Assembly: GCF_022768985.1 (NCBI RefSeq)
Contig: NZ_JALEKL010000009.1
Coordinates: forward strand, 310,001-374,000
Length of the DNA: 64,000 nt
Reading direction: 5' to 3'
From: Methanosphaera sp.
GTDB taxonomy: Archaea; Methanobacteriota; Methanobacteria; Methanobacteriales; Methanobacteriaceae
How positions within the stretch are numbered: position 1 is the stretch's first letter; the number at the start of each line of letters is the position of its first letter. Under the pieces are notes generated by a model that saw nothing but the letters and a program-made list of their open reading frames with translations, was not told the DNA's origin and did no database searches. The position numbers and the translations under genes are program-made. This document shows positions 1-64,000 of this stretch, piece after piece.

Positions 1-352
1 CGTTTTGTCCTGGTCTGGATGTGATTCTTGCATTACCAATTTCTGTTTCAACAATTGCACCTTTTGTAATGATGTTTCTTCTTACAAAGTGGCTGTTTGC
101 TGAGTTTTCAAGAACTGTGATAATTTCAACATTTTTTGTTGAGTTGTCTTTAGGATCTACAACGTTGATTCTGTTAGCAACTGTTGCTCTTGTTTTTGAG
201 CAGTTTCCTCTTGCTACAATTTCTTTTTTAACTTCTTCACCAATTCTTGTTTCTGCTGGTGTTCTTCCGAATTCAGCGTTTCTTTTGTTTTTGTTTCTTA
301 TTGATCTTGCTCCAGATGGTTTTCTTAGGGAGCTTCCTTGCCATATTGCCAT
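1..352 (-). CDS. rps8e: Ribosomal protein S8e, 3' end missing
   Basis: Component of the archaeal/eukaryotic small ribosomal subunit. Reading the minus strand from the ATG at 352-350 gives a basic protein that opens MAIWQGSSLRKPSGARSIR and continues through an NKNKRNAEFGR stretch and a C-terminal ITKGAIVETEIGNARITSRPGQ, the standard S8e layout. 117 residues are visible. The family is about 125 long, so only a few C-terminal codons lie outside the window. It is divergent from hypE across a 475-bp AT-rich spacer. Family identity is clear; nothing unusual is seen in the visible part. Confidence 0.95.
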   Translation of the reverse strand, partial: MAIWQGSSLRKPSGARSIRNKNKRNAEFGRTPAETRIGEEVKKEIVARGNCSKTRATVANRINVVDPKDNSTKNVEIITVLENSANSHFVRRNIITKGAIVETEIGNARITSRPGQN

Positions 353-827
353 TTTTTCACCTTAGTTTTTTTAATTAAATTAAATTTTATACTAAAGAAT
401 TAAAATCTTTAGATAAATCCGTAAATAATTACCCATTATAGGTAATTTGTGATATAATATAAAGTATTTGTAATTAGTTTAATCTACCAAAATTTGTAGT
501 AAACTAAGTTTATTGTATAATATAAATTTTATTTTTCATAAAATAAATAAAAGAGTAAATATTATATTATACTAATTTTTACAATAATATTATAATATAT
601 AATTAATATTATATTTATATTTTATCGAATAAATTTCACAACCCAAAAAAATTAATATATTCATCTTACTTTTTTCATAAAAACCTATTTTTTATAGTGT
701 AAAATTTTATTAAATAATTAATTGATAAATATATATTATAAATAAATAAAAAAACTAAAAAAATTTTTATTACTAAAGGATTTTAATTTTTTTTGTAAAA
801 AACAAAAGTATATAGGAGCAATATATA
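353..827. other. AT-rich divergent intergenic region
   Basis: This 475-bp spacer separates the divergently transcribed rps8e (-) and hypE (+). It is almost pure A/T with many possible TATA-like strings and no open frame with a ribosome binding site. Promoters for both flanking genes must lie here, but the base composition prevents a confident choice. An AGGAG-like site (GGAGC, about 815) precedes the hypE ATG. No RNA gene was recognised. Confidence 0.5.
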
Positions 828-1856
828 ATGGCATATAATGATGATAAAATTAACATGGTTCATGGTGCTGGTGGAGAAGTAATGCAACAGATGATTTCAG
901 AAATTGTTCTATCAAATGTTACTAAAAAAAGTGTAAATGGTGGAATAGGACTTGAATCATTAGATGACAGTGCAACAATACCAATTGATGATGAAAATGT
1001 AGTTGTAACAACTATTGACAGTCATACAATACAACCATTATTTTTCCCAGGTGGAGATATAGGAAGAATATCTGCAGCAGGAACCTTAAATGATATATCA
1101 GTTATGGGAGTAAAACCAGTTTCATTAAGCAATTCAATGGTTATAAGTGAAGGATTTTCAAGAGAAGATCTTGATAAAATCATGAAATCAATGGATGAAG
1201 CATGCCAAGAAGTAGGAGCTGCAATTGTTACAGGAGATACAAAAGTTATTGACAGTGACAAACTTGACTCAATGATTATAACAACAGCAGGAATAGGTAT
1301 AGGTAAAAAAGAAAACGTAGTACGTGACTGTACCTTAAATGTTGGAGATAAAGTAATTGTAACAGGAACAGTTGGAGATCATGGAATGGCTATTATGTCC
1401 AAACGTGAAGGATTTGGATATGATACAGAACTACAATCAGATGTAGCACCTGTATGGTCAATGGTTGAAGCAGCACAAAAAGTTGGAAAAATTACAGCAA
1501 TGAAAGATCCAACACGTGGTGGAATAGCAAATGCATTAAATGAAATGGCAAATAAATCAGGTGTAGGTATGAGATTATATGAAGAAAATATACCAGTAAG
1601 ACCTGAAGTTGAAGCTGTATCAGACATGCTTGGAATTGACCCATTTGAAGTTGCAAATGAAGGAAAAATTGTAATGGGTGTAGAAGCTGAAAATGCAGAA
1701 GATATGCTTGAAGCAATAAGAAAAACTAAGTATGGTAAAAATGCACAAATTATCGGTGAAGTTACAGATACAAACCGTGTAATTATGGAAACTCTTATTG
1801 GTGGAGAAAGATTAATAGAACCTCCAATAGCAGATCCTGTACCTAGAGTATGTTAA
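828..1856 (+). CDS. hypE: Hydrogenase maturation protein HypE
   Basis: HypE works with HypF in the cytoplasm to make the cyanide ligands of the [NiFe] hydrogenase active site. The carbamoyl group handed over by HypF is carried on the C-terminal cysteine and dehydrated with ATP to a thiocyanate. The 342-residue protein has the PurM/AIR-synthase-like fold signatures: an N-terminal HGAGG motif (about 13-17), DDSAT near 47, GDTK near 135, and DPTRGGIANALNE near 228. It ends in PRVC, keeping the essential terminal Cys342. Length is normal. It probably heads a unit with the RDD gene that begins within 10 bp of its stop. H2-dependent methanogens need several [NiFe] hydrogenases. Confidence 0.96.
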   Translation: MAYNDDKINMVHGAGGEVMQQMISEIVLSNVTKKSVNGGIGLESLDDSATIPIDDENVVVTTIDSHTIQPLFFPGGDIGRISAAGTLNDISVMGVKPVSLSNSMVISEGFSREDLDKIMKSMDEACQEVGAAIVTGDTKVIDSDKLDSMIITTAGIGIGKKENVVRDCTLNVGDKVIVTGTVGDHGMAIMSKREGFGYDTELQSDVAPVWSMVEAAQKVGKITAMKDPTRGGIANALNEMANKSGVGMRLYEENIPVRPEVEAVSDMLGIDPFEVANEGKIVMGVEAENAEDMLEAIRKTKYGKNAQIIGEVTDTNRVIMETLIGGERLIEPPIADPVPRVC

Positions 1857-1865
1857 GTGGTAGTT

Positions 1866-2366
1866 ATGGAACATTTTATTTTAAGAACAGAAGCATTGAT
1901 AGTTGATGGTATTATAGTAACTCTTCTTACAGCGTTACTTAATAACATTCTATTTATGTTATTTGTCTTGTTACACATACCAGTTCTTAACTTATATAAT
2001 ATGGTTGTACTTGTTGTTGTAACAATGGCATACTTTACAATCTTTGAAGCAAAAACAAACAAAACAATAGGAAAGAAAATGCTTCACTTATATGTATCAG
2101 ATGCTGAAGGATACATGAGCTACAAAAAAGCATTCATCAGAAATATTACAAAAATCTGTTGGGTACCACTTATTGTTGATATTATAATTGGTAAAATATT
2201 AAACTACCCATCAAGATTATTTGATAAAATTGCACAAACTGATGTTTATGCAGATAATGAACTTGAAAGTGTAGATGAAGACGATGACTTCGAAGCATTA
2301 GATGATGATTTTGAAGAACTAGATGCTGACTTTGAAAGTGAAGATAAAGAAAAATCAGCTTCCTAG
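1866..2366 (+). CDS. RDD-family membrane protein with acidic tail
   Basis: Small membrane protein of the RDD family, whose function is generally unknown. From the ATG at 1866 the protein has an early Arg and an Asp in LRTEALIVDG, two hydrophobic segments (roughly residues 10-32 and 42-60), the family-typical EAKTNKTIGKKMLHLYV stretch, and a third weakly hydrophobic segment. The last 40 residues are an Asp/Glu-rich cytoplasmic-looking tail. An in-frame GTG at 1857 directly abuts the hypE stop and could be the start, adding three residues. It lies between hypE and serS on the same strand, so co-transcription is likely. No partner can be inferred. Confidence 0.8.
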   Translation: MEHFILRTEALIVDGIIVTLLTALLNNILFMLFVLLHIPVLNLYNMVVLVVVTMAYFTIFEAKTNKTIGKKMLHLYVSDAEGYMSYKKAFIRNITKICWVPLIVDIIIGKILNYPSRLFDKIAQTDVYADNELESVDEDDDFEALDDDFEELDADFESEDKEKSAS

Positions 2367-2428
2367 ATTAAAAGAAATAGAAACACAAAAAAACAACTAG
2401 AAAAGATAAAAGAAAGGAGATATGAGTT

Positions 2429-3703
2429 TTGTTAGATATAAAATTATTCAGAGAAAATCCAGAAAAGATCATTGAATCTGAAAAGAAAAGATTCAGAGAA
2501 ACCACAAATGTTGAAAAAACAATAGAATATGATAATTTATGGAGAGAAGGTCTTCAAAGATTAAACAATCTAAGATCAGAAAAAAATAAACTATCAAAAT
2601 CATTCAAACAAGCAAAAAAAGATGGAAATATTGAAGAAGTAATATCAAAATCTAAAGAAGTAGCAGAAGAAATTAAAAATCTTGAACCAAAAATTGCAGA
2701 ATATGAAAAAATCCGTGATGAATACAGATACAAAGTAGGAAATATTATAGATGACCAAGTACCAGTATCTGATACAGAAGATGACAATGAAGTTATAAAA
2801 ACATATGGTGAAATTCCACAATTTGACTTTGAAGCATTAAATCACGTTGATCTTATTGAAAAAGTTGATGGAGCAAATCTAGAAACAGCATCTGAAGTTT
2901 CAGGATCAAGATTTTACTACTTAAAAGAAGATATACTCTCACTTAACCTTGCACTTATTCAATTTGCATTAAATGAACTAACAAAAAAAGGATATACTCC
3001 AATGCAAACTCCATTTTTCATTAAAAGTGAAGTTGCAGCAGAAACATCAGAACTTGGTGAATTTGAAGAAACACTCTATAAAATAGAAGATGAAGATTTA
3101 TATCTTATTGCAACAGCAGAACAAACACTTGCAGCATTACACAGAAATGAAATTATAGATTCAGAAGATTTACCACTAAGATACTGTGCACTTTCCACAT
3201 GTTTCAGAAAAGAAGCAGGATCACATGGAAAAGATACACTTGGTATTTTCAGAGTACATCAATTTGAAAAAGTTGAACAATTCATCTATACAACACCAGA
3301 TAACTCTGATGCAGAACATAAAAAACTTCTAGAAGTAACAGAAGACATCTACCAGAAACTTAATCTTCCATACCGTGTTGTTGCAATTGTATCATCAGCA
3401 TTAAATGATAATGCAGCAATAAAATACGACCTTGAAGCATGGTTCCCTGGATCTGAAACATACCGTGAACTTGTATCATGTACAAATTGTAAAGATTACC
3501 AGGCAAGAAAAATCAATACAAGATATGGAAAAGCAGGATCAGGTGATGCTCAAATTCTTCACACACTCAACAGTACAGCTATTGCTACAGAACGTACAAT
3601 CTGTTGTATTCTTGAAAATTATCAACAAGAAGATGGAAGCGTTAAAGTTCCTGAAGTTCTCACACCTTACATGAACAAAACAGTTATTGAAGCTAAAAAA
3701 TAA
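2429..3703 (+). CDS. serS: Seryl-tRNA synthetase, common (bacterial) type
   Basis: Class II aminoacyl-tRNA synthetase charging tRNA-Ser, and tRNA-Sec where present. The N-terminal 110 residues form the long helical arm typical of common-type SerRS (opens MLDIKLFRENPEKI, Lys/Glu-rich coiled coil). The catalytic core carries TAEQTLAALHR, motif 2 (CFRKEAGSHGKDTLGIFRVHQFEK) and motif 3-like LNSTAIATERTICCILENYQ. The start is TTG at 2429, set by AAGGAGA at 2414-2420. The ATG at 2422 is in another frame and soon stops. Several H2/CO2 methanogens use a divergent zinc-dependent SerRS with no such arm, so this canonical form is notable. Length (424 aa) is normal. Confidence 0.96.
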   Translation: MLDIKLFRENPEKIIESEKKRFRETTNVEKTIEYDNLWREGLQRLNNLRSEKNKLSKSFKQAKKDGNIEEVISKSKEVAEEIKNLEPKIAEYEKIRDEYRYKVGNIIDDQVPVSDTEDDNEVIKTYGEIPQFDFEALNHVDLIEKVDGANLETASEVSGSRFYYLKEDILSLNLALIQFALNELTKKGYTPMQTPFFIKSEVAAETSELGEFEETLYKIEDEDLYLIATAEQTLAALHRNEIIDSEDLPLRYCALSTCFRKEAGSHGKDTLGIFRVHQFEKVEQFIYTTPDNSDAEHKKLLEVTEDIYQKLNLPYRVVAIVSSALNDNAAIKYDLEAWFPGSETYRELVSCTNCKDYQARKINTRYGKAGSGDAQILHTLNSTAIATERTICCILENYQQEDGSVKVPEVLTPYMNKTVIEAKK

Positions 3704-3930
3704 GTTTTATATTTGAAAACTTAAATATTTCCTTTTTTTACTTTTTTTTATATTAAACAAAAACCTATATTTTTCTAAATTAAATACATAGTATTTTTTG
3801 AAAATTACCCTTATTTATAACAATTAAACTAAATGTATTTATTAATAATGATAATTAAATATTATATTAAATCAAAAGATATTACTTAAAAATCATTGAT
3901 TAACAATTAAAATTAAAGAAGGTAATTGAC

Positions 3931-4770
3931 ATGAAAATTAAAGAAATAATGATGGAGGATGTTCAATCAGGATCAGTGCCAGGTACAATTCATGGAATAT
4001 ATGAAATACTAAAAGACACAAAATTATCTGGATTACCAATTGTTAAAAAACAAACAAATGAAGTTGTTGGGATAATAACAAGAACAGATCTTATTAAAAA
4101 TCCTGATGAAGATCAAATTGCTATGGTGATGACAAGAAATCCTGTTACTGCATCACCTGATGAGGATGTAACATCTGTTGTTCAGAAAATGATCAACAAT
4201 AATATTAGAAGAGTTCCAATTACAGTAGATAATGAACTTGTAGGTATTGTAACATCAACAGATATTATTAATAAAGCATTATGGAAAGTTGACAATATTG
4301 AACCTGTTGAAAAATACATGATTCATAAAGTTCCAACCATATGGGATAAAACACCTATATCTGTTGCATATTCAATAAGCAGATATTTTAACTTCAAATG
4401 TGTTGTTACACTTAATGATGAAGGTAAAGTTTCAGGTATTCTTACAGAAACAGACTTTATACGTGAAAGTAGAGTTGCACAAGAACAAGTAGTAAGTAGT
4501 AGTGCTATTGGTACAGAAGGAGATAAATGGACTTGGAACAGTGAAAGTGTAATGTATATTATTAAAAATACACTTAAGTTTTCAGATAAACTTGTAGTTG
4601 ATGTTATTAAAGATCAAAAACTACAAACTGTTACACGTAAAACTTCAGCAAAAGAATGTGCAAGTATACTTAGACAGTATCATATAGAACAAATTCCTGT
4701 AATTAACATGTCACGTGAACCTATTGGACTTGTTAGATCTGGAGATTTAATGCGTTCAATGATTCAGTAA
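3931..4770 (+). CDS. Protein with four CBS domains
   Basis: The 279 residues consist almost wholly of two Bateman modules, that is four CBS motifs. Repeats are visible at about 1-55 (KIKEIMMEDVQSG ... VVGIITRTDLI), 60-115 (VMTRNPVTASPDEDV ... LVGIVTSTDII), 125-180 (YMIHKVPTIWDKTPI ... GILTETDFI) and 215-275 (TVTRKTSAKECASILR ... PIGLVRSGDLM). CBS pairs usually bind adenine nucleotides and regulate an attached or partner protein. No catalytic or DNA-binding domain is present, so the partner is unknown. It is preceded by AAGAAGGTAATTG as the ribosome binding site and stands alone between serS and the convergent larE-like gene. Confidence 0.9.
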   Translation: MKIKEIMMEDVQSGSVPGTIHGIYEILKDTKLSGLPIVKKQTNEVVGIITRTDLIKNPDEDQIAMVMTRNPVTASPDEDVTSVVQKMINNNIRRVPITVDNELVGIVTSTDIINKALWKVDNIEPVEKYMIHKVPTIWDKTPISVAYSISRYFNFKCVVTLNDEGKVSGILTETDFIRESRVAQEQVVSSSAIGTEGDKWTWNSESVMYIIKNTLKFSDKLVVDVIKDQKLQTVTRKTSAKECASILRQYHIEQIPVINMSREPIGLVRSGDLMRSMIQ

Positions 4771-4795
4771 AAAAAGGGGAGTTTAAATATTTAAA

Positions 4796-4822
4796 TAGAA
4801 TATATTAATTAGATATATTCTA
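4796..4822. terminator. Bidirectional hairpin between CBS gene and larE-like gene
   Basis: A perfect 10-bp inverted repeat (TAGAATATAT / ATATATTCTA, 7-nt loop) lies exactly at the convergent junction and covers the larE-like stop codon. On the minus strand it would form at the end of the larE-like message; on the plus strand it is followed by a T-rich run from 4824. A shared terminator or RNA-end stabiliser is the simplest reading. Confidence 0.5.
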
Positions 4823-5825
4823 CACTTTTTCTTTTTAATAACTTAATTATCTTATTTATTTTACTACTAAAATCATATTTTTGTGGTATGATTATTTTTC
4901 CATTCTGATATATTAGGATGTCATTATATTTTATGTAATTTTCACATTTTATACTATTTTCACTACTTTTTTTCATATTTTTATATGTTTCATCCATATT
5001 TATTTCATATGGTAGTTGATATGTATTGTTTTGACCATCATTTTGTGGTACTACTTTTGTCTTTTTATATCCTGTTATATCAAGTTGTATCTTTTCATAT
5101 CCAAGAGCTTGTAGTTTATGTGTTAGTTTTTCTATTAGGTTTTTATCTAATATTTCAAGTGGTTCATCAACTACTATCGTTGCAGTATTACCATCTATAC
5201 GAAGTCGTATATTTTCCTGATTTATGAGTGTGTGCATATATTTTTCTGCCACGTCAACTTTTGTGAGTTTTTCATGTGAAACTTCCTGATCTGTTTTTAT
5301 ACGTGTTGAAAGACATGTTGTATTTGTTGAATATGTTAAACCAAGGTGATTTATTATTTCAAATACATCATCTTTTGTTATGTCACATTCAATTAGTGGA
5401 CTTACCATCTGGTGGATGTCATTTACAACAACACCTGGTCTGTCTTCAAATAGATCTGTTATATTTGTTCCTTCAAGAAGATAGTCATAATCATTATATT
5501 GTGGTATTTGTTTTATTTTTGAATACATTAATTTTCTACATTCAAAGCATCGACTCTTGTCATTTGCTATAAATTTTGGATCTTCAAGAAAGTTTACATC
5601 AACTACTTCATGTTTTAGATTATACTCTTTTGCTTTTTGTCTTGTATAGTCTATAAATTCTGATGGCATCATATGATTGTCAATTGTTACAAGTAGACTT
5701 TCAGGACTTACCTTTGAGAGTATATATGCAATTAGACTACTGTCTGATCCTCCACTAAATGCTAGTATGCATCGTTTATCTTTTAGAAAATCCTCTAGTT
5801 TTGCTATTTTTTCATCTATCATCAC
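4809..5825 (-). CDS. LarE-like PP-loop sulfur transferase with C-terminal extension
   Basis: PP-loop ATP pyrophosphatase of the LarE group, which adenylates a substrate carboxylate and transfers sulfur from a protein cysteine. The PP-loop SGGSDS is at about residues 24-29, CFEC (C93, C96) follows, then the LarE-typical GTN..DLFEDRPG at 119-131, and TCLSTR with C171 where LarE carries its sacrificial cysteine. LarE proteins are about 270 residues. This one has about 80 extra, Lys/Asn-rich, unrecognised C-terminal residues. The start is GTG at 5825 or ATG at 5822, behind AGGAG. It is the last gene of an HD-TfuA-LarE unit, 27 bp after tfuA, which suggests it may supply sulfur for a thioamidation step. 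True LarE function in nickel-pincer cofactor synthesis is not shown. Confidence 0.82.
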   Translation of the reverse strand: MMIDEKIAKLEDFLKDKRCILAFSGGSDSSLIAYILSKVSPESLLVTIDNHMMPSEFIDYTRQKAKEYNLKHEVVDVNFLEDPKFIANDKSRCFECRKLMYSKIKQIPQYNDYDYLLEGTNITDLFEDRPGVVVNDIHQMVSPLIECDITKDDVFEIINHLGLTYSTNTTCLSTRIKTDQEVSHEKLTKVDVAEKYMHTLINQENIRLRIDGNTATIVVDEPLEILDKNLIEKLTHKLQALGYEKIQLDITGYKKTKVVPQNDGQNNTYQLPYEINMDETYKNMKKSSENSIKCENYIKYNDILIYQNGKIIIPQKYDFSSKINKIIKLLKRKSVEYI

Positions 5826-5852
5826 TTTACATCTACTCCTACTAATTTTTTT

Positions 5853-6503
5853 TTATTGTTGCATTTTTAGTTGTTTGATATAGTTTATTGTCTTTTTTGC
5901 ATCCTCATATTTTATATCAAAGTTTTTATCTTTTATGTATCCTAGTAGTTGTTGTTGAATTTCTCCATCAATTTTTGATTTTGCAATAACATATTCAAAT
6001 GACCTTTTCGGGTAGTATGTTTGTTTTGCTGCATCTAGTATTTGTTGTTTTTGTTGTGTTGTTATTATTTCATCATCACATGCAAATTCTAGGTTGTATC
6101 GTATGTTAATGTATGATTCAGATAACTGTTCATAGCTTTCAGGATCTAATGCTACTGCTACATCATCATCTGAGTCTATCACTTCATTTTTATAATCATT
6201 AAATATTGAACCTACACCTTCCATTCCATAAGGATATAGTTCACATGCACGTAGTGCTCCCATACTTGCACCACCTACTACTTTTATTCCATTCTTTAGT
6301 GCTTTTAGTATTTCTTTATGTGCTACTGCAGGGCTTTGATGAAATACTCCATCTATTATTCCTATTATGTCAATATCATCGTATTTTTCTAGTATTTCTT
6401 CTATGTCTCCTCGTTTTATGGGTGGCATGTATATTGCATCGGGTAGGATTTCTTTTGCCTGTTTGTGTGATATTGAAAGTCCTGTATATATTATTGTTGT
6501 CAT
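5853..6503 (-). CDS. tfuA: TfuA-like protein, probable MCR thioamidation partner
   Basis: TfuA-domain protein. In methanogens TfuA acts with a YcaO enzyme to convert a glycine of McrA into thioglycine; TfuA is thought to bring or activate sulfur. The 216 residues show the family pattern: YTGLSISHKQAKEILPDA at the N-terminus, GDIEEIL, GIIDGVFHQSPAVAHKEIL (about 50-68), GGASMGALRACEL (about 78-90) and GSIFNDYKN. Length is normal for the domain alone. It begins 6 bp after the HD-domain gene and is followed after 27 bp by the LarE-like gene. The YcaO partner is not in this window. The role in MCR modification comes from family knowledge; the sulfur-donor link to its neighbour is inference. Confidence 0.85.
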   Translation of the reverse strand: MTTIIYTGLSISHKQAKEILPDAIYMPPIKRGDIEEILEKYDDIDIIGIIDGVFHQSPAVAHKEILKALKNGIKVVGGASMGALRACELYPYGMEGVGSIFNDYKNEVIDSDDDVAVALDPESYEQLSESYINIRYNLEFACDDEIITTQQKQQILDAAKQTYYPKRSFEYVIAKSKIDGEIQQQLLGYIKDKNFDIKYEDAKKTINYIKQLKMQQ

Positions 6504-6509
6504 ATTAAA

Positions 6510-7004
6510 TCATCTTATTAATTCATTGTGTAGTTTTATAAGGCGATCTATTGCATCTTTTGACATGCCTTTATTTGTCCATTTTTCTATTACAAAGTCT
6601 AGATCTACTTCTTTTATTCCATGTACTAGGTTGTCTGCATGTGCTACTACTTTTTCTTCAAATGTTTCAGGTATATAGTTACGATCAGGCAAGTTGTTTT
6701 CTTTTGCATCTTGTTTTGATACTCCTGCTCCTATGTGTCTTTCTGTTATTTTACAGATTTTCTCATCAACTCCAAGGTTACGTAGCAAGTCTGCTCCTAG
6801 ATATGCATGTCTTATGTCTGATGTTAGTGTTCGTCCTACATCATGTAGCATACATCCTGCTTTTATTAGATCTTCATCTATGTTATCATAGTGTTGTGTT
6901 ATGTATTTTGATCGTTCATATACTGCTTTTGAATGATCAATTATGTAGTTTGTGCATTGTAGTTTTTCATATACATCTTCAATTAAGTTATCTATATCTG
7001 ACAT
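6510..7004 (-). CDS. HD-domain phosphohydrolase
   Basis: Small HD-superfamily protein (164 aa). The metal-binding pattern is complete: an N-terminal His in DHSKAVYERS (about 24), the HD pair in GCMLHDVGRT (about 53-54), a downstream His in ITERHIGAG (about 88), and the final Asp in VVAHADNLVHG (about 122). It resembles the archaeal TIGR00295-type HD proteins, whose substrate is not established. GGGAGA stands 11 bases before the ATG. It leads the unit with tfuA and the larE-like gene, spaced 6 and 27 bp. Whether it shares their pathway is unknown. Confidence 0.85.
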   Translation of the reverse strand: MSDIDNLIEDVYEKLQCTNYIIDHSKAVYERSKYITQHYDNIDEDLIKAGCMLHDVGRTLTSDIRHAYLGADLLRNLGVDEKICKITERHIGAGVSKQDAKENNLPDRNYIPETFEEKVVAHADNLVHGIKEVDLDFVIEKWTNKGMSKDAIDRLIKLHNELIR

Positions 7005-7165
7005 TGTATTATTTCTCCCAAATTATTTTCTTAACAATTGTTAAATTATTTTTAGTTATTTACTATTATTATACTATAAAATTAAAATTTAATGAAATAT
7101 TTCATCTAAATAAAAAAGATTAATTATTTAATTTATTTTTTAAGGGAGGTGAGGAAAAAGTGTTT

Positions 7166-7184
7166 GAAGAATTATCTATTCTTC
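7166..7184 (-). terminator. Hairpin at the end of tfe
   Basis: Perfect 7-bp stem (GAAGAAT / ATTCTTC, 5-nt loop) overlapping the last codons and stop of tfe. In the minus direction it is followed within a few bases by a short T run and a pyrimidine-rich stretch. It probably marks the 3' end of the tfe message. Confidence 0.4.
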
Positions 7185-7718
7185 ATTTATTGTGTATGAG
7201 GATTTAAGTTTTTTAAGATCATTGATTATATCTGTGTTATCTTTGTATTCTAATGTTGTATTACATCTAGGACATATGAATTGATATGTTGCAGCCTCAT
7301 CAAATGGATATCTGCATCCATTAGGACATACAAAGAACATATTATTTTCTTCATATTCTAAAGATTCTTTAATTTCCTCATTATGATGGTTATACTGGGT
7401 TTCTAGAATATTTGCTGCTTTTCTTGAATCAAATCTCCAGTAGTATGTAAACCATTGTGTTTCTGGATCTTTTTTCCTTGTATAGTTTGCCATCCCTACA
7501 TCATAAAATTTATATAAGATTTTTCTTACTAAATTTAATTTAATACCTGTAGCTTCAGCTATCTGTTCATCTGTAACTTCAGCTGTGAATAAACAATCTA
7601 ATATTTTCTCACTATTATCAGAATCATGAGTTAGATCATATGCTAATTTTTTAACATTATGTTCATTTAAGAACTTGGAATCATAATCAAAATTATATAC
7701 AACTTTTTTTCTAGCCAT
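7176..7718 (-). CDS. tfe: Transcription factor E, alpha subunit (TFE)
   Basis: Archaeal homologue of TFIIE-alpha. It helps RNA polymerase open promoters, most strongly at weak TATA elements. The 180-residue protein has an N-terminal winged helix (about 15-90, with TDEQIAEATGIKLNLVRKILYKF) and a C-terminal zinc ribbon with CPNGC near 132-136 and CPRCNTTL near 150-157. Cysteine spacing is normal. It is a single gene on the minus strand; the start has an upstream GCGAGAT ribosome binding site. Identification is secure from domain order and length. Confidence 0.94.
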   Translation of the reverse strand: MARKKVVYNFDYDSKFLNEHNVKKLAYDLTHDSDNSEKILDCLFTAEVTDEQIAEATGIKLNLVRKILYKFYDVGMANYTRKKDPETQWFTYYWRFDSRKAANILETQYNHHNEEIKESLEYEENNMFFVCPNGCRYPFDEAATYQFICPRCNTTLEYKDNTDIINDLKKLKSSYTINEE

Positions 7719-7965
7719 TATCTAATCTCGCCTAAATTTTTATACAAACTAAATATTCTATCATGTAGCAATTTATTTAGTTGTTAATATTATATTATTT
7801 ATGTATCTAGTATTATAAATAATTTTATTATTTCAGGGTATGTTTCAGATAATATAATATATTATAAATTAAATCATAAAAATCCATAAAAAAAGCAATA
7901 AATTAAGGTGTAAGTTTCAATTAAAAATAAGATTATCTAAAAAAAATAAAATAAGAGGAGAAATA

Positions 7966-8724
7966 TTATACTTTACCGAGTGTATCTCCTCTAAGTCCAC
8001 GTCTTAATGTTTCAAGTGAAATAATATCGTTTGTATTAATATTTCCAAGGTTAATATCATTTCCAAGTGTTAAAATTAATTCAACTTGCTGATTTTTCTG
8101 TGGAGCTTCCCACATAATTTTTTCACGTGGAGTATTTTCATATAATTTTGTTAAAGTATCAGCTTTAATATTTCCACTACCATCATAAATACCAATATTT
8201 TTACCACTTTCACGTCCTTCAACAATAACCATATCAGCACCATTTTGAATATCAGTATTAATTAATTCAATTCTCATATCCTCTGAGTATTCTTTATCTT
8301 TTTGTGGATTTTTCTTTCCAACTTCTGTTAATGTATAAAGTCCAACTTCTTTAGCTTTACTTATTGCATCAGCACGTCTATCTGCATCAATAACTGTTGA
8401 TCCATCTGAAATTTCAACAGCATTAAATCCTAGTTTATCAAGTTGTTGGAAGTATTCATCTATTTTATCTTCACGATTTGCAAGTTCAAAGAGTGTTCCA
8501 CCAGGATATGTTTTAATATCATATGAATGATACAATTCATTTTTATCTTTTATAATATCTTCATCTACAAGCATTGATGTTCCCCATCCATACTTTGCAA
8601 GATTAAAGTATTCAGCTGTAATTGTAAGCATGTCTTCTACTGTTTTATATCCCATTGCTTTATCTAGAACCATTGTGTTTGTATCAACTTTTCCAACTTT
8701 GTCTAAAAATTCAAATGCTTTCAT
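7966..8724 (-). CDS. comA: Phosphosulfolactate synthase (ComA)
   Basis: First step of the PEP route to coenzyme M: adds sulfite to phosphoenolpyruvate to give (R)-phosphosulfolactate. A TIM-barrel protein of 252 aa, normal for the family. Recognisable stretches include the N-terminal DNTMVLDKA-like NTMVLDKAMGYKTVEDML, KYGWGTSM (about 44-51), TYPGGTLFE (about 72-80), EISDGSTVID (about 105-114), and VEGRESGKNIGIYD (about 168-181). It has its own GGTGAGG ribosome binding site. It stands between tfe and the ftsZ block with no visible operon partner. It is a key coenzyme gene and one of the clearest methanogen markers here. Confidence 0.95.
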   Translation of the reverse strand: MKAFEFLDKVGKVDTNTMVLDKAMGYKTVEDMLTITAEYFNLAKYGWGTSMLVDEDIIKDKNELYHSYDIKTYPGGTLFELANREDKIDEYFQQLDKLGFNAVEISDGSTVIDADRRADAISKAKEVGLYTLTEVGKKNPQKDKEYSEDMRIELINTDIQNGADMVIVEGRESGKNIGIYDGSGNIKADTLTKLYENTPREKIMWEAPQKNQQVELILTLGNDINLGNINTNDIISLETLRRGLRGDTLGKV

Positions 8725-9396
8725 GTTATCTAAAGCCTCACCATTTTAATTTTATTTTTTTTGTTATATTTTCTTTAAGCCTAATTATATTAATTAATAT
8801 TAAAACTAATTTTTCATTTCCATCATTAGTTTTTTTTAGTTTATTTTATTTTCTTTTGTATTTACAATTATATATTAACATAGTATTTAAATTAATATAA
8901 AAATTACATTAATTAATAAATTATATCTTCTTGAATTTTAGAGTTATATTTAAACTAAATTTATATATTTTATTAGATAGAGATAAATATTAATATAAAA
9001 TTTATTATTTATTTAAAAAAATAAGAAAGTATATCTTAAAATTAATATCGTTAATTATTGGATATGGATGTTTAAATCTTAATTATTGATACAAAATTAA
9101 ATTGTATAAATTACATAACTCAGTTAATATCCTAAATTAATTAGATTTCCCAAGCCAAATATAGTATTATTTATAACTAAATTATATACTATGGTTATTT
9201 TTAGAAAATCTTTTAGAAATGATATTAATTACACAATGAAAAAAAGATGTAAAATCATAACAATACCCCTTTAATTGGTTTGTTTGATTTTCAATAATGT
9301 AAGATATTAAATAATTCAATAATAAATATAATATTAGTAATATTAATAAGACTAGATAATGGTTATTAATTATAAACATGATAGTGAGGGTGTTAA
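8725..9396. other. Long AT-rich divergent spacer, no gene seen
   Basis: This 672-bp region lies between comA (-) and ftsZ (+). Promoters of both genes should be here, but TATA-like strings are too frequent to choose one. A 65-codon minus-strand frame (9379-9182) with a hydrophobic N-terminus exists, but it has no ribosome binding site and its composition is that of background DNA. No tRNA-like fold, repeat array or palindrome of note was found. Confidence 0.4.
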
Positions 9397-10548
9397 GTGA
9401 AATCTTTAATAAATGATAGCTTAAAAGATTCTAAAGCTAATACTACAACAGAAAGACCTAATGTCCCTAGTTCAAGTTCAAACTTAGATGATATTAACCA
9501 AGAACTTGTGGATATTATAAACCAAAGTAGAGCAAAAATATTTGTTATAGGAGCAGGTGGAGCTGGAAATAACACTATTTCACGTTTAGGTGAAATTGGT
9601 ATTGAAGGTGCAGAAACTATCTCTGTAAACACAGATGCACAAGATTTATTCTTCTGTAAATCAAATGATAAAATCTTAATTGGAAAAGAAACCTGTGCTG
9701 GTCTTGGTGCTGGTGGAATTCCTGCAGTAGGAGAAGCAAGTGCAGAAGAAAGTGAAGAACAAATTAAAAGAAAGATCGATGGAGCAGATATGGTATTTGT
9801 AACATGTGGTCTTGGTGGAGGAACAGGTACAGGTTCAGCACCAGTAATTAGTAAAATTGCACAAAAAGCAGGTGCATTAACTATTGCTGTTGTAACAATG
9901 CCATTTAGTGCAGAAGGAGTAAAAAGACGAGAAAATGCTGAAAGTGGTCTTGAAAAACTTCAAGAAGCAGCAGATACAGTTCTTGTAATTCCTAATGATA
10001 AATTACTAGAAGTTGCTCCAAGCTTACCAATTAACAAAGCATTTATGGTATCAGATGAACTTCTCGGACGTGCTGTAAAAGGTATCACAGAGTTAATTAC
10101 AAAACCTGGACTTGTAAGTTTAGACTTTGCTGATATTAAAAGTGTAATGGAAGACAGTGGAATGGCTATGATTGGTATGGGTGAATCCGATACTGGTGAT
10201 AGAGCTATTGAATCTGTAAATGAAGCTCTTAACAGTCCACTTCTCGATCTTGATATTTCCAATGCAAAAAGTGCACTTGTTAACATAAGTGGTAGCAGTG
10301 ATTTAACATTAAATGAAGCTGAAAAAATTGTACAAATTGTTGCAGATGAACTTGACCCTGAAGCAAACATCATCTGGGGTACACAGATACAAGACGATCT
10401 TGCAAGTACAGTAAGAACAACAATTGTTATTGCTGGAGTAAACTCCCCATCAAGTGGATCTGATGATTCATACAAAGAAAAATCACGTGGAGAAGAAGCA
10501 GCAACACCTGACACAGACCTTGAAGGCTTTATAGATGATGTATTCTAG
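9397..10548 (+). CDS. ftsZ: Cell division protein FtsZ
   Basis: Tubulin-like GTPase that forms the division ring. The GTP-binding signature GGGTGTGS is at about residues 140-147, preceded by the nucleotide-contacting [10 protein letters not shown] near 48-57 and NTDAQDL. The synergy loop region carries FADIKSVM. The first 45 residues are a hydrophilic extension typical of archaeal FtsZ, and the C-terminus ends GFIDDVF, a likely partner-binding tail. The start is GTG at 9397 behind GAGGGTG. It heads the conserved run ftsZ, secE, spt5, rpl11, an order common in Euryarchaeota. Confidence 0.96.
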
Positions 10549-10750
10549 ATAATTAATTTTATCTAGAATTTAATTTTTTTTAAAACTATTCAAAATCCAC
10601 TGAAAAACTATTTTTATTTTTATGATTTTTTCATAATTTTAGGAAAATAAACACAAAGCTTTATTAATAGTAAAAAATATATCTAATATATGATCCCTAT
10701 CTTAGGTTTTAAATTTTCTCATTTTTGAATTTTAAATGCAGGTAAATATT

Positions 10751-10936
10751 ATGAATATAAACAAAGAATCAATAGGCAGTTTTATAAAACAATGCGAAAG
10801 AGTACTTAAAATTTCAAGAAAACCTGATAATAGCGAATATAAAACTGTAGCAAAAGTTACAGGAATAGGAGTTATTGCAATAGGTGTTGTTGGATTCATA
10901 ATTACAATAGTATCACAACTATTATTCTATTCATAG
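10751..10936 (+). CDS. secE: Preprotein translocase subunit SecE (Sec61 gamma)
   Basis: Small tail-anchored subunit of the SecYEG channel. From the ATG at 10751 it is 61 residues: an amphipathic N-terminal helix (SIGSFIKQCERVLKISRKP), then one membrane segment at about 37-58. The ATG at 10736 would add five residues, but an AGGT ribosome binding site at 10740-10743 favours the later start, which also matches the usual archaeal length. It lies just upstream of spt5, as in most archaea. Confidence 0.92.
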   Translation: MNINKESIGSFIKQCERVLKISRKPDNSEYKTVAKVTGIGVIAIGVVGFIITIVSQLLFYS

Positions 10937-11073
10937 TTGTTTTATGAAAACTTTAAATAAACTTTAGAACAATAAAAATATTTTTTTTTAATAATATTTT
11001 TTTTAAATGAAATTAAAAATAGTAATTTCAATGAGATAAATTAAATTTTACAATAAAATAAAAAGTGAAAAAT

Positions 11074-11517
11074 ATGTTTTATGCAATGAGAGTTCTTATT
11101 GGACAAGAAAAGAATGTAGCAGCATTACTTGCACAAAGTATTAAGCATGAAGACACAGGAATATCTGCAATTCTTGCTCCAGAAGAAATGCAAGGTTACA
11201 TCTTTGTTGAGTCTGATAAAACATTAGATATGAGAAACCCTGTACTTAAAGTACCAAACTTGAGAAGTTTAGTCGAAGGAGACGTAGCATTTGACGAACT
11301 TCAATCATACCTTAACCCTGAACCTCCAATGATCAACATTGACAAAGGCAGTGTTGTTGAATTGACTTCAGGACCATTTAAAGGTGAAAAAGCTAAAGTT
11401 GTAAGACTTGATGAAGCTAAAGAAGACGTTGTATTGGAATTAATTGAAGCAGCAGTTCCAATACCTGTTACAGTAAAGGGTGACCAAATCAGATTAATAC
11501 AAAGGGAGGCTGAATAG
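11074..11517 (+). CDS. spt5: Transcription elongation factor Spt5 (NusG-like)
   Basis: Forms the Spt4/5 clamp on RNA polymerase that promotes processive elongation. From ATG 11074 it has an N-terminal NGN domain (opens [20 protein letters not shown]) and a C-terminal KOW domain (about 90-147, [20 protein letters not shown]). An upstream GTG at 11065 would add three residues. The stop overlaps the GTG start of rpl11 by one base, so translation is coupled. Length is typical for archaeal Spt5. Confidence 0.94.
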
Positions 11518-11999
11518 TGGCTAGTCAAACTATTGAAATCCTAGTGGAAGGTGGAAAAGCCACACCAGGACCACCATTAGGTCCGGCTATAGGTCCATTA
11601 GGTATTAATATGATGCAAGTTGTTGAAGAAATCAACAAAAAAACTGCTGATTTCGCTGGAATGAAAGTGCCTGCAAAAATAACTGCAGATCTTGATACAA
11701 AAGAATTTGAGGTAACAATAGGAACACCACCTACAACAGCTTTAATTCTTGATGAATTAGGAATCGAAAGCGGTTCACACGAACCAGGTACAGAAGTAGC
11801 AGCTGATTTCAAAGTTGAACAAGCATTTAAAGTTGCTAGAATGAAATACGATGACTTACTTGCAAATGATTACAAACACGCTACAAAAGAAGTGATTGGA
11901 ACATGCGTAAGTATGGGTATTAACGTTGAAGGTAAAGATGGACGTGACACTCAAAAAGACATCGACAATGGAGATTATGACGAAGTATTTAACCAATAG
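11517..11999 (+). CDS. rpl11: Ribosomal protein L11
   Basis: Binds the GTPase-associated centre of 23S rRNA at the stalk base. The N-terminus carries the proline-rich linker region ([19 protein letters not shown]) where factors and thiostrepton act, and the C-terminal domain has the RNA-binding helices ([15 protein letters not shown]). The start is GTG at 11517, overlapping the spt5 stop, with GGGAGG just upstream. It is 160 residues, normal for archaea. It is followed by a 188-bp spacer with a separate promoter for rpl1. Confidence 0.96.
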
Positions 12000-12080
12000 A
12001 TACTTTCTAAATAATTTTTATAATTATTCATTACTACAACCATATTAGTAACAAGAAATAAATTATATTAATCTATAAGA

Positions 12081-12096
12081 TTAGGCTTTAAATATA
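12081..12096 (+). promoter_or_regulatory. Likely promoter of the rpl1-rpl10 unit
   Basis: TTTAAATATA at 12087-12096 fits an archaeal TATA box, with a G-containing possible BRE (TTAGGC) just upstream. Initiation about 25 bases on would give a leader of roughly 65 nt before rpl1. The leader contains a TGTAC/GTACA inverted repeat at about 12111-12123 and a 20-bp palindrome further down. Confidence 0.5.
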
Positions 12097-12146
12097 AAAA
12101 TTTTATACAATGTACATGGTACATATTTTATTTACACGTTGAATTT

Positions 12147-12166
12147 GATTTAAATTAATTTAAATC
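12147..12166 (+). promoter_or_regulatory. Perfect palindrome in the rpl1 leader
   Basis: The 20-base sequence GATTTAAATTAATTTAAATC is its own reverse complement and ends 9 bases before the GGAGG ribosome binding site of rpl1. In RNA it could form an 8-bp hairpin with a UUAA loop. Archaeal L1 represses its own mRNA by binding near the translation start, so a structure here is a candidate regulatory element. The usual L1 recognition loop was not identified. Confidence 0.4.
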
Positions 12167-12187
12167 TTATTCTTTGGAGGAAATTTA

Positions 12188-12826
12188 ATGACACAAGAAA
12201 TTGAAGAAGCAGTGAAGAAGGTTTTATCAGAATCTAAACCGAGAAACTTCACACAGTCTATAGATGTGGTCATGACCATAAACGATTTAGACATAAACAA
12301 ACCAGAAAACCGTTTAGATGAAGAAGTGCTTCTCCCTAATGGACGTGGAAAAGATGTTAAAATTGCATTTATTGCTGAAGGTGAATTAGCATACCAAGCT
12401 GAACAAGCAGGTGCAGATTTAGTTATAAGCAAAGAAAGACTTGAAGAATTAGGTAAAAATAGACAAGAAGCTAAAAAAATAGCTAACTCTCATGATTTCT
12501 TCGTAGCACAATCTGACTTAATGCCAACAGTTGGTAGATTCTTAGGACCTGTATTAGGACCAAGAAAAAAAATGCCTAAACCAATTCCAGCTAGTGCAAA
12601 TCCAGAAACCATATTAGGTAGATTAAGAAGTACAATAAAAATAAGAGTGAAAGACCAACCTATAATACAATCTATTGTAGGATCTGAAGATATGACTGAA
12701 GAACAAGTTTCTGAAAATATCGATGCTATAATGGATGTTCTTGATCGTAAATTAGAAAAAGGTTCTAAACAGATCAAAGCAATGTATTTAAAAACCACAA
12801 TGGGATCTGTAACGAGGGTGATCTAG
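12188..12826 (+). CDS. rpl1: Ribosomal protein L1
   Basis: Forms the mobile L1 stalk of the 50S subunit and usually represses translation of its own operon. The 212-residue protein is full length, with [18 protein letters not shown] (about 49-66), [17 protein letters not shown] (about 118-134) and the C-terminal [16 protein letters not shown] strong GGAGG precedes the ATG. Its stop is immediately followed by the rpl10 ATG, so the two are translationally coupled. Confidence 0.96.
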
Positions 12827-13819
12827 ATGAATCATGTTGCAGATTGGAAAAAAGAAAAAGTTGCTGAATTAGAAGATTTATCAAATTCTCACGAAATTGT
12901 AGGTATTGTGAACTTAGCTGATATCCCAGCACCACAACTTCAAACTATGAGAAAATCATTAGGTGATAAAGCAGTTTTAAAAATGTCACGTAAAAACTTT
13001 ATTAAAATTGCACTTGAAAATTCTGATAAAGATCTTGAAGATTTAGCAGATTATCTTGAAGGTCAACCAGCAATGGTCTTCACAGAAATGAATCCTTTCA
13101 AACTATTTAAAATCTTAGAAGATAGTAAAACGGAAGCTCCAGCAAAAGCTGGAAGTATTGCTCCAGCTGATATCGTAGTTCCAGCAGGAGATACATCTTT
13201 CCCACCTGGACCTATTCTTGGTGAATTACAACAAGCTGGTATTCCTGCAAAAATCGATAAAGGAAAAATTGTAGTAACCGACGATGCAACAGTTGTAAAC
13301 GAAGGCGAAGAAATTCCTAAAAAAGTTGCAGACATACTCACAAAACTTGAAATTTACCCAATGGAAGTGGGAATGGACTTACTAGCAGTTTGTGAAGGAG
13401 ACACAATTTACACAGCAGATGTACTTAGAATTGATGAAGAAGAAACTCGTCAAACAATTGCAACTGCATTCCAGAATGCTATTAATTTATCAGTTAACGC
13501 AGCTGTATTCAACAGTGAATCAACACCACTACTCATACAGAAAGCTGCAAATGAAGCTCTTAACTTAGCAGTATTTGCTAACATATTAACTTCAGAAACA
13601 GCTGATAGAATATTATCTAAAGCATATTCACAAATGTTAGCTTTAGCATCCAAATTATCTGAAGATGCAACTGATGATGAACTTAAAGAAAAATTAAATT
13701 CACAAGCAGCAGCAGCTCCAGCAGTTGAGGATACTCAAGAAGCTGAAGAAGAACCTGAAGAAGAGGAAGAAGACGAAGAAGTATCTGCAGCAGCAGGTCT
13801 CGGAGCTCTCTTTGGATAA
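12827..13819 (+). CDS. rpl10: Ribosomal stalk protein L10 (P0)
   Basis: Anchors the L12 dimers to the ribosome next to L11. It has the N-terminal rRNA-binding domain ([24 protein letters not shown]), the archaeal middle insertion ([25 protein letters not shown], about 123-147), helical L12-binding spine sequences, and a final acidic hinge ending [10 protein letters not shown]. The same last residues occur in L12, as expected for factor-recruiting stalk tails. It starts directly at the rpl1 stop. 330 residues is normal. Confidence 0.96.
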
Positions 13820-13854
13820 GTTCACTTCAACTAGTAACAAACGGAAACTTACTC

Positions 13855-13879
13855 AAATCCTTATTGCCAATTAGGATTT
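13855..13879 (+). promoter_or_regulatory. Hairpin between rpl10 and rpl12
   Basis: Perfect 7-bp inverted repeat AAATCCT / AGGATTT with an 11-nt loop, 35 bases after the rpl10 stop and followed by an A-rich rather than T-rich run. It could be an RNA processing or end-protection structure that separates rpl10 and rpl12 messages. It lies upstream of the likely rpl12 promoter. Confidence 0.4.
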
Positions 13880-13911
13880 AACTAAAAAAAGAATTTAAAA
13901 AGAATTTAAAC

Positions 13912-13920
13912 TTTATATAA
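13912..13920 (+). promoter_or_regulatory. Likely separate promoter of rpl12
   Basis: TTTATATAA at 13912-13920 is a strong archaeal TATA box, 38-46 bases before the rpl12 ATG. Initiation about 25 bases on leaves a very short leader containing the AAGGTG ribosome binding site. A private promoter would raise L12 output above L10, matching the several L12 copies per ribosome. Confidence 0.5.
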
Positions 13921-13957
13921 AAGCAAAAATTAATATTAAATTAAAAGGTGTATTAAG

Positions 13958-14260
13958 ATGGAATACGTATACGCAGCATTATTATTAAACGCAACAGAAA
14001 AAGAAATTAACGAAGAAAATGTTACAGCTATCTTATCTGCAGCTGGTGTAGATGTAGATGATGCTAGAGTAAAAGCATTAATCGCATCCCTCGAAGATGT
14101 AGATATTGAAGAAGCTATCGCAACAGCAGCAGTAGCAGCAGCACCTGCAGCAGCTCCTGTAGCAGCTGAAGAAGAAGAAGCTGAAGAAGAAGAGGAAGAA
14201 GACGAAGAAGAAGAAGCTGAAGAAGCAGCAGCAGCTGGATTAGGTGCACTTTTCGGATAA
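13958..14260 (+). CDS. rpl12: Ribosomal protein L12 (P1-like)
   Basis: Multi-copy stalk protein that recruits translational GTPases. 100 residues: an N-terminal helical dimerisation and L10-binding domain ([22 protein letters not shown]), an Ala-rich hinge, a poly-Glu stretch, and the conserved tail GLGALFG shared with L10. Preceded by AAGGTG. It ends the ribosomal set and is followed by a hairpin and T-tracts. Confidence 0.96.
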
Positions 14261-14305
14261 GTGCCCTGCCACTTCTCTCTTTTTAATTCTTTTTTTTAAA
14301 ATTTT
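14259..14305 (+). terminator. Terminator after rpl12
   Basis: A 5-bp stem AAGTG / CACTT with a 6-nt GC-rich loop begins at the rpl12 stop codon and is followed by CTCTCTTTTTAATTC and longer T-tracts. Oligo-T runs after a pyrimidine patch are the usual archaeal termination signal. Confidence 0.55.
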
Positions 14306-14669
14306 TTTATTTATACAGATTTAATTACTTATTTTATTTTACATATTGCTTATTTTACTTAAATTAACTATTTTTCATATTAATTAATTGATCTTTAAAC
14401 TACTTTTTATATATTATAAAAAACATAAATCTAACTAGTATTAGATAAAAAAGAAAAAATAAATTTTTCAATAAAAATCTAGCCTTTATATGAATTATAT
14501 GAATATAACATCTATGGATCATATTAAGGAGAAAAACTATTTCATAAACTACCAAATATTAGCTGTAATTATTTTTTTAAGCTTTATTTGATGAAGATCT
14601 TTAGAATACAAATTTGAAGATTTATTTAATTATAGTAAATACAAAAAAAATTATTTTAAGTGTATATTT
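14306..14669. other. AT-rich spacer before alaS
   Basis: Of the 364 bases here, the first part is T-rich terminator DNA. CCTTTATATG at about 14483-14492 could be the alaS TATA box, which would give a leader of about 160 nt. A 33-residue frame (14490-14591) begins inside that TATA string, has no ribosome binding site, and is not called as a gene. No RNA gene was recognised. Confidence 0.4.
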
Positions 14670-17375
14670 ATGACATTTGAACTTGAAGAATTAGGATATA
14701 AAAAACAGGTTTGTCAGAAATGTGGAAATACATTCTGGTCTATCCGTCCAAGAGCAACATGTGGGGATGCTCCATGTGATGAATATGAATTTATTGGAAA
14801 TCCTGTAACTGATAAACATTACGATTTAATGGGTATTCAGAAGAAATTTAAAGGATTTTTCAAAGATAATGACCATACACCAATTGACAGATATCCTGTT
14901 TTAGCAAAAAGATGGAGAAATGACGTATTTCTTGTTGGAGCATCAATTTATGACTTCCAGCCATGGGTAACTAATGGAATGACAAAACCACCTGCAAATC
15001 CATTGGTTGTAGCACAGCCATCAATTCGTCTTAATGATGTTGATAATGTTGGAAGAACAGGAAGACATATGACCTGTTTTACAATGGGTGCACACCATGC
15101 ATTTAACTCAGAAGGCAACAACATCTACTGGCAAAATCAGACATTAAGATACTGTCATGACTTCCTTGTAAGTATTGGAATTAATGAAGAAGAAATTACC
15201 TATATTGAATCCTGGTGGAAAGGTGGAGGTAATGAAGGTCCTTCATATGAGATTTGTGCTCATGGTGTAGAACTTGCAACTCTTGTGTTTATCCAGTATG
15301 CAACAACAAAAGATGGTCTTAAAGAAATTCCTCTTAAAGTTGTAGATACAGGTTATGGTCTTGAACGTATTGCATGGGTAAGTCAGGGAACACCTACAGC
15401 ATATGATGCTACATTTGAACCTGTTATTAATTCATTAACAGATCTTAGTGGTGTAGAACTTGATACTGAAATTTTATCTGAAAATGCACGTATTGCAGGT
15501 ATGATGGATATTGAAGATATATCAGATCTTAAACTTTTACGTAAAAAAGTAGCAGATAAATTATCTGTAGATGTAGATTATCTTAAAGATGCAACAGCTC
15601 CAATGGAGGCAATTTATATTGTTGCAGATCATACAAGATGTTTAAGTTTCATGCTTGCTGATGGTATTATTCCATCAAATGTAAAAGAAGGATATCTTGC
15701 ACGTTTAGTTCTAAGACGTACTGTTAAATACATGAATGAATTAGGACTTAATGAATCATTATCTGATATTATGAAAATACAGCTTGACTTCCTTTCAAAA
15801 ACATACCCTGAAATTAAAGATAACAAAGACTATATCTTAAATATCACAGATCTTGAAGAAGAAAGATATCATACAACACTCACAAAAGGTACAAATCTTA
15901 TTAAAAGATCAATTAAAAATCTTAAAAAAGATAATATTACATCATTCCCTAATGATATGCTTATAAACTTCTATGATTCACATGGTATACCACCTGAAAC
16001 TGTTGAAGCAATAGCAAAAGAAAATGCATTTGATGCAAACATACCAGATAACTTCTACACTCAAATTGCAGCAGCACACGAAGAAGAAGAAGTTGAAGAA
16101 GCAGAAGAGATAGAACTTAACTATCCTAAAACACAACTTACATTCTATGATGATCTATCATTACGCACATGTGATGCTAAAGTTCTTGGTGTTGAAGATT
16201 CAAATAAAATTATTCTTGATCAAACAATATTCTACCCTGAAGGTGGAGGTCAACCATCAGATATAGGTACAATTAAAGTTGATGATGTAGATTTAAACAT
16301 CACCTATGCTGAGAAGAAAGATGACATAGTACTTCATCATGTAGCAGAAGATGATGTTGAAAAACTATCAGATATTATAGGTAAAGATGTAGTATGTAAT
16401 ATTGATGCTAACAGACGTGATCTTCTAACACGTAACCATACAGCAACACATATTGTTATATCATCAGCACGTAAAGTTCTTGGAAAACATATCTGGCAGG
16501 CTGGAGCTCAGAAAGGTATTGAAAAATCAAGAATTGACTTATCACACTATAAACGTATAAGTTATGATGAACTTAAAGAGATTGAAAAACTTGCAAATCA
16601 GAGAGTTCAACAAAATATACCTGTAAATATACAATGGTATAACAGAACTGATGCAGAACGTAAATATGGATTTAAATTATATCAGGGTGGTATTGTACCT
16701 GGTAAAGATATTCGTGTTGTTGAAATTCCAGGTGTTGATGTTGAAGCATGTGCAGGTACACATTGTATGCGAACTGGTGATATAGGAGCTATTAAAATCC
16801 TAAGAACTGAAAGAGTTCAAGATGGTGTTGAAAGACTTGAATATGCTGTATCTGATTCTGCAGTTGAAAAAATACAGGAAAATGATTTAATTATCAAAGA
16901 AAGTAGTGAAATCTTTGGTGTAGATGCAGATCAACTACCTAAAACATGTGAAAGATTCTTTAATGAATGGAAACAACAACAAAAAACAATTAAAGCTCTT
17001 GAAAAACAGGTTGCTGAGGCTAAAGTTTCATCACTTGAAAATGAAGTAAGATGTGTTGGTGACTTTAAAGTATTAACACAACTTCTTGATGTTGAAGCAT
17101 CACAACTTAGAGAGATTGCAATCGATACAGTTGAGAAAAATCAAGTTGCAGATGTTGCAGTTTTAATTAACAATGATGGTAATATTGTTGCAGCAGCAAA
17201 TGATGCTGTTGTAGATTATGGAGTTAAAATGGGTGATGTAGTATCTGATATTGGATCTGTTCTTGGTGGTCGTGGTGGAGGTAAACCTAACCTTGCACAA
17301 GGTGCTAAAATGACAGAACTTAACAGAATTGATGAAGCATTTGCTGTTGTTGACTCTAAATTAGGAGATAATTAG
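14670..17375 (+). CDS. alaS: Alanyl-tRNA synthetase
   Basis: Charges tRNA-Ala and edits mischarged Ser/Gly. The 901-residue archaeal-type enzyme starts with the zinc-like CQKCGNTFWSIRPRATCGD segment typical of archaeal AlaRS. It contains class II core motifs (RLNDVDNVGRTGRHMTCFTM about 117-136; GYGLERIAWVSQGTPTAYD), then the editing domain with HTATHIV (about 590) and CAGTHC (about 695). It ends with a C-Ala oligomerisation domain including GGRGGGKPNLAQG. No clear ribosome binding site is seen, so the message may be weakly translated or use another leader signal. T-tracts from 17382 follow the stop. Confidence 0.96.
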   Translation: MTFELEELGYKKQVCQKCGNTFWSIRPRATCGDAPCDEYEFIGNPVTDKHYDLMGIQKKFKGFFKDNDHTPIDRYPVLAKRWRNDVFLVGASIYDFQPWVTNGMTKPPANPLVVAQPSIRLNDVDNVGRTGRHMTCFTMGAHHAFNSEGNNIYWQNQTLRYCHDFLVSIGINEEEITYIESWWKGGGNEGPSYEICAHGVELATLVFIQYATTKDGLKEIPLKVVDTGYGLERIAWVSQGTPTAYDATFEPVINSLTDLSGVELDTEILSENARIAGMMDIEDISDLKLLRKKVADKLSVDVDYLKDATAPMEAIYIVADHTRCLSFMLADGIIPSNVKEGYLARLVLRRTVKYMNELGLNESLSDIMKIQLDFLSKTYPEIKDNKDYILNITDLEEERYHTTLTKGTNLIKRSIKNLKKDNITSFPNDMLINFYDSHGIPPETVEAIAKENAFDANIPDNFYTQIAAAHEEEEVEEAEEIELNYPKTQLTFYDDLSLRTCDAKVLGVEDSNKIILDQTIFYPEGGGQPSDIGTIKVDDVDLNITYAEKKDDIVLHHVAEDDVEKLSDIIGKDVVCNIDANRRDLLTRNHTATHIVISSARKVLGKHIWQAGAQKGIEKSRIDLSHYKRISYDELKEIEKLANQRVQQNIPVNIQWYNRTDAERKYGFKLYQGGIVPGKDIRVVEIPGVDVEACAGTHCMRTGDIGAIKILRTERVQDGVERLEYAVSDSAVEKIQENDLIIKESSEIFGVDADQLPKTCERFFNEWKQQQKTIKALEKQVAEAKVSSLENEVRCVGDFKVLTQLLDVEASQLREIAIDTVEKNQVADVAVLINNDGNIVAAANDAVVDYGVKMGDVVSDIGSVLGGRGGGKPNLAQGAKMTELNRIDEAFAVVDSKLGDN

Positions 17376-17416
17376 ATTTTCTCCTTTTTTTATTCTTTTT
17401 TTTATTTTATTTTTTT
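17376..17416 (+). terminator. T-rich terminator after alaS
   Basis: The stop is followed by TTTTCTCCTTTTTTTATTC and two more runs of eight and seven T residues. No stem is needed for this type of archaeal oligo-T terminator. Confidence 0.45.
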
Positions 17417-17626
17417 ATAAATTCTTATTTTCTTAAATAAGCTTTGATTTAGTTTCTATTAACCTACTTTTTAATTATAGTTCTTATATTACCTAATCAA
17501 TTTTATTTTAGCTAAAATGTTAAATATCTTATTTTATAAAATAAATAGTAACTATTAAAAAAATTATTAAAAATTTTATAATTATTTTTAATAGTGTTAT
17601 TTTTCAAAAAACAAAGGGAGTTAGAA

Positions 17627-20600
17627 TTGATTATGTCATCAAAAAAATCAATTTTATTAACTTTAATGCTTTTCTTTGTTTTCATAGTCGGACTTACAGC
17701 AAGCTGTGCTGCAGACTCTGCAAATAGTAGCGTGCATACTACAGCAGATACAATTTCAGCAGATACAGTTTCAGTAGATACTGTTAGCTCTGATATTGAA
17801 GTAAAAGAAAAGACAATACCAAATAAGGAAATAAAATCAAACATAAAAGAAAATAAAAAACAGACAAAAAACGTGGATAAAACAACAAAAAAAGCAACAA
17901 CTCACGTTATTACAAATTCTACAATAGGTAATTACTTCATAAAAGATAATAATTACTCACTTGCAGATAACGTAGTTGCAGGAGATACACTTGATATTCA
18001 AGGAAATATCTCAAACCTCGATGATAAAAACTTCTCAATGATAGTTAACAAACCAGTTAACATAATATCATCAACAAAAGATGCATATATTGATCTTAAT
18101 ACAACAGCAGGAAGTCTTCTTGGTGAAAATCCTGGAACAGCATTTAACATAATAAATGGTGCAAATGGAACAAACATGTCAGGAATCTACCTCCACAACA
18201 CACAATTCTGGATAAGTGGAGTATCAAATGTTGTAATAAACAATATTTCAGCAGTAGTTGAAGATCAAAGAGTAGGAAGTGGAGTAGGACAAACATCAAT
18301 AAGAAACAATGCAACAAACATCACACTTAAAAACAGTTTCATATATACAAGAAACAATGGTGGAAGTAGTAGTGTTGTAATTGCATGGGCAGACTACTGT
18401 ACAATAGAAAATAACACCATTCAAGGTGAAGGTAATGTTGGAAACCTCTTCTATTTAACAACATACAATGTAAATCTTGAAATTCCAAATGGAACAATTG
18501 TAAATTCAAATAACAAATTTATAAACAACCATATTATAGGTCCTCAAATTGCATCAAATATTTGTGGTGGAATCTATGTATGTGGAAGTAACAACACAAT
18601 TGCAAACAACATAGTTGACACAAAAGGTGTAGGTCTTACAACCCAGTGGGGTACAAACCTTGTAATTGAAAACTACACAATTGAAAATAACACATTTAAT
18701 CAAGGTGCATCAATTAGTGCTGCATCAATAAGAAAATCAGTATATAGAAACAACACAGTAACCACTGGAAGAACAATAATTCGTGATTCTGTTGCAGAAA
18801 ATAACAAATTCCTTGGAAGTTGTACAATTACAAACTGTAACCTTACAAACAACACAATAAAAGGTGCTCTTACAATAAGTAATTCATCAAATGTAACAGG
18901 AAACTCACTTGAAACATTATATATTACATCTACAAGTTCAAAAGATAATGTAATTGAAAATAACAGAATTATTGCTAAAAATACAACAAAACCTGTAACT
19001 ATTAAAAGTACAAACAACACATTTAAAAACAACTACGTAGTTGGAATAACAACACCAGGTGATGAAGCATTAGATATTGCACAAGGCAATATTGTTGAAA
19101 ATACAACACCTGTATCAAATACAGTTACAATTACAGAAGAAAACTTTGGAAATTACTTTGATAATGATGGAAATCTATTAAGTGAAGAAATTCGTGACTT
19201 TACAACAATTAATATTCAAGGTACACTTACAGATAGAAAATTCATAATTAGCAATCTCATGGTTACAATTGAAGGTATAGATGCTACATTAAACAATGGA
19301 AAAATAACACTTGAAGAAGGTGCAGTTGCATACATTAAAAATATTAAATTTAATACAGAAGATATTGCAATTGAATTAAATTCAGATGACAGCCTTATTG
19401 AAAATGTAACAATTAATACAAGCAGTAGTGATGCTGCAATTGCTATAGATGGTAATGGTAACACAGTAACAAAATCTACAATTACATTAAGTAATGAAAC
19501 TTCAGCTAAAGCAGTTACAATAAAAGGATCAAATAATAAAATTACAAACAATAATATTACCTCTAATAAAGCAGCAAGTGTAAATGCTATTATTGTTGAT
19601 GGAGATTCAGTTGGAAATAATATCTTATCAAATACAATTACAATTAACAATGCAACAGATGCAAAAGCAGTTGTTATAAATGGTAAATTTAATCATTCAC
19701 AAGTTTCATCAAACAATATCTATATTAATGCTACAAATGTATGTGCTATTGATGCAACAGGTGATATGGAATCTGCTGTAATTAATACAAATAAAATCTT
19801 TGTAGGTACAGCAAATACATTTAAAGCAATAGCTATTAAAGGTAACCTTGATAATGTTACAGTAAATTCAAATAATATACAAACTAAAAATACAACAACA
19901 ATAAATGCAATAGAAGTAATTGGTGACTTTACAAACAAAGCACAAATTGCAAGAAATACAATTAACATAACAAATGCTGACTCTATTGTTGCTGTAAATG
20001 TAACAGGAACACTCTATAGTGGTTCTTTTGTAAGTACACATATCATTAATATTACAGGTAAAAATGTTATTGGTATAACAGTTGATAAATTAACAAACTC
20101 AACAGAGCTTCGTTCAAATTCAATGAATATTACAGCTACAGAACAATCAGATGCTAATGTTGGAATTATTGTATCAGGAGAAAACTATACTGTTGCATCA
20201 AATACAGTAAATGGTAATGTATTACCATTAAAAGTATATGATTCAGAAAATGTAAGAGTTGAAAGATTATATGGTAATATTACACAAGCTGTAGTATTTA
20301 GTAATGTTACAAATAATTCATCATTTATTAATTCAAATATTAACTCAACAGCTAATATTGCATTAAAACTTATTGACTCTAAAAAAGTAAATGTAACAAA
20401 CAATGTATTTAAAATGGCATCAAAAGAATTCTATGGTAACAATGCTGTAGAAGCAAAAGCTGAAGATAACAACATAATTTACAACAACAAACCATATATG
20501 ACATCACTTAAAATTGAAGGTGTAGATAATCTTAAAGTTGATGTGCCAGTAGAAATTACAATCACAATCTTAGATGAAAACAATACAGCTGTAAAATATT

Positions 20601-22582
20601 CAAGTTCACAGTCAATGATTGTATCAATTAATGGTCAGAAAACAACAATTAAAGCTACAACATACACATTTACATTAACACCTAGTGCTATTGAAAATAT
20701 AATTGAAGTAGAATTTAATGATAAAAATAATTACTATGCACCAATTAGTGAAACAAATACATACAATGCTACAATTGGAACACCTAAAATTATAATTTCA
20801 GGTCATGAAAACTTAAAAATTGATGAACCATCAGAAATTACAATTACAGTTGTAGATGAAAATAACAATACAATTAATGCTGATAACTTCTCATTTAATG
20901 TATCAATAAATGGTGAACTTGTTGAAGTTAATTCAACATCATACACATTTACATTAACACCTGATGTAATTAAAAATACAATCAGAGCAAACTTCACAGA
21001 TAACACTGGTGCAAGAGAAAATGCAACACTCTCAAGAGATATTAAAGCTGCAAAATCTGATGTATATGCACCTGTAAAAATAGATATTCAAGGTCTTAAC
21101 TTAGTTGTTGGTAAAACATCAACAGTAACAATTACAATTGAATATACAAATGGTACACAAGTACCTAAACTTACAGATGGATCATTTATTGTATATGTTG
21201 GTGATGATGAATATAAAGTAAATGATACAACAGTTACAATTAATATTACACCAACATCAACAAGAAAAATAACAGTAGATATAGAATATACAGATAACAC
21301 TGGAAGAACAAGAAGTACTTCTCAAGCATATATAACTAGTGTTGCAAAACGTAATGCAACAGTAACAGTAGATGTAAATGATACAAAAATCTTTGAAGAC
21401 ATCAACATGTCAATTAAAGTTTTAGAAGATGCAACAGCTGTAAATGAAGGAAAAGCAATAATAAAAATAGATGATGAAGTAGTTGGAGAAGTAAATGTTA
21501 CAAATGGAGTTGTAGACTTCACATATGAAAATTCAACACTTCCAACAGGTCAACACATTGTATTAGTCGAATTCACATCACCTAATTACAACTCATACAC
21601 AGCAAATGCAACATTTACAATTACAAAATATGATATTGAAGATGTTACAATTGAAGGATTTGATGTAAAAGTTGGTAAAAATACAACAATTACTGCAACA
21701 ATTGTAGATGAAAATGGTAAAGCTATAGATTCAATTAAAGATGTTGAAGTATTAATTGATGGCATATCAGTTGCTAATAAAACAATAATCATACAAAATG
21801 GAAAACTTGAAATTGATATTCCTACAAGCTCACTTAAAGTTGGACAACACTCAGTTGTTGTTAATATTAAAGAAGATGAAATTAACTATGCATCTGATGT
21901 TTCAGCTGCAATTAGTATAATTAAAGGTAATGCTAATATTAACATACAAAAACTTGATGTAATCTATGCTGGAAGTAACATTACACTCATTGCTGTAGTT
22001 ACAGATGATGAAGGTAAAGTATTAAATGATGGTAAAGTTGCATTTAAATTAAATGGTAAAACACTTAAAGATGCAGATGGTAAAGCAATCACTGTAAAAG
22101 TTGAAAATGGTGTTGCAAAACTTGTATATGAAATACCTAAAGATTATTCAGCAAAAGATTATAAACTTACAGCAGTATATGAATCAAATACAATCACAAG
22201 ATCTGAAGCTACAGAAATAATTACAATACAAAAAGCAAACATTGTAATTACACCTGAAGCATTAATTTATGATGAAGATGGTAACTTAGCAATTAAAGCT
22301 AGTGTTAAAACAGTATTTGATCAAGAAATTACAAATGCTCAGAAAGTTACAGTAAAAGTTAATGGAAAAGCTATTATTAATAAATTAACAATTAATAATG
22401 GTATAATTGACATTAAACAAGCTGTTGGAATTAAAAAAGGAGAAGCTAAAATTACAATTATTGTTGGTGAAAACAGTAAATATGCACAATCTAGAATTGA
22501 AACATCAATCTATGTATTACCACAAGCAAATCCTAAAACAGCTAAAATGTCAAATTCTACAATCATAGCTGCTAAAGTATAG
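17627..22582 (+). CDS. Large Asn/Thr-rich adhesin-like surface protein
   Basis: Secreted surface protein, about 1650 residues, of the adhesin-like class abundant in gut Methanobacteriales. It has a signal peptide (KKSILLTLMLFFVFIVGLTASCAA), a Lys/Thr-rich linker, then a conserved module (THVITNSTIGNYF ... LDIQGNISNLDDKNFS). Parallel beta-helix type NNxI repeats follow to about residue 950. A second GNYF unit occurs near 510-530, and 33-36-residue repeats run at about 620-860. Then come three 85-90-residue Ig-like repeats and several Big-type Ig domains (FKLNGKTLKDADGK). No C-terminal membrane anchor or pseudomurein-binding motif was seen. GGGAG lies 6 bases before TTG 17627 and 12 before ATG 17633. 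Substrate unknown. Confidence 0.88.
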   Translation: MIMSSKKSILLTLMLFFVFIVGLTASCAADSANSSVHTTADTISADTVSVDTVSSDIEVKEKTIPNKEIKSNIKENKKQTKNVDKTTKKATTHVITNSTIGNYFIKDNNYSLADNVVAGDTLDIQGNISNLDDKNFSMIVNKPVNIISSTKDAYIDLNTTAGSLLGENPGTAFNIINGANGTNMSGIYLHNTQFWISGVSNVVINNISAVVEDQRVGSGVGQTSIRNNATNITLKNSFIYTRNNGGSSSVVIAWADYCTIENNTIQGEGNVGNLFYLTTYNVNLEIPNGTIVNSNNKFINNHIIGPQIASNICGGIYVCGSNNTIANNIVDTKGVGLTTQWGTNLVIENYTIENNTFNQGASISAASIRKSVYRNNTVTTGRTIIRDSVAENNKFLGSCTITNCNLTNNTIKGALTISNSSNVTGNSLETLYITSTSSKDNVIENNRIIAKNTTKPVTIKSTNNTFKNNYVVGITTPGDEALDIAQGNIVENTTPVSNTVTITEENFGNYFDNDGNLLSEEIRDFTTINIQGTLTDRKFIISNLMVTIEGIDATLNNGKITLEEGAVAYIKNIKFNTEDIAIELNSDDSLIENVTINTSSSDAAIAIDGNGNTVTKSTITLSNETSAKAVTIKGSNNKITNNNITSNKAASVNAIIVDGDSVGNNILSNTITINNATDAKAVVINGKFNHSQVSSNNIYINATNVCAIDATGDMESAVINTNKIFVGTANTFKAIAIKGNLDNVTVNSNNIQTKNTTTINAIEVIGDFTNKAQIARNTINITNADSIVAVNVTGTLYSGSFVSTHIINITGKNVIGITVDKLTNSTELRSNSMNITATEQSDANVGIIVSGENYTVASNTVNGNVLPLKVYDSENVRVERLYGNITQAVVFSNVTNNSSFINSNINSTANIALKLIDSKKVNVTNNVFKMASKEFYGNNAVEAKAEDNNIIYNNKPYMTSLKIEGVDNLKVDVPVEITITILDENNTAVKYSSSQSMIVSINGQKTTIKATTYTFTLTPSAIENIIEVEFNDKNNYYAPISETNTYNATIGTPKIIISGHENLKIDEPSEITITVVDENNNTINADNFSFNVSINGELVEVNSTSYTFTLTPDVIKNTIRANFTDNTGARENATLSRDIKAAKSDVYAPVKIDIQGLNLVVGKTSTVTITIEYTNGTQVPKLTDGSFIVYVGDDEYKVNDTTVTINITPTSTRKITVDIEYTDNTGRTRSTSQAYITSVAKRNATVTVDVNDTKIFEDINMSIKVLEDATAVNEGKAIIKIDDEVVGEVNVTNGVVDFTYENSTLPTGQHIVLVEFTSPNYNSYTANATFTITKYDIEDVTIEGFDVKVGKNTTITATIVDENGKAIDSIKDVEVLIDGISVANKTIIIQNGKLEIDIPTSSLKVGQHSVVVNIKEDEINYASDVSAAISIIKGNANINIQKLDVIYAGSNITLIAVVTDDEGKVLNDGKVAFKLNGKTLKDADGKAITVKVENGVAKLVYEIPKDYSAKDYKLTAVYESNTITRSEATEIITIQKANIVITPEALIYDEDGNLAIKASVKTVFDQEITNAQKVTVKVNGKAIINKLTINNGIIDIKQAVGIKKGEAKITIIVGENSKYAQSRIETSIYVLPQANPKTAKMSNSTIIAAKV

Positions 22583-22630
22583 AAGGTTATATTTTACTAT
22601 AACTTTCCCACTTAACCACCCCTTTTTTTT
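22583..22630 (+). terminator. Hairpin plus oligo-T after the first adhesin-like gene
   Basis: A 9-bp stem (AAGGTTATA / TATAACTTT, one G-U pair, 6-nt loop) directly follows the stop and is followed after a C-rich patch by eight T residues at 22623-22630. Confidence 0.6.
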
Positions 22631-22872
22631 ATATTATTAAATTTAATTTATCTGATTTTGAAAATATGCTCTTCTTTTTATGTATTTCTGATTTTTTTTT
22701 AAATTATTCTTAAGGGATTTTTAAATAAAGACTATAGATACTTGTTTTTTTAAAAATAGTATTAAATATTGTAAGATATATAAAATTATAGTAACTATTA
22801 AATTAATTTTTATTTTTCTTAAAATTTTATTTAATAGATTATTTAATATTAACGAATTATTAGGAGTAAAAT

Positions 22873-25800
22873 GTGACTATGAATAATAAAAAGTCAACCT
22901 TATTTTTCATCACACTCCTTGTATTAATAATTGGAATATCATCAACATATGCAGCAAACATAACAGATGATACCAATTCAAATACACAAACTACAACTGA
23001 TACAATAAGTATAGATGTAGCAAGTGATACAAACATACAAGCAAATAGTGATGAAAATAAGCAGATAAAAACAGAAAATAGTAAAGAAACTAAAAAAGCA
23101 AAAACACATATAATTACAAATCAAACAGTGGGAAACTACTTCCTTAAAGACAATGAATATAAACTAGCAGACAATGTAAAAGAAGGAGATACACTTGATA
23201 TACAAGGAAATATCTCAAATCTTGATGATAAAAACTTCTCAATGGTAATTAACAGACCAGTAAATGTAATATCATCAACAAATGATGCATACATCGACCT
23301 TAATACAACAGCAGGAAGTCTAATGGGAGAAGATGCTGGTGCAGTATTTGGTATAGTTACAGGTGCAGATGGTACAAATGTAACAGGAATATATCTTCAC
23401 AATACACAACTATGGATAAGTGCAGTATCACATGTAACACTAGATAATATCTCAGCAATAGTTGAAGAACAAAGAGTTGGAAGTGGACTTGGACAAACAT
23501 CAATAAGAAACAATGCAACATACATCACACTAAAAAACAGTCATATATCAACAACAAACAATGGTGGAAGTAGTAGTGTAGTACTTGCATGGGCAGATCA
23601 TTGTACTATTGAAAACAATACAATTGAAGGAATAGGAAATGTTGGAAACATCTTCTATCTTACAACATACAACTTAAATAATGAACCTCCAGAAGGAGTA
23701 ATTCCAAATTCAAACAATATTATACGTAACAACCGTATAACAGGACCTGCTACAGCTGCAACCATATGTTATGGTATGTGTCTTACTGGACATAACAATA
23801 CAGTAGATAACAACACAATTACATATTCAGGTACAGGAATTACATCACAATGGGGAAATTCAAATTTAAACAATACAATAATTACAAATAATAAAATTCT
23901 AGGTGGAGCATCATTTATTGGAACATCATTTACAAATACAACATATGCAAACAATACATTTACAGGATCCATAGCATTTGGTAGCGACAAAATTGAAAAT
24001 CAAGTATTTGGAAATAATACTATAACATTCACTGGATCTGAAGTTACAAACTGTACAATAAATGGAGTATGTACACTTACAAATGCAACAATGACAAATT
24101 CAACAATTACATCTATCTTAAAACTTAATGGAAATACCTCAGTATCAAATTGTAATATTCATAATGTTTCAATGGAAACCATGAGAAAAGACAACAACAC
24201 ACTAGTAAATAACAATATTTCAACACCTGTTAAAATTATGAGATCAAAAGACAATACACTAAAAAACAATACAATTAAAGTTCCAGATGATTATGCTATA
24301 CAAGTTTCATCATCAACAGGAAATATAATTAGTGGAAATACACTTATTGCAAAATCATTATATGGTAATGCTGCAATAAAACTAGCAGGTGCAACAAATC
24401 CAAATACAATTGAAAATAACTATCCAATAGAAACAAAAACAGAACTTAGAAGTTCAATTAAAGGAGGAGTTGTTGAAATTACAGCAGAAGTAACAGATGT
24501 ACTAGCAAATAATACAATTAACCAGGGAGTTGTAGTATTTAAAATTAATGATACAACAATTGGACAAGCACAAGTTAAAAATGGAGTAGCAGTATTAAAT
24601 TACACAATTCCTACTAGTATGAATGGTGATGTTGAAGTTGTAGCAACATATACTGATGATAAAATTAATTCAAGTAGTAATACAACTACATTTACAATTA
24701 TAAAAACTGATATTAAAGATTTAGATATTAAATTAGATGATATTCAATCTGGAGATAATATCATAATTAATGAAGTATTAATGGATGTAAATAATAATCC
24801 TCTTAAAGAAGATGTTAATGTTGAAGTATTAGTTGATGATGTATCTGTATCTAATATAACAGTTGTTAATGGTCAACTTAATGTGGAAATTCCATCAAGC
24901 AATATTAAAGCTAGAAATCATATAATTAAAGTATTAGTTAAAGAAAGTTATGCATATAATGCTAAAGAATTTACATCAAATATTAAAGTTATAGGTAATG
25001 CTATAGTTGATGTAACTGCAAATAATCCTAAAACACTAGGAAATATTAATATTATTGCAACTGTATTTGATACAGAAAATAAGGCAGTAAATACTGGTAG
25101 TGTAAGCTTTAAAATAAATGGTAAAACACTTAAAGATGCAAGTGGTAATGTAATTTATGCAGATGTAAATAAAGGATTTGCTAAATTAAATTATGAACTT
25201 TCAGATGAATATAAAACTGGAAACTATGAAATAAAAGCAATATTTACTGATGAATCATACAATACAAAAACAGCTACAAGTAAATTTGTAATTTTAAGAT
25301 CAACTATTGATGAAATTAACTATCCTGATATTGAAATTAAAACACATGAAAATACAACACTTAACATGACACTTAAAGATACAGATGGTAATGCTTTAGT
25401 TGGAAATGTTAAAGTTACAATAAAACTTAATGGTAAAACATTTACAAACATGGTAGTTAAAGATGGACAGCTTAATATTGATCTTAATGTAGCAGGACAA
25501 AAAGCAAAAATGCATACATTAACACTTAAAGTTGGAGAAAATGGACTTTATAATGCATATAGTAGTGATATTAATCTTAATATCTTAAAACGTAGTGTTG
25601 ATGTTGTTGTTAAAACACCACAAAATTCTAAAGCTGCACAGACATTCCCAGTTTATGTAACAGTTAAAGAAGATGGTGTGGCTGTAAATGGTGGTAGTGT
25701 TACATTTAAAGTAAATGGTAAAACACTTAAAGATGCAGATGGTAACGTTGTAGTTTGTGATGTTAAAGATGGACAAGCTGTAATTATGAATAAATTACCA

Positions 25801-26193
25801 TCACATGTATATGCTGGTAATGCATCAATTGTTGCTATCTATAAAAATGATGGATATGAAACAGCTAATGCTACTACATCATTTAATGTTTCAAAAGCTG
25901 ATATTGGTGATGTAAATATTGTTGCAAGAAGTATTAATAAAGGTAAAAATACAACACTTAAAGCTACAATTTATGATGAAAGCTACACTAAAGTTACATC
26001 TTCTGCTAAAGCTGTAGTTAAAATTAATGGTAAAACTTTTACACAAACTAGAATTGTTGATGGTAAATTAGATGTTAACTTTGATACTTCATCACTAAAA
26101 GCTGGTAGTACATATAATGTTACAGTTGTTATTGGTGAAAATAAGTTATATAATTCTAAAGTATTAGAAGTTCCACTTACAATTAAAGCATAA
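22873..26193 (+). CDS. Second adhesin-like surface protein, tandem paralogue
   Basis: Secreted adhesin-like protein of 1106 residues. The signal peptide ends near TYA. Residues about 75-290 are nearly the same as the N-terminal module of the preceding gene (shared SNLDDKNFSM, AYIDLNTTAGSL, GSGLGQTSIRNNAT, NNGGSSSVV, AWADHCTIENNTI). The beta-helix region is shorter, and it is followed by about six Ig-like repeats with the shared string KINGKTLKDA/KVNGKTLKDADG. No C-terminal anchor is visible. AGGAG stands 6 bases before GTG 22873 and 12 before ATG 22879, the same layout as its paralogue. The pair arose by duplication with C-terminal divergence; both probably face host or microbial surfaces. 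Confidence 0.88.
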   Translation: MTMNNKKSTLFFITLLVLIIGISSTYAANITDDTNSNTQTTTDTISIDVASDTNIQANSDENKQIKTENSKETKKAKTHIITNQTVGNYFLKDNEYKLADNVKEGDTLDIQGNISNLDDKNFSMVINRPVNVISSTNDAYIDLNTTAGSLMGEDAGAVFGIVTGADGTNVTGIYLHNTQLWISAVSHVTLDNISAIVEEQRVGSGLGQTSIRNNATYITLKNSHISTTNNGGSSSVVLAWADHCTIENNTIEGIGNVGNIFYLTTYNLNNEPPEGVIPNSNNIIRNNRITGPATAATICYGMCLTGHNNTVDNNTITYSGTGITSQWGNSNLNNTIITNNKILGGASFIGTSFTNTTYANNTFTGSIAFGSDKIENQVFGNNTITFTGSEVTNCTINGVCTLTNATMTNSTITSILKLNGNTSVSNCNIHNVSMETMRKDNNTLVNNNISTPVKIMRSKDNTLKNNTIKVPDDYAIQVSSSTGNIISGNTLIAKSLYGNAAIKLAGATNPNTIENNYPIETKTELRSSIKGGVVEITAEVTDVLANNTINQGVVVFKINDTTIGQAQVKNGVAVLNYTIPTSMNGDVEVVATYTDDKINSSSNTTTFTIIKTDIKDLDIKLDDIQSGDNIIINEVLMDVNNNPLKEDVNVEVLVDDVSVSNITVVNGQLNVEIPSSNIKARNHIIKVLVKESYAYNAKEFTSNIKVIGNAIVDVTANNPKTLGNINIIATVFDTENKAVNTGSVSFKINGKTLKDASGNVIYADVNKGFAKLNYELSDEYKTGNYEIKAIFTDESYNTKTATSKFVILRSTIDEINYPDIEIKTHENTTLNMTLKDTDGNALVGNVKVTIKLNGKTFTNMVVKDGQLNIDLNVAGQKAKMHTLTLKVGENGLYNAYSSDINLNILKRSVDVVVKTPQNSKAAQTFPVYVTVKEDGVAVNGGSVTFKVNGKTLKDADGNVVVCDVKDGQAVIMNKLPSHVYAGNASIVAIYKNDGYETANATTSFNVSKADIGDVNIVARSINKGKNTTLKATIYDESYTKVTSSAKAVVKINGKTFTQTRIVDGKLDVNFDTSSLKAGSTYNVTVVIGENKLYNSKVLEVPLTIKA

Positions 26194-26215
26194 GTTTTAT
26201 TTCATACAACATATT

Positions 26216-26273
26216 AACCTCCCAATTCTTTTTTATTTTTTTTTTATTATAATAGTCTCATACTTTTTTTATT
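26216..26273 (+). terminator. T-rich terminator after the second adhesin-like gene
   Basis: A CCTCCC patch followed by runs of six, ten and seven T residues, the same pyrimidine-then-T layout as after the first adhesin-like gene. No strong stem was seen. Confidence 0.4.
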
Positions 26274-26402
26274 AAATATCATTATCTTCTTTTAACAATT
26301 GTTAAATTTATTCACCTAACATTTTTATAGTATTTTTAATTAACTTTTTAATATAGAAGAATTTTAACTAGAAATATATAATAGGTTTAATTTAGTGATT
26401 AT

Positions 26403-27650
26403 ATGACAAAAACAATAGAAGATATACAGCAAAAAATTGATACAGATGATGCTGTAATTTTAACAGCTGAGGAATTAAAAGCTAAACTTCGAGATGGTGA
26501 AGATGTTAGCATTGATGATGTGGACGTTGTAACATGTGCAACAAGTGGTGTAATGTCAGGAACAGCAGCACTCCTCCATATGCAGGTTGCAGAACCTGGT
26601 GCTTTTGCAAAAGCACGTGAGGTATACATTAATGGTATTGAAGCATATCCTGGACCTTGTCCTAATGAACTTCTTGGATCTGTTGATGTAATGTTATATG
26701 GTACAAATCACAGCAGTACTATTGATGACTATGGTGGAGGTTTCCTTCTTAAAGACCTAATTGATGGAAAGGAAGTTGAAGTTGTAGTAATAGACTATGA
26801 GGGAAATAAATTCACACGCAACTTAACACTTGATGATATGCAAACAGCACGTCTTATTGGTACACGTATGGCATTTAAGAATTATAACTCATTTACAAAT
26901 CCATCACCTGATGCTCAGAAGTCAATATTTAATGTTTCTGCAATGGAAGGTCCTTATAATTCATACTCCTTTAGTGGATGTGGTGATATAAATCCACTTG
27001 CAAATGATCCTGATGGAAGAATTATAAAACAGGGCTATAAGGCATTAGTTAATGGTGCTGAAGCTATGATTATTGACAATGGTACACGCAGTAGTGACGA
27101 AAAGCCTAATCTTCTTTTAACTGCTGATATTAAGGATATGGATTCATACTATGTTGGTGGTTTTAAAACAGGTCTTGGTCCTGAAATATATAATACTGTT
27201 GCTGTTGCAATTCCTGTAGTTGATGAGGATGTTCTTAGAAATCTTAAAGTACTAAATAAGGATATTGATCTTCCTGTATGTGATATTCATGGAAGACATC
27301 TTCCTATTGACACTATAGATTATTCTATATGGGATGATAGTGACTGTCGTCCTGTTGCTGATGTTGATAAATGTTTTGATTGTATTCCATGTTTATGTGA
27401 ACTTTACTGTCCTGTAAATGCATTTAAAAAACCAGCACAGATCGATACCGAGGCATGTTATGGTTGTGGATACTGTTCTGTTGTATGTCCAAGAGGTGTT
27501 TCTGAGATGAATCTTGGTAGTATTACAGTAAATAGTGAAGATAAAGAACGTAAAATCCCTGTTACATGCAGACAGTCTGATAAAAAACGTGCAAATGAAA
27601 TGGCAAATGATCTTAGAGATGCACTTCGTGATGGATCATTTAAATTATAA
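26403..27650 (+). CDS. Methanogenesis marker 16 metalloprotein (HcyBio/DUF39 plus ferredoxin)
   Basis: Protein of the homocysteine-biosynthesis (HcyBio, DUF39) family fused to a 4Fe-4S ferredoxin domain. Related archaeal proteins are implicated in making homocysteine from aspartate semialdehyde with sulfide. The DUF39 region covers about 1-310 (TCATSGVMSGTAALLH about 44-59, NGIEAYPGPCPNELLGSVD, SFSGCGDINPL). The C-terminal part has CFDCIPCLCELYCPVNAF and CYGCGYCSVVCPRGV, two four-cysteine cluster motifs. 415 residues matches the marker-16 form, which lacks the CBS domains of related versions. ATG at 26403 has no strong ribosome binding site. It stands alone after the adhesin pair. Confidence 0.88.
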   Translation: MTKTIEDIQQKIDTDDAVILTAEELKAKLRDGEDVSIDDVDVVTCATSGVMSGTAALLHMQVAEPGAFAKAREVYINGIEAYPGPCPNELLGSVDVMLYGTNHSSTIDDYGGGFLLKDLIDGKEVEVVVIDYEGNKFTRNLTLDDMQTARLIGTRMAFKNYNSFTNPSPDAQKSIFNVSAMEGPYNSYSFSGCGDINPLANDPDGRIIKQGYKALVNGAEAMIIDNGTRSSDEKPNLLLTADIKDMDSYYVGGFKTGLGPEIYNTVAVAIPVVDEDVLRNLKVLNKDIDLPVCDIHGRHLPIDTIDYSIWDDSDCRPVADVDKCFDCIPCLCELYCPVNAFKKPAQIDTEACYGCGYCSVVCPRGVSEMNLGSITVNSEDKERKIPVTCRQSDKKRANEMANDLRDALRDGSFKL

Positions 27651-27840
27651 TTTTATAGAGGCTTTAATTTATTAACAGAACTTGTTTATATGTTTTTTTG
27701 AATTTATAAACATTTTTTTGTTAATATTTTTCTTTTTTATTTGATTATATCTGCTTATTTTTATTATTATTTATTTTTTAGTAATATTTCTATTTTTTAG
27801 TGGTTGTGTTTATTTCTATTTTTTATGTATTAAAACTGGT

Positions 27841-27910
27841 AATTTATCATGATTTATCGTTATATTTAGTTATTATGTCTATTTTATAATAGTAATAATT
27901 TATCATGATT
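27841..27910 (+). repeat. Two 14-bp direct repeats upstream of the adh promoter
   Basis: AATTTATCATGATT occurs at 27841-27854 and again at 27897-27910, 56 bases apart. Each copy contains the palindrome ATCATGAT. The second copy ends 17 bases before the BRE of the alcohol dehydrogenase promoter. Position and repetition suggest a regulator-binding site. In AT-rich DNA a chance repeat cannot be excluded, but the C/G-containing core makes it less likely. Confidence 0.45.
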
Positions 27911-27927
27911 AATAATTATAGATTTTA

Positions 27928-27943
27928 GAAACCTTTATATATA
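27928..27943 (+). promoter_or_regulatory. Strong TATA promoter for the alcohol dehydrogenase gene
   Basis: GAAACC followed by TTTATATATA is a textbook archaeal BRE plus TATA box. Transcription should begin near 27967, leaving a leader of about 110 nt before the ATG at 28076. The distance from any other gene makes it a dedicated promoter. Confidence 0.6.
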
Positions 27944-28075
27944 AACCAAGCACAAATAGAAAACTACAGATTAATACGTATTATTCTTTAAAAAAATCAA
28001 GATTAGAATTCTAATTTATATAGTAAAAAAAATGAAAAAATAAAATAAAATCTTAATATAAAGGTGGAATTAAAA

Positions 28076-29149
28076 ATGACAACTTTTAAAGGATTTGCAA
28101 TGAAAAGATTAAATGAAACCGGATGGGTTGAAAAAGAAGTTCCAGATTGTGAACCCTATGATGCAATTGTAAGACCTACATGTGTATCACCATGTACCTC
28201 CGATACTCATACAGTATGGGAAGGAGCAATAGGTGATAGAAAAGACATGGTACTAGGACATGAAGCAGTAGGAATTGTTGAAAAAGTTGGAAGTCATGTA
28301 AAAAACTTCAAAGAAGGTGACAAAGTAATAGTACCTGCAATCACCCCAGATTGGGATGATGAAGCAGCACAAAGAGGATTTCCATCACAAACCACAGAAC
28401 CACTAGGAGGATGGAAATTTTCAAACTTCAAAGATGGAGTATTTGGAGAAAGATTCCATGTAAATCTTGCCGATGCAAACCTGGCACTACAACCAGAAGA
28501 ACTTAGTGATGAAGCAGCAGTTATGCTTGTAGATATGTGGTCAACAGGAATGATGGGAGCAGAAAATGCAGACATACCACTAGGTGGAAGTGTACTAGTA
28601 ATAGGAATTGGAGCAGTAGGACTATCTGCAATTGCAGGAGCAAAACTCCTCGGTGCAGGTGAAATCTATGCTGCAGGAACAAGACCAATATCTGTAAAAG
28701 TAGCAAAAAAATACGGAGCTACAAACATAATCAACTATAAAGAAGGATCAATAGATCAACAAGTCCGTGATGCAACAGATGGAGCTGGAGTAGACTCTGT
28801 AATTATAGCAGGAGGAAACCTTGAAAATACATGGAAAGAAGCAATAGCAAGTGCTAAAGCTGGTGGAACAGTTTCAAATGTAAACTATCTTAGTGGAGCA
28901 GACAATGTCCTAATTCCTAGAGTAGAATGGGGATGTGGAATGTCTGGAATTAAAATAACAAATGGACTATGTCCTGGTGGACGTGTAAGAATGGAACGTC
29001 TTGCATCACTTGCACTTAATAAACGTGCAGATCCAGAACTTCTTGTTACACATAAATTTAAAGGACTAGAAAAAATTGAAGAAGCACTATATCTCATGAA
29101 AGATAAACCAAAAGACCTAATAAAACCTATTGTTAAAATTGAAGAATAA
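28076..29149 (+). CDS. NADP-type zinc secondary alcohol dehydrogenase
   Basis: Medium-chain dehydrogenase closely resembling the Thermoanaerobacter/Clostridium secondary alcohol dehydrogenases, which interconvert 2-propanol or ethanol-type alcohols and their carbonyls. Catalytic zinc ligands are present: Cys in SPCTSDTHT, His in LGHEAVG, and Asp in MLVDMWSTG. The Rossmann motif GIGAVGLSAIAG is followed by the GTRP stretch where related enzymes hold the NADP phosphate. C-terminal NGLCPGGRVRMERL and KDKPKDLIKP also match the family. The GTG at 28064 would place the start inside the ribosome binding site AAGGTGGA, so ATG 28076 is chosen. It is a single gene with a strong promoter. The physiological alcohol is unknown. 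Confidence 0.9.
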   Translation: MTTFKGFAMKRLNETGWVEKEVPDCEPYDAIVRPTCVSPCTSDTHTVWEGAIGDRKDMVLGHEAVGIVEKVGSHVKNFKEGDKVIVPAITPDWDDEAAQRGFPSQTTEPLGGWKFSNFKDGVFGERFHVNLADANLALQPEELSDEAAVMLVDMWSTGMMGAENADIPLGGSVLVIGIGAVGLSAIAGAKLLGAGEIYAAGTRPISVKVAKKYGATNIINYKEGSIDQQVRDATDGAGVDSVIIAGGNLENTWKEAIASAKAGGTVSNVNYLSGADNVLIPRVEWGCGMSGIKITNGLCPGGRVRMERLASLALNKRADPELLVTHKFKGLEKIEEALYLMKDKPKDLIKPIVKIEE

Positions 29150-29309
29150 GTAGATAAATGCCCCATTTCTTACTTATACTTCACCCCCTCCATATACTGG
29201 AAAAATATTTTATCCCAAAAAAAATATTATAAGTTAATAAAAAAAAATCAGAAATAATAAAAAAAAGATAATTCTCCTATTATTTTTTTTTAATACTGAG
29301 GGTGATAGT

Positions 29310-29606
29310 GTGATTATTGTTCAAGCTAAAGCTATTCCAAAAAATAAAGCTGCATCATATAAAATTGTAGCATATGCTGAGAACTTAATTAAAAATACAA
29401 AACTAGAAGATGGAAATTTAAGCTATAATCTATACATGAGCACCCAGGATGATAGTTTAATGTTCATAGAACTATGGGATGATATGGATAGCTTACAGCT
29501 TCATTTAAATACAGCACACTTTAATAAATTTGGTGATGATATAAAAGATCTTCTAAGTGAAGAATTAATTATTGAAGTATATAATGCTGATGAAACACAA
29601 CTATAA
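29310..29606 (+). CDS. ABM-domain (YgiN-like) small protein
   Basis: 98-residue protein of the dimeric alpha/beta-barrel antibiotic biosynthesis monooxygenase fold. It opens IIVQAKAIPKNKAASYKI, carries the typical DGNLSYNLYMSTQDDSLMFIELWDD run (about 34-58), then HLNTAHFNKF. Members include quinol monooxygenases and heme-degrading proteins, so substrate cannot be set by sequence. The GTG start at 29310 follows GAGGGTG by 5 bases. It stands alone between the alcohol dehydrogenase and a convergent metallopeptidase. Confidence 0.82.
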   Translation: MIIVQAKAIPKNKAASYKIVAYAENLIKNTKLEDGNLSYNLYMSTQDDSLMFIELWDDMDSLQLHLNTAHFNKFGDDIKDLLSEELIIEVYNADETQL

Positions 29607-29807
29607 AAAAAAAGAAATCCATATTTTCAACTATAAAAAAAAGATTATAAAATTTAAAAAAAAGAAGTATTTCTCTTCTTTCATCCATTTTTTAAATTAT
29701 ATAAGTAAAACCATACTCTTACTTCCATCCCCCTCAAAGAAAGGTGGTAGATGGAGAAAAATACAAAAAATATATAATTTTATATAAAATAATACCCTCT
29801 CTCTTTT

Positions 29808-29841
29808 GTAAGATTAAAAAAAAAGAAGAAATTAATCTTAC
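29808..29841. terminator. Bidirectional hairpin between convergent genes
   Basis: Perfect 10-bp stem GTAAGATTAA / TTAATCTTAC with a 14-nt A-rich loop. It lies between the ABM-domain gene (+) and the YgjP-type gene (-), with T-runs outside it on the plus strand. A second, weaker CCATC/GATGG pair lies just upstream. Confidence 0.55.
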
Positions 29842-29860
29842 CCACACTTAATTTTTTTTC

Positions 29861-30418
29861 TTATTTATTTTTAAAAATTTCATATTCATATAACTTTAAC
29901 TTCTCATCATACTCATCATAGTCTGGATAAACTCTACGCATTATATCATAGAATCTATCATTATGATCTAGGACAATTAAATGTACCATTTCATGATATA
30001 CAACATATTCAATAATATCACATGGAACATAGATAAGATCCTTTGAAAAGGTAATATTATTTTTAATACTGCAACTTCCCCATTTATACTTTGTATCTCT
30101 AAATTGTATACGTCCAACAGTAACATTTAATATATCCTTATATTTTTGAATATAGCCATCTACAATAGATCTTAGCTCACTAAGTGTATGATTTTCTAAT
30201 TTGATTTTTCCAATTTTCCCGTCAATTTCATCATACTTACAAAGTTTACGATATAGATAGTTTTGTTTTATCCTGATAAACTCCTCAGGATCTTCTGATA
30301 CACTGTGTGGTAGTATGAGTTTTAATTTGTTATATTTAAGTTCAAAACGAATATATTTAACATCACGGTATTCTACACTATAATAGAGTGTTTTATCTTT
30401 TATCTTAATTTGCTTCAT
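29861..30418 (-). CDS. YgjP-type (DUF45) zinc metallopeptidase
   Basis: 185-residue protein of the YgjP/DUF45 family (peptidase M48-related). It holds the family hallmark KWGSCS (about 112-117) and the zinc motif HEMVH (about 141-145), followed by a downstream HNDRFYDIM with a likely third ligand. No signal peptide or membrane segment is present, so it is cytoplasmic. Family members often accompany restriction or mobile genes, but here the neighbours are an ABM protein and a lipid reductase. No clear ribosome binding site precedes the ATG. Physiological substrate unknown. Confidence 0.88.
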   Translation of the reverse strand: MKQIKIKDKTLYYSVEYRDVKYIRFELKYNKLKLILPHSVSEDPEEFIRIKQNYLYRKLCKYDEIDGKIGKIKLENHTLSELRSIVDGYIQKYKDILNVTVGRIQFRDTKYKWGSCSIKNNITFSKDLIYVPCDIIEYVVYHEMVHLIVLDHNDRFYDIMRRVYPDYDEYDEKLKLYEYEIFKNK

Positions 30419-30566
30419 AATAAATTTTTAATATGATATATGATTTTCATATTAATATAAATTTCCATTTTTTTTCTTAAATTATTTAATATATTAAGCA
30501 TATAATTTAATAGTGAATATTAATTTAAAGGAAAAGAAAAATAAATTTTATGAAAAGGGAATAATT

Positions 30567-31766
30567 ATGAGTGAAATTAAAGAAGTTGACGTGTTAGTTA
30601 TCGGAGCAGGTCCTGCAGGTTCTATGGCAGGAAAATGTGCAGCAGAAAATGGTGCAAAAACACTTATTATTGAAAAGAAATCTGAAATTGGTACTCCAAA
30701 ACGTTGTGCTGAAGGAATACGTGATAGTGATATTGAAAAACTTGGACTTGATATTGATGAACGTTGTATTGCAAGATGTATTGATGGTGCAAGTATTATA
30801 TCACCAAATAATACACGTGCAATGTTTACAACAGAGAATATAAAAGCAAATATTACAGGTGTTGTACTTGAAAGAAAAGTATTTGACAAACATCTTACAA
30901 TGGATGCTATACGTTGTGGCTGTGAGGTAATGATTAAAACAGAGGCAACTTCAATGAAACGTGATAGTGATGGATGTTTTATTGTTGATGTAGTATCATT
31001 CCAAGAAAAGAGGACACAAATTAAGGCAAAGATTGTTATTGGTGCAGATGGTCCTGAAGGACATACAGGTCCATGGGCTGGTATTAACACTAAAGTTCCA
31101 CAAAAAGAGATGGAATCAGGTGTACAGTATGAAATGACAAATATGAAAATGCTTAAAAATGATTCACTTGAATTCTACTTTGGAAGTGTTGCACCAGGTG
31201 GATATGCATGGATCTTCCCTAAAGGATATGATACAGCAAATGTAGGTATTGATATTAACTCAGCAAAAGCACAAAAGAGTGCTATTGAATATCTTAATGA
31301 CTTTATAGCTGACTGTTATGCTACTCAGGATGCTCAGATTGTTGAGATAAATGTTGGTGGAAATCCTCTTTGTGGTGTATTTGATGAAATTACAACAGAT
31401 AACTTCATGCTTGTTGGTGATGCTGCAGGATGTGTTAACCCTGTTACAGGTGGAGGTATTGACACAGCAATTGAAAGTGGTATGATTGCAGGTGAAGTGG
31501 CTGCAAAAGCAATTGCAAATGGTGATTATTCTAAAGATGCATTATCTGATTATGTTGACTATATTGACGAGCATATTAATCAAAAATTTAAGAAGTTAAT
31601 TAAGATACGAGATTTCATCTATGATGAACTTGATGATAGTGATCTTGATGAATTTACAAAAGCATTATCTGAGGCTGACTTTGATGAATTTTCATTTAAA
31701 AACATGCTTAAAATATTAATGAAAACATCACCACGTAAACTTCTAAAACTTAGAAAACTATTATAA
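30567..31766 (+). CDS. Digeranylgeranylglycerophospholipid reductase-type flavoprotein
   Basis: FAD enzyme that saturates the isoprenoid chains of archaeal membrane lipids. It has the N-terminal dinucleotide motif GAGPAGSMAG, the geranylgeranyl reductase signature PKRCAEGIRD (about 43-52), a second GADGPEGHTG, and GDAAGCVNPVTGGGIDTAIE (about 290-309). The start at ATG 30567 is chosen because AAAAGGGA precedes it and MSEIKEVDVLVIGAG is the usual N-terminus; an upstream in-frame ATG at 30513 gives an unlikely Lys-rich extension. About 399 residues, normal. A second member of this superfamily is at 49-50 kb. Confidence 0.92.
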   Translation: MSEIKEVDVLVIGAGPAGSMAGKCAAENGAKTLIIEKKSEIGTPKRCAEGIRDSDIEKLGLDIDERCIARCIDGASIISPNNTRAMFTTENIKANITGVVLERKVFDKHLTMDAIRCGCEVMIKTEATSMKRDSDGCFIVDVVSFQEKRTQIKAKIVIGADGPEGHTGPWAGINTKVPQKEMESGVQYEMTNMKMLKNDSLEFYFGSVAPGGYAWIFPKGYDTANVGIDINSAKAQKSAIEYLNDFIADCYATQDAQIVEINVGGNPLCGVFDEITTDNFMLVGDAAGCVNPVTGGGIDTAIESGMIAGEVAAKAIANGDYSKDALSDYVDYIDEHINQKFKKLIKIRDFIYDELDDSDLDEFTKALSEADFDEFSFKNMLKILMKTSPRKLLKLRKLL

Positions 31767-31832
31767 GACAATTATTTGAAAAGGAGAAGATGGTGGAGGA
31801 AATAATACCTCTCCTATAGGCTCCTTATTTTT

Positions 31833-32645
31833 TCATATAACATGATCTTTTAAATCATTGTCTGTTATTTTATTTCTATTTTCATTTTCTAGTTTTTGTC
31901 CTAGTATTTCAAGTTTTATAAGTCCATCTCGTATATCTGTCATATTTATGATGTATTTTACTAATTTTTTAATCTGGCTTTGTGTTATTGTATTATCTTT
32001 AAATCCCTGTTTACATCGATATTTTAGTATTTGATATGTTTCATCTTGGCTAAACTTATTTAGATGTATTTCATATCCTGTTAGTATTGTTTGTATATGA
32101 TCAGGTAGTGAGTATTTATATGCTATGTCATTTATTGATATTATCAGGGCAATTTTCATGTCATAGTATTCATTTAATCTGAATAATTCATTTATTAATT
32201 CTATTGCTTCATGTTCTGGAAGTATGTTTATATCATCTATTGCAAGTATTAGTTTTTGATTTTTCATTTCTTTTATTATTTTATCATGTATTATTTCTGT
32301 ACTTTGATATTTGTTTGCATCATGTCCAAATAGGGTGTTATATAGTTTGAAGTAGCATTTTCTTTTTTTGTTTTCTAGGTTGCAGTTTATATAGCATGTT
32401 TTGATGTTTGTATTTTTATTAATTTCACTTATTGCATATCTTATAAGTGTTGTTTTTCCTGTTGATGATTTTCCTGTTATTATTGTGTTAAGTGGTTTTT
32501 TATCTTCAAGTAATGGTTTTATATTTCCATAGATTATTTTTAGTTCTTCTTTATTTGCCTGTAGTTTTTCTGGAAGATAGCTTATATTAAATACATCCCT
32601 ATTTTTAAATACTTTACTTTGTGAGTATAAAACATCATTTAGCAT
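31833..32645 (-). CDS. Orc1/Cdc6-like AAA+ ATPase lacking a winged-helix domain
   Basis: 270-residue AAA+ protein. Walker A is GKSSTGKTT (58-66), Walker B LAIDDIN with D137-D138, a sensor-1-like IALIISINDI, and a following region like the Orc1/Cdc6 lid (QDETYQILKYRCKQGF). The N-terminal FNISYLPEKLQANKEELK also matches Orc1/Cdc6. Typical archaeal Orc1/Cdc6 proteins have about 380 residues with a C-terminal winged helix that binds origins, but here the protein ends right after the ATPase. GGGTGAT precedes the ATG. It may be a second, degenerate initiator, or a replication or partition ATPase from an integrated element. It is divergent from two unrecognised genes. Confidence 0.7.
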   Translation of the reverse strand: MLNDVLYSQSKVFKNRDVFNISYLPEKLQANKEELKIIYGNIKPLLEDKKPLNTIITGKSSTGKTTLIRYAISEINKNTNIKTCYINCNLENKKRKCYFKLYNTLFGHDANKYQSTEIIHDKIIKEMKNQKLILAIDDINILPEHEAIELINELFRLNEYYDMKIALIISINDIAYKYSLPDHIQTILTGYEIHLNKFSQDETYQILKYRCKQGFKDNTITQSQIKKLVKYIINMTDIRDGLIKLEILGQKLENENRNKITDNDLKDHVI

Positions 32646-32992
32646 ATAAAATCACCCATTATAATTTCCAGTATTTTTTTTATAAGTTTCAAACCAAACC
32701 TATCACCCAAATCTAATATTATTATGAATTATTTTTCTATATAAAGTAATTAGAAGTAGTAGTTTCAATATTAATTGAATTAAATACGAGTTTTAAGTTA
32801 GAATTAGGTGTGTTGTTTTTTAAATAAAAATTGACTATGTATGTATATATACATATTATATCCCACCACACCATAGCCATCCATATATGTATGTGGGTGT
32901 GGGTGTGTGTCTTAATTTAATTTATAAATTATTTTAACTCATATTTTTATTCAATTAAAAAAAAATGATATGAATAAAAAAAAGGGGATGTT
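32646..32992. other. Divergent spacer with palindrome and GT-rich tract
   Basis: This 347-bp region lies between the Orc1-like gene (-) and an unknown gene (+). It contains TATGTATGT twice (32836-32844 and 32886-32894), the perfect palindrome ATGTATATATACAT (32841-32854), a C-rich stretch CCCACCACACC (32862-32872) and a partly complementary GGGTGTGGGTGTGTGT (32895-32910). Two GTTTCAA strings occur nearer the Orc1-like gene. The G/C content of the middle contrasts sharply with the surrounding A/T. A small origin or iteron-like control region is possible but not demonstrated. Confidence 0.5.
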
Positions 32993-33397
32993 ATGTTTAT
33001 GATTAATAATTTAAATAATCATAAAAAGAAGCCTTTAATTAAAATTAGTAGTCAAAACAGTATAGATTCAATAATTGAATTTTTCCACCATTTCAGCCCT
33101 AAATATAACATTAAAATAGAGGATCTTGAAAATAAAATCCAGTATAAAATCTATGACATAAACATTACACAAACATATAAAAATACACTACTACTATATG
33201 ACTATGAAACAATAAAGCCCAAGATAATAGCTGCAAAAAAGCCACTAATAATTTTTGTAATTAATGAAATATGTCCTGATGAAAAAACAGTACATGATAT
33301 AATATGTGAAATTCAAAAAATTGATGATGTTATCATAAAAGTTATAGATGAAGATAGTATATTTAGTGAAATTGACATGATATGCAAAAGAAGGTGA
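32993..33397 (+). CDS. Unrecognised 134-residue protein
   Basis: No family was recognised. The protein is Ile/Lys/Asn-rich with no signal peptide or membrane segment. The C-terminal half alternates beta-like (KPLIIFVINEI, DVIIKVIDEDS) and helical segments, suggesting a small alpha/beta fold. AAAGGGGATG precedes the ATG at 32993, and the next gene begins 6 bp after its stop, so the two are probably co-translated. The location beside an Orc1-like ATPase suggests an accessory element. It is likely a real gene because of the ribosome binding site and tight spacing. Confidence 0.6.
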   Translation: MFMINNLNNHKKKPLIKISSQNSIDSIIEFFHHFSPKYNIKIEDLENKIQYKIYDINITQTYKNTLLLYDYETIKPKIIAAKKPLIIFVINEICPDEKTVHDIICEIQKIDDVIIKVIDEDSIFSEIDMICKRR

Positions 33398-33403
33398 TGT
33401 GCT

Positions 33404-34396
33404 ATGGGATATAAAAACATCTATAAAATAAATGGTAAATATCACATAATTAAAAGTATATACAAACAGAAAATCAACTATGGAATCTATGATAATCTTG
33501 ATGATGCAATAAAACAACGCACTATACTTATCCTAAATCAATGGATTAAATCAGAAGAAAGTGGATATGCAAAATCTGAACAGTTTCCAATCTATGAAAT
33601 CTATGAACATGAAAATGGATACTACCTGAAAAATAATGAAAATAATAAAAGCTTTGGATCATTTAAGGATTTAACATATACAAAGATTATCCAAAAAATT
33701 CTACCATACTACCAAGAGGTGCCTGACATTAAAACAATAAAAAAACAGGCAATTAATGAATTCTACAGACACATCACCTATAACAGGACAACAAAAAGAT
33801 ATCAAATATCATACAATGAACATATATATGCAACATCAACAGATATAATTGAAACACTACAAGAACGTGACATGATAATAAAATATGATGCAGATGAAGA
33901 TATGATGTGTGAATATAATCCACCAAATAAGTATGATAAAGATAAAATTCCAAAATACAGAAGGCGTATTGAAAATATTATCCAAATAAATTCACTCAAA
34001 AATAAGTTTCTAATACAAAAACAGATCAATAAAAAAAAGATAACAATTGGACGATATATGACATATGAACTTGCAGAGTTTATACGAAACTATCTTGATG
34101 ATAACAACTGGAGTTGTGAGGCAATAAGACATATTAAGAAAATAACAAAGATAATACAAAATAGAGATCTTAATATTCACACACGTAACAGTAAATTCTA
34201 TGTAGAACTTCGAAAAGATGATGAGCTTATAATCTTTGCATACTATGATGATATTGAAATGGCACGATATATACGAAAGTTATTATCTGAAAATAACTGG
34301 AATAGCCAGAAGATTCATGAATATGAAGAGTCATTTAATAAAAATTTCAAGAAGACTAAGTACTTCTATGATAAGACTGATTTTATAAAAAGTTAG
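33404..34396 (+). CDS. Unrecognised protein with repeated AP2-like units
   Basis: 330 residues with about five divergent repeats of 40-55 residues. Each has a short beta-rich part followed by a helix with the pattern G-x-Y/F, then A and R, then a terminal W or Y. Examples are YGIYDNLDDAIKQR..LILNQW (about 26-48), IGRYMTYELAEFIRNYLDDNNW (about 211-232) and FAYYDDIEMARYIRKLLSENNW (about 284-305); weaker copies lie near 62-106 and 125-165. This resembles the AP2-like DNA-binding units seen in phage integrases and archaeal proteins of unknown role. Strongly basic. It starts 6 bp after the preceding gene. DNA binding is an inference from the pattern only. Confidence 0.65.
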   Translation: MGYKNIYKINGKYHIIKSIYKQKINYGIYDNLDDAIKQRTILILNQWIKSEESGYAKSEQFPIYEIYEHENGYYLKNNENNKSFGSFKDLTYTKIIQKILPYYQEVPDIKTIKKQAINEFYRHITYNRTTKRYQISYNEHIYATSTDIIETLQERDMIIKYDADEDMMCEYNPPNKYDKDKIPKYRRRIENIIQINSLKNKFLIQKQINKKKITIGRYMTYELAEFIRNYLDDNNWSCEAIRHIKKITKIIQNRDLNIHTRNSKFYVELRKDDELIIFAYYDDIEMARYIRKLLSENNWNSQKIHEYEESFNKNFKKTKYFYDKTDFIKS

Positions 34397-34897
34397 ATTT
34401 AATTATATAATCTAACACATCTTTTTTTGCTATTTTTTACAAGTATTCCTTAATTAACTTTGACATCTTGTAGCTTTAAAGTATTATTTATTTTATATAT
34501 AATAGTTTTTTATAATAGATACTTACATATATTTTAATATCATATTTAAAATAGAAAAAAATAATTTTCAGCATATCATTTAAATATGCTTTAAATCTAT
34601 TTTAGATCACAGATAATGGTTTTTTATTTATATCATTACATGGATTACAACCAGATAAATATATGTACTTTTTTATATGGATAATATAGGAGTTAATTTT
34701 ATTTTTTTTTATTAAATTTAAAAAACAAAGCTAGAAAAGATACATATCAGAAATGGTTCATATTAAACAAATACTAACAAGAAAAGGGGAAAATTCATAC
34801 ACTTTTTTCATATATAAATAGGAAGCTTTTTTTATCTAGGTACTTAGTTGAAAAATAAAGAAAATAAAACTTTTTTAATTAAAGGAGTCTAATAAAA
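34397..34897. other. AT-rich spacer before the adenine deaminase homologue
   Basis: Of these 501 bp, the first 60 contain a T-rich terminator. TATATAAAT at 34811-34819 is the best TATA candidate for the downstream gene, giving a leader of about 50-60 nt. An isolated GGAG near 34689 has no start codon after it. No conserved purine-riboswitch core was found. Confidence 0.4.
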
Positions 34898-36517
34898 ATG
34901 ATAATAAAAGGAAATATTTTAAATGTATTTACAGATGAAATATATCCAGCAGAAATAAAAATTGAACATGGAATAATCCAGTCAATAAAAGAAGTAAATA
35001 AGTTTTTTAGTGATATAATAGTTCCAGGATTTATAGATTCACATATTCACATTGAAAGTACACAACTTACACCATCAAGATTTGCAGAAATTGCACTAAG
35101 ACATGGAACAACATCAGCTATTATTGATCCACAAAAAATTGCAAATGTCATGGGTATTAATGGTATTGAATATCTTATACGTGATGCAAAATACAGTCCA
35201 CTAAATTATTATTTTACAGCACCACCATGTATTAAAGCAAATGAATTTGAAACAAATGGTGCAACACTAAAAACTTCAGATGTTGAATATCTTCTTAAAA
35301 GAAAAGAATTTGTAGCACTTGGTGAAGTTAAGGATAAAAAGGGTGTTATTGAAAAAGATAATGATATTATCTCAAAAATCAAGTTAGCTCATAAATTTAA
35401 AAAACCTATTGATGGTAAATGTGATAATCTTAAAGATTATGATCTTCAACAATATGCTCGCTGGGGAATTTCAACAGATCATGAATGTAGAAGTCGTCGT
35501 GATGTTGAAGAAATTAAACGTGTTGGTATAAAAGCTATGATTACAGAGGGATCATATACTAAAACTCTTGAGGAATTTGTTCACTCTGAGTGTGACTTCA
35601 TGGTATCTGACACTATTAATTCTGAAGATCTTATAGATGGTCATATTAATCTTATGCTAAGAAAAGCAGTTGATCTTGGTATGGATCCATTTGATGCAAT
35701 AAAGCTTGTTACAATCAATCCTGCACAGCATTATAATATTAATGCTGGTTGTATTGCACCAGGTCGTAAGGCAGATCTTGTATTTATTGATAATTTATCT
35801 AACTTTAATGTAAAACGTGTAATTATTAATGGTAACACTATCTTTAAAAAACAGAAATTATTATATCGTGCAAATCCTAAGGAAATGGAAAATACAATTA
35901 ATATTAAACAGATGAAGCCTGATGAGTTTAATGTTAAAGTTAAAGATCCAGCACAGAAAAGTGCTGTTGTTAATGTTATTAAGATTAGAAATGCAGATAA
36001 GTATACAACAAAAACAACTGCTAAGTTAAATGTTGAAAAATCAAATATTATACCATCTGTATTTGAGGATATCTTAAAAGTTAGTGTTATTGACAGGTAT
36101 GGTCAAAATACTATTGCTAATGGTTTTATTAAAGGATTTGGTATTAAAAATGGTGCTATTGCAACATCTGTAAGTTGTGATTGTAATAATATTGTTGCTG
36201 TTGGTACAAATAGTGATTATATGGCTGATGCTGTAAATAAGCTTCATGAAAATAAGGGTGGATTTGTAGCTGTGTCAAATAAGGAAACTGTTGACTTCCC
36301 TCTTGCTATTGCAGGTCTTATGAGTATGGATCCAGCATCTAAAGTTGCTAAGAAATCAGAACATATTCATGATTTCATAAAATCTATGGGATGTAAACTT
36401 CAAAATGTTTTCACAACACTTTCAAATATTACAAATGTTGACTTTGCAGAGTATAAGATGACAAACATGGGATTGTTTGATGTTAAAGCAGGAAAACTTA
36501 TTGATATTGTAAAATAA
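34898..36517 (+). CDS. Adenine deaminase homologue with altered metal-site residues
   Basis: Amidohydrolase-superfamily protein aligned along its whole length with bacterial adenine deaminases, which convert adenine to hypoxanthine. It keeps PGFIDSHIHIE with His49 and His51, a glutamate in LGEV (Glu143), His195 in STDHE, and Asp238. It differs at several near-invariant places: the DPHE motif reads DPQK (77-80), the DGH-type motif reads DGK (Lys174), TDDR/K becomes SDTIN, and the C-terminal SHDSHN becomes SCDCNN (426-431). AAAGGAG precedes the ATG. It may have altered substrate or activity, so no gene symbol is given. It lies near guaAA-guaAB, which keeps a purine link plausible. Confidence 0.8.
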   Translation: MIIKGNILNVFTDEIYPAEIKIEHGIIQSIKEVNKFFSDIIVPGFIDSHIHIESTQLTPSRFAEIALRHGTTSAIIDPQKIANVMGINGIEYLIRDAKYSPLNYYFTAPPCIKANEFETNGATLKTSDVEYLLKRKEFVALGEVKDKKGVIEKDNDIISKIKLAHKFKKPIDGKCDNLKDYDLQQYARWGISTDHECRSRRDVEEIKRVGIKAMITEGSYTKTLEEFVHSECDFMVSDTINSEDLIDGHINLMLRKAVDLGMDPFDAIKLVTINPAQHYNINAGCIAPGRKADLVFIDNLSNFNVKRVIINGNTIFKKQKLLYRANPKEMENTINIKQMKPDEFNVKVKDPAQKSAVVNVIKIRNADKYTTKTTAKLNVEKSNIIPSVFEDILKVSVIDRYGQNTIANGFIKGFGIKNGAIATSVSCDCNNIVAVGTNSDYMADAVNKLHENKGGFVAVSNKETVDFPLAIAGLMSMDPASKVAKKSEHIHDFIKSMGCKLQNVFTTLSNITNVDFAEYKMTNMGLFDVKAGKLIDIVK

Positions 36518-36595
36518 AAATCCTGCTTAAAATAAGTTATTGTGGAGGTTAGATTCTTTTTTATAATCTCTACATTGTATAATTTTTTTTAATCT

Positions 36596-37225
36596 TCATT
36601 CTTTTTTTTGATCTAATATATTTTTAACACTGTTTTCTATTAATTTTAAAGCATCTTGATGTAGATGGTTTCCACACTTTTTAATAAAATTACTACTTGA
36701 TTGTATTTCATTATAAAAACTATTAATATTTTCATAATTCATAAAGTTAACTCGTGAATAATCAACCAGAAAATCAAGTATTTTATATGTTGCACGTGAT
36801 AGAACAGGAAGATCATTACCACTATAAACAACACCCAATATTTTACAAACAATATTTGAAACATGAGTTTTTGAATATGAATCTGAAATATCAGCACCAT
36901 CAACACTTACCACATCCACATCAAAAACAAAAGATGCACCACATAAAGTAGCAGAATTATTCATATAATCTGTATCATCAAGCATTCCAAGAAGTGCTCT
37001 TGTCATTGTATAAATATTTCCCATAAACTGAATTCTAACAAAGCCATTATCATAGATATTTAAAAGTGTTCTATTTTCAAAAAGTCTCATATGAACAAGT
37101 CCATCACTATCAAATGAAATGCCAAATGGCTTACTATTATATGACATATCACTATTTTTTGTTGTAACTATAACTTCATATAAAACATCACAATCAACAT
37201 TAAAACTACCAATTTCTATAGACAA
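36596..37225 (-). CDS. DUF447-family flavin-reductase-like protein
   Basis: 209-residue protein of the DUF447 family, whose members have an FMN-binding split-barrel fold but no settled function. Family-like stretches are YEVIVTTKNSDMSYNSKPFGISF (1-38 region), the RLFENRTLLNIYDNGFVRIQF run (about 47-67), and an alpha-helical C-terminus. The start is TTG at 37225, placed 5 bases after GGAGGA. It is convergent with the adenine deaminase homologue and divergent from guaAA. No partner is evident. Confidence 0.78.
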   Translation of the reverse strand: MSIEIGSFNVDCDVLYEVIVTTKNSDMSYNSKPFGISFDSDGLVHMRLFENRTLLNIYDNGFVRIQFMGNIYTMTRALLGMLDDTDYMNNSATLCGASFVFDVDVVSVDGADISDSYSKTHVSNIVCKILGVVYSGNDLPVLSRATYKILDFLVDYSRVNFMNYENINSFYNEIQSSSNFIKKCGNHLHQDALKLIENSVKNILDQKKE

Positions 37226-37399
37226 AAAAATCCTCCAGCCACTAATTTTTTAGATAATAATAATTAAAAATTTAAATTTTCTATATAAAATATGAAAATA
37301 TTATGATAATTATTATATTTATCTAATTATCATATAATATATTATATAAATCAAAGTAGAAAATAATAGAATATTATTTTAACTTACTTTTTTTAAAAG
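37226..37399. other. AT-rich part of the guaAA upstream region
   Basis: The first half of the 331-bp divergent spacer between the DUF447 gene and guaAA is nearly pure A/T, with many TATA-like strings around 37310-37350. These could drive both the DUF447 gene and a transcript through the hairpin region that follows. No frame is supported. Confidence 0.35.
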
Positions 37400-37525
37400 A
37401 TGATGTAAAACTAAAATACATCATAAAAAAGAATTTCATAGCAATGGAGTAACTTCTTAAATATTAGAAGATTTGCTATAAAAAAGGCGTCTTTCATTGA
37501 ACTTACGCTGAGAAAATAAGTTCAA
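37400..37525 (+). ncRNA. Candidate structured RNA or leader upstream of guaAA
   Basis: Three consecutive inverted repeats lie within 126 bases. Stem 1: ATGATGTA/TACATCAT at 37400-37424 (8 bp). Stem 2: ATAGCAA/TTGCTAT at 37438-37444 and 37473-37479, enclosing CTTCT/AGAAG at 37453-37457 and 37466-37470. Stem 3: TTGAACTTA/TAAGTTCAA at 37497-37525 (9 bp, 11-nt loop), followed by five T residues. Unlike random AT repeats, the arms contain G-C pairs. It could be a leader with an attenuator-like last hairpin, or a separate small RNA if guaAA uses the TATA-like string at about 37528-37535. No known riboswitch consensus was matched beyond a CTGAGA in the last loop. Confidence 0.45.
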
Positions 37526-37556
37526 ATTTTTATATGGAAATTTATGGGAATTTATC

Positions 37557-38123
37557 ATGAGCATTGTTATTATTAATAATTTTGGACAATATAATCACAG
37601 AATATCAAGAACATTAACATATCTAGGTATTGAAAACAAACTTATATCAAATACAACATCAATCGATGAAATAAAAGATCTAAATCCAGAAGGAATCATC
37701 CTTGGAGGAGGACCATCTATTGAAAATATAGGTAATTGTAAGGAAATAATCCAACAAATGGATGTACCAATACTTGGTATCTGTCTTGGTCATCAGATTA
37801 TTGCAGAAGTATTTAATGGAGAAACAAAATCAGCAGAAATTGAAAGTTATGCTCAAATAGAAATTAACATCATAGAAGAATCAGAACTATTCAAGGATAT
37901 GGGAGATTCAGTTAAAGTATGGGCATCACACAAAGATGAAGTTGTAAAACTTCCAGAAAACTTCAAAATACTTGCTAACTCTGATAAATGTAGTATTGAA
38001 GCTATGAAACACAATGAAAAACCAATATATGGTATTCAATTCCACCCAGAAGTACAACATACACCACGTGGTGGAGAAATATTTGAAAACTTCTATAGAA
38101 TATGTAAAGAATATAAAAACTAG
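37557..38123 (+). CDS. guaAA: GMP synthase, glutamine amidotransferase subunit
   Basis: Class I glutaminase that supplies ammonia to the synthetase subunit for XMP to GMP conversion. 188 residues. It keeps the nucleophile motif GICLGHQ (Cys near 77) and the His-Glu pair in FHPEV near 163-165, plus GGGPS near 50. In archaea the two domains are separate genes, as here. No strong ribosome binding site precedes the ATG; GGGAA lies 9 bases upstream. The second subunit gene follows after 21 bp. A structured region upstream may regulate it. Confidence 0.95.
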   Translation: MSIVIINNFGQYNHRISRTLTYLGIENKLISNTTSIDEIKDLNPEGIILGGGPSIENIGNCKEIIQQMDVPILGICLGHQIIAEVFNGETKSAEIESYAQIEINIIEESELFKDMGDSVKVWASHKDEVVKLPENFKILANSDKCSIEAMKHNEKPIYGIQFHPEVQHTPRGGEIFENFYRICKEYKN

Positions 38124-38144
38124 AAAAGGGGTTTGTGTTAATTT

Positions 38145-39077
38145 ATGTTAATAAATGAAGAAGAATTTATAAAAAATGCAGTAGAAAAAATAAAAGAAGA
38201 AGTAAAAGATGAAAAAGTAATAATTGCACTTTCAGGTGGAGTAGACAGTTCAGTTGCATCAGTACTTGCAGCAGAAGCAATAGGAGATCAACTTGAAGCA
38301 GTATTTGTAGATCATGGACTTCTAAGAAAAGATGAAGCACAACAAGTAGAAGACACCTTCAAAGACAGAATTAAAAACTTCAAAGTAATAGAAGCACAAG
38401 ATGAATTCATAGAAGCACTCGCTGGTGTACGCGACCCTGAAAAGAAACGTGAAATCATAGGACATAAATTTATCGAAGTATTTGAACGTGAAGCTAAAAA
38501 ATCAGGAGCAACATTCCTACTTCAAGGAACAATAGCACCAGACTGGATTGAAAGTGAAGGAAACATCAAATCACACCACAACCTAACACTACCAGATGGA
38601 CTAGAACTTAAAATAATAGAACCACTACGTGAAATCTACAAAGATGAAGTACGTGCAATAGGAAGTGCACTAGGACTACCTGATGAAATAGTACACAGAC
38701 AACCATTCCCAGGACCAGGACTAGCAGTACGTGTACTAGGAGATGTAACACACGAAAAACTAGAAATCTGCCGTGAAGCAAATGCAATACTAAACAAATA
38801 CGTAGAAGAAGAAGGACTCGACAAAGACCTCTGGCAATACTTTGTAGTACTAACAGACAGCAAAGTAACAGGAGTAAAAGGAGACCAAAGAGACTTCGGA
38901 TATCTAGTTGTAATACGTATGGTACAATCATTTGATGCAATGACAGCAAACGTACCAGACATACCATGGCCATTCCTACACAAAGTATCACAAGAAATCA
39001 CAGCAAAAGTACCAGAAATCACACACGTATCACTCTCACTCAGTAACAAACCACCAAGCACAATCGAATTTGAATAG
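38145..39077 (+). CDS. guaAB: GMP synthase, ATP pyrophosphatase subunit
   Basis: Activates XMP with ATP and accepts ammonia from GuaAA. 310 residues with the PP-loop LSGGVDSSV (about 29-37), the substrate loop [29 protein letters not shown] (about 188-203), and the C-terminal [11 protein letters not shown] that closes on GMP. AAAGGGG lies 13 bases before the ATG. From about 38400 the codons are strongly A-ending with CTA, ACA and ATA favoured, unlike the T-ending codons of many neighbours. Cotranscribed with guaAA. Confidence 0.95.
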
Positions 39078-39189
39078 ACACAATACTATTCAAAACCATA
39101 TTTTATTTTTTTTAGAAAGAAAATACTCTCCACCAATAAGAAATTTACTAATTTTATAAAAATAATTAAAAAAAGAAAATAAATGAAGA

Positions 39190-39807
39190 TTATACATAGT
39201 ATAATACACTATTCTTATCACCATCTCCACCCCATTCAAGAGTGTTGAAATCTTCATCAATTTTAAGGTCAACCAGTGTTTTATTTAAGTCTGGATGTTT
39301 TTCAAGGAAGTTTATTGCATCAGTCTTCTTCTGATTTGATTGTTTTACAAGTTCATCAACCTGAATACTTGAAGAATTTTTCTGACTATTTAAATTAGAC
39401 AGACTCATTTCACCTTTTTTATATTTTTGATATGCATGCATATATGGGATATATGCCTCTTCATATCTTTTTTCAACTGTTAATCTATCAATTTGAATTT
39501 CAAGATATTGTCGGTATGTTTCATTTCGTGTACTATTTTTAAATTCTTCAAGTACTTTTATTTCATCAGTTGTATTTTTTATCTCCTCTTCTGTTGATGT
39601 AATATCATCTTCTACTTTAATTGTTCCTTTATCCCATTTTTTAACATGAGCAATGTCTGATATATTTTCAATAGTACTTGCAAGTTGTATTGTCTGGTTA
39701 AATTGTTTACGATCCTGTTCATCAAGATAACTACTTGTAGCATAAATTATACCTGCAGCAAGTATTACAACTATTACTACTCCTATTGCTAGTTTCTTTT
39801 TGTTCAT
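39190..39807 (-). CDS. Membrane-anchored coiled-coil protein, copy 1
   Basis: 205 residues. An N-terminal positively charged stretch is followed by one membrane segment (about 6-26, LAIGVVIVVILAAGIIYAT), and the rest is hydrophilic, Lys/Glu/Gln-rich and probably coiled coil, facing outward. No family recognised. It is a clear paralogue of the gene at 39890-40510: matching N-terminus, DEQDRKQFNQTIQLAS, NETYRQYL.IQIDRLT and FLEKHPDLNKTLVDLK. It has no ribosome binding site; a TATA-like TTTAAATA lies about 20 bases before the ATG, so the message may be leaderless. Function unknown. Confidence 0.7.
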   Translation of the reverse strand: MNKKKLAIGVVIVVILAAGIIYATSSYLDEQDRKQFNQTIQLASTIENISDIAHVKKWDKGTIKVEDDITSTEEEIKNTTDEIKVLEEFKNSTRNETYRQYLEIQIDRLTVEKRYEEAYIPYMHAYQKYKKGEMSLSNLNSQKNSSSIQVDELVKQSNQKKTDAINFLEKHPDLNKTLVDLKIDEDFNTLEWGGDGDKNSVLYYV

Positions 39808-39889
39808 AGTGTTATTTCTATTTAAATATGTTAATAAATTAGTAACTAAGCTAAATAATTAAAAAATAATAAAAAAAAAGAAGTGGTAA

Positions 39890-40510
39890 TTAAGGTATTA
39901 GTTGTATACTATGGTTTTTATCTCCTGTTCCGCCCCATTCTTGGGTATTGAAGTCTTCATCAACTTTTAGATCAACTAGTGTTTTATTTAAGTCTGGATG
40001 TTTTTCAAGGAAAGTTATTGCTTCAGTTTTCTTCTGATCTGTTTGTTTGCTTACTTCATCTTGTTGTGTTTTTGATGAATTTTGACAATGTCTATATACA
40101 GATAGGCTTATTTCATTGTTTCTATATCTTTTATATGCTTTTGTATCTTCTAAACTTAGTTCATGAAATCTTTTCTCAGATGTTAATCTATCTATTTGAA
40201 TTTGAAGATATTGCCTGTATGTTTCATTTCGTGTTTTATTTTTAAATTCTTCCATTACATTAATTTCATTTGTCATATTTTTCAGATGATCTTCAGTTGT
40301 TGTAATATCATCATCTATTTTAATTATTCCTTTATCACACATTCTAACATAGTTGATGTCTGATATGTTTTCCATTGTACTTGCAAGTTGTATTGTCTGG
40401 TTGAATTGTTTTCTATCCTGTTCATCCAGGTAATTATTTGTTGCATATATTATACCAGCTGCAAGTATTACAACTATTACTACTGTTATTGCTAGTTTCT
40501 TTTTGTTCAT
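39890..40510 (-). CDS. Membrane-anchored coiled-coil protein, copy 2
   Basis: 206-residue paralogue of the adjacent gene, with the same single N-terminal membrane segment and a long hydrophilic helical domain. Identity is highest at the two ends; the middle has diverged (for example YRNNEISLSVYRHCQNSS versus YKKGEMSLSNLNSQKNSS). About 40 bases upstream of the ATG also match the first copy, so the duplication included the promoter region. No ribosome binding site. It is divergent from the DUF815 ATPase gene by 67 bp, which may share control. Function unknown. Confidence 0.7.
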   Translation of the reverse strand: MNKKKLAITVVIVVILAAGIIYATNNYLDEQDRKQFNQTIQLASTMENISDINYVRMCDKGIIKIDDDITTTEDHLKNMTNEINVMEEFKNKTRNETYRQYLQIQIDRLTSEKRFHELSLEDTKAYKRYRNNEISLSVYRHCQNSSKTQQDEVSKQTDQKKTEAITFLEKHPDLNKTLVDLKVDEDFNTQEWGGTGDKNHSIQLIP

Positions 40511-40577
40511 GTTGTTATTTTTATTTGAGTATGTTAATAAATTATTAATTAGAAATGTATTAATTAAGTGATATATT

Positions 40578-41891
40578 ATGTATAGATTGGTTTCAAGATT
40601 GATTTTATATAAAGATGAAGATAGTATTTTATTTAATTTAGCTAAGATTTTCAGAAAGTATGATTTAAGTAAGAAGGATTTTGATATTCGTTATGAAACT
40701 ATTAGCCAGATTAATAGTGAAGTTGGACGTATTGTTGAACTTGCATCAAAGTATGGTTTTAGTGGGGATTTATGGCATGATTATCTTATTTATCTTCTTT
40801 TAAGTTCAGAGAACAGTCTTTGTGTTATGTTTGAAAGATGTGAATCTGGTGAGAATTTAACTATTGATGAGTTTATGAGAAATGATCTTGAAGTTATTGT
40901 TGAGCTTATGAATTATGATTTTTCAGCAATTGAAGATGAACTTGGTATTAATAGTTTTAGTATGATTCGTAACTTTACACAGAGTAGTAGTTTTGATTAT
41001 TCAAATCATAATGCAAGTGGTCTTATCTGTGATGTTTGCAGTAAGGTTAAAGCTGGTTGTAGTGTTGATGAGTTATATAGTGTTATTCGTAATTTCTATC
41101 ATAAGTATGGTGTTGGTATTTATGGTTTAAATAAGGCATTTAAGTTGTCACATAGTAATGGTGATGATTTTAGTATTGTTCCTATTACATCCTTTGATGA
41201 TAGTATTTCTCTTGATGATCTTCTTGGATATGAATACCAAAAAGGTGCTTTAGTTGATAATACTGAGGCTTTTATTCGTGGTTGTAAGGCTAATAATGTT
41301 CTTTTATATGGTGATGCTGGTACTGGTAAATCTACTAGTATTAAGGCTATTTTAAATAAGTATTATGATGATGGTCTTAGGATTATTGAAGTTTATAAGC
41401 ATGAAACTAAGTATCTTTCAAGGATTATTTCAGAGATTAAGGATCGTAATTATTTCTTTATTCTTTACATGGATGATTTATCATTTGAGGAATCTGAGAG
41501 TGATTATAAGTATCTTAAGGCTTTAATTGAAGGTGGTCTTGAAATTACTCCTGATAATATTCTTATTTATGCTACATCTAATAGGCGTCATCTAGTCAGA
41601 GAAACTTGGAATGAACGTAGTGATACATCTGCTGAGACTGATTTGTATCATTCAGATACTGTACGGGAGAAGCTTTCTCTTGTTGATAGGTTTGGTATTA
41701 CTATTGGTTATTATAAGCCTACATTTAATGAGTATGTTGATATTGTAATTAGTTTAGCTCGCAGATATCCTGAAATTACTTTAACTGATGAGGAGTTAGA
41801 AAGTGAGGCTAAGATTTGGATTAGAACTCATGGTCATCCTTCTGGTCGTACTGCTGAGCAGCTAGTTTATTACTTGCTTGGTAAGTGTTAG
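40578..41891 (+). CDS. DUF815-family AAA+ ATPase
   Basis: 437-residue ATPase of the DUF815 family, best known from Firmicutes and not characterised. An N-terminal helical region of about 200 residues precedes the family core: LDDLLGYEYQKGALVDNTEAFI, Walker A GDAGTGKST (245-253), Walker B FILYMDDLSFEE, the hallmark YATSNRRHLVRE, and EKLSLVDRFG. The C-terminus includes GHPSGRTAEQLV. Codons are strongly T-ending (GTT, GGT, GAT, ATT), unlike many neighbours with A-ending codons, which fits transfer or a different expression class. Only a GTGAT-like site precedes the ATG. The divergent tandem membrane proteins may be partners. Confidence 0.85.
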   Translation: MYRLVSRLILYKDEDSILFNLAKIFRKYDLSKKDFDIRYETISQINSEVGRIVELASKYGFSGDLWHDYLIYLLLSSENSLCVMFERCESGENLTIDEFMRNDLEVIVELMNYDFSAIEDELGINSFSMIRNFTQSSSFDYSNHNASGLICDVCSKVKAGCSVDELYSVIRNFYHKYGVGIYGLNKAFKLSHSNGDDFSIVPITSFDDSISLDDLLGYEYQKGALVDNTEAFIRGCKANNVLLYGDAGTGKSTSIKAILNKYYDDGLRIIEVYKHETKYLSRIISEIKDRNYFFILYMDDLSFEESESDYKYLKALIEGGLEITPDNILIYATSNRRHLVRETWNERSDTSAETDLYHSDTVREKLSLVDRFGITIGYYKPTFNEYVDIVISLARRYPEITLTDEELESEAKIWIRTHGHPSGRTAEQLVYYLLGKC

Positions 41892-42102
41892 TTGAATTAT
41901 TTTTCAATTAAAAAGTGTTATTAAATTTATTTGAATTTTTATTTCAAATATTTTTTAGTAACTTTTTTGTGATTTTTGTTGAATTTAGCTAATTTTTAGA
42001 GAAATCCATATGATATTATCCTAATAATTAGTTAAATTTATTTTATTTTTTTTTAAATTATTTTTTATTTTTTGGTGATTTTTGGCTTAGTTTTGCAAAA
42101 CC

Positions 42103-42157
42103 TTTATATACTCAGGGGTACATATTAATAATTGTGGGAAGTTTAGGCAAACCTAAA
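42103..42157 (+). promoter_or_regulatory. Promoter-operator module 1 with DtxR-like palindrome
   Basis: TATA box TTTATATA at 42103-42110 with GCAAAACC upstream as a possible BRE. TTTAGGCAAACCTAAA at 42142-42157 is a 6-bp inverted repeat with a 4-base spacer, placed 39 bases after the TATA start, at or just after the expected transcription start. The palindrome resembles iron- or manganese-responsive DtxR/IdeR/MntR operators (TTAGG...CCTAA). Binding there would block transcription. Confidence 0.6.
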
Positions 42158-42258
42158 TTTAACACAACCATACAATATTAATTTATTGTAGATATTTAGG
42201 ACACTTAAAAAATTATATCCTATGTAATAGAAAAAAATATTTTTTTTATTATCCAACT

Positions 42259-42332
42259 TTTAGGTAAACCTAAATATTTATATACTACTAAAGTATAATA
42301 TATAATTGTAAGAAGATTTAGGTAAAACTAAA
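42259..42332 (+). promoter_or_regulatory. Promoter-operator module 2 with two DtxR-like palindromes
   Basis: TTTAGGTAAACCTAAA at 42259-42274 lies directly upstream of the TATA box TTTATATAC at 42277-42285. TTTAGGTAAAACTAAA at 42317-42332 (one mismatch) follows 40 bases after the TATA start. The stretch from TATA to operator matches module 1 (shared TTTATATACT, ATAATTGT, AAG before the operator), so the module was duplicated 174-175 bases apart. Direction is to the right. No start codon with an open frame follows. Confidence 0.6.
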
Positions 42333-42784
42333 TTTTTCTTAAAATGAGTTAAAACAAGACTATAAAAAAACCCAAAAAAAGTTAAAAAATTGGAAATTTA
42401 ACTATTACAATCCGCACATAAAAGAAATAGTTAAAGCATATTTAAAAAAATCACCTATTATTAAATAAATTTTTTTTAACTAACAACAAAAAAAAGCCTA
42501 TTATAAAATTAACTCATCACTCCTAGTTAAAATAAAAAAAACATAGTATAAACTATAAAAACACAAAAAAGAAAATAAAACCTTATAAAACTCCTAGCAT
42601 CCAGAGTTTTAAAAAATTCCCAAAAATATTTTCTTTCTTGTAATACATACTTTTTTTAATAATTTTTTTTAAAAATCACTTATTTTAAAAACATATTTTA
42701 AATAATTACTACACAAAATTATTTTTTTTAAATAAAAAAAAGAAAATATAAGAAAATTAATCCTTATTTTATTAAATTATTTAC

Positions 42785-43567
42785 TTATTCTAATTTACTA
42801 AGCTCAATATTGCGATCTAATCCAGCATTAAGAGCATCAAAAAGTGACATACCACCATCAAGTGCCTCAATTATAGCCTCTGTAACTCCACCTTTTGTTG
42901 CAGTATTTTTAATAAATTCATCTCTACCTTCAGATGGTACTAAATCATTAGCTTTTTTTGCCACATCCATAAATAATGGGAAGTTTTCAGAAAATTTCTT
43001 AATATCATCAATATTTTCATCATAATCTACTTTTGCAAATACAGCAGGAAGACAGCCTGCAATAATCATATAATTAAGATCATCTTCACATTCTACATTA
43101 AATGTATCAAAGCCAAGTAAATCAAACATACAATCTGCTATATCACATGAATTATATACACCAGCAATTGCAGATGAATCTCTTATTGTATCAGGACCTG
43201 TTGGAATTACACGAACAACATTACTTGATCCTGTTTGTTTTTTAATGTCACTAGTTTTAACTCCTGCCATAAATGATATAACAGTTGTACTATCATCTAA
43301 GTTAAATTCTCCAAGTTTTTTAAACATCTGTGGTGGAACTGAAACAATTATAATATCTGATGTATCTACAATCTTTGAATTATCAGCAATATTATCAACA
43401 AGCTCATTATCATAAAGATCACTAAATGTAAATATAGAACCATTATATGAAAGTTTTAAATTATCAGTTGGAAATCCAATATCTCTTAACTTTAATGCTA
43501 AAGCCTGACCAATATGTCCTGCTCCAATAATACCAATATTATATTTAAAAAAGTCCTCACTAATCAT
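42785..43567 (-). CDS. Pyrroline-5-carboxylate reductase-like protein
   Basis: 260-residue ProC-family protein, which would reduce pyrroline-5-carboxylate to proline with NAD(P)H. It has the N-terminal Rossmann motif IGIIGAGHIGQALALKL, SVPPQMFKKL (about 75-84), VVRVIPTGPDTI (about 117-128; the family usually reads RxMPNTP), and the C-terminal TKGGVTEAIIEAL. The VIPTGP variation and overall divergence leave room for a related reductase role, so no symbol is assigned. No ribosome binding site was seen. It is divergent from nreA. Confidence 0.78.
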   Translation of the reverse strand: MISEDFFKYNIGIIGAGHIGQALALKLRDIGFPTDNLKLSYNGSIFTFSDLYDNELVDNIADNSKIVDTSDIIIVSVPPQMFKKLGEFNLDDSTTVISFMAGVKTSDIKKQTGSSNVVRVIPTGPDTIRDSSAIAGVYNSCDIADCMFDLLGFDTFNVECEDDLNYMIIAGCLPAVFAKVDYDENIDDIKKFSENFPLFMDVAKKANDLVPSEGRDEFIKNTATKGGVTEAIIEALDGGMSLFDALNAGLDRNIELSKLE

Positions 43568-43694
43568 AATAGATATTCTATAGTTGATAATATAAAAATT
43601 CTATAACTAAAACATACAAATATAATATAACCTAAAAAAGAAAAAAAGGAAAAGTTGAATGAATAAAAATTAAAAAGAGGAGGAATAAAATCTT

Positions 43695-44864
43695 ATGGCA
43701 ATGATGAAATCAAAATATGCATATCTTAAAGAAATAACAAAACAACTCTACAACATGAAAACAGCAGAAGTATCAACAGAACTTGAAGGAACAACACCAC
43801 CATCAGTATTTATTGGAAGCTACAACTACCCCAAGGTATATGCAGGACCTCTTCTTACATCAGAGACTAACTCTGAAATTATGGATCAGCCAGAATCATG
43901 GATAAATAATCATTCAACACAAAAACAGATAATAGACTATCGTCTTAACCTTGTACGTGGAAAACAAACAATAGGAATCTATGACCTGGAAAATAACTAC
44001 ATTGAAAAACTACAAGAAGTATCAATGGCATCAAGATCAATACTAAGTGAGGCAGAATTTAATAAAAAACCACAAGGAATGATGATAGGACGTGAAGAAT
44101 CACCACATGGACCAAGTGGAACACTAAAGAAATTTGATATTGAAAATGTAAAATGGGATCATCAACTAGAAAAAACATACTATGATACAGATCTTAAAGC
44201 AGCAGATGCAGTAGATATACTACATAAAAAAGACATACCATTTTCACAGATACAAAAAGCATTTTCTGTAGGATCAATGGGTGAAGCTAAAAATAGAAAA
44301 CTTGTACCAACCAGGTGGTCAATAACAGCAGTAGATACTACAATTGCAAATAAACTACTTGAGGATGTAAAATACTATCCTACAATTGACACCTATCATG
44401 TCTATGAATATGAAAGTCTTGGAAACTACTATGCAATAGTTGAAATACCAACACCATGGCAGTTTGAGGCAATGGAAGCATTTATCAACTATAAAGGTCA
44501 AAAGTCAATGATCTTCACAGACTATGAAAATAACAAGGGAAAGAAGGGATATTCAAGACTTGGTGGAGGATACTATGCTGCTAAAATGGCAGTAACAGAA
44601 CAACTCTACAATGATAAAAAACAGGCAGGAGTATTTGTTTTCAGAGAAGCTGATGAAACATACATACCACTTGGTGTATTTAATATGCGTGAAAATATAC
44701 GATATGCATTACGTCAAAAACCACATGAATTTGAAACATTAACAAAGGCACTAGAATATGTAGATAGTCGTCTTAAACTTACAGTTGATGAATTCAGAGC
44801 AGCTGGTGATCTTCTTGATGATACAGTAAAACAAAGACAAACAACACTAGATCAATTCTTCTAG
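43695..44864 (+). CDS. nreA: Archaeal DNA repair protein NreA with PIP box
   Basis: Nre-family protein implicated in archaeal DNA repair together with the sliding clamp. The 389 residues carry the family signatures PPSVFIGSYNYPKVYAGPL (about 34-52), the GREESPHGPSG region, VPTRWSITAVD (about 204-214) and SRLGGGYYAAK. They finish in QTTLDQFF (382-389), a textbook PCNA-interacting motif. There is no N-terminal zinc finger, which places it with NreA rather than NreB. AAGAGGAGG precedes the ATG. The PLP-dependent enzyme gene follows 24 bp after the stop, probably in the same message. Confidence 0.9.
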   Translation: MAMMKSKYAYLKEITKQLYNMKTAEVSTELEGTTPPSVFIGSYNYPKVYAGPLLTSETNSEIMDQPESWINNHSTQKQIIDYRLNLVRGKQTIGIYDLENNYIEKLQEVSMASRSILSEAEFNKKPQGMMIGREESPHGPSGTLKKFDIENVKWDHQLEKTYYDTDLKAADAVDILHKKDIPFSQIQKAFSVGSMGEAKNRKLVPTRWSITAVDTTIANKLLEDVKYYPTIDTYHVYEYESLGNYYAIVEIPTPWQFEAMEAFINYKGQKSMIFTDYENNKGKKGYSRLGGGYYAAKMAVTEQLYNDKKQAGVFVFREADETYIPLGVFNMRENIRYALRQKPHEFETLTKALEYVDSRLKLTVDEFRAAGDLLDDTVKQRQTTLDQFF

Positions 44865-44888
44865 GAAAAATATTTGGAGGCTATTAAA

Positions 44889-45896
44889 TTGTTAGAATTA
44901 AATTATAAGAAAATATCAGAAAATGCAAAAGATGCAATGGCAAATGCTGTAGGTGTTGATCATGACTACTACAATGATGCAACAGAAGTAATAGGCAAAT
45001 ACTATCCTGGTGATATACACATACTCAACAGTGCAAATAGCTGTATTATAACAACAGTTGAAGCAGTAGAAGATCCAATTTTAACTGTTGATATGGGTGG
45101 ATGGAATGGTCTTGAAAGATCTGCTAAAGTTTTAAATAAAAAAGTTGAAAAAATAACAACAACTAATGGTATAATAAATATCAAAGATCTTGAAGATTAT
45201 TTTAAAGAAAATACTATAAATACACTTTATATTACAGCACTTGCAGCATATATGAAAGCACAACCAATAAAAGAAATTAAACACTTATGTGATGTATATG
45301 ATGTATTGTTAATTGTTGATATTTCAGGAGTTGTAGGTGACATAGAACTATGTAGTTGTAATGATGCAGACATTCTCATATCATCAACAGGAAAACCAAA
45401 AATAGTAAACATAGAAAATGGTGGATTTATAGTGAATATGAAACCAGATACAATAAAACTAAATAATCACATGCTAAAAACACTAAAAGCTGACAACATA
45501 ACATGTGCAGGAATAAATGCTGAATTTAGTAAAGCAGGTGCTATACTTGAGGAAACTCGTAAATATAACAACTACCTAAAAGAACAATTAAATGAAAAAC
45601 TAGAGTGTTCTGGTGAATTTAGTATTATAGAACCTGACGCTGTATATGGTATTAATACAATAATAAGTATGCCAAGTAAATCAATTGCAAAAAAAGTAGC
45701 ATATAATATTAGACAACAAATAACAGTTGATAGAAATAAAGGTATAATAACACCAGGACCTAACTATAATCGTCTAAAAAAGCCATGTGTATGTATTGAA
45801 ATAAAAAATCTTGATGTAGATTCAATAACAAATAAAAAACTAGATCAATTAGTAGATATTATAATAGATTCAATAAAAAAAGAGAAAGAGAATTAG
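44889..45896 (+). CDS. Fold-type I PLP-dependent enzyme of unknown substrate
   Basis: About 335 residues with the overall layout of aspartate-aminotransferase-fold enzymes, close to the SelA/SepCysS-like groups. A Gly/Ser-rich cofactor region is near HILNSANSCIITT, a DIS motif in LLIVDISGVVGD, and the probable Schiff-base Lys in ISSTGKPKIVN, followed by GGFIV. The start TTG at 44889 lies 8 bases after GGAGG; the upstream TTG at 44874 overlaps that site. Its stop overlaps the convergent cgi121 stop by 4 bases. Operon partner of nreA. The reaction is unknown and seleno- or thio-related chemistry is only a possibility. Confidence 0.7.
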   Translation: MLELNYKKISENAKDAMANAVGVDHDYYNDATEVIGKYYPGDIHILNSANSCIITTVEAVEDPILTVDMGGWNGLERSAKVLNKKVEKITTTNGIINIKDLEDYFKENTINTLYITALAAYMKAQPIKEIKHLCDVYDVLLIVDISGVVGDIELCSCNDADILISSTGKPKIVNIENGGFIVNMKPDTIKLNNHMLKTLKADNITCAGINAEFSKAGAILEETRKYNNYLKEQLNEKLECSGEFSIIEPDAVYGINTIISMPSKSIAKKVAYNIRQQITVDRNKGIITPGPNYNRLKKPCVCIEIKNLDVDSITNKKLDQLVDIIIDSIKKEKEN

Positions 45897-46411
45897 TATT
45901 TAATTGCAAGCATTGCAATTTTTTCATTAAGCATGTCAACAATATTATCACAACTTTTAAGTTGATATGCATCAACTATTTTTTCTATGTCATATTCTTC
46001 AAGAAGCTCGTCACAACGTGGTGTGAGTAACTCTTCCATCATATCAACTTGTTCAGGTGTTGTGTTGATATAGACTACTGTGATATTTCCCTTATTTTTT
46101 ATTCCAAGAAGTTTTAATGCTTCCTTGATTTGTTTTTGTGCAGATAATCTTACACAGATTTCAAGACCAGGATCATTTGCAAAGTTTTCATTATCATCAA
46201 ATGCTCTGAAAGCATGACTTATTGCCTGACTTAGATGAGCCTTTCCACATATATAATCACTATCAAGTAATTGTATTATAGATCCATCATTTATATCTGT
46301 TATTTTATCTGTTTTTGTGATAAAATCTGGAATATTATCAATTATATTATCTTTATATGAGTGTATTTCTATACTGTAATCTTTTATAATCTCTTTTTGT
46401 AAATCTTGCAT
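45893..46411 (-). CDS. cgi121: KEOPS complex subunit Cgi121
   Basis: Regulatory subunit of KEOPS, which makes the t6A modification of tRNAs reading ANN codons; Cgi121 binds the Bud32 kinase and the tRNA 3' end. 172 residues. The family core is ICGKAHLSQAISHAFRAFDD (about 54-73), then ICVRLSAQKQIKEALKLLGIK and VVYI. The last gene of a four-gene minus-strand run, 26 bp after the citramalate/isopropylmalate synthase gene. Its stop overlaps that of the convergent PLP enzyme gene. Confidence 0.88.
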   Translation of the reverse strand: MQDLQKEIIKDYSIEIHSYKDNIIDNIPDFITKTDKITDINDGSIIQLLDSDYICGKAHLSQAISHAFRAFDDNENFANDPGLEICVRLSAQKQIKEALKLLGIKNKGNITVVYINTTPEQVDMMEELLTPRCDELLEEYDIEKIVDAYQLKSCDNIVDMLNEKIAMLAIKY

Positions 46412-46437
46412 ACTAATTTCTCTCTCTTTTTGTAATA

Positions 46438-47925
46438 TTATCTTCTTTTTTTATCTGTTATTATCTTATTTGCACCTTTAAGATATGCATCTACACTTGC
46501 CATTATAATATCAGGCTGTGTACTACGTGATGTAATTATCTTATCATCACATTTAAGTTTTACAACTACATCAATTAATGCATCTGTACCACCTGTTATT
46601 GCATCTACATGATATTCTTCAAGTGAAATATCTGCAACATCAACTAGGCATTTACGTATTGCTTCAAGTGCTGCATCTACAGGACCTACACCTACTCCTG
46701 CTTCTATTTTTTCTTTATTGTTAATACTTAGTTTTACTGATGCTGTTGGTGTTAGTTTATTTCCTGATACTGATGTATATTCCTGTAGTTTTAATGAATT
46801 TTCAATATCAATTGCTAGTATATCATCTACTGTTGCCTGCAGGTCTACATCTGTTACTGTTTTTCCCATATCAGAGAGTGCTTTGATTCTTTTAAATATT
46901 TCATTAAGTTGTGCATCTGTAACTTCTGTATTTGTTTCCTTAATTTTTTCATGTATTACATGTTTTCCCACATGTTTTCCTAGTATGAAACGACGACGAT
47001 GCCCTACCTTTTCAGGCTTCATTGGCTCATAAGTTTCTGATTTCTTAAGTACACCATCTGCATGTATTCCAGATTCATGTGCAAATGCATTTTTTCCAAC
47101 AATTGCCTTATTTGACTGAAGAACCACACCTGATATGTTTTCAACAAGCTGTGATATTTCATAGAATAATTCTGTTTTAATGTTTGTCTTCTTGTGATAT
47201 AATGTATCTATTGCCATTATAAGCTCTTCAGATGATGTGTTACCTGCTCTTTCACCTAGTCCATTTATTGTTACATGTGCCTGGTTTGCTCCTGCATTTA
47301 ATGCTGCAAGTGTATTTGCAACTGCAAGTCCAAAGTCATTATGGCAGTGAACACTCATTGGAACATTGAGCTTTGCAAGCTCGCCATAAAATTCATATGA
47401 ACGTTCTGGTGTAAGTATTCCAACTGTATCACATGGACAGATACGATCAGCACCAGCATCTATTGTTTTAATAAATAATGACTTGAGATCATCAATTGAT
47501 GTTCTTGTTGAATCCTCGGCTGATAATTCAACTATAAGTCCATGATCTTTTGCATATTCAACAGCATCTACTGCCATCTTTTCAACTTCAGGGCGTGACT
47601 TTTGAAGTTTGAAGTCAATGTGAAGATCAGATGATGGAATTACAAGATTTACACTATCAACGCCACAGTCTATTGCTGTGTCAATGTCAACTTTTAGTGG
47701 TCTTGCAAAACTACAAATTTCTGCATTTAAGTTGTTTTCTGTTATTAATTTTATACTTTGCTGTTCATCTTTAGATGTAATTGCAGATCCTGCCTCAACT
47801 ACATCAACTCCTAACTCGTCAAGTTTTAATGCAATTTTAAGTTTTTCATTTGATGTTATAAGTACACCAGGAGTCTGTTCTCCATCTCTTAGTGTTGTAT
47901 CAAATATTTTTATATTATCATGCAT
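46438..47925 (-). CDS. Citramalate or 2-isopropylmalate synthase
   Basis: Claisen-type synthase condensing acetyl-CoA with pyruvate (citramalate, isoleucine route) or with 2-oxoisovalerate (leucine route). It has the N-terminal barrel with [14 protein letters not shown] (9-22), [16 protein letters not shown] (about 199-214), NGLGERAGN and HESGIHADG, and a C-terminal LeuA allosteric domain (about 370-490). The phrases [10 protein letters not shown] and [17 protein letters not shown] look closest to the archaeal CimA group, so citramalate synthase is favoured. 495 residues is normal. GAGGTGA precedes the ATG. Lies 51 bp after trmG10 in the same operon. Confidence 0.88.
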
Positions 47926-47976
47926 AGAGTTTCACCTCTCTTAAGTTATTTATTTTATAACTATGTTAATATAATT

Positions 47977-49047
47977 TTACTTTTTCATTAAAACTGTAAT
48001 AATACGTGTAAGACTTTTATGCATTCTTATTGAATGTTGTTCTAATATTTTAAGTGGTGTATTTTCAACAACCTCATAAAGGTCAATGTAGTGTGGTGAT
48101 GCCATACAGATATATCCATCATCTTTAATGTATTGTGCTATTGAATTTAAAGCCTCTGTATAGAGTTGTTTTGTATCATCTCCACCAAGAGTTGTTGATA
48201 TTCCATATGGTGGATCCATTGCAACAGCATCTACTGTTTCATCAAGGTCAAGTTTACGTACATCTTCCCAGTAGATTTTAAAGTCTTCAAATCCTTCATG
48301 TGCAATGTTAAGTTTACTTCCCTCATACATACATTTTTCAATGTCAGATCCTATTAATTTAACACCAAGATCTCCTGCCTCAATTAGTATACCACCAGTT
48401 CCACAAAATGGGTCAAGTACTGTATCTCCCTTATGGGTACGGGCAAGGTTTACCATACAAAGTGCAAGTTTTGGACTCATTGACCCTGGATGGAAGTATG
48501 GTCTTTTATGTGGCTTATTATCAAAGAAGTGTTTTTTATCTTGTTCAATAATTTGACGTGTAATTATTACTTCATTGTATCCTACAACTTTTGATTCTTT
48601 AAATTCATTAACTTCAAGTTTTGGATTTGTATATACCAATTTTATTGTACAATCAGCATTTGTTAAATCAACAGGCATCTGTGATTGTTGTTTAATATAT
48701 CCTCCAATGTATCGTTCAATTGAATCTTTATCAACATCACCATTTCCCATTCTTTTAACACGTACCTTAAATGATGAGTTAACATATTCACTCCAGTCTA
48801 CATCTTTAACTGCATTATTTAACTCCTCAGGTGTTGTTCTTTTAATTGTTTGGAGTATTTCATGAGTATATCCGAGGTGTGATCCAAGCTCAATTATATC
48901 ATCCTCAGATGCAGGTGTTGTAAATGTTATAACACCAGGATATTCTGATGTAATTTCATATTCAATATCTAGAGTTTCAAGTCTTGCAAGTAACTCAGCT
49001 TTTGGTAATGTTTCATTTTCCTGTGATAATATTACTGTGATTTCCAT
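47977..49047 (-). CDS. trmG10: tRNA (guanine-10-N2) methyltransferase (THUMP family)
   Basis: Modifies G10 of tRNA to m2G/m2,2G. An N-terminal THUMP region (about 50-155) is followed by a Rossmann methyltransferase with DPFCGTGGILIEA (about 218-230) and the catalytic AMDPPYGIS (about 275-283). 356 residues is normal. The first 16 bases overlap the end of the upstream geranylgeranyl reductase gene, so translation is coupled. Grouping with cgi121 places two tRNA-modification genes in one operon. Confidence 0.9.
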   Translation of the reverse strand: MEITVILSQENETLPKAELLARLETLDIEYEITSEYPGVITFTTPASEDDIIELGSHLGYTHEILQTIKRTTPEELNNAVKDVDWSEYVNSSFKVRVKRMGNGDVDKDSIERYIGGYIKQQSQMPVDLTNADCTIKLVYTNPKLEVNEFKESKVVGYNEVIITRQIIEQDKKHFFDNKPHKRPYFHPGSMSPKLALCMVNLARTHKGDTVLDPFCGTGGILIEAGDLGVKLIGSDIEKCMYEGSKLNIAHEGFEDFKIYWEDVRKLDLDETVDAVAMDPPYGISTTLGGDDTKQLYTEALNSIAQYIKDDGYICMASPHYIDLYEVVENTPLKILEQHSIRMHKSLTRIITVLMKK

Positions 49048-50201
49048 ATGTTTTTAAGTCTCCTTATACCTATTTTGGGTAGTAATTTAAATATTACTCC
49101 ACTTTTTATTAATTCTTTAATAAGAATGCTTTGATCATCCATATCTCCATATTTTGAAATTATCTTATCTGCTTGACATTCTTTAAGTTGTCTGAACATG
49201 AAATTAACATCATCTTCTGATAGATCTTCAAGAATTTTCTGTACATTTATCTGTGTTTTAAATTCATTATCATAACGTTCATGGTACTGCTTTTCATACC
49301 TTAAAAGATAGTTATTGTCATGTTCTTTAAGCATTAAATCAGAGTTTTCAGCAGCAATTTGTGCTGAATTAAATCCTGCAATTAATCCTCCACCTGTTGT
49401 AGGTTTAACTTGACTTGCTGAATCTCCAAGAAGAATAGTATTATTTTTAACAATACACTTTTGTGGATTAAATCTTGGTATTATACCATGTGATTTATCA
49501 ACTACCACATCTGTACTTTTTAGTGCTGAATTAAGAATCATCTCAGCTTGAGTATATGACCCATTTGTAAATAGTCCTACTCTTTTTTCCCTGTAGCTTA
49601 CAGGAATACTCCATATAAATCCTGGAAGAATGTTCATATTAACATTTATGTCAAGAAAACTAGTATCCTCATTTAGTGTACTTACAATGTATTGCATTGC
49701 AAGAAATGATTCATCCTCAACTTCTGGATTCATCTTCTTTGCTGTTTGACTATTAGGACCACATGATACAGCAATAATATCAGATGAATATGTATCATCT
49801 TTTGTTTTTATTGTTGTATTTTCAATATCAACATCATACACTCGTGTTGAATAGAAAACATCAACTCCTGCATCTTCTGCACGATTTGCCAGGTATTTAT
49901 CATAGTATATTCTATCTATTACATATGCTGCTGTGTCCTGTTTTGATACTGTTATTGATGTCATATCAGGTGATGTGAGATTTGCTCCTTGAATTTCATT
50001 ATCTATAAATTCTCTTGGCAAGTTTTTTGTCTTATCTATGTTTGTTGAAACAAGACCTGCACATTGTAGTGGATGACCAATTCTATTTTTCATATCATAT
50101 AATGCTACATCATAGCCCATCTTTGCCATTTTATATGCATATGTTGATCCTACTGGTCCTGCACCAACAACTATTATATCATAATCTTTCATGTTTTTCA
50201 T
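49032..50201 (-). CDS. Geranylgeranyl reductase-family flavoprotein
   Basis: 389-residue FAD-dependent oxidoreductase of the geranylgeranyl reductase family. It has the N-terminal IIVVGAGPVGSTYAYKM, a motif HPLQCAGLVS (about 43-52) in place of the PKRCAEG form seen in the 30-kb paralogue, and GDSASQVKPTTGGGLIAG (about 258-275). It probably reduces isoprenoid double bonds, but the substrate may differ from the main lipid reductase. First gene of the run with trmG10, the citramalate synthase gene and cgi121; its 3' end overlaps trmG10 by 16 bases. Confidence 0.85.
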   Translation of the reverse strand: MKNMKDYDIIVVGAGPVGSTYAYKMAKMGYDVALYDMKNRIGHPLQCAGLVSTNIDKTKNLPREFIDNEIQGANLTSPDMTSITVSKQDTAAYVIDRIYYDKYLANRAEDAGVDVFYSTRVYDVDIENTTIKTKDDTYSSDIIAVSCGPNSQTAKKMNPEVEDESFLAMQYIVSTLNEDTSFLDINVNMNILPGFIWSIPVSYREKRVGLFTNGSYTQAEMILNSALKSTDVVVDKSHGIIPRFNPQKCIVKNNTILLGDSASQVKPTTGGGLIAGFNSAQIAAENSDLMLKEHDNNYLLRYEKQYHERYDNEFKTQINVQKILEDLSEDDVNFMFRQLKECQADKIISKYGDMDDQSILIKELIKSGVIFKLLPKIGIRRLKNIWKSQ

Positions 50202-50461
50202 TCCAACTTAAAATCCATAATTAAAAAATAATTTAAATTAGTCTGTACTTAATCCTGCTATAAAATCTTCACATTTTTCAAGAATATGTTTAAAAATTAG
50301 AAAAAGTTTTAATATAGCATTTATTTATGTTTTTTATTATAAAAAAAAATTTTCCCTTTTTTTTATATTAGTAAAATAAACAATTATCTTATCTCTTATT
50401 TTATATAAAAAGAAGATTAAAAAGGGGAAAGTAGAAAAAATTTCCCATCCATTACAATTTT
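50202..50461. other. AT-rich spacer between two minus-strand genes
   Basis: These 260 bp between the PH-domain gene and the geranylgeranyl reductase gene contain oligo-A/T runs that could terminate the first and start the second transcript. No frame or repeat was recognised. Confidence 0.3.
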
Positions 50462-51499
50462 CTACTTTTTATTATATTTTTTAAACATCTGTGAATGTTT
50501 TTCAAGTATTACTTCTTTTTCCTGTTTTGATTGTTTATTTTTTACTTTACGATCATTAAATCGTTTCTTTAATGAATTACTGTCGTCCTGGTAGTTGTTA
50601 TCCTGGTAGTTGTAGTTTGGCTCATCATAGTATTGTTGTTGTCTTCTTGGTTTTGATTTAGGTCTAGGTTTTTGATATGATGAAGGTTTCTGGTAGTAGT
50701 CCTGTTGTTGTGGTGGATTGTAGTGTTGTTGATAGTTATCATATTGTGGTTGTCTATTGTCATATCTGGGCTGTTCATAGTTACCAAAATATTCAACATC
50801 TGAGTATTGTGAATTATCTACTGGAGGTTGGTTTCTATAGTTGTTATGATTGTTATCATAGTATCTGTCATTGTTTTCATATCTTGGATTATATCCATGA
50901 TTTGGAGTTAAATATCCTCCCATATATGAATCATGTAGTTGCTGTTGTTGTGAAATTAACTCTTCAACTTCCCTTGGATTTGGTGTATCATCAAGTATTA
51001 TCTGTGAATTGTCATGTCCACCATAAACTATTACATCACCAACATTAAGAAATCTTTCAAGTATATTTTGGGAAATTTCTATATCTTGTATTTTTGCATA
51101 TGGCATTGAAAGTTTTTCACGTCTGAAAAGTCCACGATTTATTATGATGTGTGATTTTGTAAGTATATATTCTGTATTGTTACGATCAAGCACGTCAAGT
51201 CCTAGTTTTATTATAACAATTAGCATTGCAACTCCATCTGCAAGTTCGGCAATTGTTGTAAGTTGTGGTATTTCAAGGTTAAATGTTGTCATTAATACAA
51301 GCTGTATATGTGCTGCTAGTGCAATTAGTGGTACAAATAGAAATGCTAGTATAAATACTACAATTATCTTAGTTATAAAGTTATCAGGATATGTTAGTAA
51401 GTTTGGCTTTGTTTTAAATATTACATTTGCCTCATGAGGATCTTCTATTCTGTGTCCTTGATTGTTATTTTCAACTCTTTGTGATGGTTTAGGCATCAT
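50462..51499 (-). CDS. Membrane protein with PH domain and Tyr/Asn/Gln-rich tail
   Basis: 345 residues. Two membrane segments (about 43-68 and 78-103) are followed by a bacterial-type PH domain (bPH2/YdbS-like, about 105-185: TEYILTKSHIIINRGLFRREKLSMPYAKIQDIEISQ, then GDVIVYGGHDNS). From about 187 a long low-complexity tail rich in Tyr, Asn, Gln, Asp and Pro resembles prion-like disordered regions, ending with a Lys-rich stretch. The tail is unusual for the family. GGGAGGG precedes the ATG. The function of the PH part is unknown. Orientation would leave the PH domain and tail in the cytoplasm. Confidence 0.82.
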   Translation of the reverse strand: MMPKPSQRVENNNQGHRIEDPHEANVIFKTKPNLLTYPDNFITKIIVVFILAFLFVPLIALAAHIQLVLMTTFNLEIPQLTTIAELADGVAMLIVIIKLGLDVLDRNNTEYILTKSHIIINRGLFRREKLSMPYAKIQDIEISQNILERFLNVGDVIVYGGHDNSQIILDDTPNPREVEELISQQQQLHDSYMGGYLTPNHGYNPRYENNDRYYDNNHNNYRNQPPVDNSQYSDVEYFGNYEQPRYDNRQPQYDNYQQHYNPPQQQDYYQKPSSYQKPRPKSKPRRQQQYYDEPNYNYQDNNYQDDSNSLKKRFNDRKVKNKQSKQEKEVILEKHSQMFKKYNKK

Positions 51500-51630
51500 T
51501 TTGAAACATTTCCCTCCCTTTCTATTTTTTATTCATTATATGTATATTATATTAGTTTAATTAGATTATATATTTTAGTAAAATAAAATATAATTTAAAT
51601 CAATAAAAAATTGAGGATGTGCTAATTTTA

Positions 51631-52356
51631 ATGATATACAAAGAAGATATAAACATAGAAGATAGTCATATTCACTTTAGTTGTGATGTAAAAGTTGACA
51701 TTAAGCCATACATTAAAAATTTGAGAAAAATAATAGAAGATGAAATAAAAGTAAATCCAGAATTTATAGGATATACACCATCAGATGTAATAGGTGATGC
51801 AAGAATTTTAAAACTAATGCAAAAAGCTAGTACTATTGCAGATACAGGACCTATGGCTGCTGTTGCAGGAAGTATAAGTCAGATGTGTATGGAGTATGTT
51901 AATTCAAGTTTTGATTCTAACTATGTAATTGTTGAAAATGGTGGAGATATATCACTTAAAACAAATAAGAAAACAATAGTAAGTGTTGATGCAGGAAGTA
52001 GTAATGTATATACAGATAGCTTGGCATTTAAAGTTAAAGAAAAAAGGAGTGGATATGGCATTTGCACATCAGCAGCACATGGATCATCTGAAAGTTTTGG
52101 AAATACAGATGCAACAATAGTATTTTCAAAACAATGCAGCATCTCAGATACACTGGCAACACAGATAGCAAACCATGGCATAGGTAGTAGTGGACGTGAA
52201 ATACTTGAAAATGCACTAGTATGTGCTGATGAATATAATGAATTCTATGATGGTGTTGTTATAATAAAAGATGAATACATCACAAAAGTGGGACATATTC
52301 CAAAGTTTGTCATGATAGATGATGAATCTCCTAAAAATACATATGAAATCATATAA
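51631..52356 (+). CDS. UPF0280 (ApbE-like) family protein
   Basis: About 241 residues of the UPF0280 family, common in methanogens and related to ApbE flavin transferases. The hallmark is ASTIADTGPMAAVAGSISQ (about 72-90), then VENGGDISLK (about 107-116) and GICTSAAHGSSESFGNTDAT, with later SDTLATQIANHG. The GTG at 51619 sits against the GAGGATG ribosome binding site, so ATG 51631 is the chosen start. Flavin or Mg-FAD binding is likely by family, but no reaction is proven. Flanked by opposite-strand genes. Confidence 0.82.
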   Translation: MIYKEDINIEDSHIHFSCDVKVDIKPYIKNLRKIIEDEIKVNPEFIGYTPSDVIGDARILKLMQKASTIADTGPMAAVAGSISQMCMEYVNSSFDSNYVIVENGGDISLKTNKKTIVSVDAGSSNVYTDSLAFKVKEKRSGYGICTSAAHGSSESFGNTDATIVFSKQCSISDTLATQIANHGIGSSGREILENALVCADEYNEFYDGVVIIKDEYITKVGHIPKFVMIDDESPKNTYEII

Positions 52357-52446
52357 TAATTCATCAAAAAAAGATAGATAATATTTAAAAATATAAAAAA
52401 ATAGTAGTATATGAAAAAAAAGGAGAGTAGAATAATTATTTCATTT

Positions 52447-53580
52447 CTATAAGTTGTCAAGACATACATCACGAAGTACAACTGCATCAGCATTGTTTGG
52501 ATAAAATACAAGTACTTTATTGAAGCATTCTATTGCATCATTAAATCTGTCAAGTTCCATGTATGCAACACCCTTATTATTAAGAATTATAGGATTGTTC
52601 TCATCAACTTTAAGAGCATTATCATAGCATTCAATAGCCTCCTCATAACGACGAAGATCAAGAAGAGTATTAGCCTTACTTGCCCATATATTTGAATCAT
52701 CCCTATCATCAAGACATAACTCAAGTGATTTATCATATGATTTTAATGCTTCCTCACCCCGATCAAGCATGTTAAGAATTGTTGCACGTTCATTCCACAC
52801 ATCAGCATCAGATGCATCAAGCTGGATAATATAATCAAAGTATTTCAGGGATGTTTCAAGATCATTTAACATCTCATATATTATACCACGCCAATATAAT
52901 ATGGTTGTATTTTCACCATTAAGTTTTAGTGCTTGTGTATTAAACTTTAATGCCTTTTCAGGTTCACCCTTATTAAGATATGCTATTGCAATATTATTGT
53001 AGATATATTCATTGTCAGGGTCAAGCTTTATTGCACGCATGTAATGTTTTATTGCATCACCAAACTGTCCAAGACGTGAAAGATTATCACCTATACGATT
53101 TAGGAGGTTAACATCATCTGCATCGTATTCAAGTGCTGCCTTATAGCATATTGATGATTGTTGATATTTTCCCATATCAAAGAGTACATCTGCCTTTTTT
53201 ATAATCATATTTTTCTGATTTATTGCAGAGCCTTCCCATTGACTTACATGTAGTTTGTGAAAGTCAAATACCTGGAATTTATCATCATCTGCTGTGTTAT
53301 TAGGATACTGCTTTTTAAGGTCTCGTTCTAATTCACGACTATTTTTATATCCAAGCTTTTCTATTATCTTTGAATCCTTCTTTATCTCGGCAAATGTCTT
53401 TATTTCTACATGATTTACCTCGGCTTCAAATAGCTTTTCTCGCTCCTTTGAGAGAATATTCCAGTAACAATAGAGTCGATCACCTGGATATAGTGGATGT
53501 TTCCACAAGCGTCTAAGAGTTGTATTTCTCTTTCCACTTATAAGATCAATATCTTTGTTAGATAATAATAAAATTGGCAT
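52447..53580 (-). CDS. ASCH-like domain fused to TPR repeats
   Basis: 377 residues. The first about 115 resemble an ASCH/PUA-like fold: LISGKRNTTLRRLWKHPLYPGDRLYCYW, then EAEVNHVEIKTFAEI and a region like the family's terminal strand (FHKLHVSQWEG). From about 120 come seven or so TPR units (for example YNNIAIAYLNKGEPEKALKFNTQALKLN). ASCH domains are linked to RNA or modified-nucleoside binding, and TPRs to protein contacts. The combination is uncommon. Divergent from UPF0280-side genes; the radical SAM gene lies 53 bp upstream on the same strand and may be cotranscribed. Confidence 0.78.
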   Translation of the reverse strand: MPILLLSNKDIDLISGKRNTTLRRLWKHPLYPGDRLYCYWNILSKEREKLFEAEVNHVEIKTFAEIKKDSKIIEKLGYKNSRELERDLKKQYPNNTADDDKFQVFDFHKLHVSQWEGSAINQKNMIIKKADVLFDMGKYQQSSICYKAALEYDADDVNLLNRIGDNLSRLGQFGDAIKHYMRAIKLDPDNEYIYNNIAIAYLNKGEPEKALKFNTQALKLNGENTTILYWRGIIYEMLNDLETSLKYFDYIIQLDASDADVWNERATILNMLDRGEEALKSYDKSLELCLDDRDDSNIWASKANTLLDLRRYEEAIECYDNALKVDENNPIILNNKGVAYMELDRFNDAIECFNKVLVFYPNNADAVVLRDVCLDNL

Positions 53581-53633
53581 TTTAAATTGTTCCCATTATT
53601 TTGTATTTATTTTAATATAAAAAAAATTCATTT

Positions 53634-54347
53634 TTATTTTATTTTCTGATTTCCAAATTGTCCAGATTTAAGATGAAGTGATGGAATATGATTTGTATCA
53701 ATACTCATTAGAATATCATGTAACTCCTCAGGATTAGGCTCATCAACAGAAAGCAAGCTTACATCGTATGTTGCCCTGTTTCTAAATTGCTGCAGTGTAT
53801 ACTGGTTACATCTAATCTGGCTTACTATTGTTTCAACATCTTCTGGTGTTAGAAGTCCTGGAACATATGTTGTTCTACATTCAAGGAAAACATCATGACT
53901 TAGTATTATATCTATTGATTTTTCAATCCTCTCTTTTACATCATTAGGGTAGATGTCTGTGATTTTATAGTACTTATCAAGTGGTGCTTTAATATCCATT
54001 GCAACATAGTCAATATCATCAATTACATCAATTAATTTATCAGGATGAAGACCATTTGTGTCAAGTTTAATGAGTAAGTCTGCATCTTTTGCCTGGGCTA
54101 TAAATTGTTTTATTACATCAAGATGTAGTAGTGGCTCACCACCACTTAATACTATCGCATCAATAAAGTCAATATTTTCATCTACTTCATCTTTAATTAA
54201 TTCAACTTCCATCTTATTTAATGTGTCATATTTTATAAGTTGTGGATTGTGACAAAACTTACATCTAATATCACATCCAGGCGTAAATAGTACAAGTGCC
54301 ATCTTTTTTGGATAATCAAGGGATGAATAAACAGGTTCTATATTCAT
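53634..54347 (-). CDS. Radical SAM activase, NrdG/NrdG2-like
   Basis: 237-residue radical SAM protein resembling anaerobic ribonucleotide reductase activating enzymes. The cluster motif is CDIRCKFCHNPQ (CxxxCxxC, about 25-36), followed by the SAM-binding VLSGGEPLLH (about 66-75) and LDTNGLHPD. N-terminal SSLDYPKKMALVLFTPGC is typical of the NrdG2 type. It would install the glycyl radical in a class III ribonucleotide reductase, which is not in this window. The first gene of a pair with the ASCH-TPR gene. Confidence 0.87.
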   Translation of the reverse strand: MNIEPVYSSLDYPKKMALVLFTPGCDIRCKFCHNPQLIKYDTLNKMEVELIKDEVDENIDFIDAIVLSGGEPLLHLDVIKQFIAQAKDADLLIKLDTNGLHPDKLIDVIDDIDYVAMDIKAPLDKYYKITDIYPNDVKERIEKSIDIILSHDVFLECRTTYVPGLLTPEDVETIVSQIRCNQYTLQQFRNRATYDVSLLSVDEPNPEELHDILMSIDTNHIPSLHLKSGQFGNQKIK

Positions 54348-54657
54348 AAAATCACAAATAAGTATATTTTTACATATTTTATATTATTAAAGGTATTTTT
54401 TTAATATAAATGAATTTTTTAATCTAAGTTATTATTTATATTTTAATATATTTAAATAAAATTCTAACAAATAATTATATACTTCAAATAAATACCAACC
54501 ACCTAGTTTTTAATTATACAAGATAATATAGTATTAACATAGATAAAGTATTTTAAAATTATAAAATAAACAATAAAATATCAAACAAACAATAAAATTT
54601 TTAGAATATTATATAAATTTAACTAAATATTAATAAAAATCTTGGAGGTAAAAACTT
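54348..54657. other. AT-rich divergent spacer
   Basis: These 310 bp separate the radical SAM gene (-) and the gamma carbonic anhydrase gene (+). TATTATATAAATT at about 54607-54619 is a likely TATA box for the latter, and GGAGG at 54643-54647 is its ribosome binding site. A short repeat AACAATAAAAT occurs twice near 54569 and 54589. No frame is supported. Confidence 0.4.
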
Positions 54658-55128
54658 ATGGCAAAAAATGAAGCAAGAATATATGATGGAGCAAAAATCA
54701 TTGGAGATGTAACACTAAAAGATGATGTATCCATATGGTATAATGCTGTAATTCGTGCAGATCATGAACCTGTAGAAATTGATGAAAATTCTAATGTACA
54801 AGATAACTGTACAATACATGTAACAGAAGGATATCCTGTAAAAATTGGAAAAAATGTATCAATAGGACATGGAGCAATAATTCATGGATGTACAATAGAT
54901 GACGATGTACTAATAGGAATGGGAGCAATCATACTCAACGGTGCACACATACCTAAAAATTGTCTTGTAGGTGCAGGAGCACTAGTTACAGAAAATAAGA
55001 CATTTCCTGAAAACTCACTTATTATAGGCTCTCCTGCAAAAGCTGTACGTCAACTAAAAGATGAAGAAATAGAAGGTATTAAAGAAAATGCAATGGAATA
55101 CTACAAACTTGCATTTGAAGATGAATAA
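54658..55128 (+). CDS. Gamma-class carbonic anhydrase-like hexapeptide protein
   Basis: 156-residue left-handed beta-helix trimer protein. Isoleucine/valine hexapeptide repeats run from about 10 to 125, with the three zinc-site histidines His54 (TIHVTEG), His71 (GHGAIIHG) and His76 in the gamma carbonic anhydrase arrangement. Related proteins either hydrate CO2 or act as acyl-transferase-like enzymes; the acidic loop of the methanogen enzyme Cam is absent, as in the shorter CamH group. A TTGGAGG ribosome binding site precedes the ATG. hisC follows 49 bp downstream on the same strand. Confidence 0.85.
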   Translation: MAKNEARIYDGAKIIGDVTLKDDVSIWYNAVIRADHEPVEIDENSNVQDNCTIHVTEGYPVKIGKNVSIGHGAIIHGCTIDDDVLIGMGAIILNGAHIPKNCLVGAGALVTENKTFPENSLIIGSPAKAVRQLKDEEIEGIKENAMEYYKLAFEDE

Positions 55129-55177
55129 AATAAAAAAAATTAGAAGAAAAGTATAAAATAGAATTTTAGTGATTATA

Positions 55178-56290
55178 ATGGTAAAAACAAGAGCAGTAAT
55201 AGATGAATACGACACATACGTACCTGGACGATCAAAAAAGGAAATTACAGATAAATATGGAATAGATGCAGATGATATTCTTAAACTTGGATCAAATGAA
55301 AATCCATGGGGAGCATCAAAAAAGGCACAAAAAGCAGTTGCAGAGTGTGCAATTGAGATGAACAGATATCCTGAATCAAACCATGAATATCTAAAAGAAA
55401 AAATAGCACAATATGCAGGAGTACGCCAGAACCAGGTAATTGTAACAGGTGATGGTGCTGATGAACTTCTTGATATTATAGCAAAAACATTAATATCAGA
55501 AGGTGATGAATTTATTGTTCACCCTCCAACATACACCTACTATGAATATACATTTAAATTATACAATGCAAAACCTGTATATGCACGCTGGGATGTAGAA
55601 ACAAACACACTTGATGTAGACTCAGTTCTCGATGCAATTACAGATAAAACCAAGGTAATCTTCCTATGTACACCTAACAACCCTACAGGTGGACTTATAA
55701 GCCATGATGATATTGTACGTATAGTTGAGGCAACAGATGCTCTTGTAGTAGTAGATGAAGCATACTGGGAATTTGCAGAAGTTAACAATGTAGACTTACT
55801 TGATAAGTATGATAATGTACTTCTTCTTAGAACATTTTCAAAAGTAATGGGTCTTGCAGGTCTTCGTGTAGGATATGGTCTTGCAAGTCCTGAACTTCTC
55901 GAGAAAATTTCAAGAATAAAACCAGTTTTCAGTGTTACAGTACCATCACAAAAGGCTGTTCTTGCAACACTTGATGATAAAGAATATATTGAAGAATCAA
56001 CAAGAAAATCAATTGAAGAACGTGAATACTTATATGAAAGTGTAAAAGCTATTGATGGACTTGACATCTATGCATCTAAGTCCAACTACCTTCTTGTAGA
56101 TCTTCATGATAGTGGATATACTGCAGCTGAAATTACAGAAGCTCTCATGAAACGTGGAGTTATTGTACGTGACTGTACTAGTTTCCGTGATCTTGATGAA
56201 TACTATATGAGAATTAGTATAGAAACACATCCTAAAAATGAGAGATTTATTGAAATTCTAAAAGAAGTAATTGATGAAAGAAGAAATTAA
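55178..56290 (+). CDS. hisC: Histidinol-phosphate aminotransferase
   Basis: PLP enzyme of histidine synthesis, converting imidazole-acetol phosphate and glutamate to histidinol phosphate. 370 residues from ATG 55178: LKLGSNENPWGAS (about 36-48), CTPNNPTGGLI (164-174), VVDEAYWEFA, and the Schiff-base Lys222 in LRTFSKVMGLAGLRVGYG. The C-terminus carries RMISIETHPKNERF-like YMRISIETHPKNERF. The in-frame GTG at 55169 would add three residues. No strong ribosome binding site. It is followed by a hairpin terminator. Not clustered with other his genes, as in many methanogens. Confidence 0.93.
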   Translation: MVKTRAVIDEYDTYVPGRSKKEITDKYGIDADDILKLGSNENPWGASKKAQKAVAECAIEMNRYPESNHEYLKEKIAQYAGVRQNQVIVTGDGADELLDIIAKTLISEGDEFIVHPPTYTYYEYTFKLYNAKPVYARWDVETNTLDVDSVLDAITDKTKVIFLCTPNNPTGGLISHDDIVRIVEATDALVVVDEAYWEFAEVNNVDLLDKYDNVLLLRTFSKVMGLAGLRVGYGLASPELLEKISRIKPVFSVTVPSQKAVLATLDDKEYIEESTRKSIEEREYLYESVKAIDGLDIYASKSNYLLVDLHDSGYTAAEITEALMKRGVIVRDCTSFRDLDEYYMRISIETHPKNERFIEILKEVIDERRN

Positions 56291-56294
56291 ATAG

Positions 56295-56343
56295 GATTTT
56301 CTTTTAATCCTTATATTCTCCCCCATATTATATTTTTTTTTAT
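56295..56343 (+). terminator. Terminator after hisC
   Basis: Six-bp stem AGGATT / AATCCT with a 7-nt T-rich loop, followed by a pyrimidine patch (TTCTCCCCC) and a run of nine T residues. Confidence 0.55.
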
Positions 56344-56410
56344 TATGAAAAAAAAGGCTATTTTATTTTTATTATGTAATTATTTTTATTTTAAGATGAT
56401 AGTAGTATTT

Positions 56411-56866
56411 CTAGTGTCTTTTTGGGTCATGATATACTAATGCTGCAACAACACTTGCTTTATCTACTACTGTGTGGGTTTGTGTGATACATTGATAGTC
56501 TATCATTTCAAGATTTCTTTTCTCAAGCATATATTCTGCCATAAATCTTGCCTCTTTTTTAAGTTCCTCAACTGGTCTGTTAATTCCCTTAGTTTCAACT
56601 ACACATCCCATCTCAGATGTTGTTGCATATGCTATTACAGCAGTTATTTCATCTCCTGGATTGTCTGAGTATTGATGTGATAGTACACAGTTTGTCATTT
56701 CACCTGGTTGTAGATCTGGCATGTCAACTACTTCAACATCAGCTGGTAGCATGCTTGATACTGGTATTAGATTTACATTTCCAATATCAGCTTCTAGTAA
56801 TGCATTGTCAAATGCATTTAGTTTTGTTGGTCCTTCTGATGCTCCTTTTGTTAGTGATATTTTCAT
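56411..56866 (-). CDS. pdaD: Pyruvoyl-dependent arginine decarboxylase
   Basis: Makes agmatine from arginine for archaeal polyamines and tRNA agmatidine. It is synthesised as a proenzyme that cleaves itself between two serines to form the pyruvoyl group. Here Ser37-Ser38 lie in LIPVSSMLPADVEV, matching the known cleavage motif. Other family stretches are GASEGPTKLNAFDNAL and AYATTSEMGCVVETKG. 151 residues is slightly short but complete. The ATG is preceded by GGGGATGAGG. Divergent from lon. Confidence 0.93.
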   Translation of the reverse strand: MKISLTKGASEGPTKLNAFDNALLEADIGNVNLIPVSSMLPADVEVVDMPDLQPGEMTNCVLSHQYSDNPGDEITAVIAYATTSEMGCVVETKGINRPVEELKKEARFMAEYMLEKRNLEMIDYQCITQTHTVVDKASVVAALVYHDPKRH

Positions 56867-57195
56867 TATTTCCTCATCCCCTTAAATTCTATTGTTTTAT
56901 TTTTTTATATTCTATCATCTTTATTTTATAGTATTTTATTTTTATAATTTTTTTTATTGGGAAAGTCATATATTTATGAATAAAAATAAATAATATTTTA
57001 GTAACAAATGGTTATAAAAATAGAAAAAAGTATATGAATAATTCAAAAACTAATATAATATATATAATAAAAAAATCATGAAAAAATAGAAAAACCATCC
57101 ACACCCCACTAAAAAATATATAATATATACAAATTTCATTCTAATACCCACAAAAAATATAGTATAAAAAAAATGGATAGGAGAACATAAAATAC
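56867..57195. other. Divergent spacer between pdaD and lon
   Basis: 329 bp, AT-rich. AATATATAATATATAC at about 57115-57130 could be the lon TATA box, and AGGAGA at 57179-57184 is its ribosome binding site. A CCATCCACACCCC patch lies near 57094-57107. No heat-shock-type inverted repeat was recognised and no frame is supported. Confidence 0.35.
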
Positions 57196-59691
57196 ATGAC
57201 AGATGAAAAACTATCATTTACACAAAAACTCAGAAAAGAAAATGAAATAATAACAGACATACAAGAACTTGACATACAAAAATCACAACAAATAAACACA
57301 ACAACACAAGATGACATAGATGATGATGCAGAAAAACTACCAATCATACTAATACCAAACACAATACTACTTCCACACACAGATATGACACTAAACCTTG
57401 ACAAAGCACATGCAGATAAAATACTATCAGTTGTAAATGACGACAAACAAGGAATAATACTCTCACCAAAAAGACTACCAAATGCAGATGCACAAGAAGT
57501 AGAATTCTACGACATAGGAGTAATACTAGAAATAAAAGATCTAAGCCAGATGCCAGAAGAATACCTAGTAGAGCTCAAAGTAAAAGATAAAGTAGAAGTA
57601 ACAAAAATAACAGAACAACACGGAGTATTCTATGGAACATACCAAACAGTAGCAGAAGAAGACAACATAACACCAGAGGAAGCAGAAACAATCAATGAAA
57701 GCATCAATGCAACAGTACAAGTAATATCAGGACTCATACCAAATTCTGGTGAATATGCAAATAAAATAATAGAAAAACAAGACACACAAACCAAAGTTGC
57801 AGAAGTATTCCCATACCTTAAAACAACACTAGCAAAAAAACAAGAACTACTCGAGATGGAATCAACAAAACTACGAGCACTAAAAGTAACACAACTACTC
57901 GTTGAACAAAAAGATGCAATGCTACTACAAGTAGAAATAGCAAAAAAACTCAATGAAAACATGACAGAAGCTCATAAACAAAATCTTCTACGAGAACAAA
58001 TGAAGATGATACAAGAAGAGCTAAACATGACACAAGACGAAGAAAGTGAAACAAAAACATACCGTGAACGTATCATGGAAGCAAAGCTCCCAGAAAAAGT
58101 AGAAAAAGCAGCACTAAAAGAGGTAGTGAAACTTGAAAGACAAGGACAAAACAACTCAGAAGAAAACATAATACGAAACTACCTTGACACAATACTAGAA
58201 CTACCATGGCACAAAGAAGAAAAAACAGAAATAGACCTAATCAAGGCAAGAGAACAACTAGATAAAGATCATTATGGTCTTGATAAAATAAAAGATCGTA
58301 TCATTGAACATCTAGCAGTACTTAAACTTAAAGGTGAAAAACAGGGAAGTATACTACTGTTTGTAGGACCTCCTGGAACTGGAAAAACAAGTCTTGGACG
58401 TAGTATTGCAGATGCACTTAACAGACCATACATACGTGCAAGTCTTGGTGGAATAAAAGATGAATCAGAAATACGTGGACATCGCAGAACATACCTTGGT
58501 GCAATGCCAGGACGTATAATACGTGGAATGCAAAATGCTGGAAAATCAAATCCAGTATTTGTACTTGATGAAGTAGATAAGATGACAGAATCAATAAATG
58601 GAAATCCAACAAGTGCACTTCTTGAAGTACTAGATCCTGAACAAAATGATTCATTCTCAGATCACTACCTAGAGGTAGGATACGACCTATCTGATGTATT
58701 CTTTGTTGCAACAGCAAATTCACTTGATGGAATACCAGGACCACTACGTGACAGACTTGAAATAATAAATCTTGACAGCTATACTGCAAATGAAAAACGT
58801 CATATTGCAGAAGAACACCTTATTGATGATGTACTTGATGAACATGGACTAACACGTGATGATATTACAATTACAACAGATGCTGTTGATATGATTATTG
58901 AAAAATATACACGTGAAGCAGGAGTACGTGGACTTAAACGTGAAATTGCAACAATAGCACGTAAAATTGCACAGAAAATCATAGAAGATGATGGTGATGA
59001 AAGTAAAAAGCCATACATTGTAGATAAAGATGACCTTCATGACTTATTAGGACATGAAAAAGCACACTATGACAAAGTTGATGATGAAAATCCAGCTGGT
59101 GTTGTAACAGGACTTGCATGGACACCAGTAGGTGGAGATGTACTTTTCATTGAATCTATAATGACACCAGGGGAAGGAAAATTAAAACTTACAGGACAAC
59201 TTGGAGATGTAATGAAGGAATCTGCACAAATTGCACAAAGCCTTGTTAAATCAAGACTTGCAGATGTACTTAAAGATTCAAGTATTGATGAAAAAGACAT
59301 ACACATCCATGTTCCTGAAGGTGCAATTAAAAAAGATGGACCATCAGCTGGAGTAACACTACTAACTGCAATAACATCACTTATCACTGGAATTAGTGTA
59401 GATTCAAAAATTGCAATGACAGGTGAAATATCACTACAAGGAAAAGTACTCCCTGTTGGTGGAATAAAAGAAAAAGTAATAGCAGCTCATCGTGCTGGAA
59501 TTAAAAAAGTACTACTACCATGTGAAAATGAAAAAGACCTAGAAGATGTTCCAGATGAAATTAAAGATGAACTTACATTTAAATTCATGCATAACATTGA
59601 TGAGGTACTTCTTGAAGCATTAAATATTAAAATTCCAGAAAATAAAAAACTTGACATTAACCAAGATGCACTTGATGCTATGAAAATATAA
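57196..59691 (+). CDS. lon: Bacterial-type ATP-dependent protease LonA
   Basis: Soluble Lon protease, 831 residues, degrading damaged or regulatory proteins with ATP. It has the N-terminal LON substrate domain (about 47-240), a coiled-coil middle, the AAA+ module with Walker A GPPGTGKT (391-398), Walker B VFVLDEVDKM and GHRRTYLGAMPG, and the C-terminal protease domain with Ser717 (GPSAG) and Lys760 as the catalytic dyad. No membrane segment interrupts the ATPase. Archaea usually carry membrane-bound LonB, so this is a LonA of bacterial character. The first 1 kb uses strongly A-ending codons (ATA, CTA, ACA), and the later part shifts to more T-ending ones. Confidence 0.95.
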   Translation: MTDEKLSFTQKLRKENEIITDIQELDIQKSQQINTTTQDDIDDDAEKLPIILIPNTILLPHTDMTLNLDKAHADKILSVVNDDKQGIILSPKRLPNADAQEVEFYDIGVILEIKDLSQMPEEYLVELKVKDKVEVTKITEQHGVFYGTYQTVAEEDNITPEEAETINESINATVQVISGLIPNSGEYANKIIEKQDTQTKVAEVFPYLKTTLAKKQELLEMESTKLRALKVTQLLVEQKDAMLLQVEIAKKLNENMTEAHKQNLLREQMKMIQEELNMTQDEESETKTYRERIMEAKLPEKVEKAALKEVVKLERQGQNNSEENIIRNYLDTILELPWHKEEKTEIDLIKAREQLDKDHYGLDKIKDRIIEHLAVLKLKGEKQGSILLFVGPPGTGKTSLGRSIADALNRPYIRASLGGIKDESEIRGHRRTYLGAMPGRIIRGMQNAGKSNPVFVLDEVDKMTESINGNPTSALLEVLDPEQNDSFSDHYLEVGYDLSDVFFVATANSLDGIPGPLRDRLEIINLDSYTANEKRHIAEEHLIDDVLDEHGLTRDDITITTDAVDMIIEKYTREAGVRGLKREIATIARKIAQKIIEDDGDESKKPYIVDKDDLHDLLGHEKAHYDKVDDENPAGVVTGLAWTPVGGDVLFIESIMTPGEGKLKLTGQLGDVMKESAQIAQSLVKSRLADVLKDSSIDEKDIHIHVPEGAIKKDGPSAGVTLLTAITSLITGISVDSKIAMTGEISLQGKVLPVGGIKEKVIAAHRAGIKKVLLPCENEKDLEDVPDEIKDELTFKFMHNIDEVLLEALNIKIPENKKLDINQDALDAMKI

Positions 59692-59730
59692 ACACCACTC
59701 CCCTTTTTTTCTATTTTTTTTTAATCCCAT
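59692..59730 (+). terminator. T-rich terminator after lon
   Basis: CACTCCCC followed by runs of eight and ten T residues, the pyrimidine-plus-oligo-T pattern seen after several genes in this window. Confidence 0.5.
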
Positions 59731-59837
59731 TTTTTTATAAATAATTGTAAATTTCTTCCTTTTCATGTTAATTTAATAAACTAAAAAATTTATACATATT
59801 ATTATATTAGAATATCAAAAAGTGATGTGTAATAAAT

Positions 59838-60671
59838 ATGAATGATGAGCAAATAGAGTTTTGGTTAAATTTATCTGAGGAAATTTCATACAATGTTGAA
59901 GATGCAATAAACATGGCATCAAAGGATCCTGATGTTGCATCAATTACAAAGATAGGAGCAGATGGAACACCAACACATAAAATCGATGAATATGCAGAAA
60001 ATGCGGCGATAAAGACAATAGAAGCGACAGGAAAATCATTAATACTAATAAGTGAGGAAATTGGAACAGTAAAGATAGGAGAAGATACTCCTGAAGTTGT
60101 TCTTATAATGGATCCACTAGATGGTACAACAAATGCTCTTAAACACATTCCATGTTATGGTATTTCAATTGCAATAGCAGAAAATAGCAGAGCATCAATT
60201 GATGATATTACAATGGGAGATATACAGATAGGATATGTTAAAAACTTTGCAAATGAAGATACCTACATTGCAATAAAAGGACGTGGAGCTAAAAAGAACA
60301 ATGAAGAAATGAAACTATCAGGTATTTCAAAGCTTTCTGAGGCAACAGTATGTAACTATGTATATCGTGAAGATGCAAATGAAGTTGCAAAGATAATTTC
60401 ATGCTCAAGACGTATGCGTCTTATGGGAGCTATAGCTGTTGAAATATGTTATGTTGCAGATGGAACATATGATGTATTTCTTGATACAAAATCAGTAAGA
60501 CTTCTTGATATTGCAGCAGCACAACTAATACTAAAAGAAAATGGTGGAATTGTATCTGACACCGACACTAATGAACTTGCAAGTAGTCTTAAATTAATGG
60601 GTAAAACATCAGTAGTTGCAACTACAAATCAAAATATTCACAATGAAGTAATTGAACTAATTAACAACTAA
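59838..60671 (+). CDS. Inositol monophosphatase / fructose-1,6-bisphosphatase
   Basis: Archaeal dual-function IMPase/FBPase (class IV FBPase), acting in gluconeogenesis and inositol phosphate dephosphorylation. 277 residues with the metal-binding set: Glu in LISEEIGT (about 74-75), DPLDGTTNA (about 95-103) and the C-terminal DIAAAQLILKENGGIVSDTD. The ATG has only a GTGAT-like site. nadK follows 48 bp downstream, an association also found as a fusion in some methanogens, so the pair may act on NADP and sugar phosphates together. Confidence 0.9.
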   Translation: MNDEQIEFWLNLSEEISYNVEDAINMASKDPDVASITKIGADGTPTHKIDEYAENAAIKTIEATGKSLILISEEIGTVKIGEDTPEVVLIMDPLDGTTNALKHIPCYGISIAIAENSRASIDDITMGDIQIGYVKNFANEDTYIAIKGRGAKKNNEEMKLSGISKLSEATVCNYVYREDANEVAKIISCSRRMRLMGAIAVEICYVADGTYDVFLDTKSVRLLDIAAAQLILKENGGIVSDTDTNELASSLKLMGKTSVVATTNQNIHNEVIELINN

Positions 60672-60719
60672 AAAAATATAATAATAAAAAATCTTAATTT
60701 AAGGAGGGTTAATAGTAGT

Positions 60720-61547
60720 ATGCAAATAGGAATTGTATCACGTACAGATCGTGAAGATGCAATTGAACTTGACTGTAGTATTATTAAATACTTAATAGAA
60801 AATGGTATAAACTTGGAAATTGATTCGTCACTTATTGAAAAACTTCCAGAATATAAACAATATGAAGTACCAATTGAGGAAATGAGTAGTGATATTGTTT
60901 TATGTGTTGGTGGAGATGGAACAGTACTTAATGCACAACATATTCTTTCACCAAAAAAGATTCCAATTCTAAGTATTAACAAGGGTACTGTTGGATTTCT
61001 AACAGAGGTAGATCCAGAAGATATATTTGAATGTCTTGAAAAACTTCTAAATTATGACTTCTTTATTGAAGAACGATTACAACTTGATGTCTTCTATGAT
61101 GATAAGTGGAGTACTGTACTTAATGAACTTGTTATCATGACAAGTCAACCTGCAAAGATGCTTGATCTTCGCATACTTGTAGATGATGAAATTGTAGATG
61201 ATGTACGAGCTGATGGTCTTATCATATCAACACCTAGTGGATCTACAGCATATGCAATGTCTGCTGGTGGTCCTATTGTTGATCCACGTGTTGATGCTGC
61301 AATTATCATACCAATATGTCCATTTAAACTTAATACAAGACCAAAAATTGTACCAGCTGATAGTCTTATAACAGTCAAATTCCTTAAAAAAGGAAAAGAA
61401 GGAGTTGGAGTACTTGATGGTGTATCAACTAGTAGATTTGAATTTCTTGAAGAAATTAAAGTTAAAAAATCAGAAACACCAGCATACTTTGTTAGATTCA
61501 AACAAAGCTTCTATAACAGCGTAAATAGTAAATTAAGCACGATATAA
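60720..61547 (+). CDS. nadK: NAD kinase
   Basis: Phosphorylates NAD to NADP using ATP or polyphosphate. 275 residues with GGDGTVL (64-70), NKGTVGFLTEVDP (about 87-99), and the substrate region DGLIISTPSGSTAYAMSAGGPIV (about 164-186). A strong AAGGAGGG ribosome binding site precedes the ATG. Lies between the IMPase/FBPase gene and cfbE on the same strand. Confidence 0.94.
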   Translation: MQIGIVSRTDREDAIELDCSIIKYLIENGINLEIDSSLIEKLPEYKQYEVPIEEMSSDIVLCVGGDGTVLNAQHILSPKKIPILSINKGTVGFLTEVDPEDIFECLEKLLNYDFFIEERLQLDVFYDDKWSTVLNELVIMTSQPAKMLDLRILVDDEIVDDVRADGLIISTPSGSTAYAMSAGGPIVDPRVDAAIIIPICPFKLNTRPKIVPADSLITVKFLKKGKEGVGVLDGVSTSRFEFLEEIKVKKSETPAYFVRFKQSFYNSVNSKLSTI

Positions 61548-61629
61548 TTAAGGGGAGAAGTATTTTTACAACTTCTTTTATTCTTTTTTTAATATTGAAA
61601 AATTATTTTCTATGAGGTATTAATGTAAA

Positions 61630-62988
61630 ATGTCTAAAAATATCTTAATTAGTGATGCAAATCATGGGGGACTTGTTCTTCTTGATGAATATGCAAAAAC
61701 TACAAAAAACAATCTTTTTTTCTATGATACATATAATAAACTTTCAAGTAATGAAAAAACCAAACTTGAAGATAAATATGATGTTAAATTTCTAGATCTT
61801 AAATATATAAAAGATCATATCAATGAATTTATCACTATAAATCCTGTTCATATGAAAGATCTCTTCAGGTGTGATTTTACTCATCATGAATTTTGTGGAT
61901 ATTTAATTGAAAAACATAAAAAGATGCATAATTGGAACTTTAAAATTATTGAAGTTACAGGTGTTAAAGGTAAAACAACAGTTGTTGATATTACATCAAA
62001 GCTTCTTGCATGTGATATGAATGTGTTGGTTTTAAATTCACAAGCACTCACATATAAAACACCAGATGGTGATACTATTCTTGATGAAACACTCAGCATT
62101 ACACCTGCAAGCATCCTAACTGCACTAAATATAGCATGTGAAAATAACTTACTTGGATGTATTGATTGTTTTATAGCTGAAGTATCACTTGGAATTACTG
62201 GAATGTGTGATGTTGGAGTATTAACAAATATAGTTGAAAACTACCCAATTGGTGGTGGAAAATTAAATGCATGTGATGCTAAAAAAAGTGTTTTTAATGC
62301 AGAAACTGTTGTGTGTGATATTGACACATATGATAAATACTACAAAGATGTTAGTTGTGATAATTTAAAGCTTGTAGGCTTTAATAATTCATGTTGTGAT
62401 ATCTACACAGATTCTGTTAAATATGATTTTAACAATAGTATAATAAATTTCACATATGATGAGATGAAATATTCTATGGAATGCTTTGCACTTAGTGACT
62501 TTTATGTTATGAACATTCTTTTTGCAACACTTATATGTCAAATTATTGGAAAATCTATTAAATCAATAATTAATGATATAGTATCTATTAAAACATTAAA
62601 AGGTCGTGGATCATATCGCCAAGTTGATGATAAAATTGTACTTGAAGATATTAATGCAGGACTTAATATGACATCAATAAAACAGTGTGTTGACAACATA
62701 AAACGCTACAGTGACAATTTCTCACTTATTATTGGTGGAGATTATGGTATAACATGTGAAGAAATAGATGAAGAAAAGCTTCTAAAATATATTAAAAAAT
62801 TAGACATAGATGAGATTGTTTTAACATCATCTGTTGGAAAATCACTGTATGAAAAACTTGAAAATCATGAAAAGTTCAAGTACTTTAAAAGTCTAAAAGA
62901 AGCATTTAATTACACTAAATTACAAGATAAGGATTTTATACAGATAATTTATAGAAGTAAGTATTCAGAGGATCCATATTATATGTAA
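61630..62988 (+). CDS. cfbE: Coenzyme F430 synthetase (Mur ligase homologue)
   Basis: Last ATP-dependent step of F430 synthesis for methyl-coenzyme M reductase: a Mur-ligase-like enzyme closes the six-membered carbocycle of the nickel tetrapyrrole. 452 residues with the Mur P-loop GVKGKTTVV (111-119), the central EVSLGITGMCDVGVLTNI (about 185-202), and KGRGSYRQVDDKIVLEDI near 330-347. The CfbE family lacks the normal Mur substrate domain and starts with a short DANHGG segment, as here. hemC, of the same tetrapyrrole route, follows after 194 bp. Confidence 0.9.
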   Translation: MSKNILISDANHGGLVLLDEYAKTTKNNLFFYDTYNKLSSNEKTKLEDKYDVKFLDLKYIKDHINEFITINPVHMKDLFRCDFTHHEFCGYLIEKHKKMHNWNFKIIEVTGVKGKTTVVDITSKLLACDMNVLVLNSQALTYKTPDGDTILDETLSITPASILTALNIACENNLLGCIDCFIAEVSLGITGMCDVGVLTNIVENYPIGGGKLNACDAKKSVFNAETVVCDIDTYDKYYKDVSCDNLKLVGFNNSCCDIYTDSVKYDFNNSIINFTYDEMKYSMECFALSDFYVMNILFATLICQIIGKSIKSIINDIVSIKTLKGRGSYRQVDDKIVLEDINAGLNMTSIKQCVDNIKRYSDNFSLIIGGDYGITCEEIDEEKLLKYIKKLDIDEIVLTSSVGKSLYEKLENHEKFKYFKSLKEAFNYTKLQDKDFIQIIYRSKYSEDPYYM

Positions 62989-63182
62989 ATATAATTTTAT
63001 TTAGAGCTGTTAATTTACATTATTAAAAACTTTATTAAATATAATGAATATATAATTATAAAGAGTTAAAAAATAATTTAACAACACCATATAAAGGTTC
63101 TAATAATCTTAATTAAGACATCAAGAATAATGATAAAATAAATTTAATTTAAGGAAAAAATAAAAGGGAGGGTTTATTTTAT

Positions 63183-64000
63183 ATGATTGTTGGTACACGT
63201 GGAAGTCAGCTTGCAACAACACAGACAGGAACAGTTGTAGCTGCACTTGAGGAGATCATTGGAGAAGAAATTGAAACTAAAATAATTAAAACAACAGGGG
63301 ATAAAATTAAAGATACTCAACTTTATAATTTTGATGCAAAAGGTATCTTTACAAAAGAATTAGATATTGCATTAATAAATAATGATATTGACTTTGCAGT
63401 ACATAGTTTCAAAGATCTTCCAAGTGAACTTAATGATCAACTTCAAATAACAGCAATACCACAAAGAGAAGCAGTAAATGAGGTGTTAATTTCAAATTAT
63501 TCATGGGATGAACTACCAGATAATGCTACAATTGGAACAAGTAGTCTTAGACGTGAAGCTTTCTGTAAATATCATGGAAAAAATATTAAAACAGTACCAT
63601 TAAGAGGAAATGTAGAAACACGTATTCGTAAAGTACTAGAAGATGAAGTATGTGATGCTACAATAATGGCAGCAGCTGGAATTAACAGACTTGGATTGCA
63701 GGAAAATATTAAGGAAATCTTTGATGAAACATACATAGTTCCACCAGCAGGACAAGGTGCACTTGCTATAATGACAAACAAGGATTCAGAATATAATGAT
63801 GTTATAGCAAAACTTAACCATGAAAATACAAGAATTGAAGCATTATGTGAAAAAACAATTCTTGAAACATTAGGTGTTGGATGTCAATGGCCTATTGGAA
63901 TTACATCAAAAGTTAAAGGTAACAATATTGATATACATGCAAAACTACTAACACCAGAAGGTGGACTTTTATCTGACATAGAACTTACAGATAAAAAAGA
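63183..64000 (+). CDS. hemC: Porphobilinogen deaminase, 3' end missing
   Basis: Hydroxymethylbilane synthase: joins four porphobilinogens on the way to uroporphyrinogen III and, in methanogens, F430 and corrinoids. The start ATG at 63183 follows AAAGGGAGGG by 10 bases. Visible motifs are IVGTRGSQLATTQT (2-15), the catalytic HSFKDLPSEL (about 75-84, Asp in KDLP), GTSSLRRE, PLRGNVETRIRK, and Cys234 in GVGCQWPIG, which carries the dipyrromethane cofactor. About 272 residues are in the window and the C-terminal domain continues past the edge. Confidence 0.94.
   Translation, partial: MIVGTRGSQLATTQTGTVVAALEEIIGEEIETKIIKTTGDKIKDTQLYNFDAKGIFTKELDIALINNDIDFAVHSFKDLPSELNDQLQITAIPQREAVNEVLISNYSWDELPDNATIGTSSLRREAFCKYHGKNIKTVPLRGNVETRIRKVLEDEVCDATIMAAAGINRLGLQENIKEIFDETYIVPPAGQGALAIMTNKDSEYNDVIAKLNHENTRIEALCEKTILETLGVGCQWPIGITSKVKGNNIDIHAKLLTPEGGLLSDIELTDKK

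Follow-up and report, generated by a model that had tools for sequence, protein, structure and literature searches.

A hairpin-rich insert upstream of guaAA in one Methanosphaera species, possibly carrying a minus-strand small RNA

Genes and hairpins upstream of guaAA

The window, a stretch of 64,000 nucleotides, comes from a Methanosphaera sp. genome of 1.61 Mb in 15 contigs and contains the genes for both subunits of GMP synthase. They are preceded by a DUF447 gene in divergent arrangement, and the 331-bp gap between this gene and guaAA holds the element described here.

36596-37225, minus strand: DUF447 gene (Pfam DUF447_N/C), divergent, following the element when the minus strand is read
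37557-38123, plus strand: guaAA, glutamine amidotransferase subunit of GMP synthase (Pfam GATase, 6.4e-48)
38145-39077, plus strand: guaAB, ATP-PPase subunit of GMP synthase (Pfam GMP_synt_C, 2.6e-31)

GuaAA of the window is 70-82% identical to named Methanosphaera records. An adenine deaminase gene (34898-36517, Pfam Adenine_deam_C) lies near the GMP synthase genes, so that two purine functions are close neighbours in the window. The regions 39190-39807 and 39890-40510 encode tandem similar proteins of about 205 amino acids with a hydrophobic N-terminus, the first of which gave no Pfam match. As judged by eye, a small ORF that lies immediately before guaAA and is divergent from it seems to be present in many congeners (37226-37340 in the window); in the window it seems cut to a few codons, with a minus-strand ATG at about 37331 and then a stop.

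A preliminary description had placed three stems within 126 bases just before guaAA, and all of them were found there. Stem 1 consists of ATGATGTA/TACATCAT (37400-37407/37417-37424), stem 2 has two parts, with ATAGCAA/TTGCTAT (37438-37444/37473-37479) enclosing CTTCT/AGAAG, and stem 3 is formed by TTGAACTTA/TAAGTTCAA (37497-37505/37517-37525), followed by A and five T. By our count, the stems end 31 bases before the guaAA ATG (37557). The five-T tail is present as described, but the T run also belongs to the TATA-like sequence TCAAATTTTTATATG. Small ORFs in the region of the element are limited to minus-strand ones of 21, 28, and 35 codons.

37400-37424, either strand: hairpin C (stem 1), 8 bp, about equal on both strands (-7.1 kcal/mol on minus, -6.8 on plus)
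37434-37483, minus strand: hairpin B (the two-part stem 2), 7 bp on plus, 11 bp on minus with one G.U pair (37437/37480); -11.5 kcal/mol on minus, -8.5 on plus; 2x8 internal loop, 5-bp upper stem, 8-nt loop
37497-37525, minus strand: hairpin A (stem 3), 9 bp on plus, 10 bp on minus with one G.U pair (37506/37516); -7.5 kcal/mol on minus, -5.9 on plus

The place of the element was chosen post hoc. The whole window has 14 perfect hairpins whose stem is 8 bp or longer with 2 or more GC pairs and whose loop does not exceed 12, and two of these lie inside the element; two such hairpins occurred in none of 2000 shuffles of the element. Among the 101 hairpins with a stem of at least 7 and a loop of at most 30, nowhere in the window but at the element do three lie together within 131 nt. 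Even so, several other intergenic tiles have an equal or better fold for their composition: a 60-shuffle estimate gave z -3.6 for the element, and of the 482 intergenic tiles outside it, 15 were as low or lower. When folding energy is regressed on GC content, the plus strand of the element does not stand out, as 514 of the window's 8516 tiles fold better. The element is thus real and moderately, not extremely, beyond chance.

Tiles in another gap of the window (41892-42784) reach fold z-values of about -4 to -5. This gap of 893 bp has no ORFs of 90 codons or more and contains three palindromes, TTTAGG(C/T)AAA(C/A)CTAAA, at 42142, 42259, and 42317 (0.09 expected; 0 of 100 shuffles with three), which adjoin promoter-like TTTATATAC sites. 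Exact copies of TTTAGGYAAACCTAAA are present in 8 of the 20 genus genomes (reversed control 0), in several of them just before a TATA-like stretch, and the two copies of the window's own genome both lie in this gap. The palindromes look like a DtxR-type metal-regulator operator that would drive one or two noncoding transcripts.

An insert found in one species

The regions upstream of guaAA were compared across 20 Methanosphaera genomes, all of which contain the gene. One genome (G011), in which the GuaAA match starts at residue 51, was dropped, leaving leaders from 18 congeners and the window. In 16 of the 18 congeneric leaders, the motif AACTTATTTTA (around ACTTATTTT) lies 29-43 nt before the guaAA ATG; L024 and L036 are without the ACTTATTTT motif. 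In the window, AACTTAC...TTTTAAAAG is found 176 nt before the ATG, the hairpins occupy the gap, and the right flank TATGGGAATTTATCATGAGC matches that of the congeners.

37381-37394, plus strand: AACTTAC and seven T, left flank of the insert and counterpart of congeneric AACTTATTTTA by alignment and spacing
37396-37540, no strand assigned: insert, only in the window species according to motif-to-ATG spacing and the lack of a copy elsewhere; ends uncertain by about 10 bases
37546-37549, plus strand: GGGA, presumed ribosome-binding site of guaAA and right flank of the insert, aligned in congeners

In a tree of 25 GuaAA proteins, the window falls within Methanosphaera, near G007, G002, G013, and G003, although this fork is weakly supported (83/69). 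Since the species is nested within the genus and its spacing is 176 nt versus 29-43 nt, the difference is a gain of about 130-140 bp.

Models built from the plus and the minus strand found no second copy in the species' own genome at E<=1. In the 20 genus genomes, the minus-strand model matched only the element itself at this threshold, and the plus-strand model gave matches in five further genomes with E 0.26-0.81, which we took as chance. The element was absent from the 137 other family genomes among the 138 searched with models of both strands, and from elsewhere in 151 phylum genomes searched with the plus-strand model. With filters off, the window scored 182 bits among 19 guaAA loci, and all others scored at most 17.6 bits (E 0.4). 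DNA searches gave only short AT-rich fragments or the conserved start of guaAA; that of the own genome gave the element itself and one 58-base fragment (E 4.9e-4). The models are single-sequence models, so strongly diverged relatives could escape them, and the spacing argument is independent of them. Taken together, the element is probably a young insert of one species.

The pattern ACTTATTTT...GG...ATG occurs 101 times in the 20 genomes, compared to 83 times for a reversed control, and 12 of the 101 matches are at guaAA. A regulon reading was rejected, as matches elsewhere are at background level and those at guaAA come from 12 of 20 genomes; the ACTTATTTT motif looks guaAA-specific. A conserved hairpin directly upstream of the AACTTA motif (37360-37380, AAAATAATA-GAA-TATTATTTT) is not claimed either. 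In 15 leaders (leaving out the near-duplicates L025 and L032, and L024 and L036, which are without the motif), its summed stem length was 108, compared to a mean of 91.6 in 300 shuffles (sd 5.4, maximum 110). We rejected it because 9 of the 15 leaders failed to surpass about half of their shuffles, and because its 5' arm in the window lies upstream of the presumed transcription start.

The absence from relatives bears directly on the proposal that the element is a purine-responsive leader, perhaps with an attenuator. As it is missing from all 18 readable congeneric guaAA leaders and from the 137 other family genomes, this proposal fails for the genus: by sequence comparison, a conserved guaAA sensor is excluded, and nothing points to a new one confined to this species. 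Rfam covariance models gave no match in the window and no riboswitch match on either strand; at E 10 the element itself yielded only MicA (E 2.5, 17.7 bits versus a gathering score of 41). In Firmicutes, the purine (guanine) riboswitch RF00167 is located upstream of guaA. A structured stretch just before GMP synthase is common to both systems, but the element has no three-way junction, no RF00167 match at E 10, and no conservation with the gene.

An inert or decaying insert, that is, a mobile-element remnant or other palindromic DNA without RNA function, with guaAA expressed through or past it, would agree with its occurrence as a single copy in a single species, with the intact downstream gene, and with a fast intergenic turnover at this place, as the small divergent ORF, reduced as seen by eye, indicates. 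In its length of about 135 bp, its palindromes, and its restriction to a single lineage, the element resembles MITE-like short mobile inserts. Unlike these, it is single copy (one match per strand model in the own genome at E<=1). Neither terminal inverted repeats nor a target-site duplication were recognised at its ends, which are uncertain by about 10 bases. Moreover, decay does not leave fully paired stems with strand-consistent G.U pairs. We consider an inert insert somewhat unlikely. For a phage or plasmid origin, which was rejected, only short fragments were found (E 0.1-0.6 among the matches listed, the best 10 of 12 phage records and 6 of 6 plasmid records), and the exact stem-3 sequence occurred in no viral contig.

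Folding of the two strands

The minus strand of the element (131 nt) folds at -28.3 kcal/mol with z -4.58, none of 200 shuffles being as good, and its centroid structure consists of exactly the three hairpins. For the plus strand of the same length, the values are -23.9 kcal/mol and z -2.77 (3 of 200 shuffles as good), and for 146 nt z -2.22 (3 of 200); in its minimum-energy fold, stem 2 is displaced by a competing hairpin. This better fold of the minus strand in the models, which is new here, arises because 37437/37480 and 37506/37516, which are C.A mismatches on the plus strand, become G.U pairs when the minus strand is folded and lengthen stems 2 and 3 there to 11 bp and 10 bp. An outer G.U followed by at least two more pairs was found in 2 of the 101 window hairpins on the minus strand, hairpin B being one of them, and in none on the plus strand. 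An inner G.U, as in hairpin A, was found in 9 of 101 on the minus and in 14 of 101 on the plus strand. Only two G.U pairs are involved, they were noticed after the fact, and hairpin C favours neither strand; the predicted base pairing, which fits a minus-strand RNA best, is suggestive, not proof.

The preliminary description had also suggested an independent small RNA. If there is one, the models make the minus strand more likely than the plus strand; structure beyond that of shuffles, a criterion for archaeal small RNAs, is found on the minus strand at the values given above. The size range of archaeal small RNAs fits the element. An example of intergenic or cis-antisense RNAs in archaea is sRNA162 of Methanosarcina mazei (PMC3510493). 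The element is likewise intergenic and hairpin-rich and would be antisense to a leader; unlike sRNA162, it is a candidate RNA and an orphan of one species. Other RNA readings were rejected: ARAGORN finds no tRNA in the window that would indicate a tRNA fragment, and C/D-box and H/ACA readings fail by eye (spacing, no kink-turn). Among the matches listed in searches of a partial literature collection, no paper dealt with a guaAA leader or with Methanosphaera small RNAs.

Promoters and possible roles of the insert

Two sites share the best score upstream of guaAA for an assumed BRE/TATA consensus.

37334-37348, plus strand: BRE/TATA-like 15-mer, presumed ancestral guaAA promoter (10 of 12 consensus positions)
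37522-37536, plus strand: another BRE/TATA-like 15-mer, TCAAATTTTTATATG, which shares bases with the T tail of stem 3 (10 of 12 consensus positions)

By eye, a TATA-like stretch is present in congeners at the place corresponding to the first site. Transcription from this site would place the element in a leader of about 185 nt, whereas with the second site the guaAA mRNA would begin close to the ATG or at it. That the GGGA is kept speaks for the first site.

If the right end of the insert had brought the second site as a new promoter, the mRNA would start near the ATG and the hairpins would be untranscribed on the plus strand. The joint best score (10 of 12) argues for this, and its distance from the ATG, about 20 nt, agrees with the 19-22 nt reported between BRE/TATA and start in Methanolobus psychrophilus (PMC5378194). 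However, the GGGA would then fall upstream of the mRNA start, the consensus is an assumed one, the AT content of the region is extremely high, and the TATA stretch ends in a G. A promoter insert is the most doubtful of the explanations considered.

A plus-strand leader of about 185 nt, transcribed from 37334-37348, is improbable as well. Its hairpins would influence how stable the mRNA is or how accessible its ribosome-binding site is, perhaps responding to purines. Besides the kept upstream TATA-like site, the predicted accessibility of the GGGA speaks for it: with 60 or 75 nt upstream folded, the window was the lowest of 19 leaders (mean unpaired 0.17 and 0.13; others at least 0.25), but at 185 nt (0.21) this was not the case, L024 (0.0) and L036 (0.11) being lower. 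Long leaders are also known in M. psychrophilus, where 24% exceed 150 nt (PMC5378194). On the other hand, the plus strand has the weaker fold of the two, with stem 2 displaced, the element is in no congener, neither strand matches an Rfam riboswitch, and a bacterial terminator rule found no terminator-like site.

Our tentative explanation, which is favoured without being probable, is an insert of this lineage that carries a candidate small RNA on its minus strand; the inert insert comes close behind. The analysis shows the insert, that it is missing elsewhere, and that the two strands fold differently; we infer that the element may be transcribed, that this would occur on the minus strand, and that guaAA may be affected. 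In this Methanosphaera lineage, about 130-140 bp of DNA came to lie between the earlier guaAA promoter region and the ribosome-binding site. A small RNA of about 130 nt would be read leftwards, from about 37526 to 37395; as a perfect complement of the 5' leader of guaAA, it could affect this leader in cis, either through pairing or because the two transcriptions collide. By eye, no minus-strand promoter that would start transcription near 37526 was convincing, and the minus-strand TATA-like ATATAAAA would, also by eye, start transcription inside hairpin A. That a newly born, species-specific antisense RNA in the guaAA leader controls GMP synthase in cis is quite unlikely in this full form.

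If the element is not transcribed, it shows that a cluster of hairpins in front of a metabolic gene can be an insert of one lineage, and that the spacing to the start codon across relatives decides this faster than the recall of motifs. If it is transcribed, it would be a datable case in which a structured RNA arose within the leader of a central purine gene of a methanogen, the site being empty in congeners. If the antisense reading is true, we would be seeing a young regulatory RNA shortly after it arose, while relatives still show the ancestral site empty.

Follow-up and report, generated by a model that had tools for sequence, protein, structure and literature searches.

A candidate Methanosphaera-specific family of DtxR-controlled small RNAs with a likely iron-sparing role

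The window analyzed here, a 64,000-nucleotide stretch of a Methanosphaera genome (1.6 Mb, 15 contigs), contains a gap toward which both neighboring genes point, an AAA/DUF815 ATPase gene on the left (40578-41891, plus strand) and on the right a ProC-like gene, named from its sequence only (42785-43567, minus strand), which raises the question of what the promoters located in this gap might control. A sequence-only reading had proposed that two small metal-controlled transcripts run rightward from them, as an archaeal parallel to iron-responsive sRNAs, and this proposal is well supported by an operator at feoAB, a predicted structured RNA found across the genus, and complementarity to iron-protein genes. 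We estimate at roughly 70% the probability that the gap specifies one of a family of DtxR-repressed small RNAs that is particular to Methanosphaera and serves an iron-sparing response. The window also carries two similar minus-strand genes in tandem (39190-39807 and 39890-40510; 205/206 aa, starting with MNKKKLAI), which are probably the product of a recent duplication.

Three TTTAGG-N4-CCTAAA-type sites and two TATA boxes were confirmed in the gap. The first promoter has a TATA box, TTTATATAC (42103-42111, plus strand), followed by a perfect DtxR-type operator, TTTAGGCAAACCTAAA (42142-42157). The TATA box of the second, also TTTATATAC (42277-42285, plus strand), is abutted by a perfect operator, TTTAGGTAAACCTAAA (42259-42274), and followed by an operator with one mismatch, TTTAGGTAAAACTAAA (42317-42332), which lies downstream of the inferred transcription start; this promoter is flanked by an operator on each side, 58 bp apart. 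The claim that one unit was copied also held, with TATA-to-operator distances of 39 and 40 bases and 52 identical columns in the alignment of the 91-base units. This duplication is confined to the window genome and its sister genome G001, and one promoter is present at the locus elsewhere. In G001 the first promoter retains an intact upstream operator (TTTAGGTATACCTAAA), with which a decayed operator of the window aligns (CTTAGTTTTGCAAAAC, 42086-42101, plus strand). A further degenerate operator-like sequence, TTTAGGACACTTAAAA (42195-42210), lies inside the first predicted RNA (RNA1, described below).

Perfect TTTAGG-N4-CCTAAA sites occur three times in the 1.6-Mb genome, against none for the reversed-pattern control. 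Two of them are in the gap, and the third, at the genes where the sequence-only reading had suggested looking, is located between feoA and feoB, with a one-mismatch site upstream of feoA. Since this is the sole other perfect site in the genome, we take the gap operators to be of the iron-type DtxR class. Sites with one mismatch show no enrichment in this genome (10, vs 11 for the reversed pattern), so that isolated weak sites are meaningless and the evidence lies in the cluster and its architecture. Across 20 Methanosphaera genomes there are 1-9 perfect sites per genome, with reversed controls at 0 except for 1 in one genome, and a search of 800 kb of other Methanosphaera sequence returned no operator pairs 57-59 bp apart.

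As in a DtxR/IdeR regulon, the operator is shared with iron-uptake genes, perfect or near copies being present at feoAB both in the window genome and in L017, L028, and L034, and the genome encodes a DtxR-family protein. This 239 aa protein (G000:C8:91207), the one clear repressor, harbors Fe_dep_repress, Fe_dep_repr_C, and FeoA domains. Archaeal DtxR regulons were reportedly the subject of a comparative study by Leyn and Rodionov in 2015. Operators are also located between mvhD, which encodes a hydrogenase iron-sulfur subunit, and sufC in several species (L024, L025, and L031), with a one-mismatch counterpart in the window genome (L006, G000:C6:37992), which suggests iron control of cluster assembly. 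At L020 and L032, around position 1500, a perfect operator immediately precedes a gene that reads MNEKIDLSAVSETMLVPLYA... and resembles those of SAM-dependent methyltransferases; this gene may be under iron control.

Members of the DtxR family can sense manganese or iron, and the sequence-only reading had named both metals. A one-mismatch operator, TTTAGGTATAACTAAA (L009, G000:C11:23283), lies ahead of the genes for an HMA-domain protein and a P-type metal ATPase, as might be expected if the repressor sensed manganese or another metal and the RNA belonged to a different metal response. We consider this improbable, given the perfect or near operators at feoAB in several species and those between mvhD and sufC, the FeoA domain of the regulator, and the iron proteins among the candidate targets. 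Of the two metals, iron is favored by the feoAB and sufC sites, and no manganese gene was found.

Comparison of the gap between Methanosphaera genomes, another step that had been proposed, revealed a recurrent arrangement: the same DUF815 ATPase gene is followed by a gap with an operator-TATA-operator unit and then by conserved non-coding sequence. A sequence model of the 95-nt core (R1), constructed from nine other species with both the window and the operators left out, yielded 30 copies, which are distributed over 16 of the 20 Methanosphaera genomes; 119 other Methanobacteriaceae had none, the predicted family being found only in Methanosphaera. In G016 two core matches are located at G016:C1:1471026-1471121 and 1479519-1479602. 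An operator lies upstream of all 30 copies, though it is absent from the model, and in 27 it forms part of a pair 57-59 bp apart around a TATA box; two of the remaining three retain their second site along with a TATA box, and the third is truncated near a contig end. Some genomes carry two or three copies, and most copies are intergenic, often between convergent genes. With a TATA box, a terminator-like hairpin, and no conserved ORF, these copies may be stand-alone non-coding transcripts, and the existence of an RNA family is strongly supported by sequence. The R1 model has no match in the window copy or in G001, which we assign to the family from their synteny, operator pairs, seed segments, and predicted fold. 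It is also unmatched in G005 and G013. Since the single perfect operator of G013 (94% complete) is at feoAB and the model finds no copy there, the RNA may have been lost from this genome.

The window member of the family, RNA2, is a divergent copy predicted to run for ~340 nt from the second promoter (42302-42642, plus strand), with its start placed ~25 nt beyond the TATA box and its end at a U-rich terminator. Its predicted fold (z = -3.6) has the architecture of the 30 copies, in which a 5' hairpin (P1) comes first, GAGUUA/UAACUC pairing encloses the next domain, and a linker left free leads to a terminal hairpin with a U-rich end. On the plus strand of the window, P1 spans 42309-42341, where the halves of the 42317-42332 operator are also predicted to pair with each other; the P2 strands AUGAGUUAA (42344-42352) and UUAACUCAU (42509-42517) pair together, and the terminal hairpin AAGAAAAUA...UAUUUUCUUUCUU occupies 42569-42639. 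The transcript lengths given earlier, about 110 and 170 nt, need revision for the second RNA, whose terminator-like hairpin ends near 42640, while RNA1 is estimated at ~125 nt (42128-42255, plus strand, ends approximate). The predicted fold of RNA1 contains two hairpins, a UAUAUCCUAU motif, and a terminator-like hairpin. RNA1 and its promoter precede the local copy only in the window genome and G001; it probably arose when the promoter and 5' domain were duplicated, and the simplest guess is that it serves the same response as an additional, shorter regulator.

All 33 RNAs folded were more stable than their dinucleotide shuffles (median z -4.8, range -6.2 to -2.5). The outer stem of P1, which lies outside the operator, covaries across the family, with both partners altered in 5 of its 7 pairs. 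In this stem 86.7% of cells are paired, vs 69.4% in shuffles and 16-36% when the strands are slid, and its covariation score was equalled by 0 of 500 shuffles, figures that lean toward structure in that they were counted on strands paired by hand with guidance from predicted folds and joined by a fixed GAAA spacer, because aligning the entire 5' hairpin with MAFFT left its 3' strand out of register. These results bear on the suggestion that the gap makes no functional RNA and holds only relic promoters, decayed metal-uptake genes, or palindromes that bind protein as DNA. Such an origin would fit the divergence of the window copy and its one decayed operator, but the core is conserved in 16 species, the covariation falls outside the operator, a terminator-like hairpin is present in all copies, and no ORF remnants were found in the gap, so that we regard this explanation as very improbable. 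The "traces of lost metal-uptake genes" once proposed are accordingly unsupported, because RNA structure is conserved where ORF remnants are missing. A search of the window gap and four homologous loci against Rfam gave no family match, RyhB and FsrA included; a hit to the KRAS 3'UTR (E 0.31, below gathering) was dismissed as chance.

Which messages might such an RNA reach? The most conserved unpaired segments of the family, AUCACCUAUUAU and CACUCCUUAUUA, are complementary to ribosome-binding sites. They belong to two nearly invariant and mostly unpaired stretches, AAAUCACCUAUUAU and ACUC-A-CACUCCUUAU, which correspond in the window to seed S3 (AAAUCACCUAUUAU, 42448-42461, plus strand), complementary to the ribosome-binding sites of hdrC, a flavoprotein, and a ferredoxin, and to seed S4 (CAUCACUCCUAG, 42515-42526, plus strand), which reads CACUCCUUAUUA in most species. 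An extra seed-like copy, GCCUAUUAU (42496-42504, plus strand), is present only in the window lineage and G001. The seeds match the anti-Shine-Dalgarno type, AUCACCUCCU.

In the window genome the perfect 12-mer complement of S3, ATAATAGGTGAT, occurs six times, once within the RNA gene itself and twice at start codons, those of hdrC and of a flavoprotein of uncertain cluster content. Over the 20 genomes, ATAATAGGTGAT-N2-9-ATG has 39 matches, compared with 15 for a scrambled-flank control and 10 for the S3 pattern in 13 genomes that belong to other genera. The matches include iron proteins, such as Isf-type iron-sulfur flavoproteins, ferredoxins, the hybrid cluster protein (Hcp), rubrerythrin, FrhA, RamA, and HdrC, as well as non-iron genes, RpiA and TatD among them. 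With iron status assigned from names and Cys motifs, and not blind, iron proteins account for 18 of 34 S3 matches vs 2 of 18 controls (Fisher p = 0.003), or 8 of 21 vs 2 of 16 when collapsed to gene families (p = 0.08); flavoproteins of the L112/L123 type were counted as non-iron in this comparison because the CX2CX2C motif is missing. L113 was dropped as a target, its start falling inside an HcyBio gene. For S4, the pattern AATAAGGAGTG-N1-10-ATG matched a NifB-like protein, a ferredoxin, IlvD, an Isf-type protein, methanogenesis marker 9, and others, while the exact short pattern TAAGGAGTG has no start-codon targets in the window genome, because the S4 of this genome has diverged.

The start region of hdrC is complementary to the RNA over at least 9 nt in 10 of 19 Methanosphaera vs 1 of 25 relatives without the RNA (p = 3e-4), a contrast between species that are not independent and with the complementarity absent in 8-9 of the 19. 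Energy-ranked target tests on 400-kb samples gave weak results (p = 0.06 by minimum energy in the window genome; not significant in G016). Complements of at least 11 nt in the window-genome sample were found for hdrC (14), a 655-aa protein read as HdrA (12), a diphthamide-synthesis protein (11), and two others.

Taking into account that the seeds resemble the general anti-Shine-Dalgarno sequence, many mRNAs would pair with them in part. The DtxR-repressed structured RNA could then act mainly by binding a protein, as a sponge, or by pairing with ribosomes or mRNAs in general through these segments, rather than by seed pairing with iron-protein mRNAs. The 14 of 34 S3 matches that are not obvious iron proteins and the weak energy-based tests are compatible with such a role. 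We nevertheless consider it unlikely, as seed conservation reaches past the Shine-Dalgarno core (CUAUUAU, UUAUUAA), scrambling the flank yields fewer matches and few iron proteins, and hdrC complementarity tracks the presence of the RNA.

The iron-sparing role, which is likely from these patterns, could operate as follows. When iron is present, a DtxR-type repressor would bind the operators flanking the TATA box and prevent transcription of the RNA. When iron is absent, the ~340-nt structured RNA would be made from the second promoter and its unpaired C-rich segments (AUCACCUAUUAU, CACUCCU) would base-pair with the Shine-Dalgarno regions of abundant iron-protein mRNAs (hdrC, probably hdrA, ferredoxin, and others), covering the ribosome-binding sites and blocking translation, while feoAB and possibly sufC would be derepressed.

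Both FsrA and RyhB direct several C-rich, single-stranded segments at ribosome-binding sites, as proposed here for the Methanosphaera RNA. Iron sparing by these sRNAs is established in bacteria (PMC12871923), and the likeness to FsrA of Bacillus subtilis and RyhB of enterobacteria consists in an iron-repressed trans-acting sRNA with predicted pairing to iron-protein mRNAs (PMC12871923), which we infer here from sequence. In contrast to these Fur-controlled RNAs, the predicted Methanosphaera RNA has DtxR operators in a fixed flanking pair and an archaeal TATA promoter; it is also larger, is folded differently, and lacks a sequence match to them in Rfam. Among archaea, masking of a ribosome-binding site has been shown for sRNA162 of Methanosarcina mazei (PMC3510493), and sRNA162, sRNA154, and sRNA41 are trans sRNAs reported to act in this way (PMC3510493, PMC5867862), although growth phase or nitrogen is the signal for those described. 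DtxR-family iron regulators are described in haloarchaea (Idr, SirR, and TroR) in the relevant passages of PMC11349517, which do not mention an sRNA in their regulons. In a 2018 review the single mention of iron concerns an antisense RNA that lies opposite a Pyrobaculum Fur gene (PMC5867862), and we found no report of an archaeal iron-responsive sRNA in the literature searched.

On balance, we think it probable that this is the first archaeal iron-sparing sRNA, a genus-specific, multicopy, DtxR-controlled RNA family that evolved independently of RyhB and FsrA, imitates the anti-Shine-Dalgarno end of 16S rRNA, and reduces synthesis of the iron-sulfur proteins central to methanogenesis (heterodisulfide reductase, F420 hydrogenase, ferredoxins, and RamA) when iron is short. 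Methanogens carry a very large load of iron-sulfur proteins, little is known about how they ration iron, and Methanosphaera are common methanogens of human and ruminant guts. If this reading is true, RNA-based iron sparing would have evolved independently in another domain of life with a different repressor, and archaeal sRNA biology would gain an RNA with a clear signal, a regulon, and a target set.
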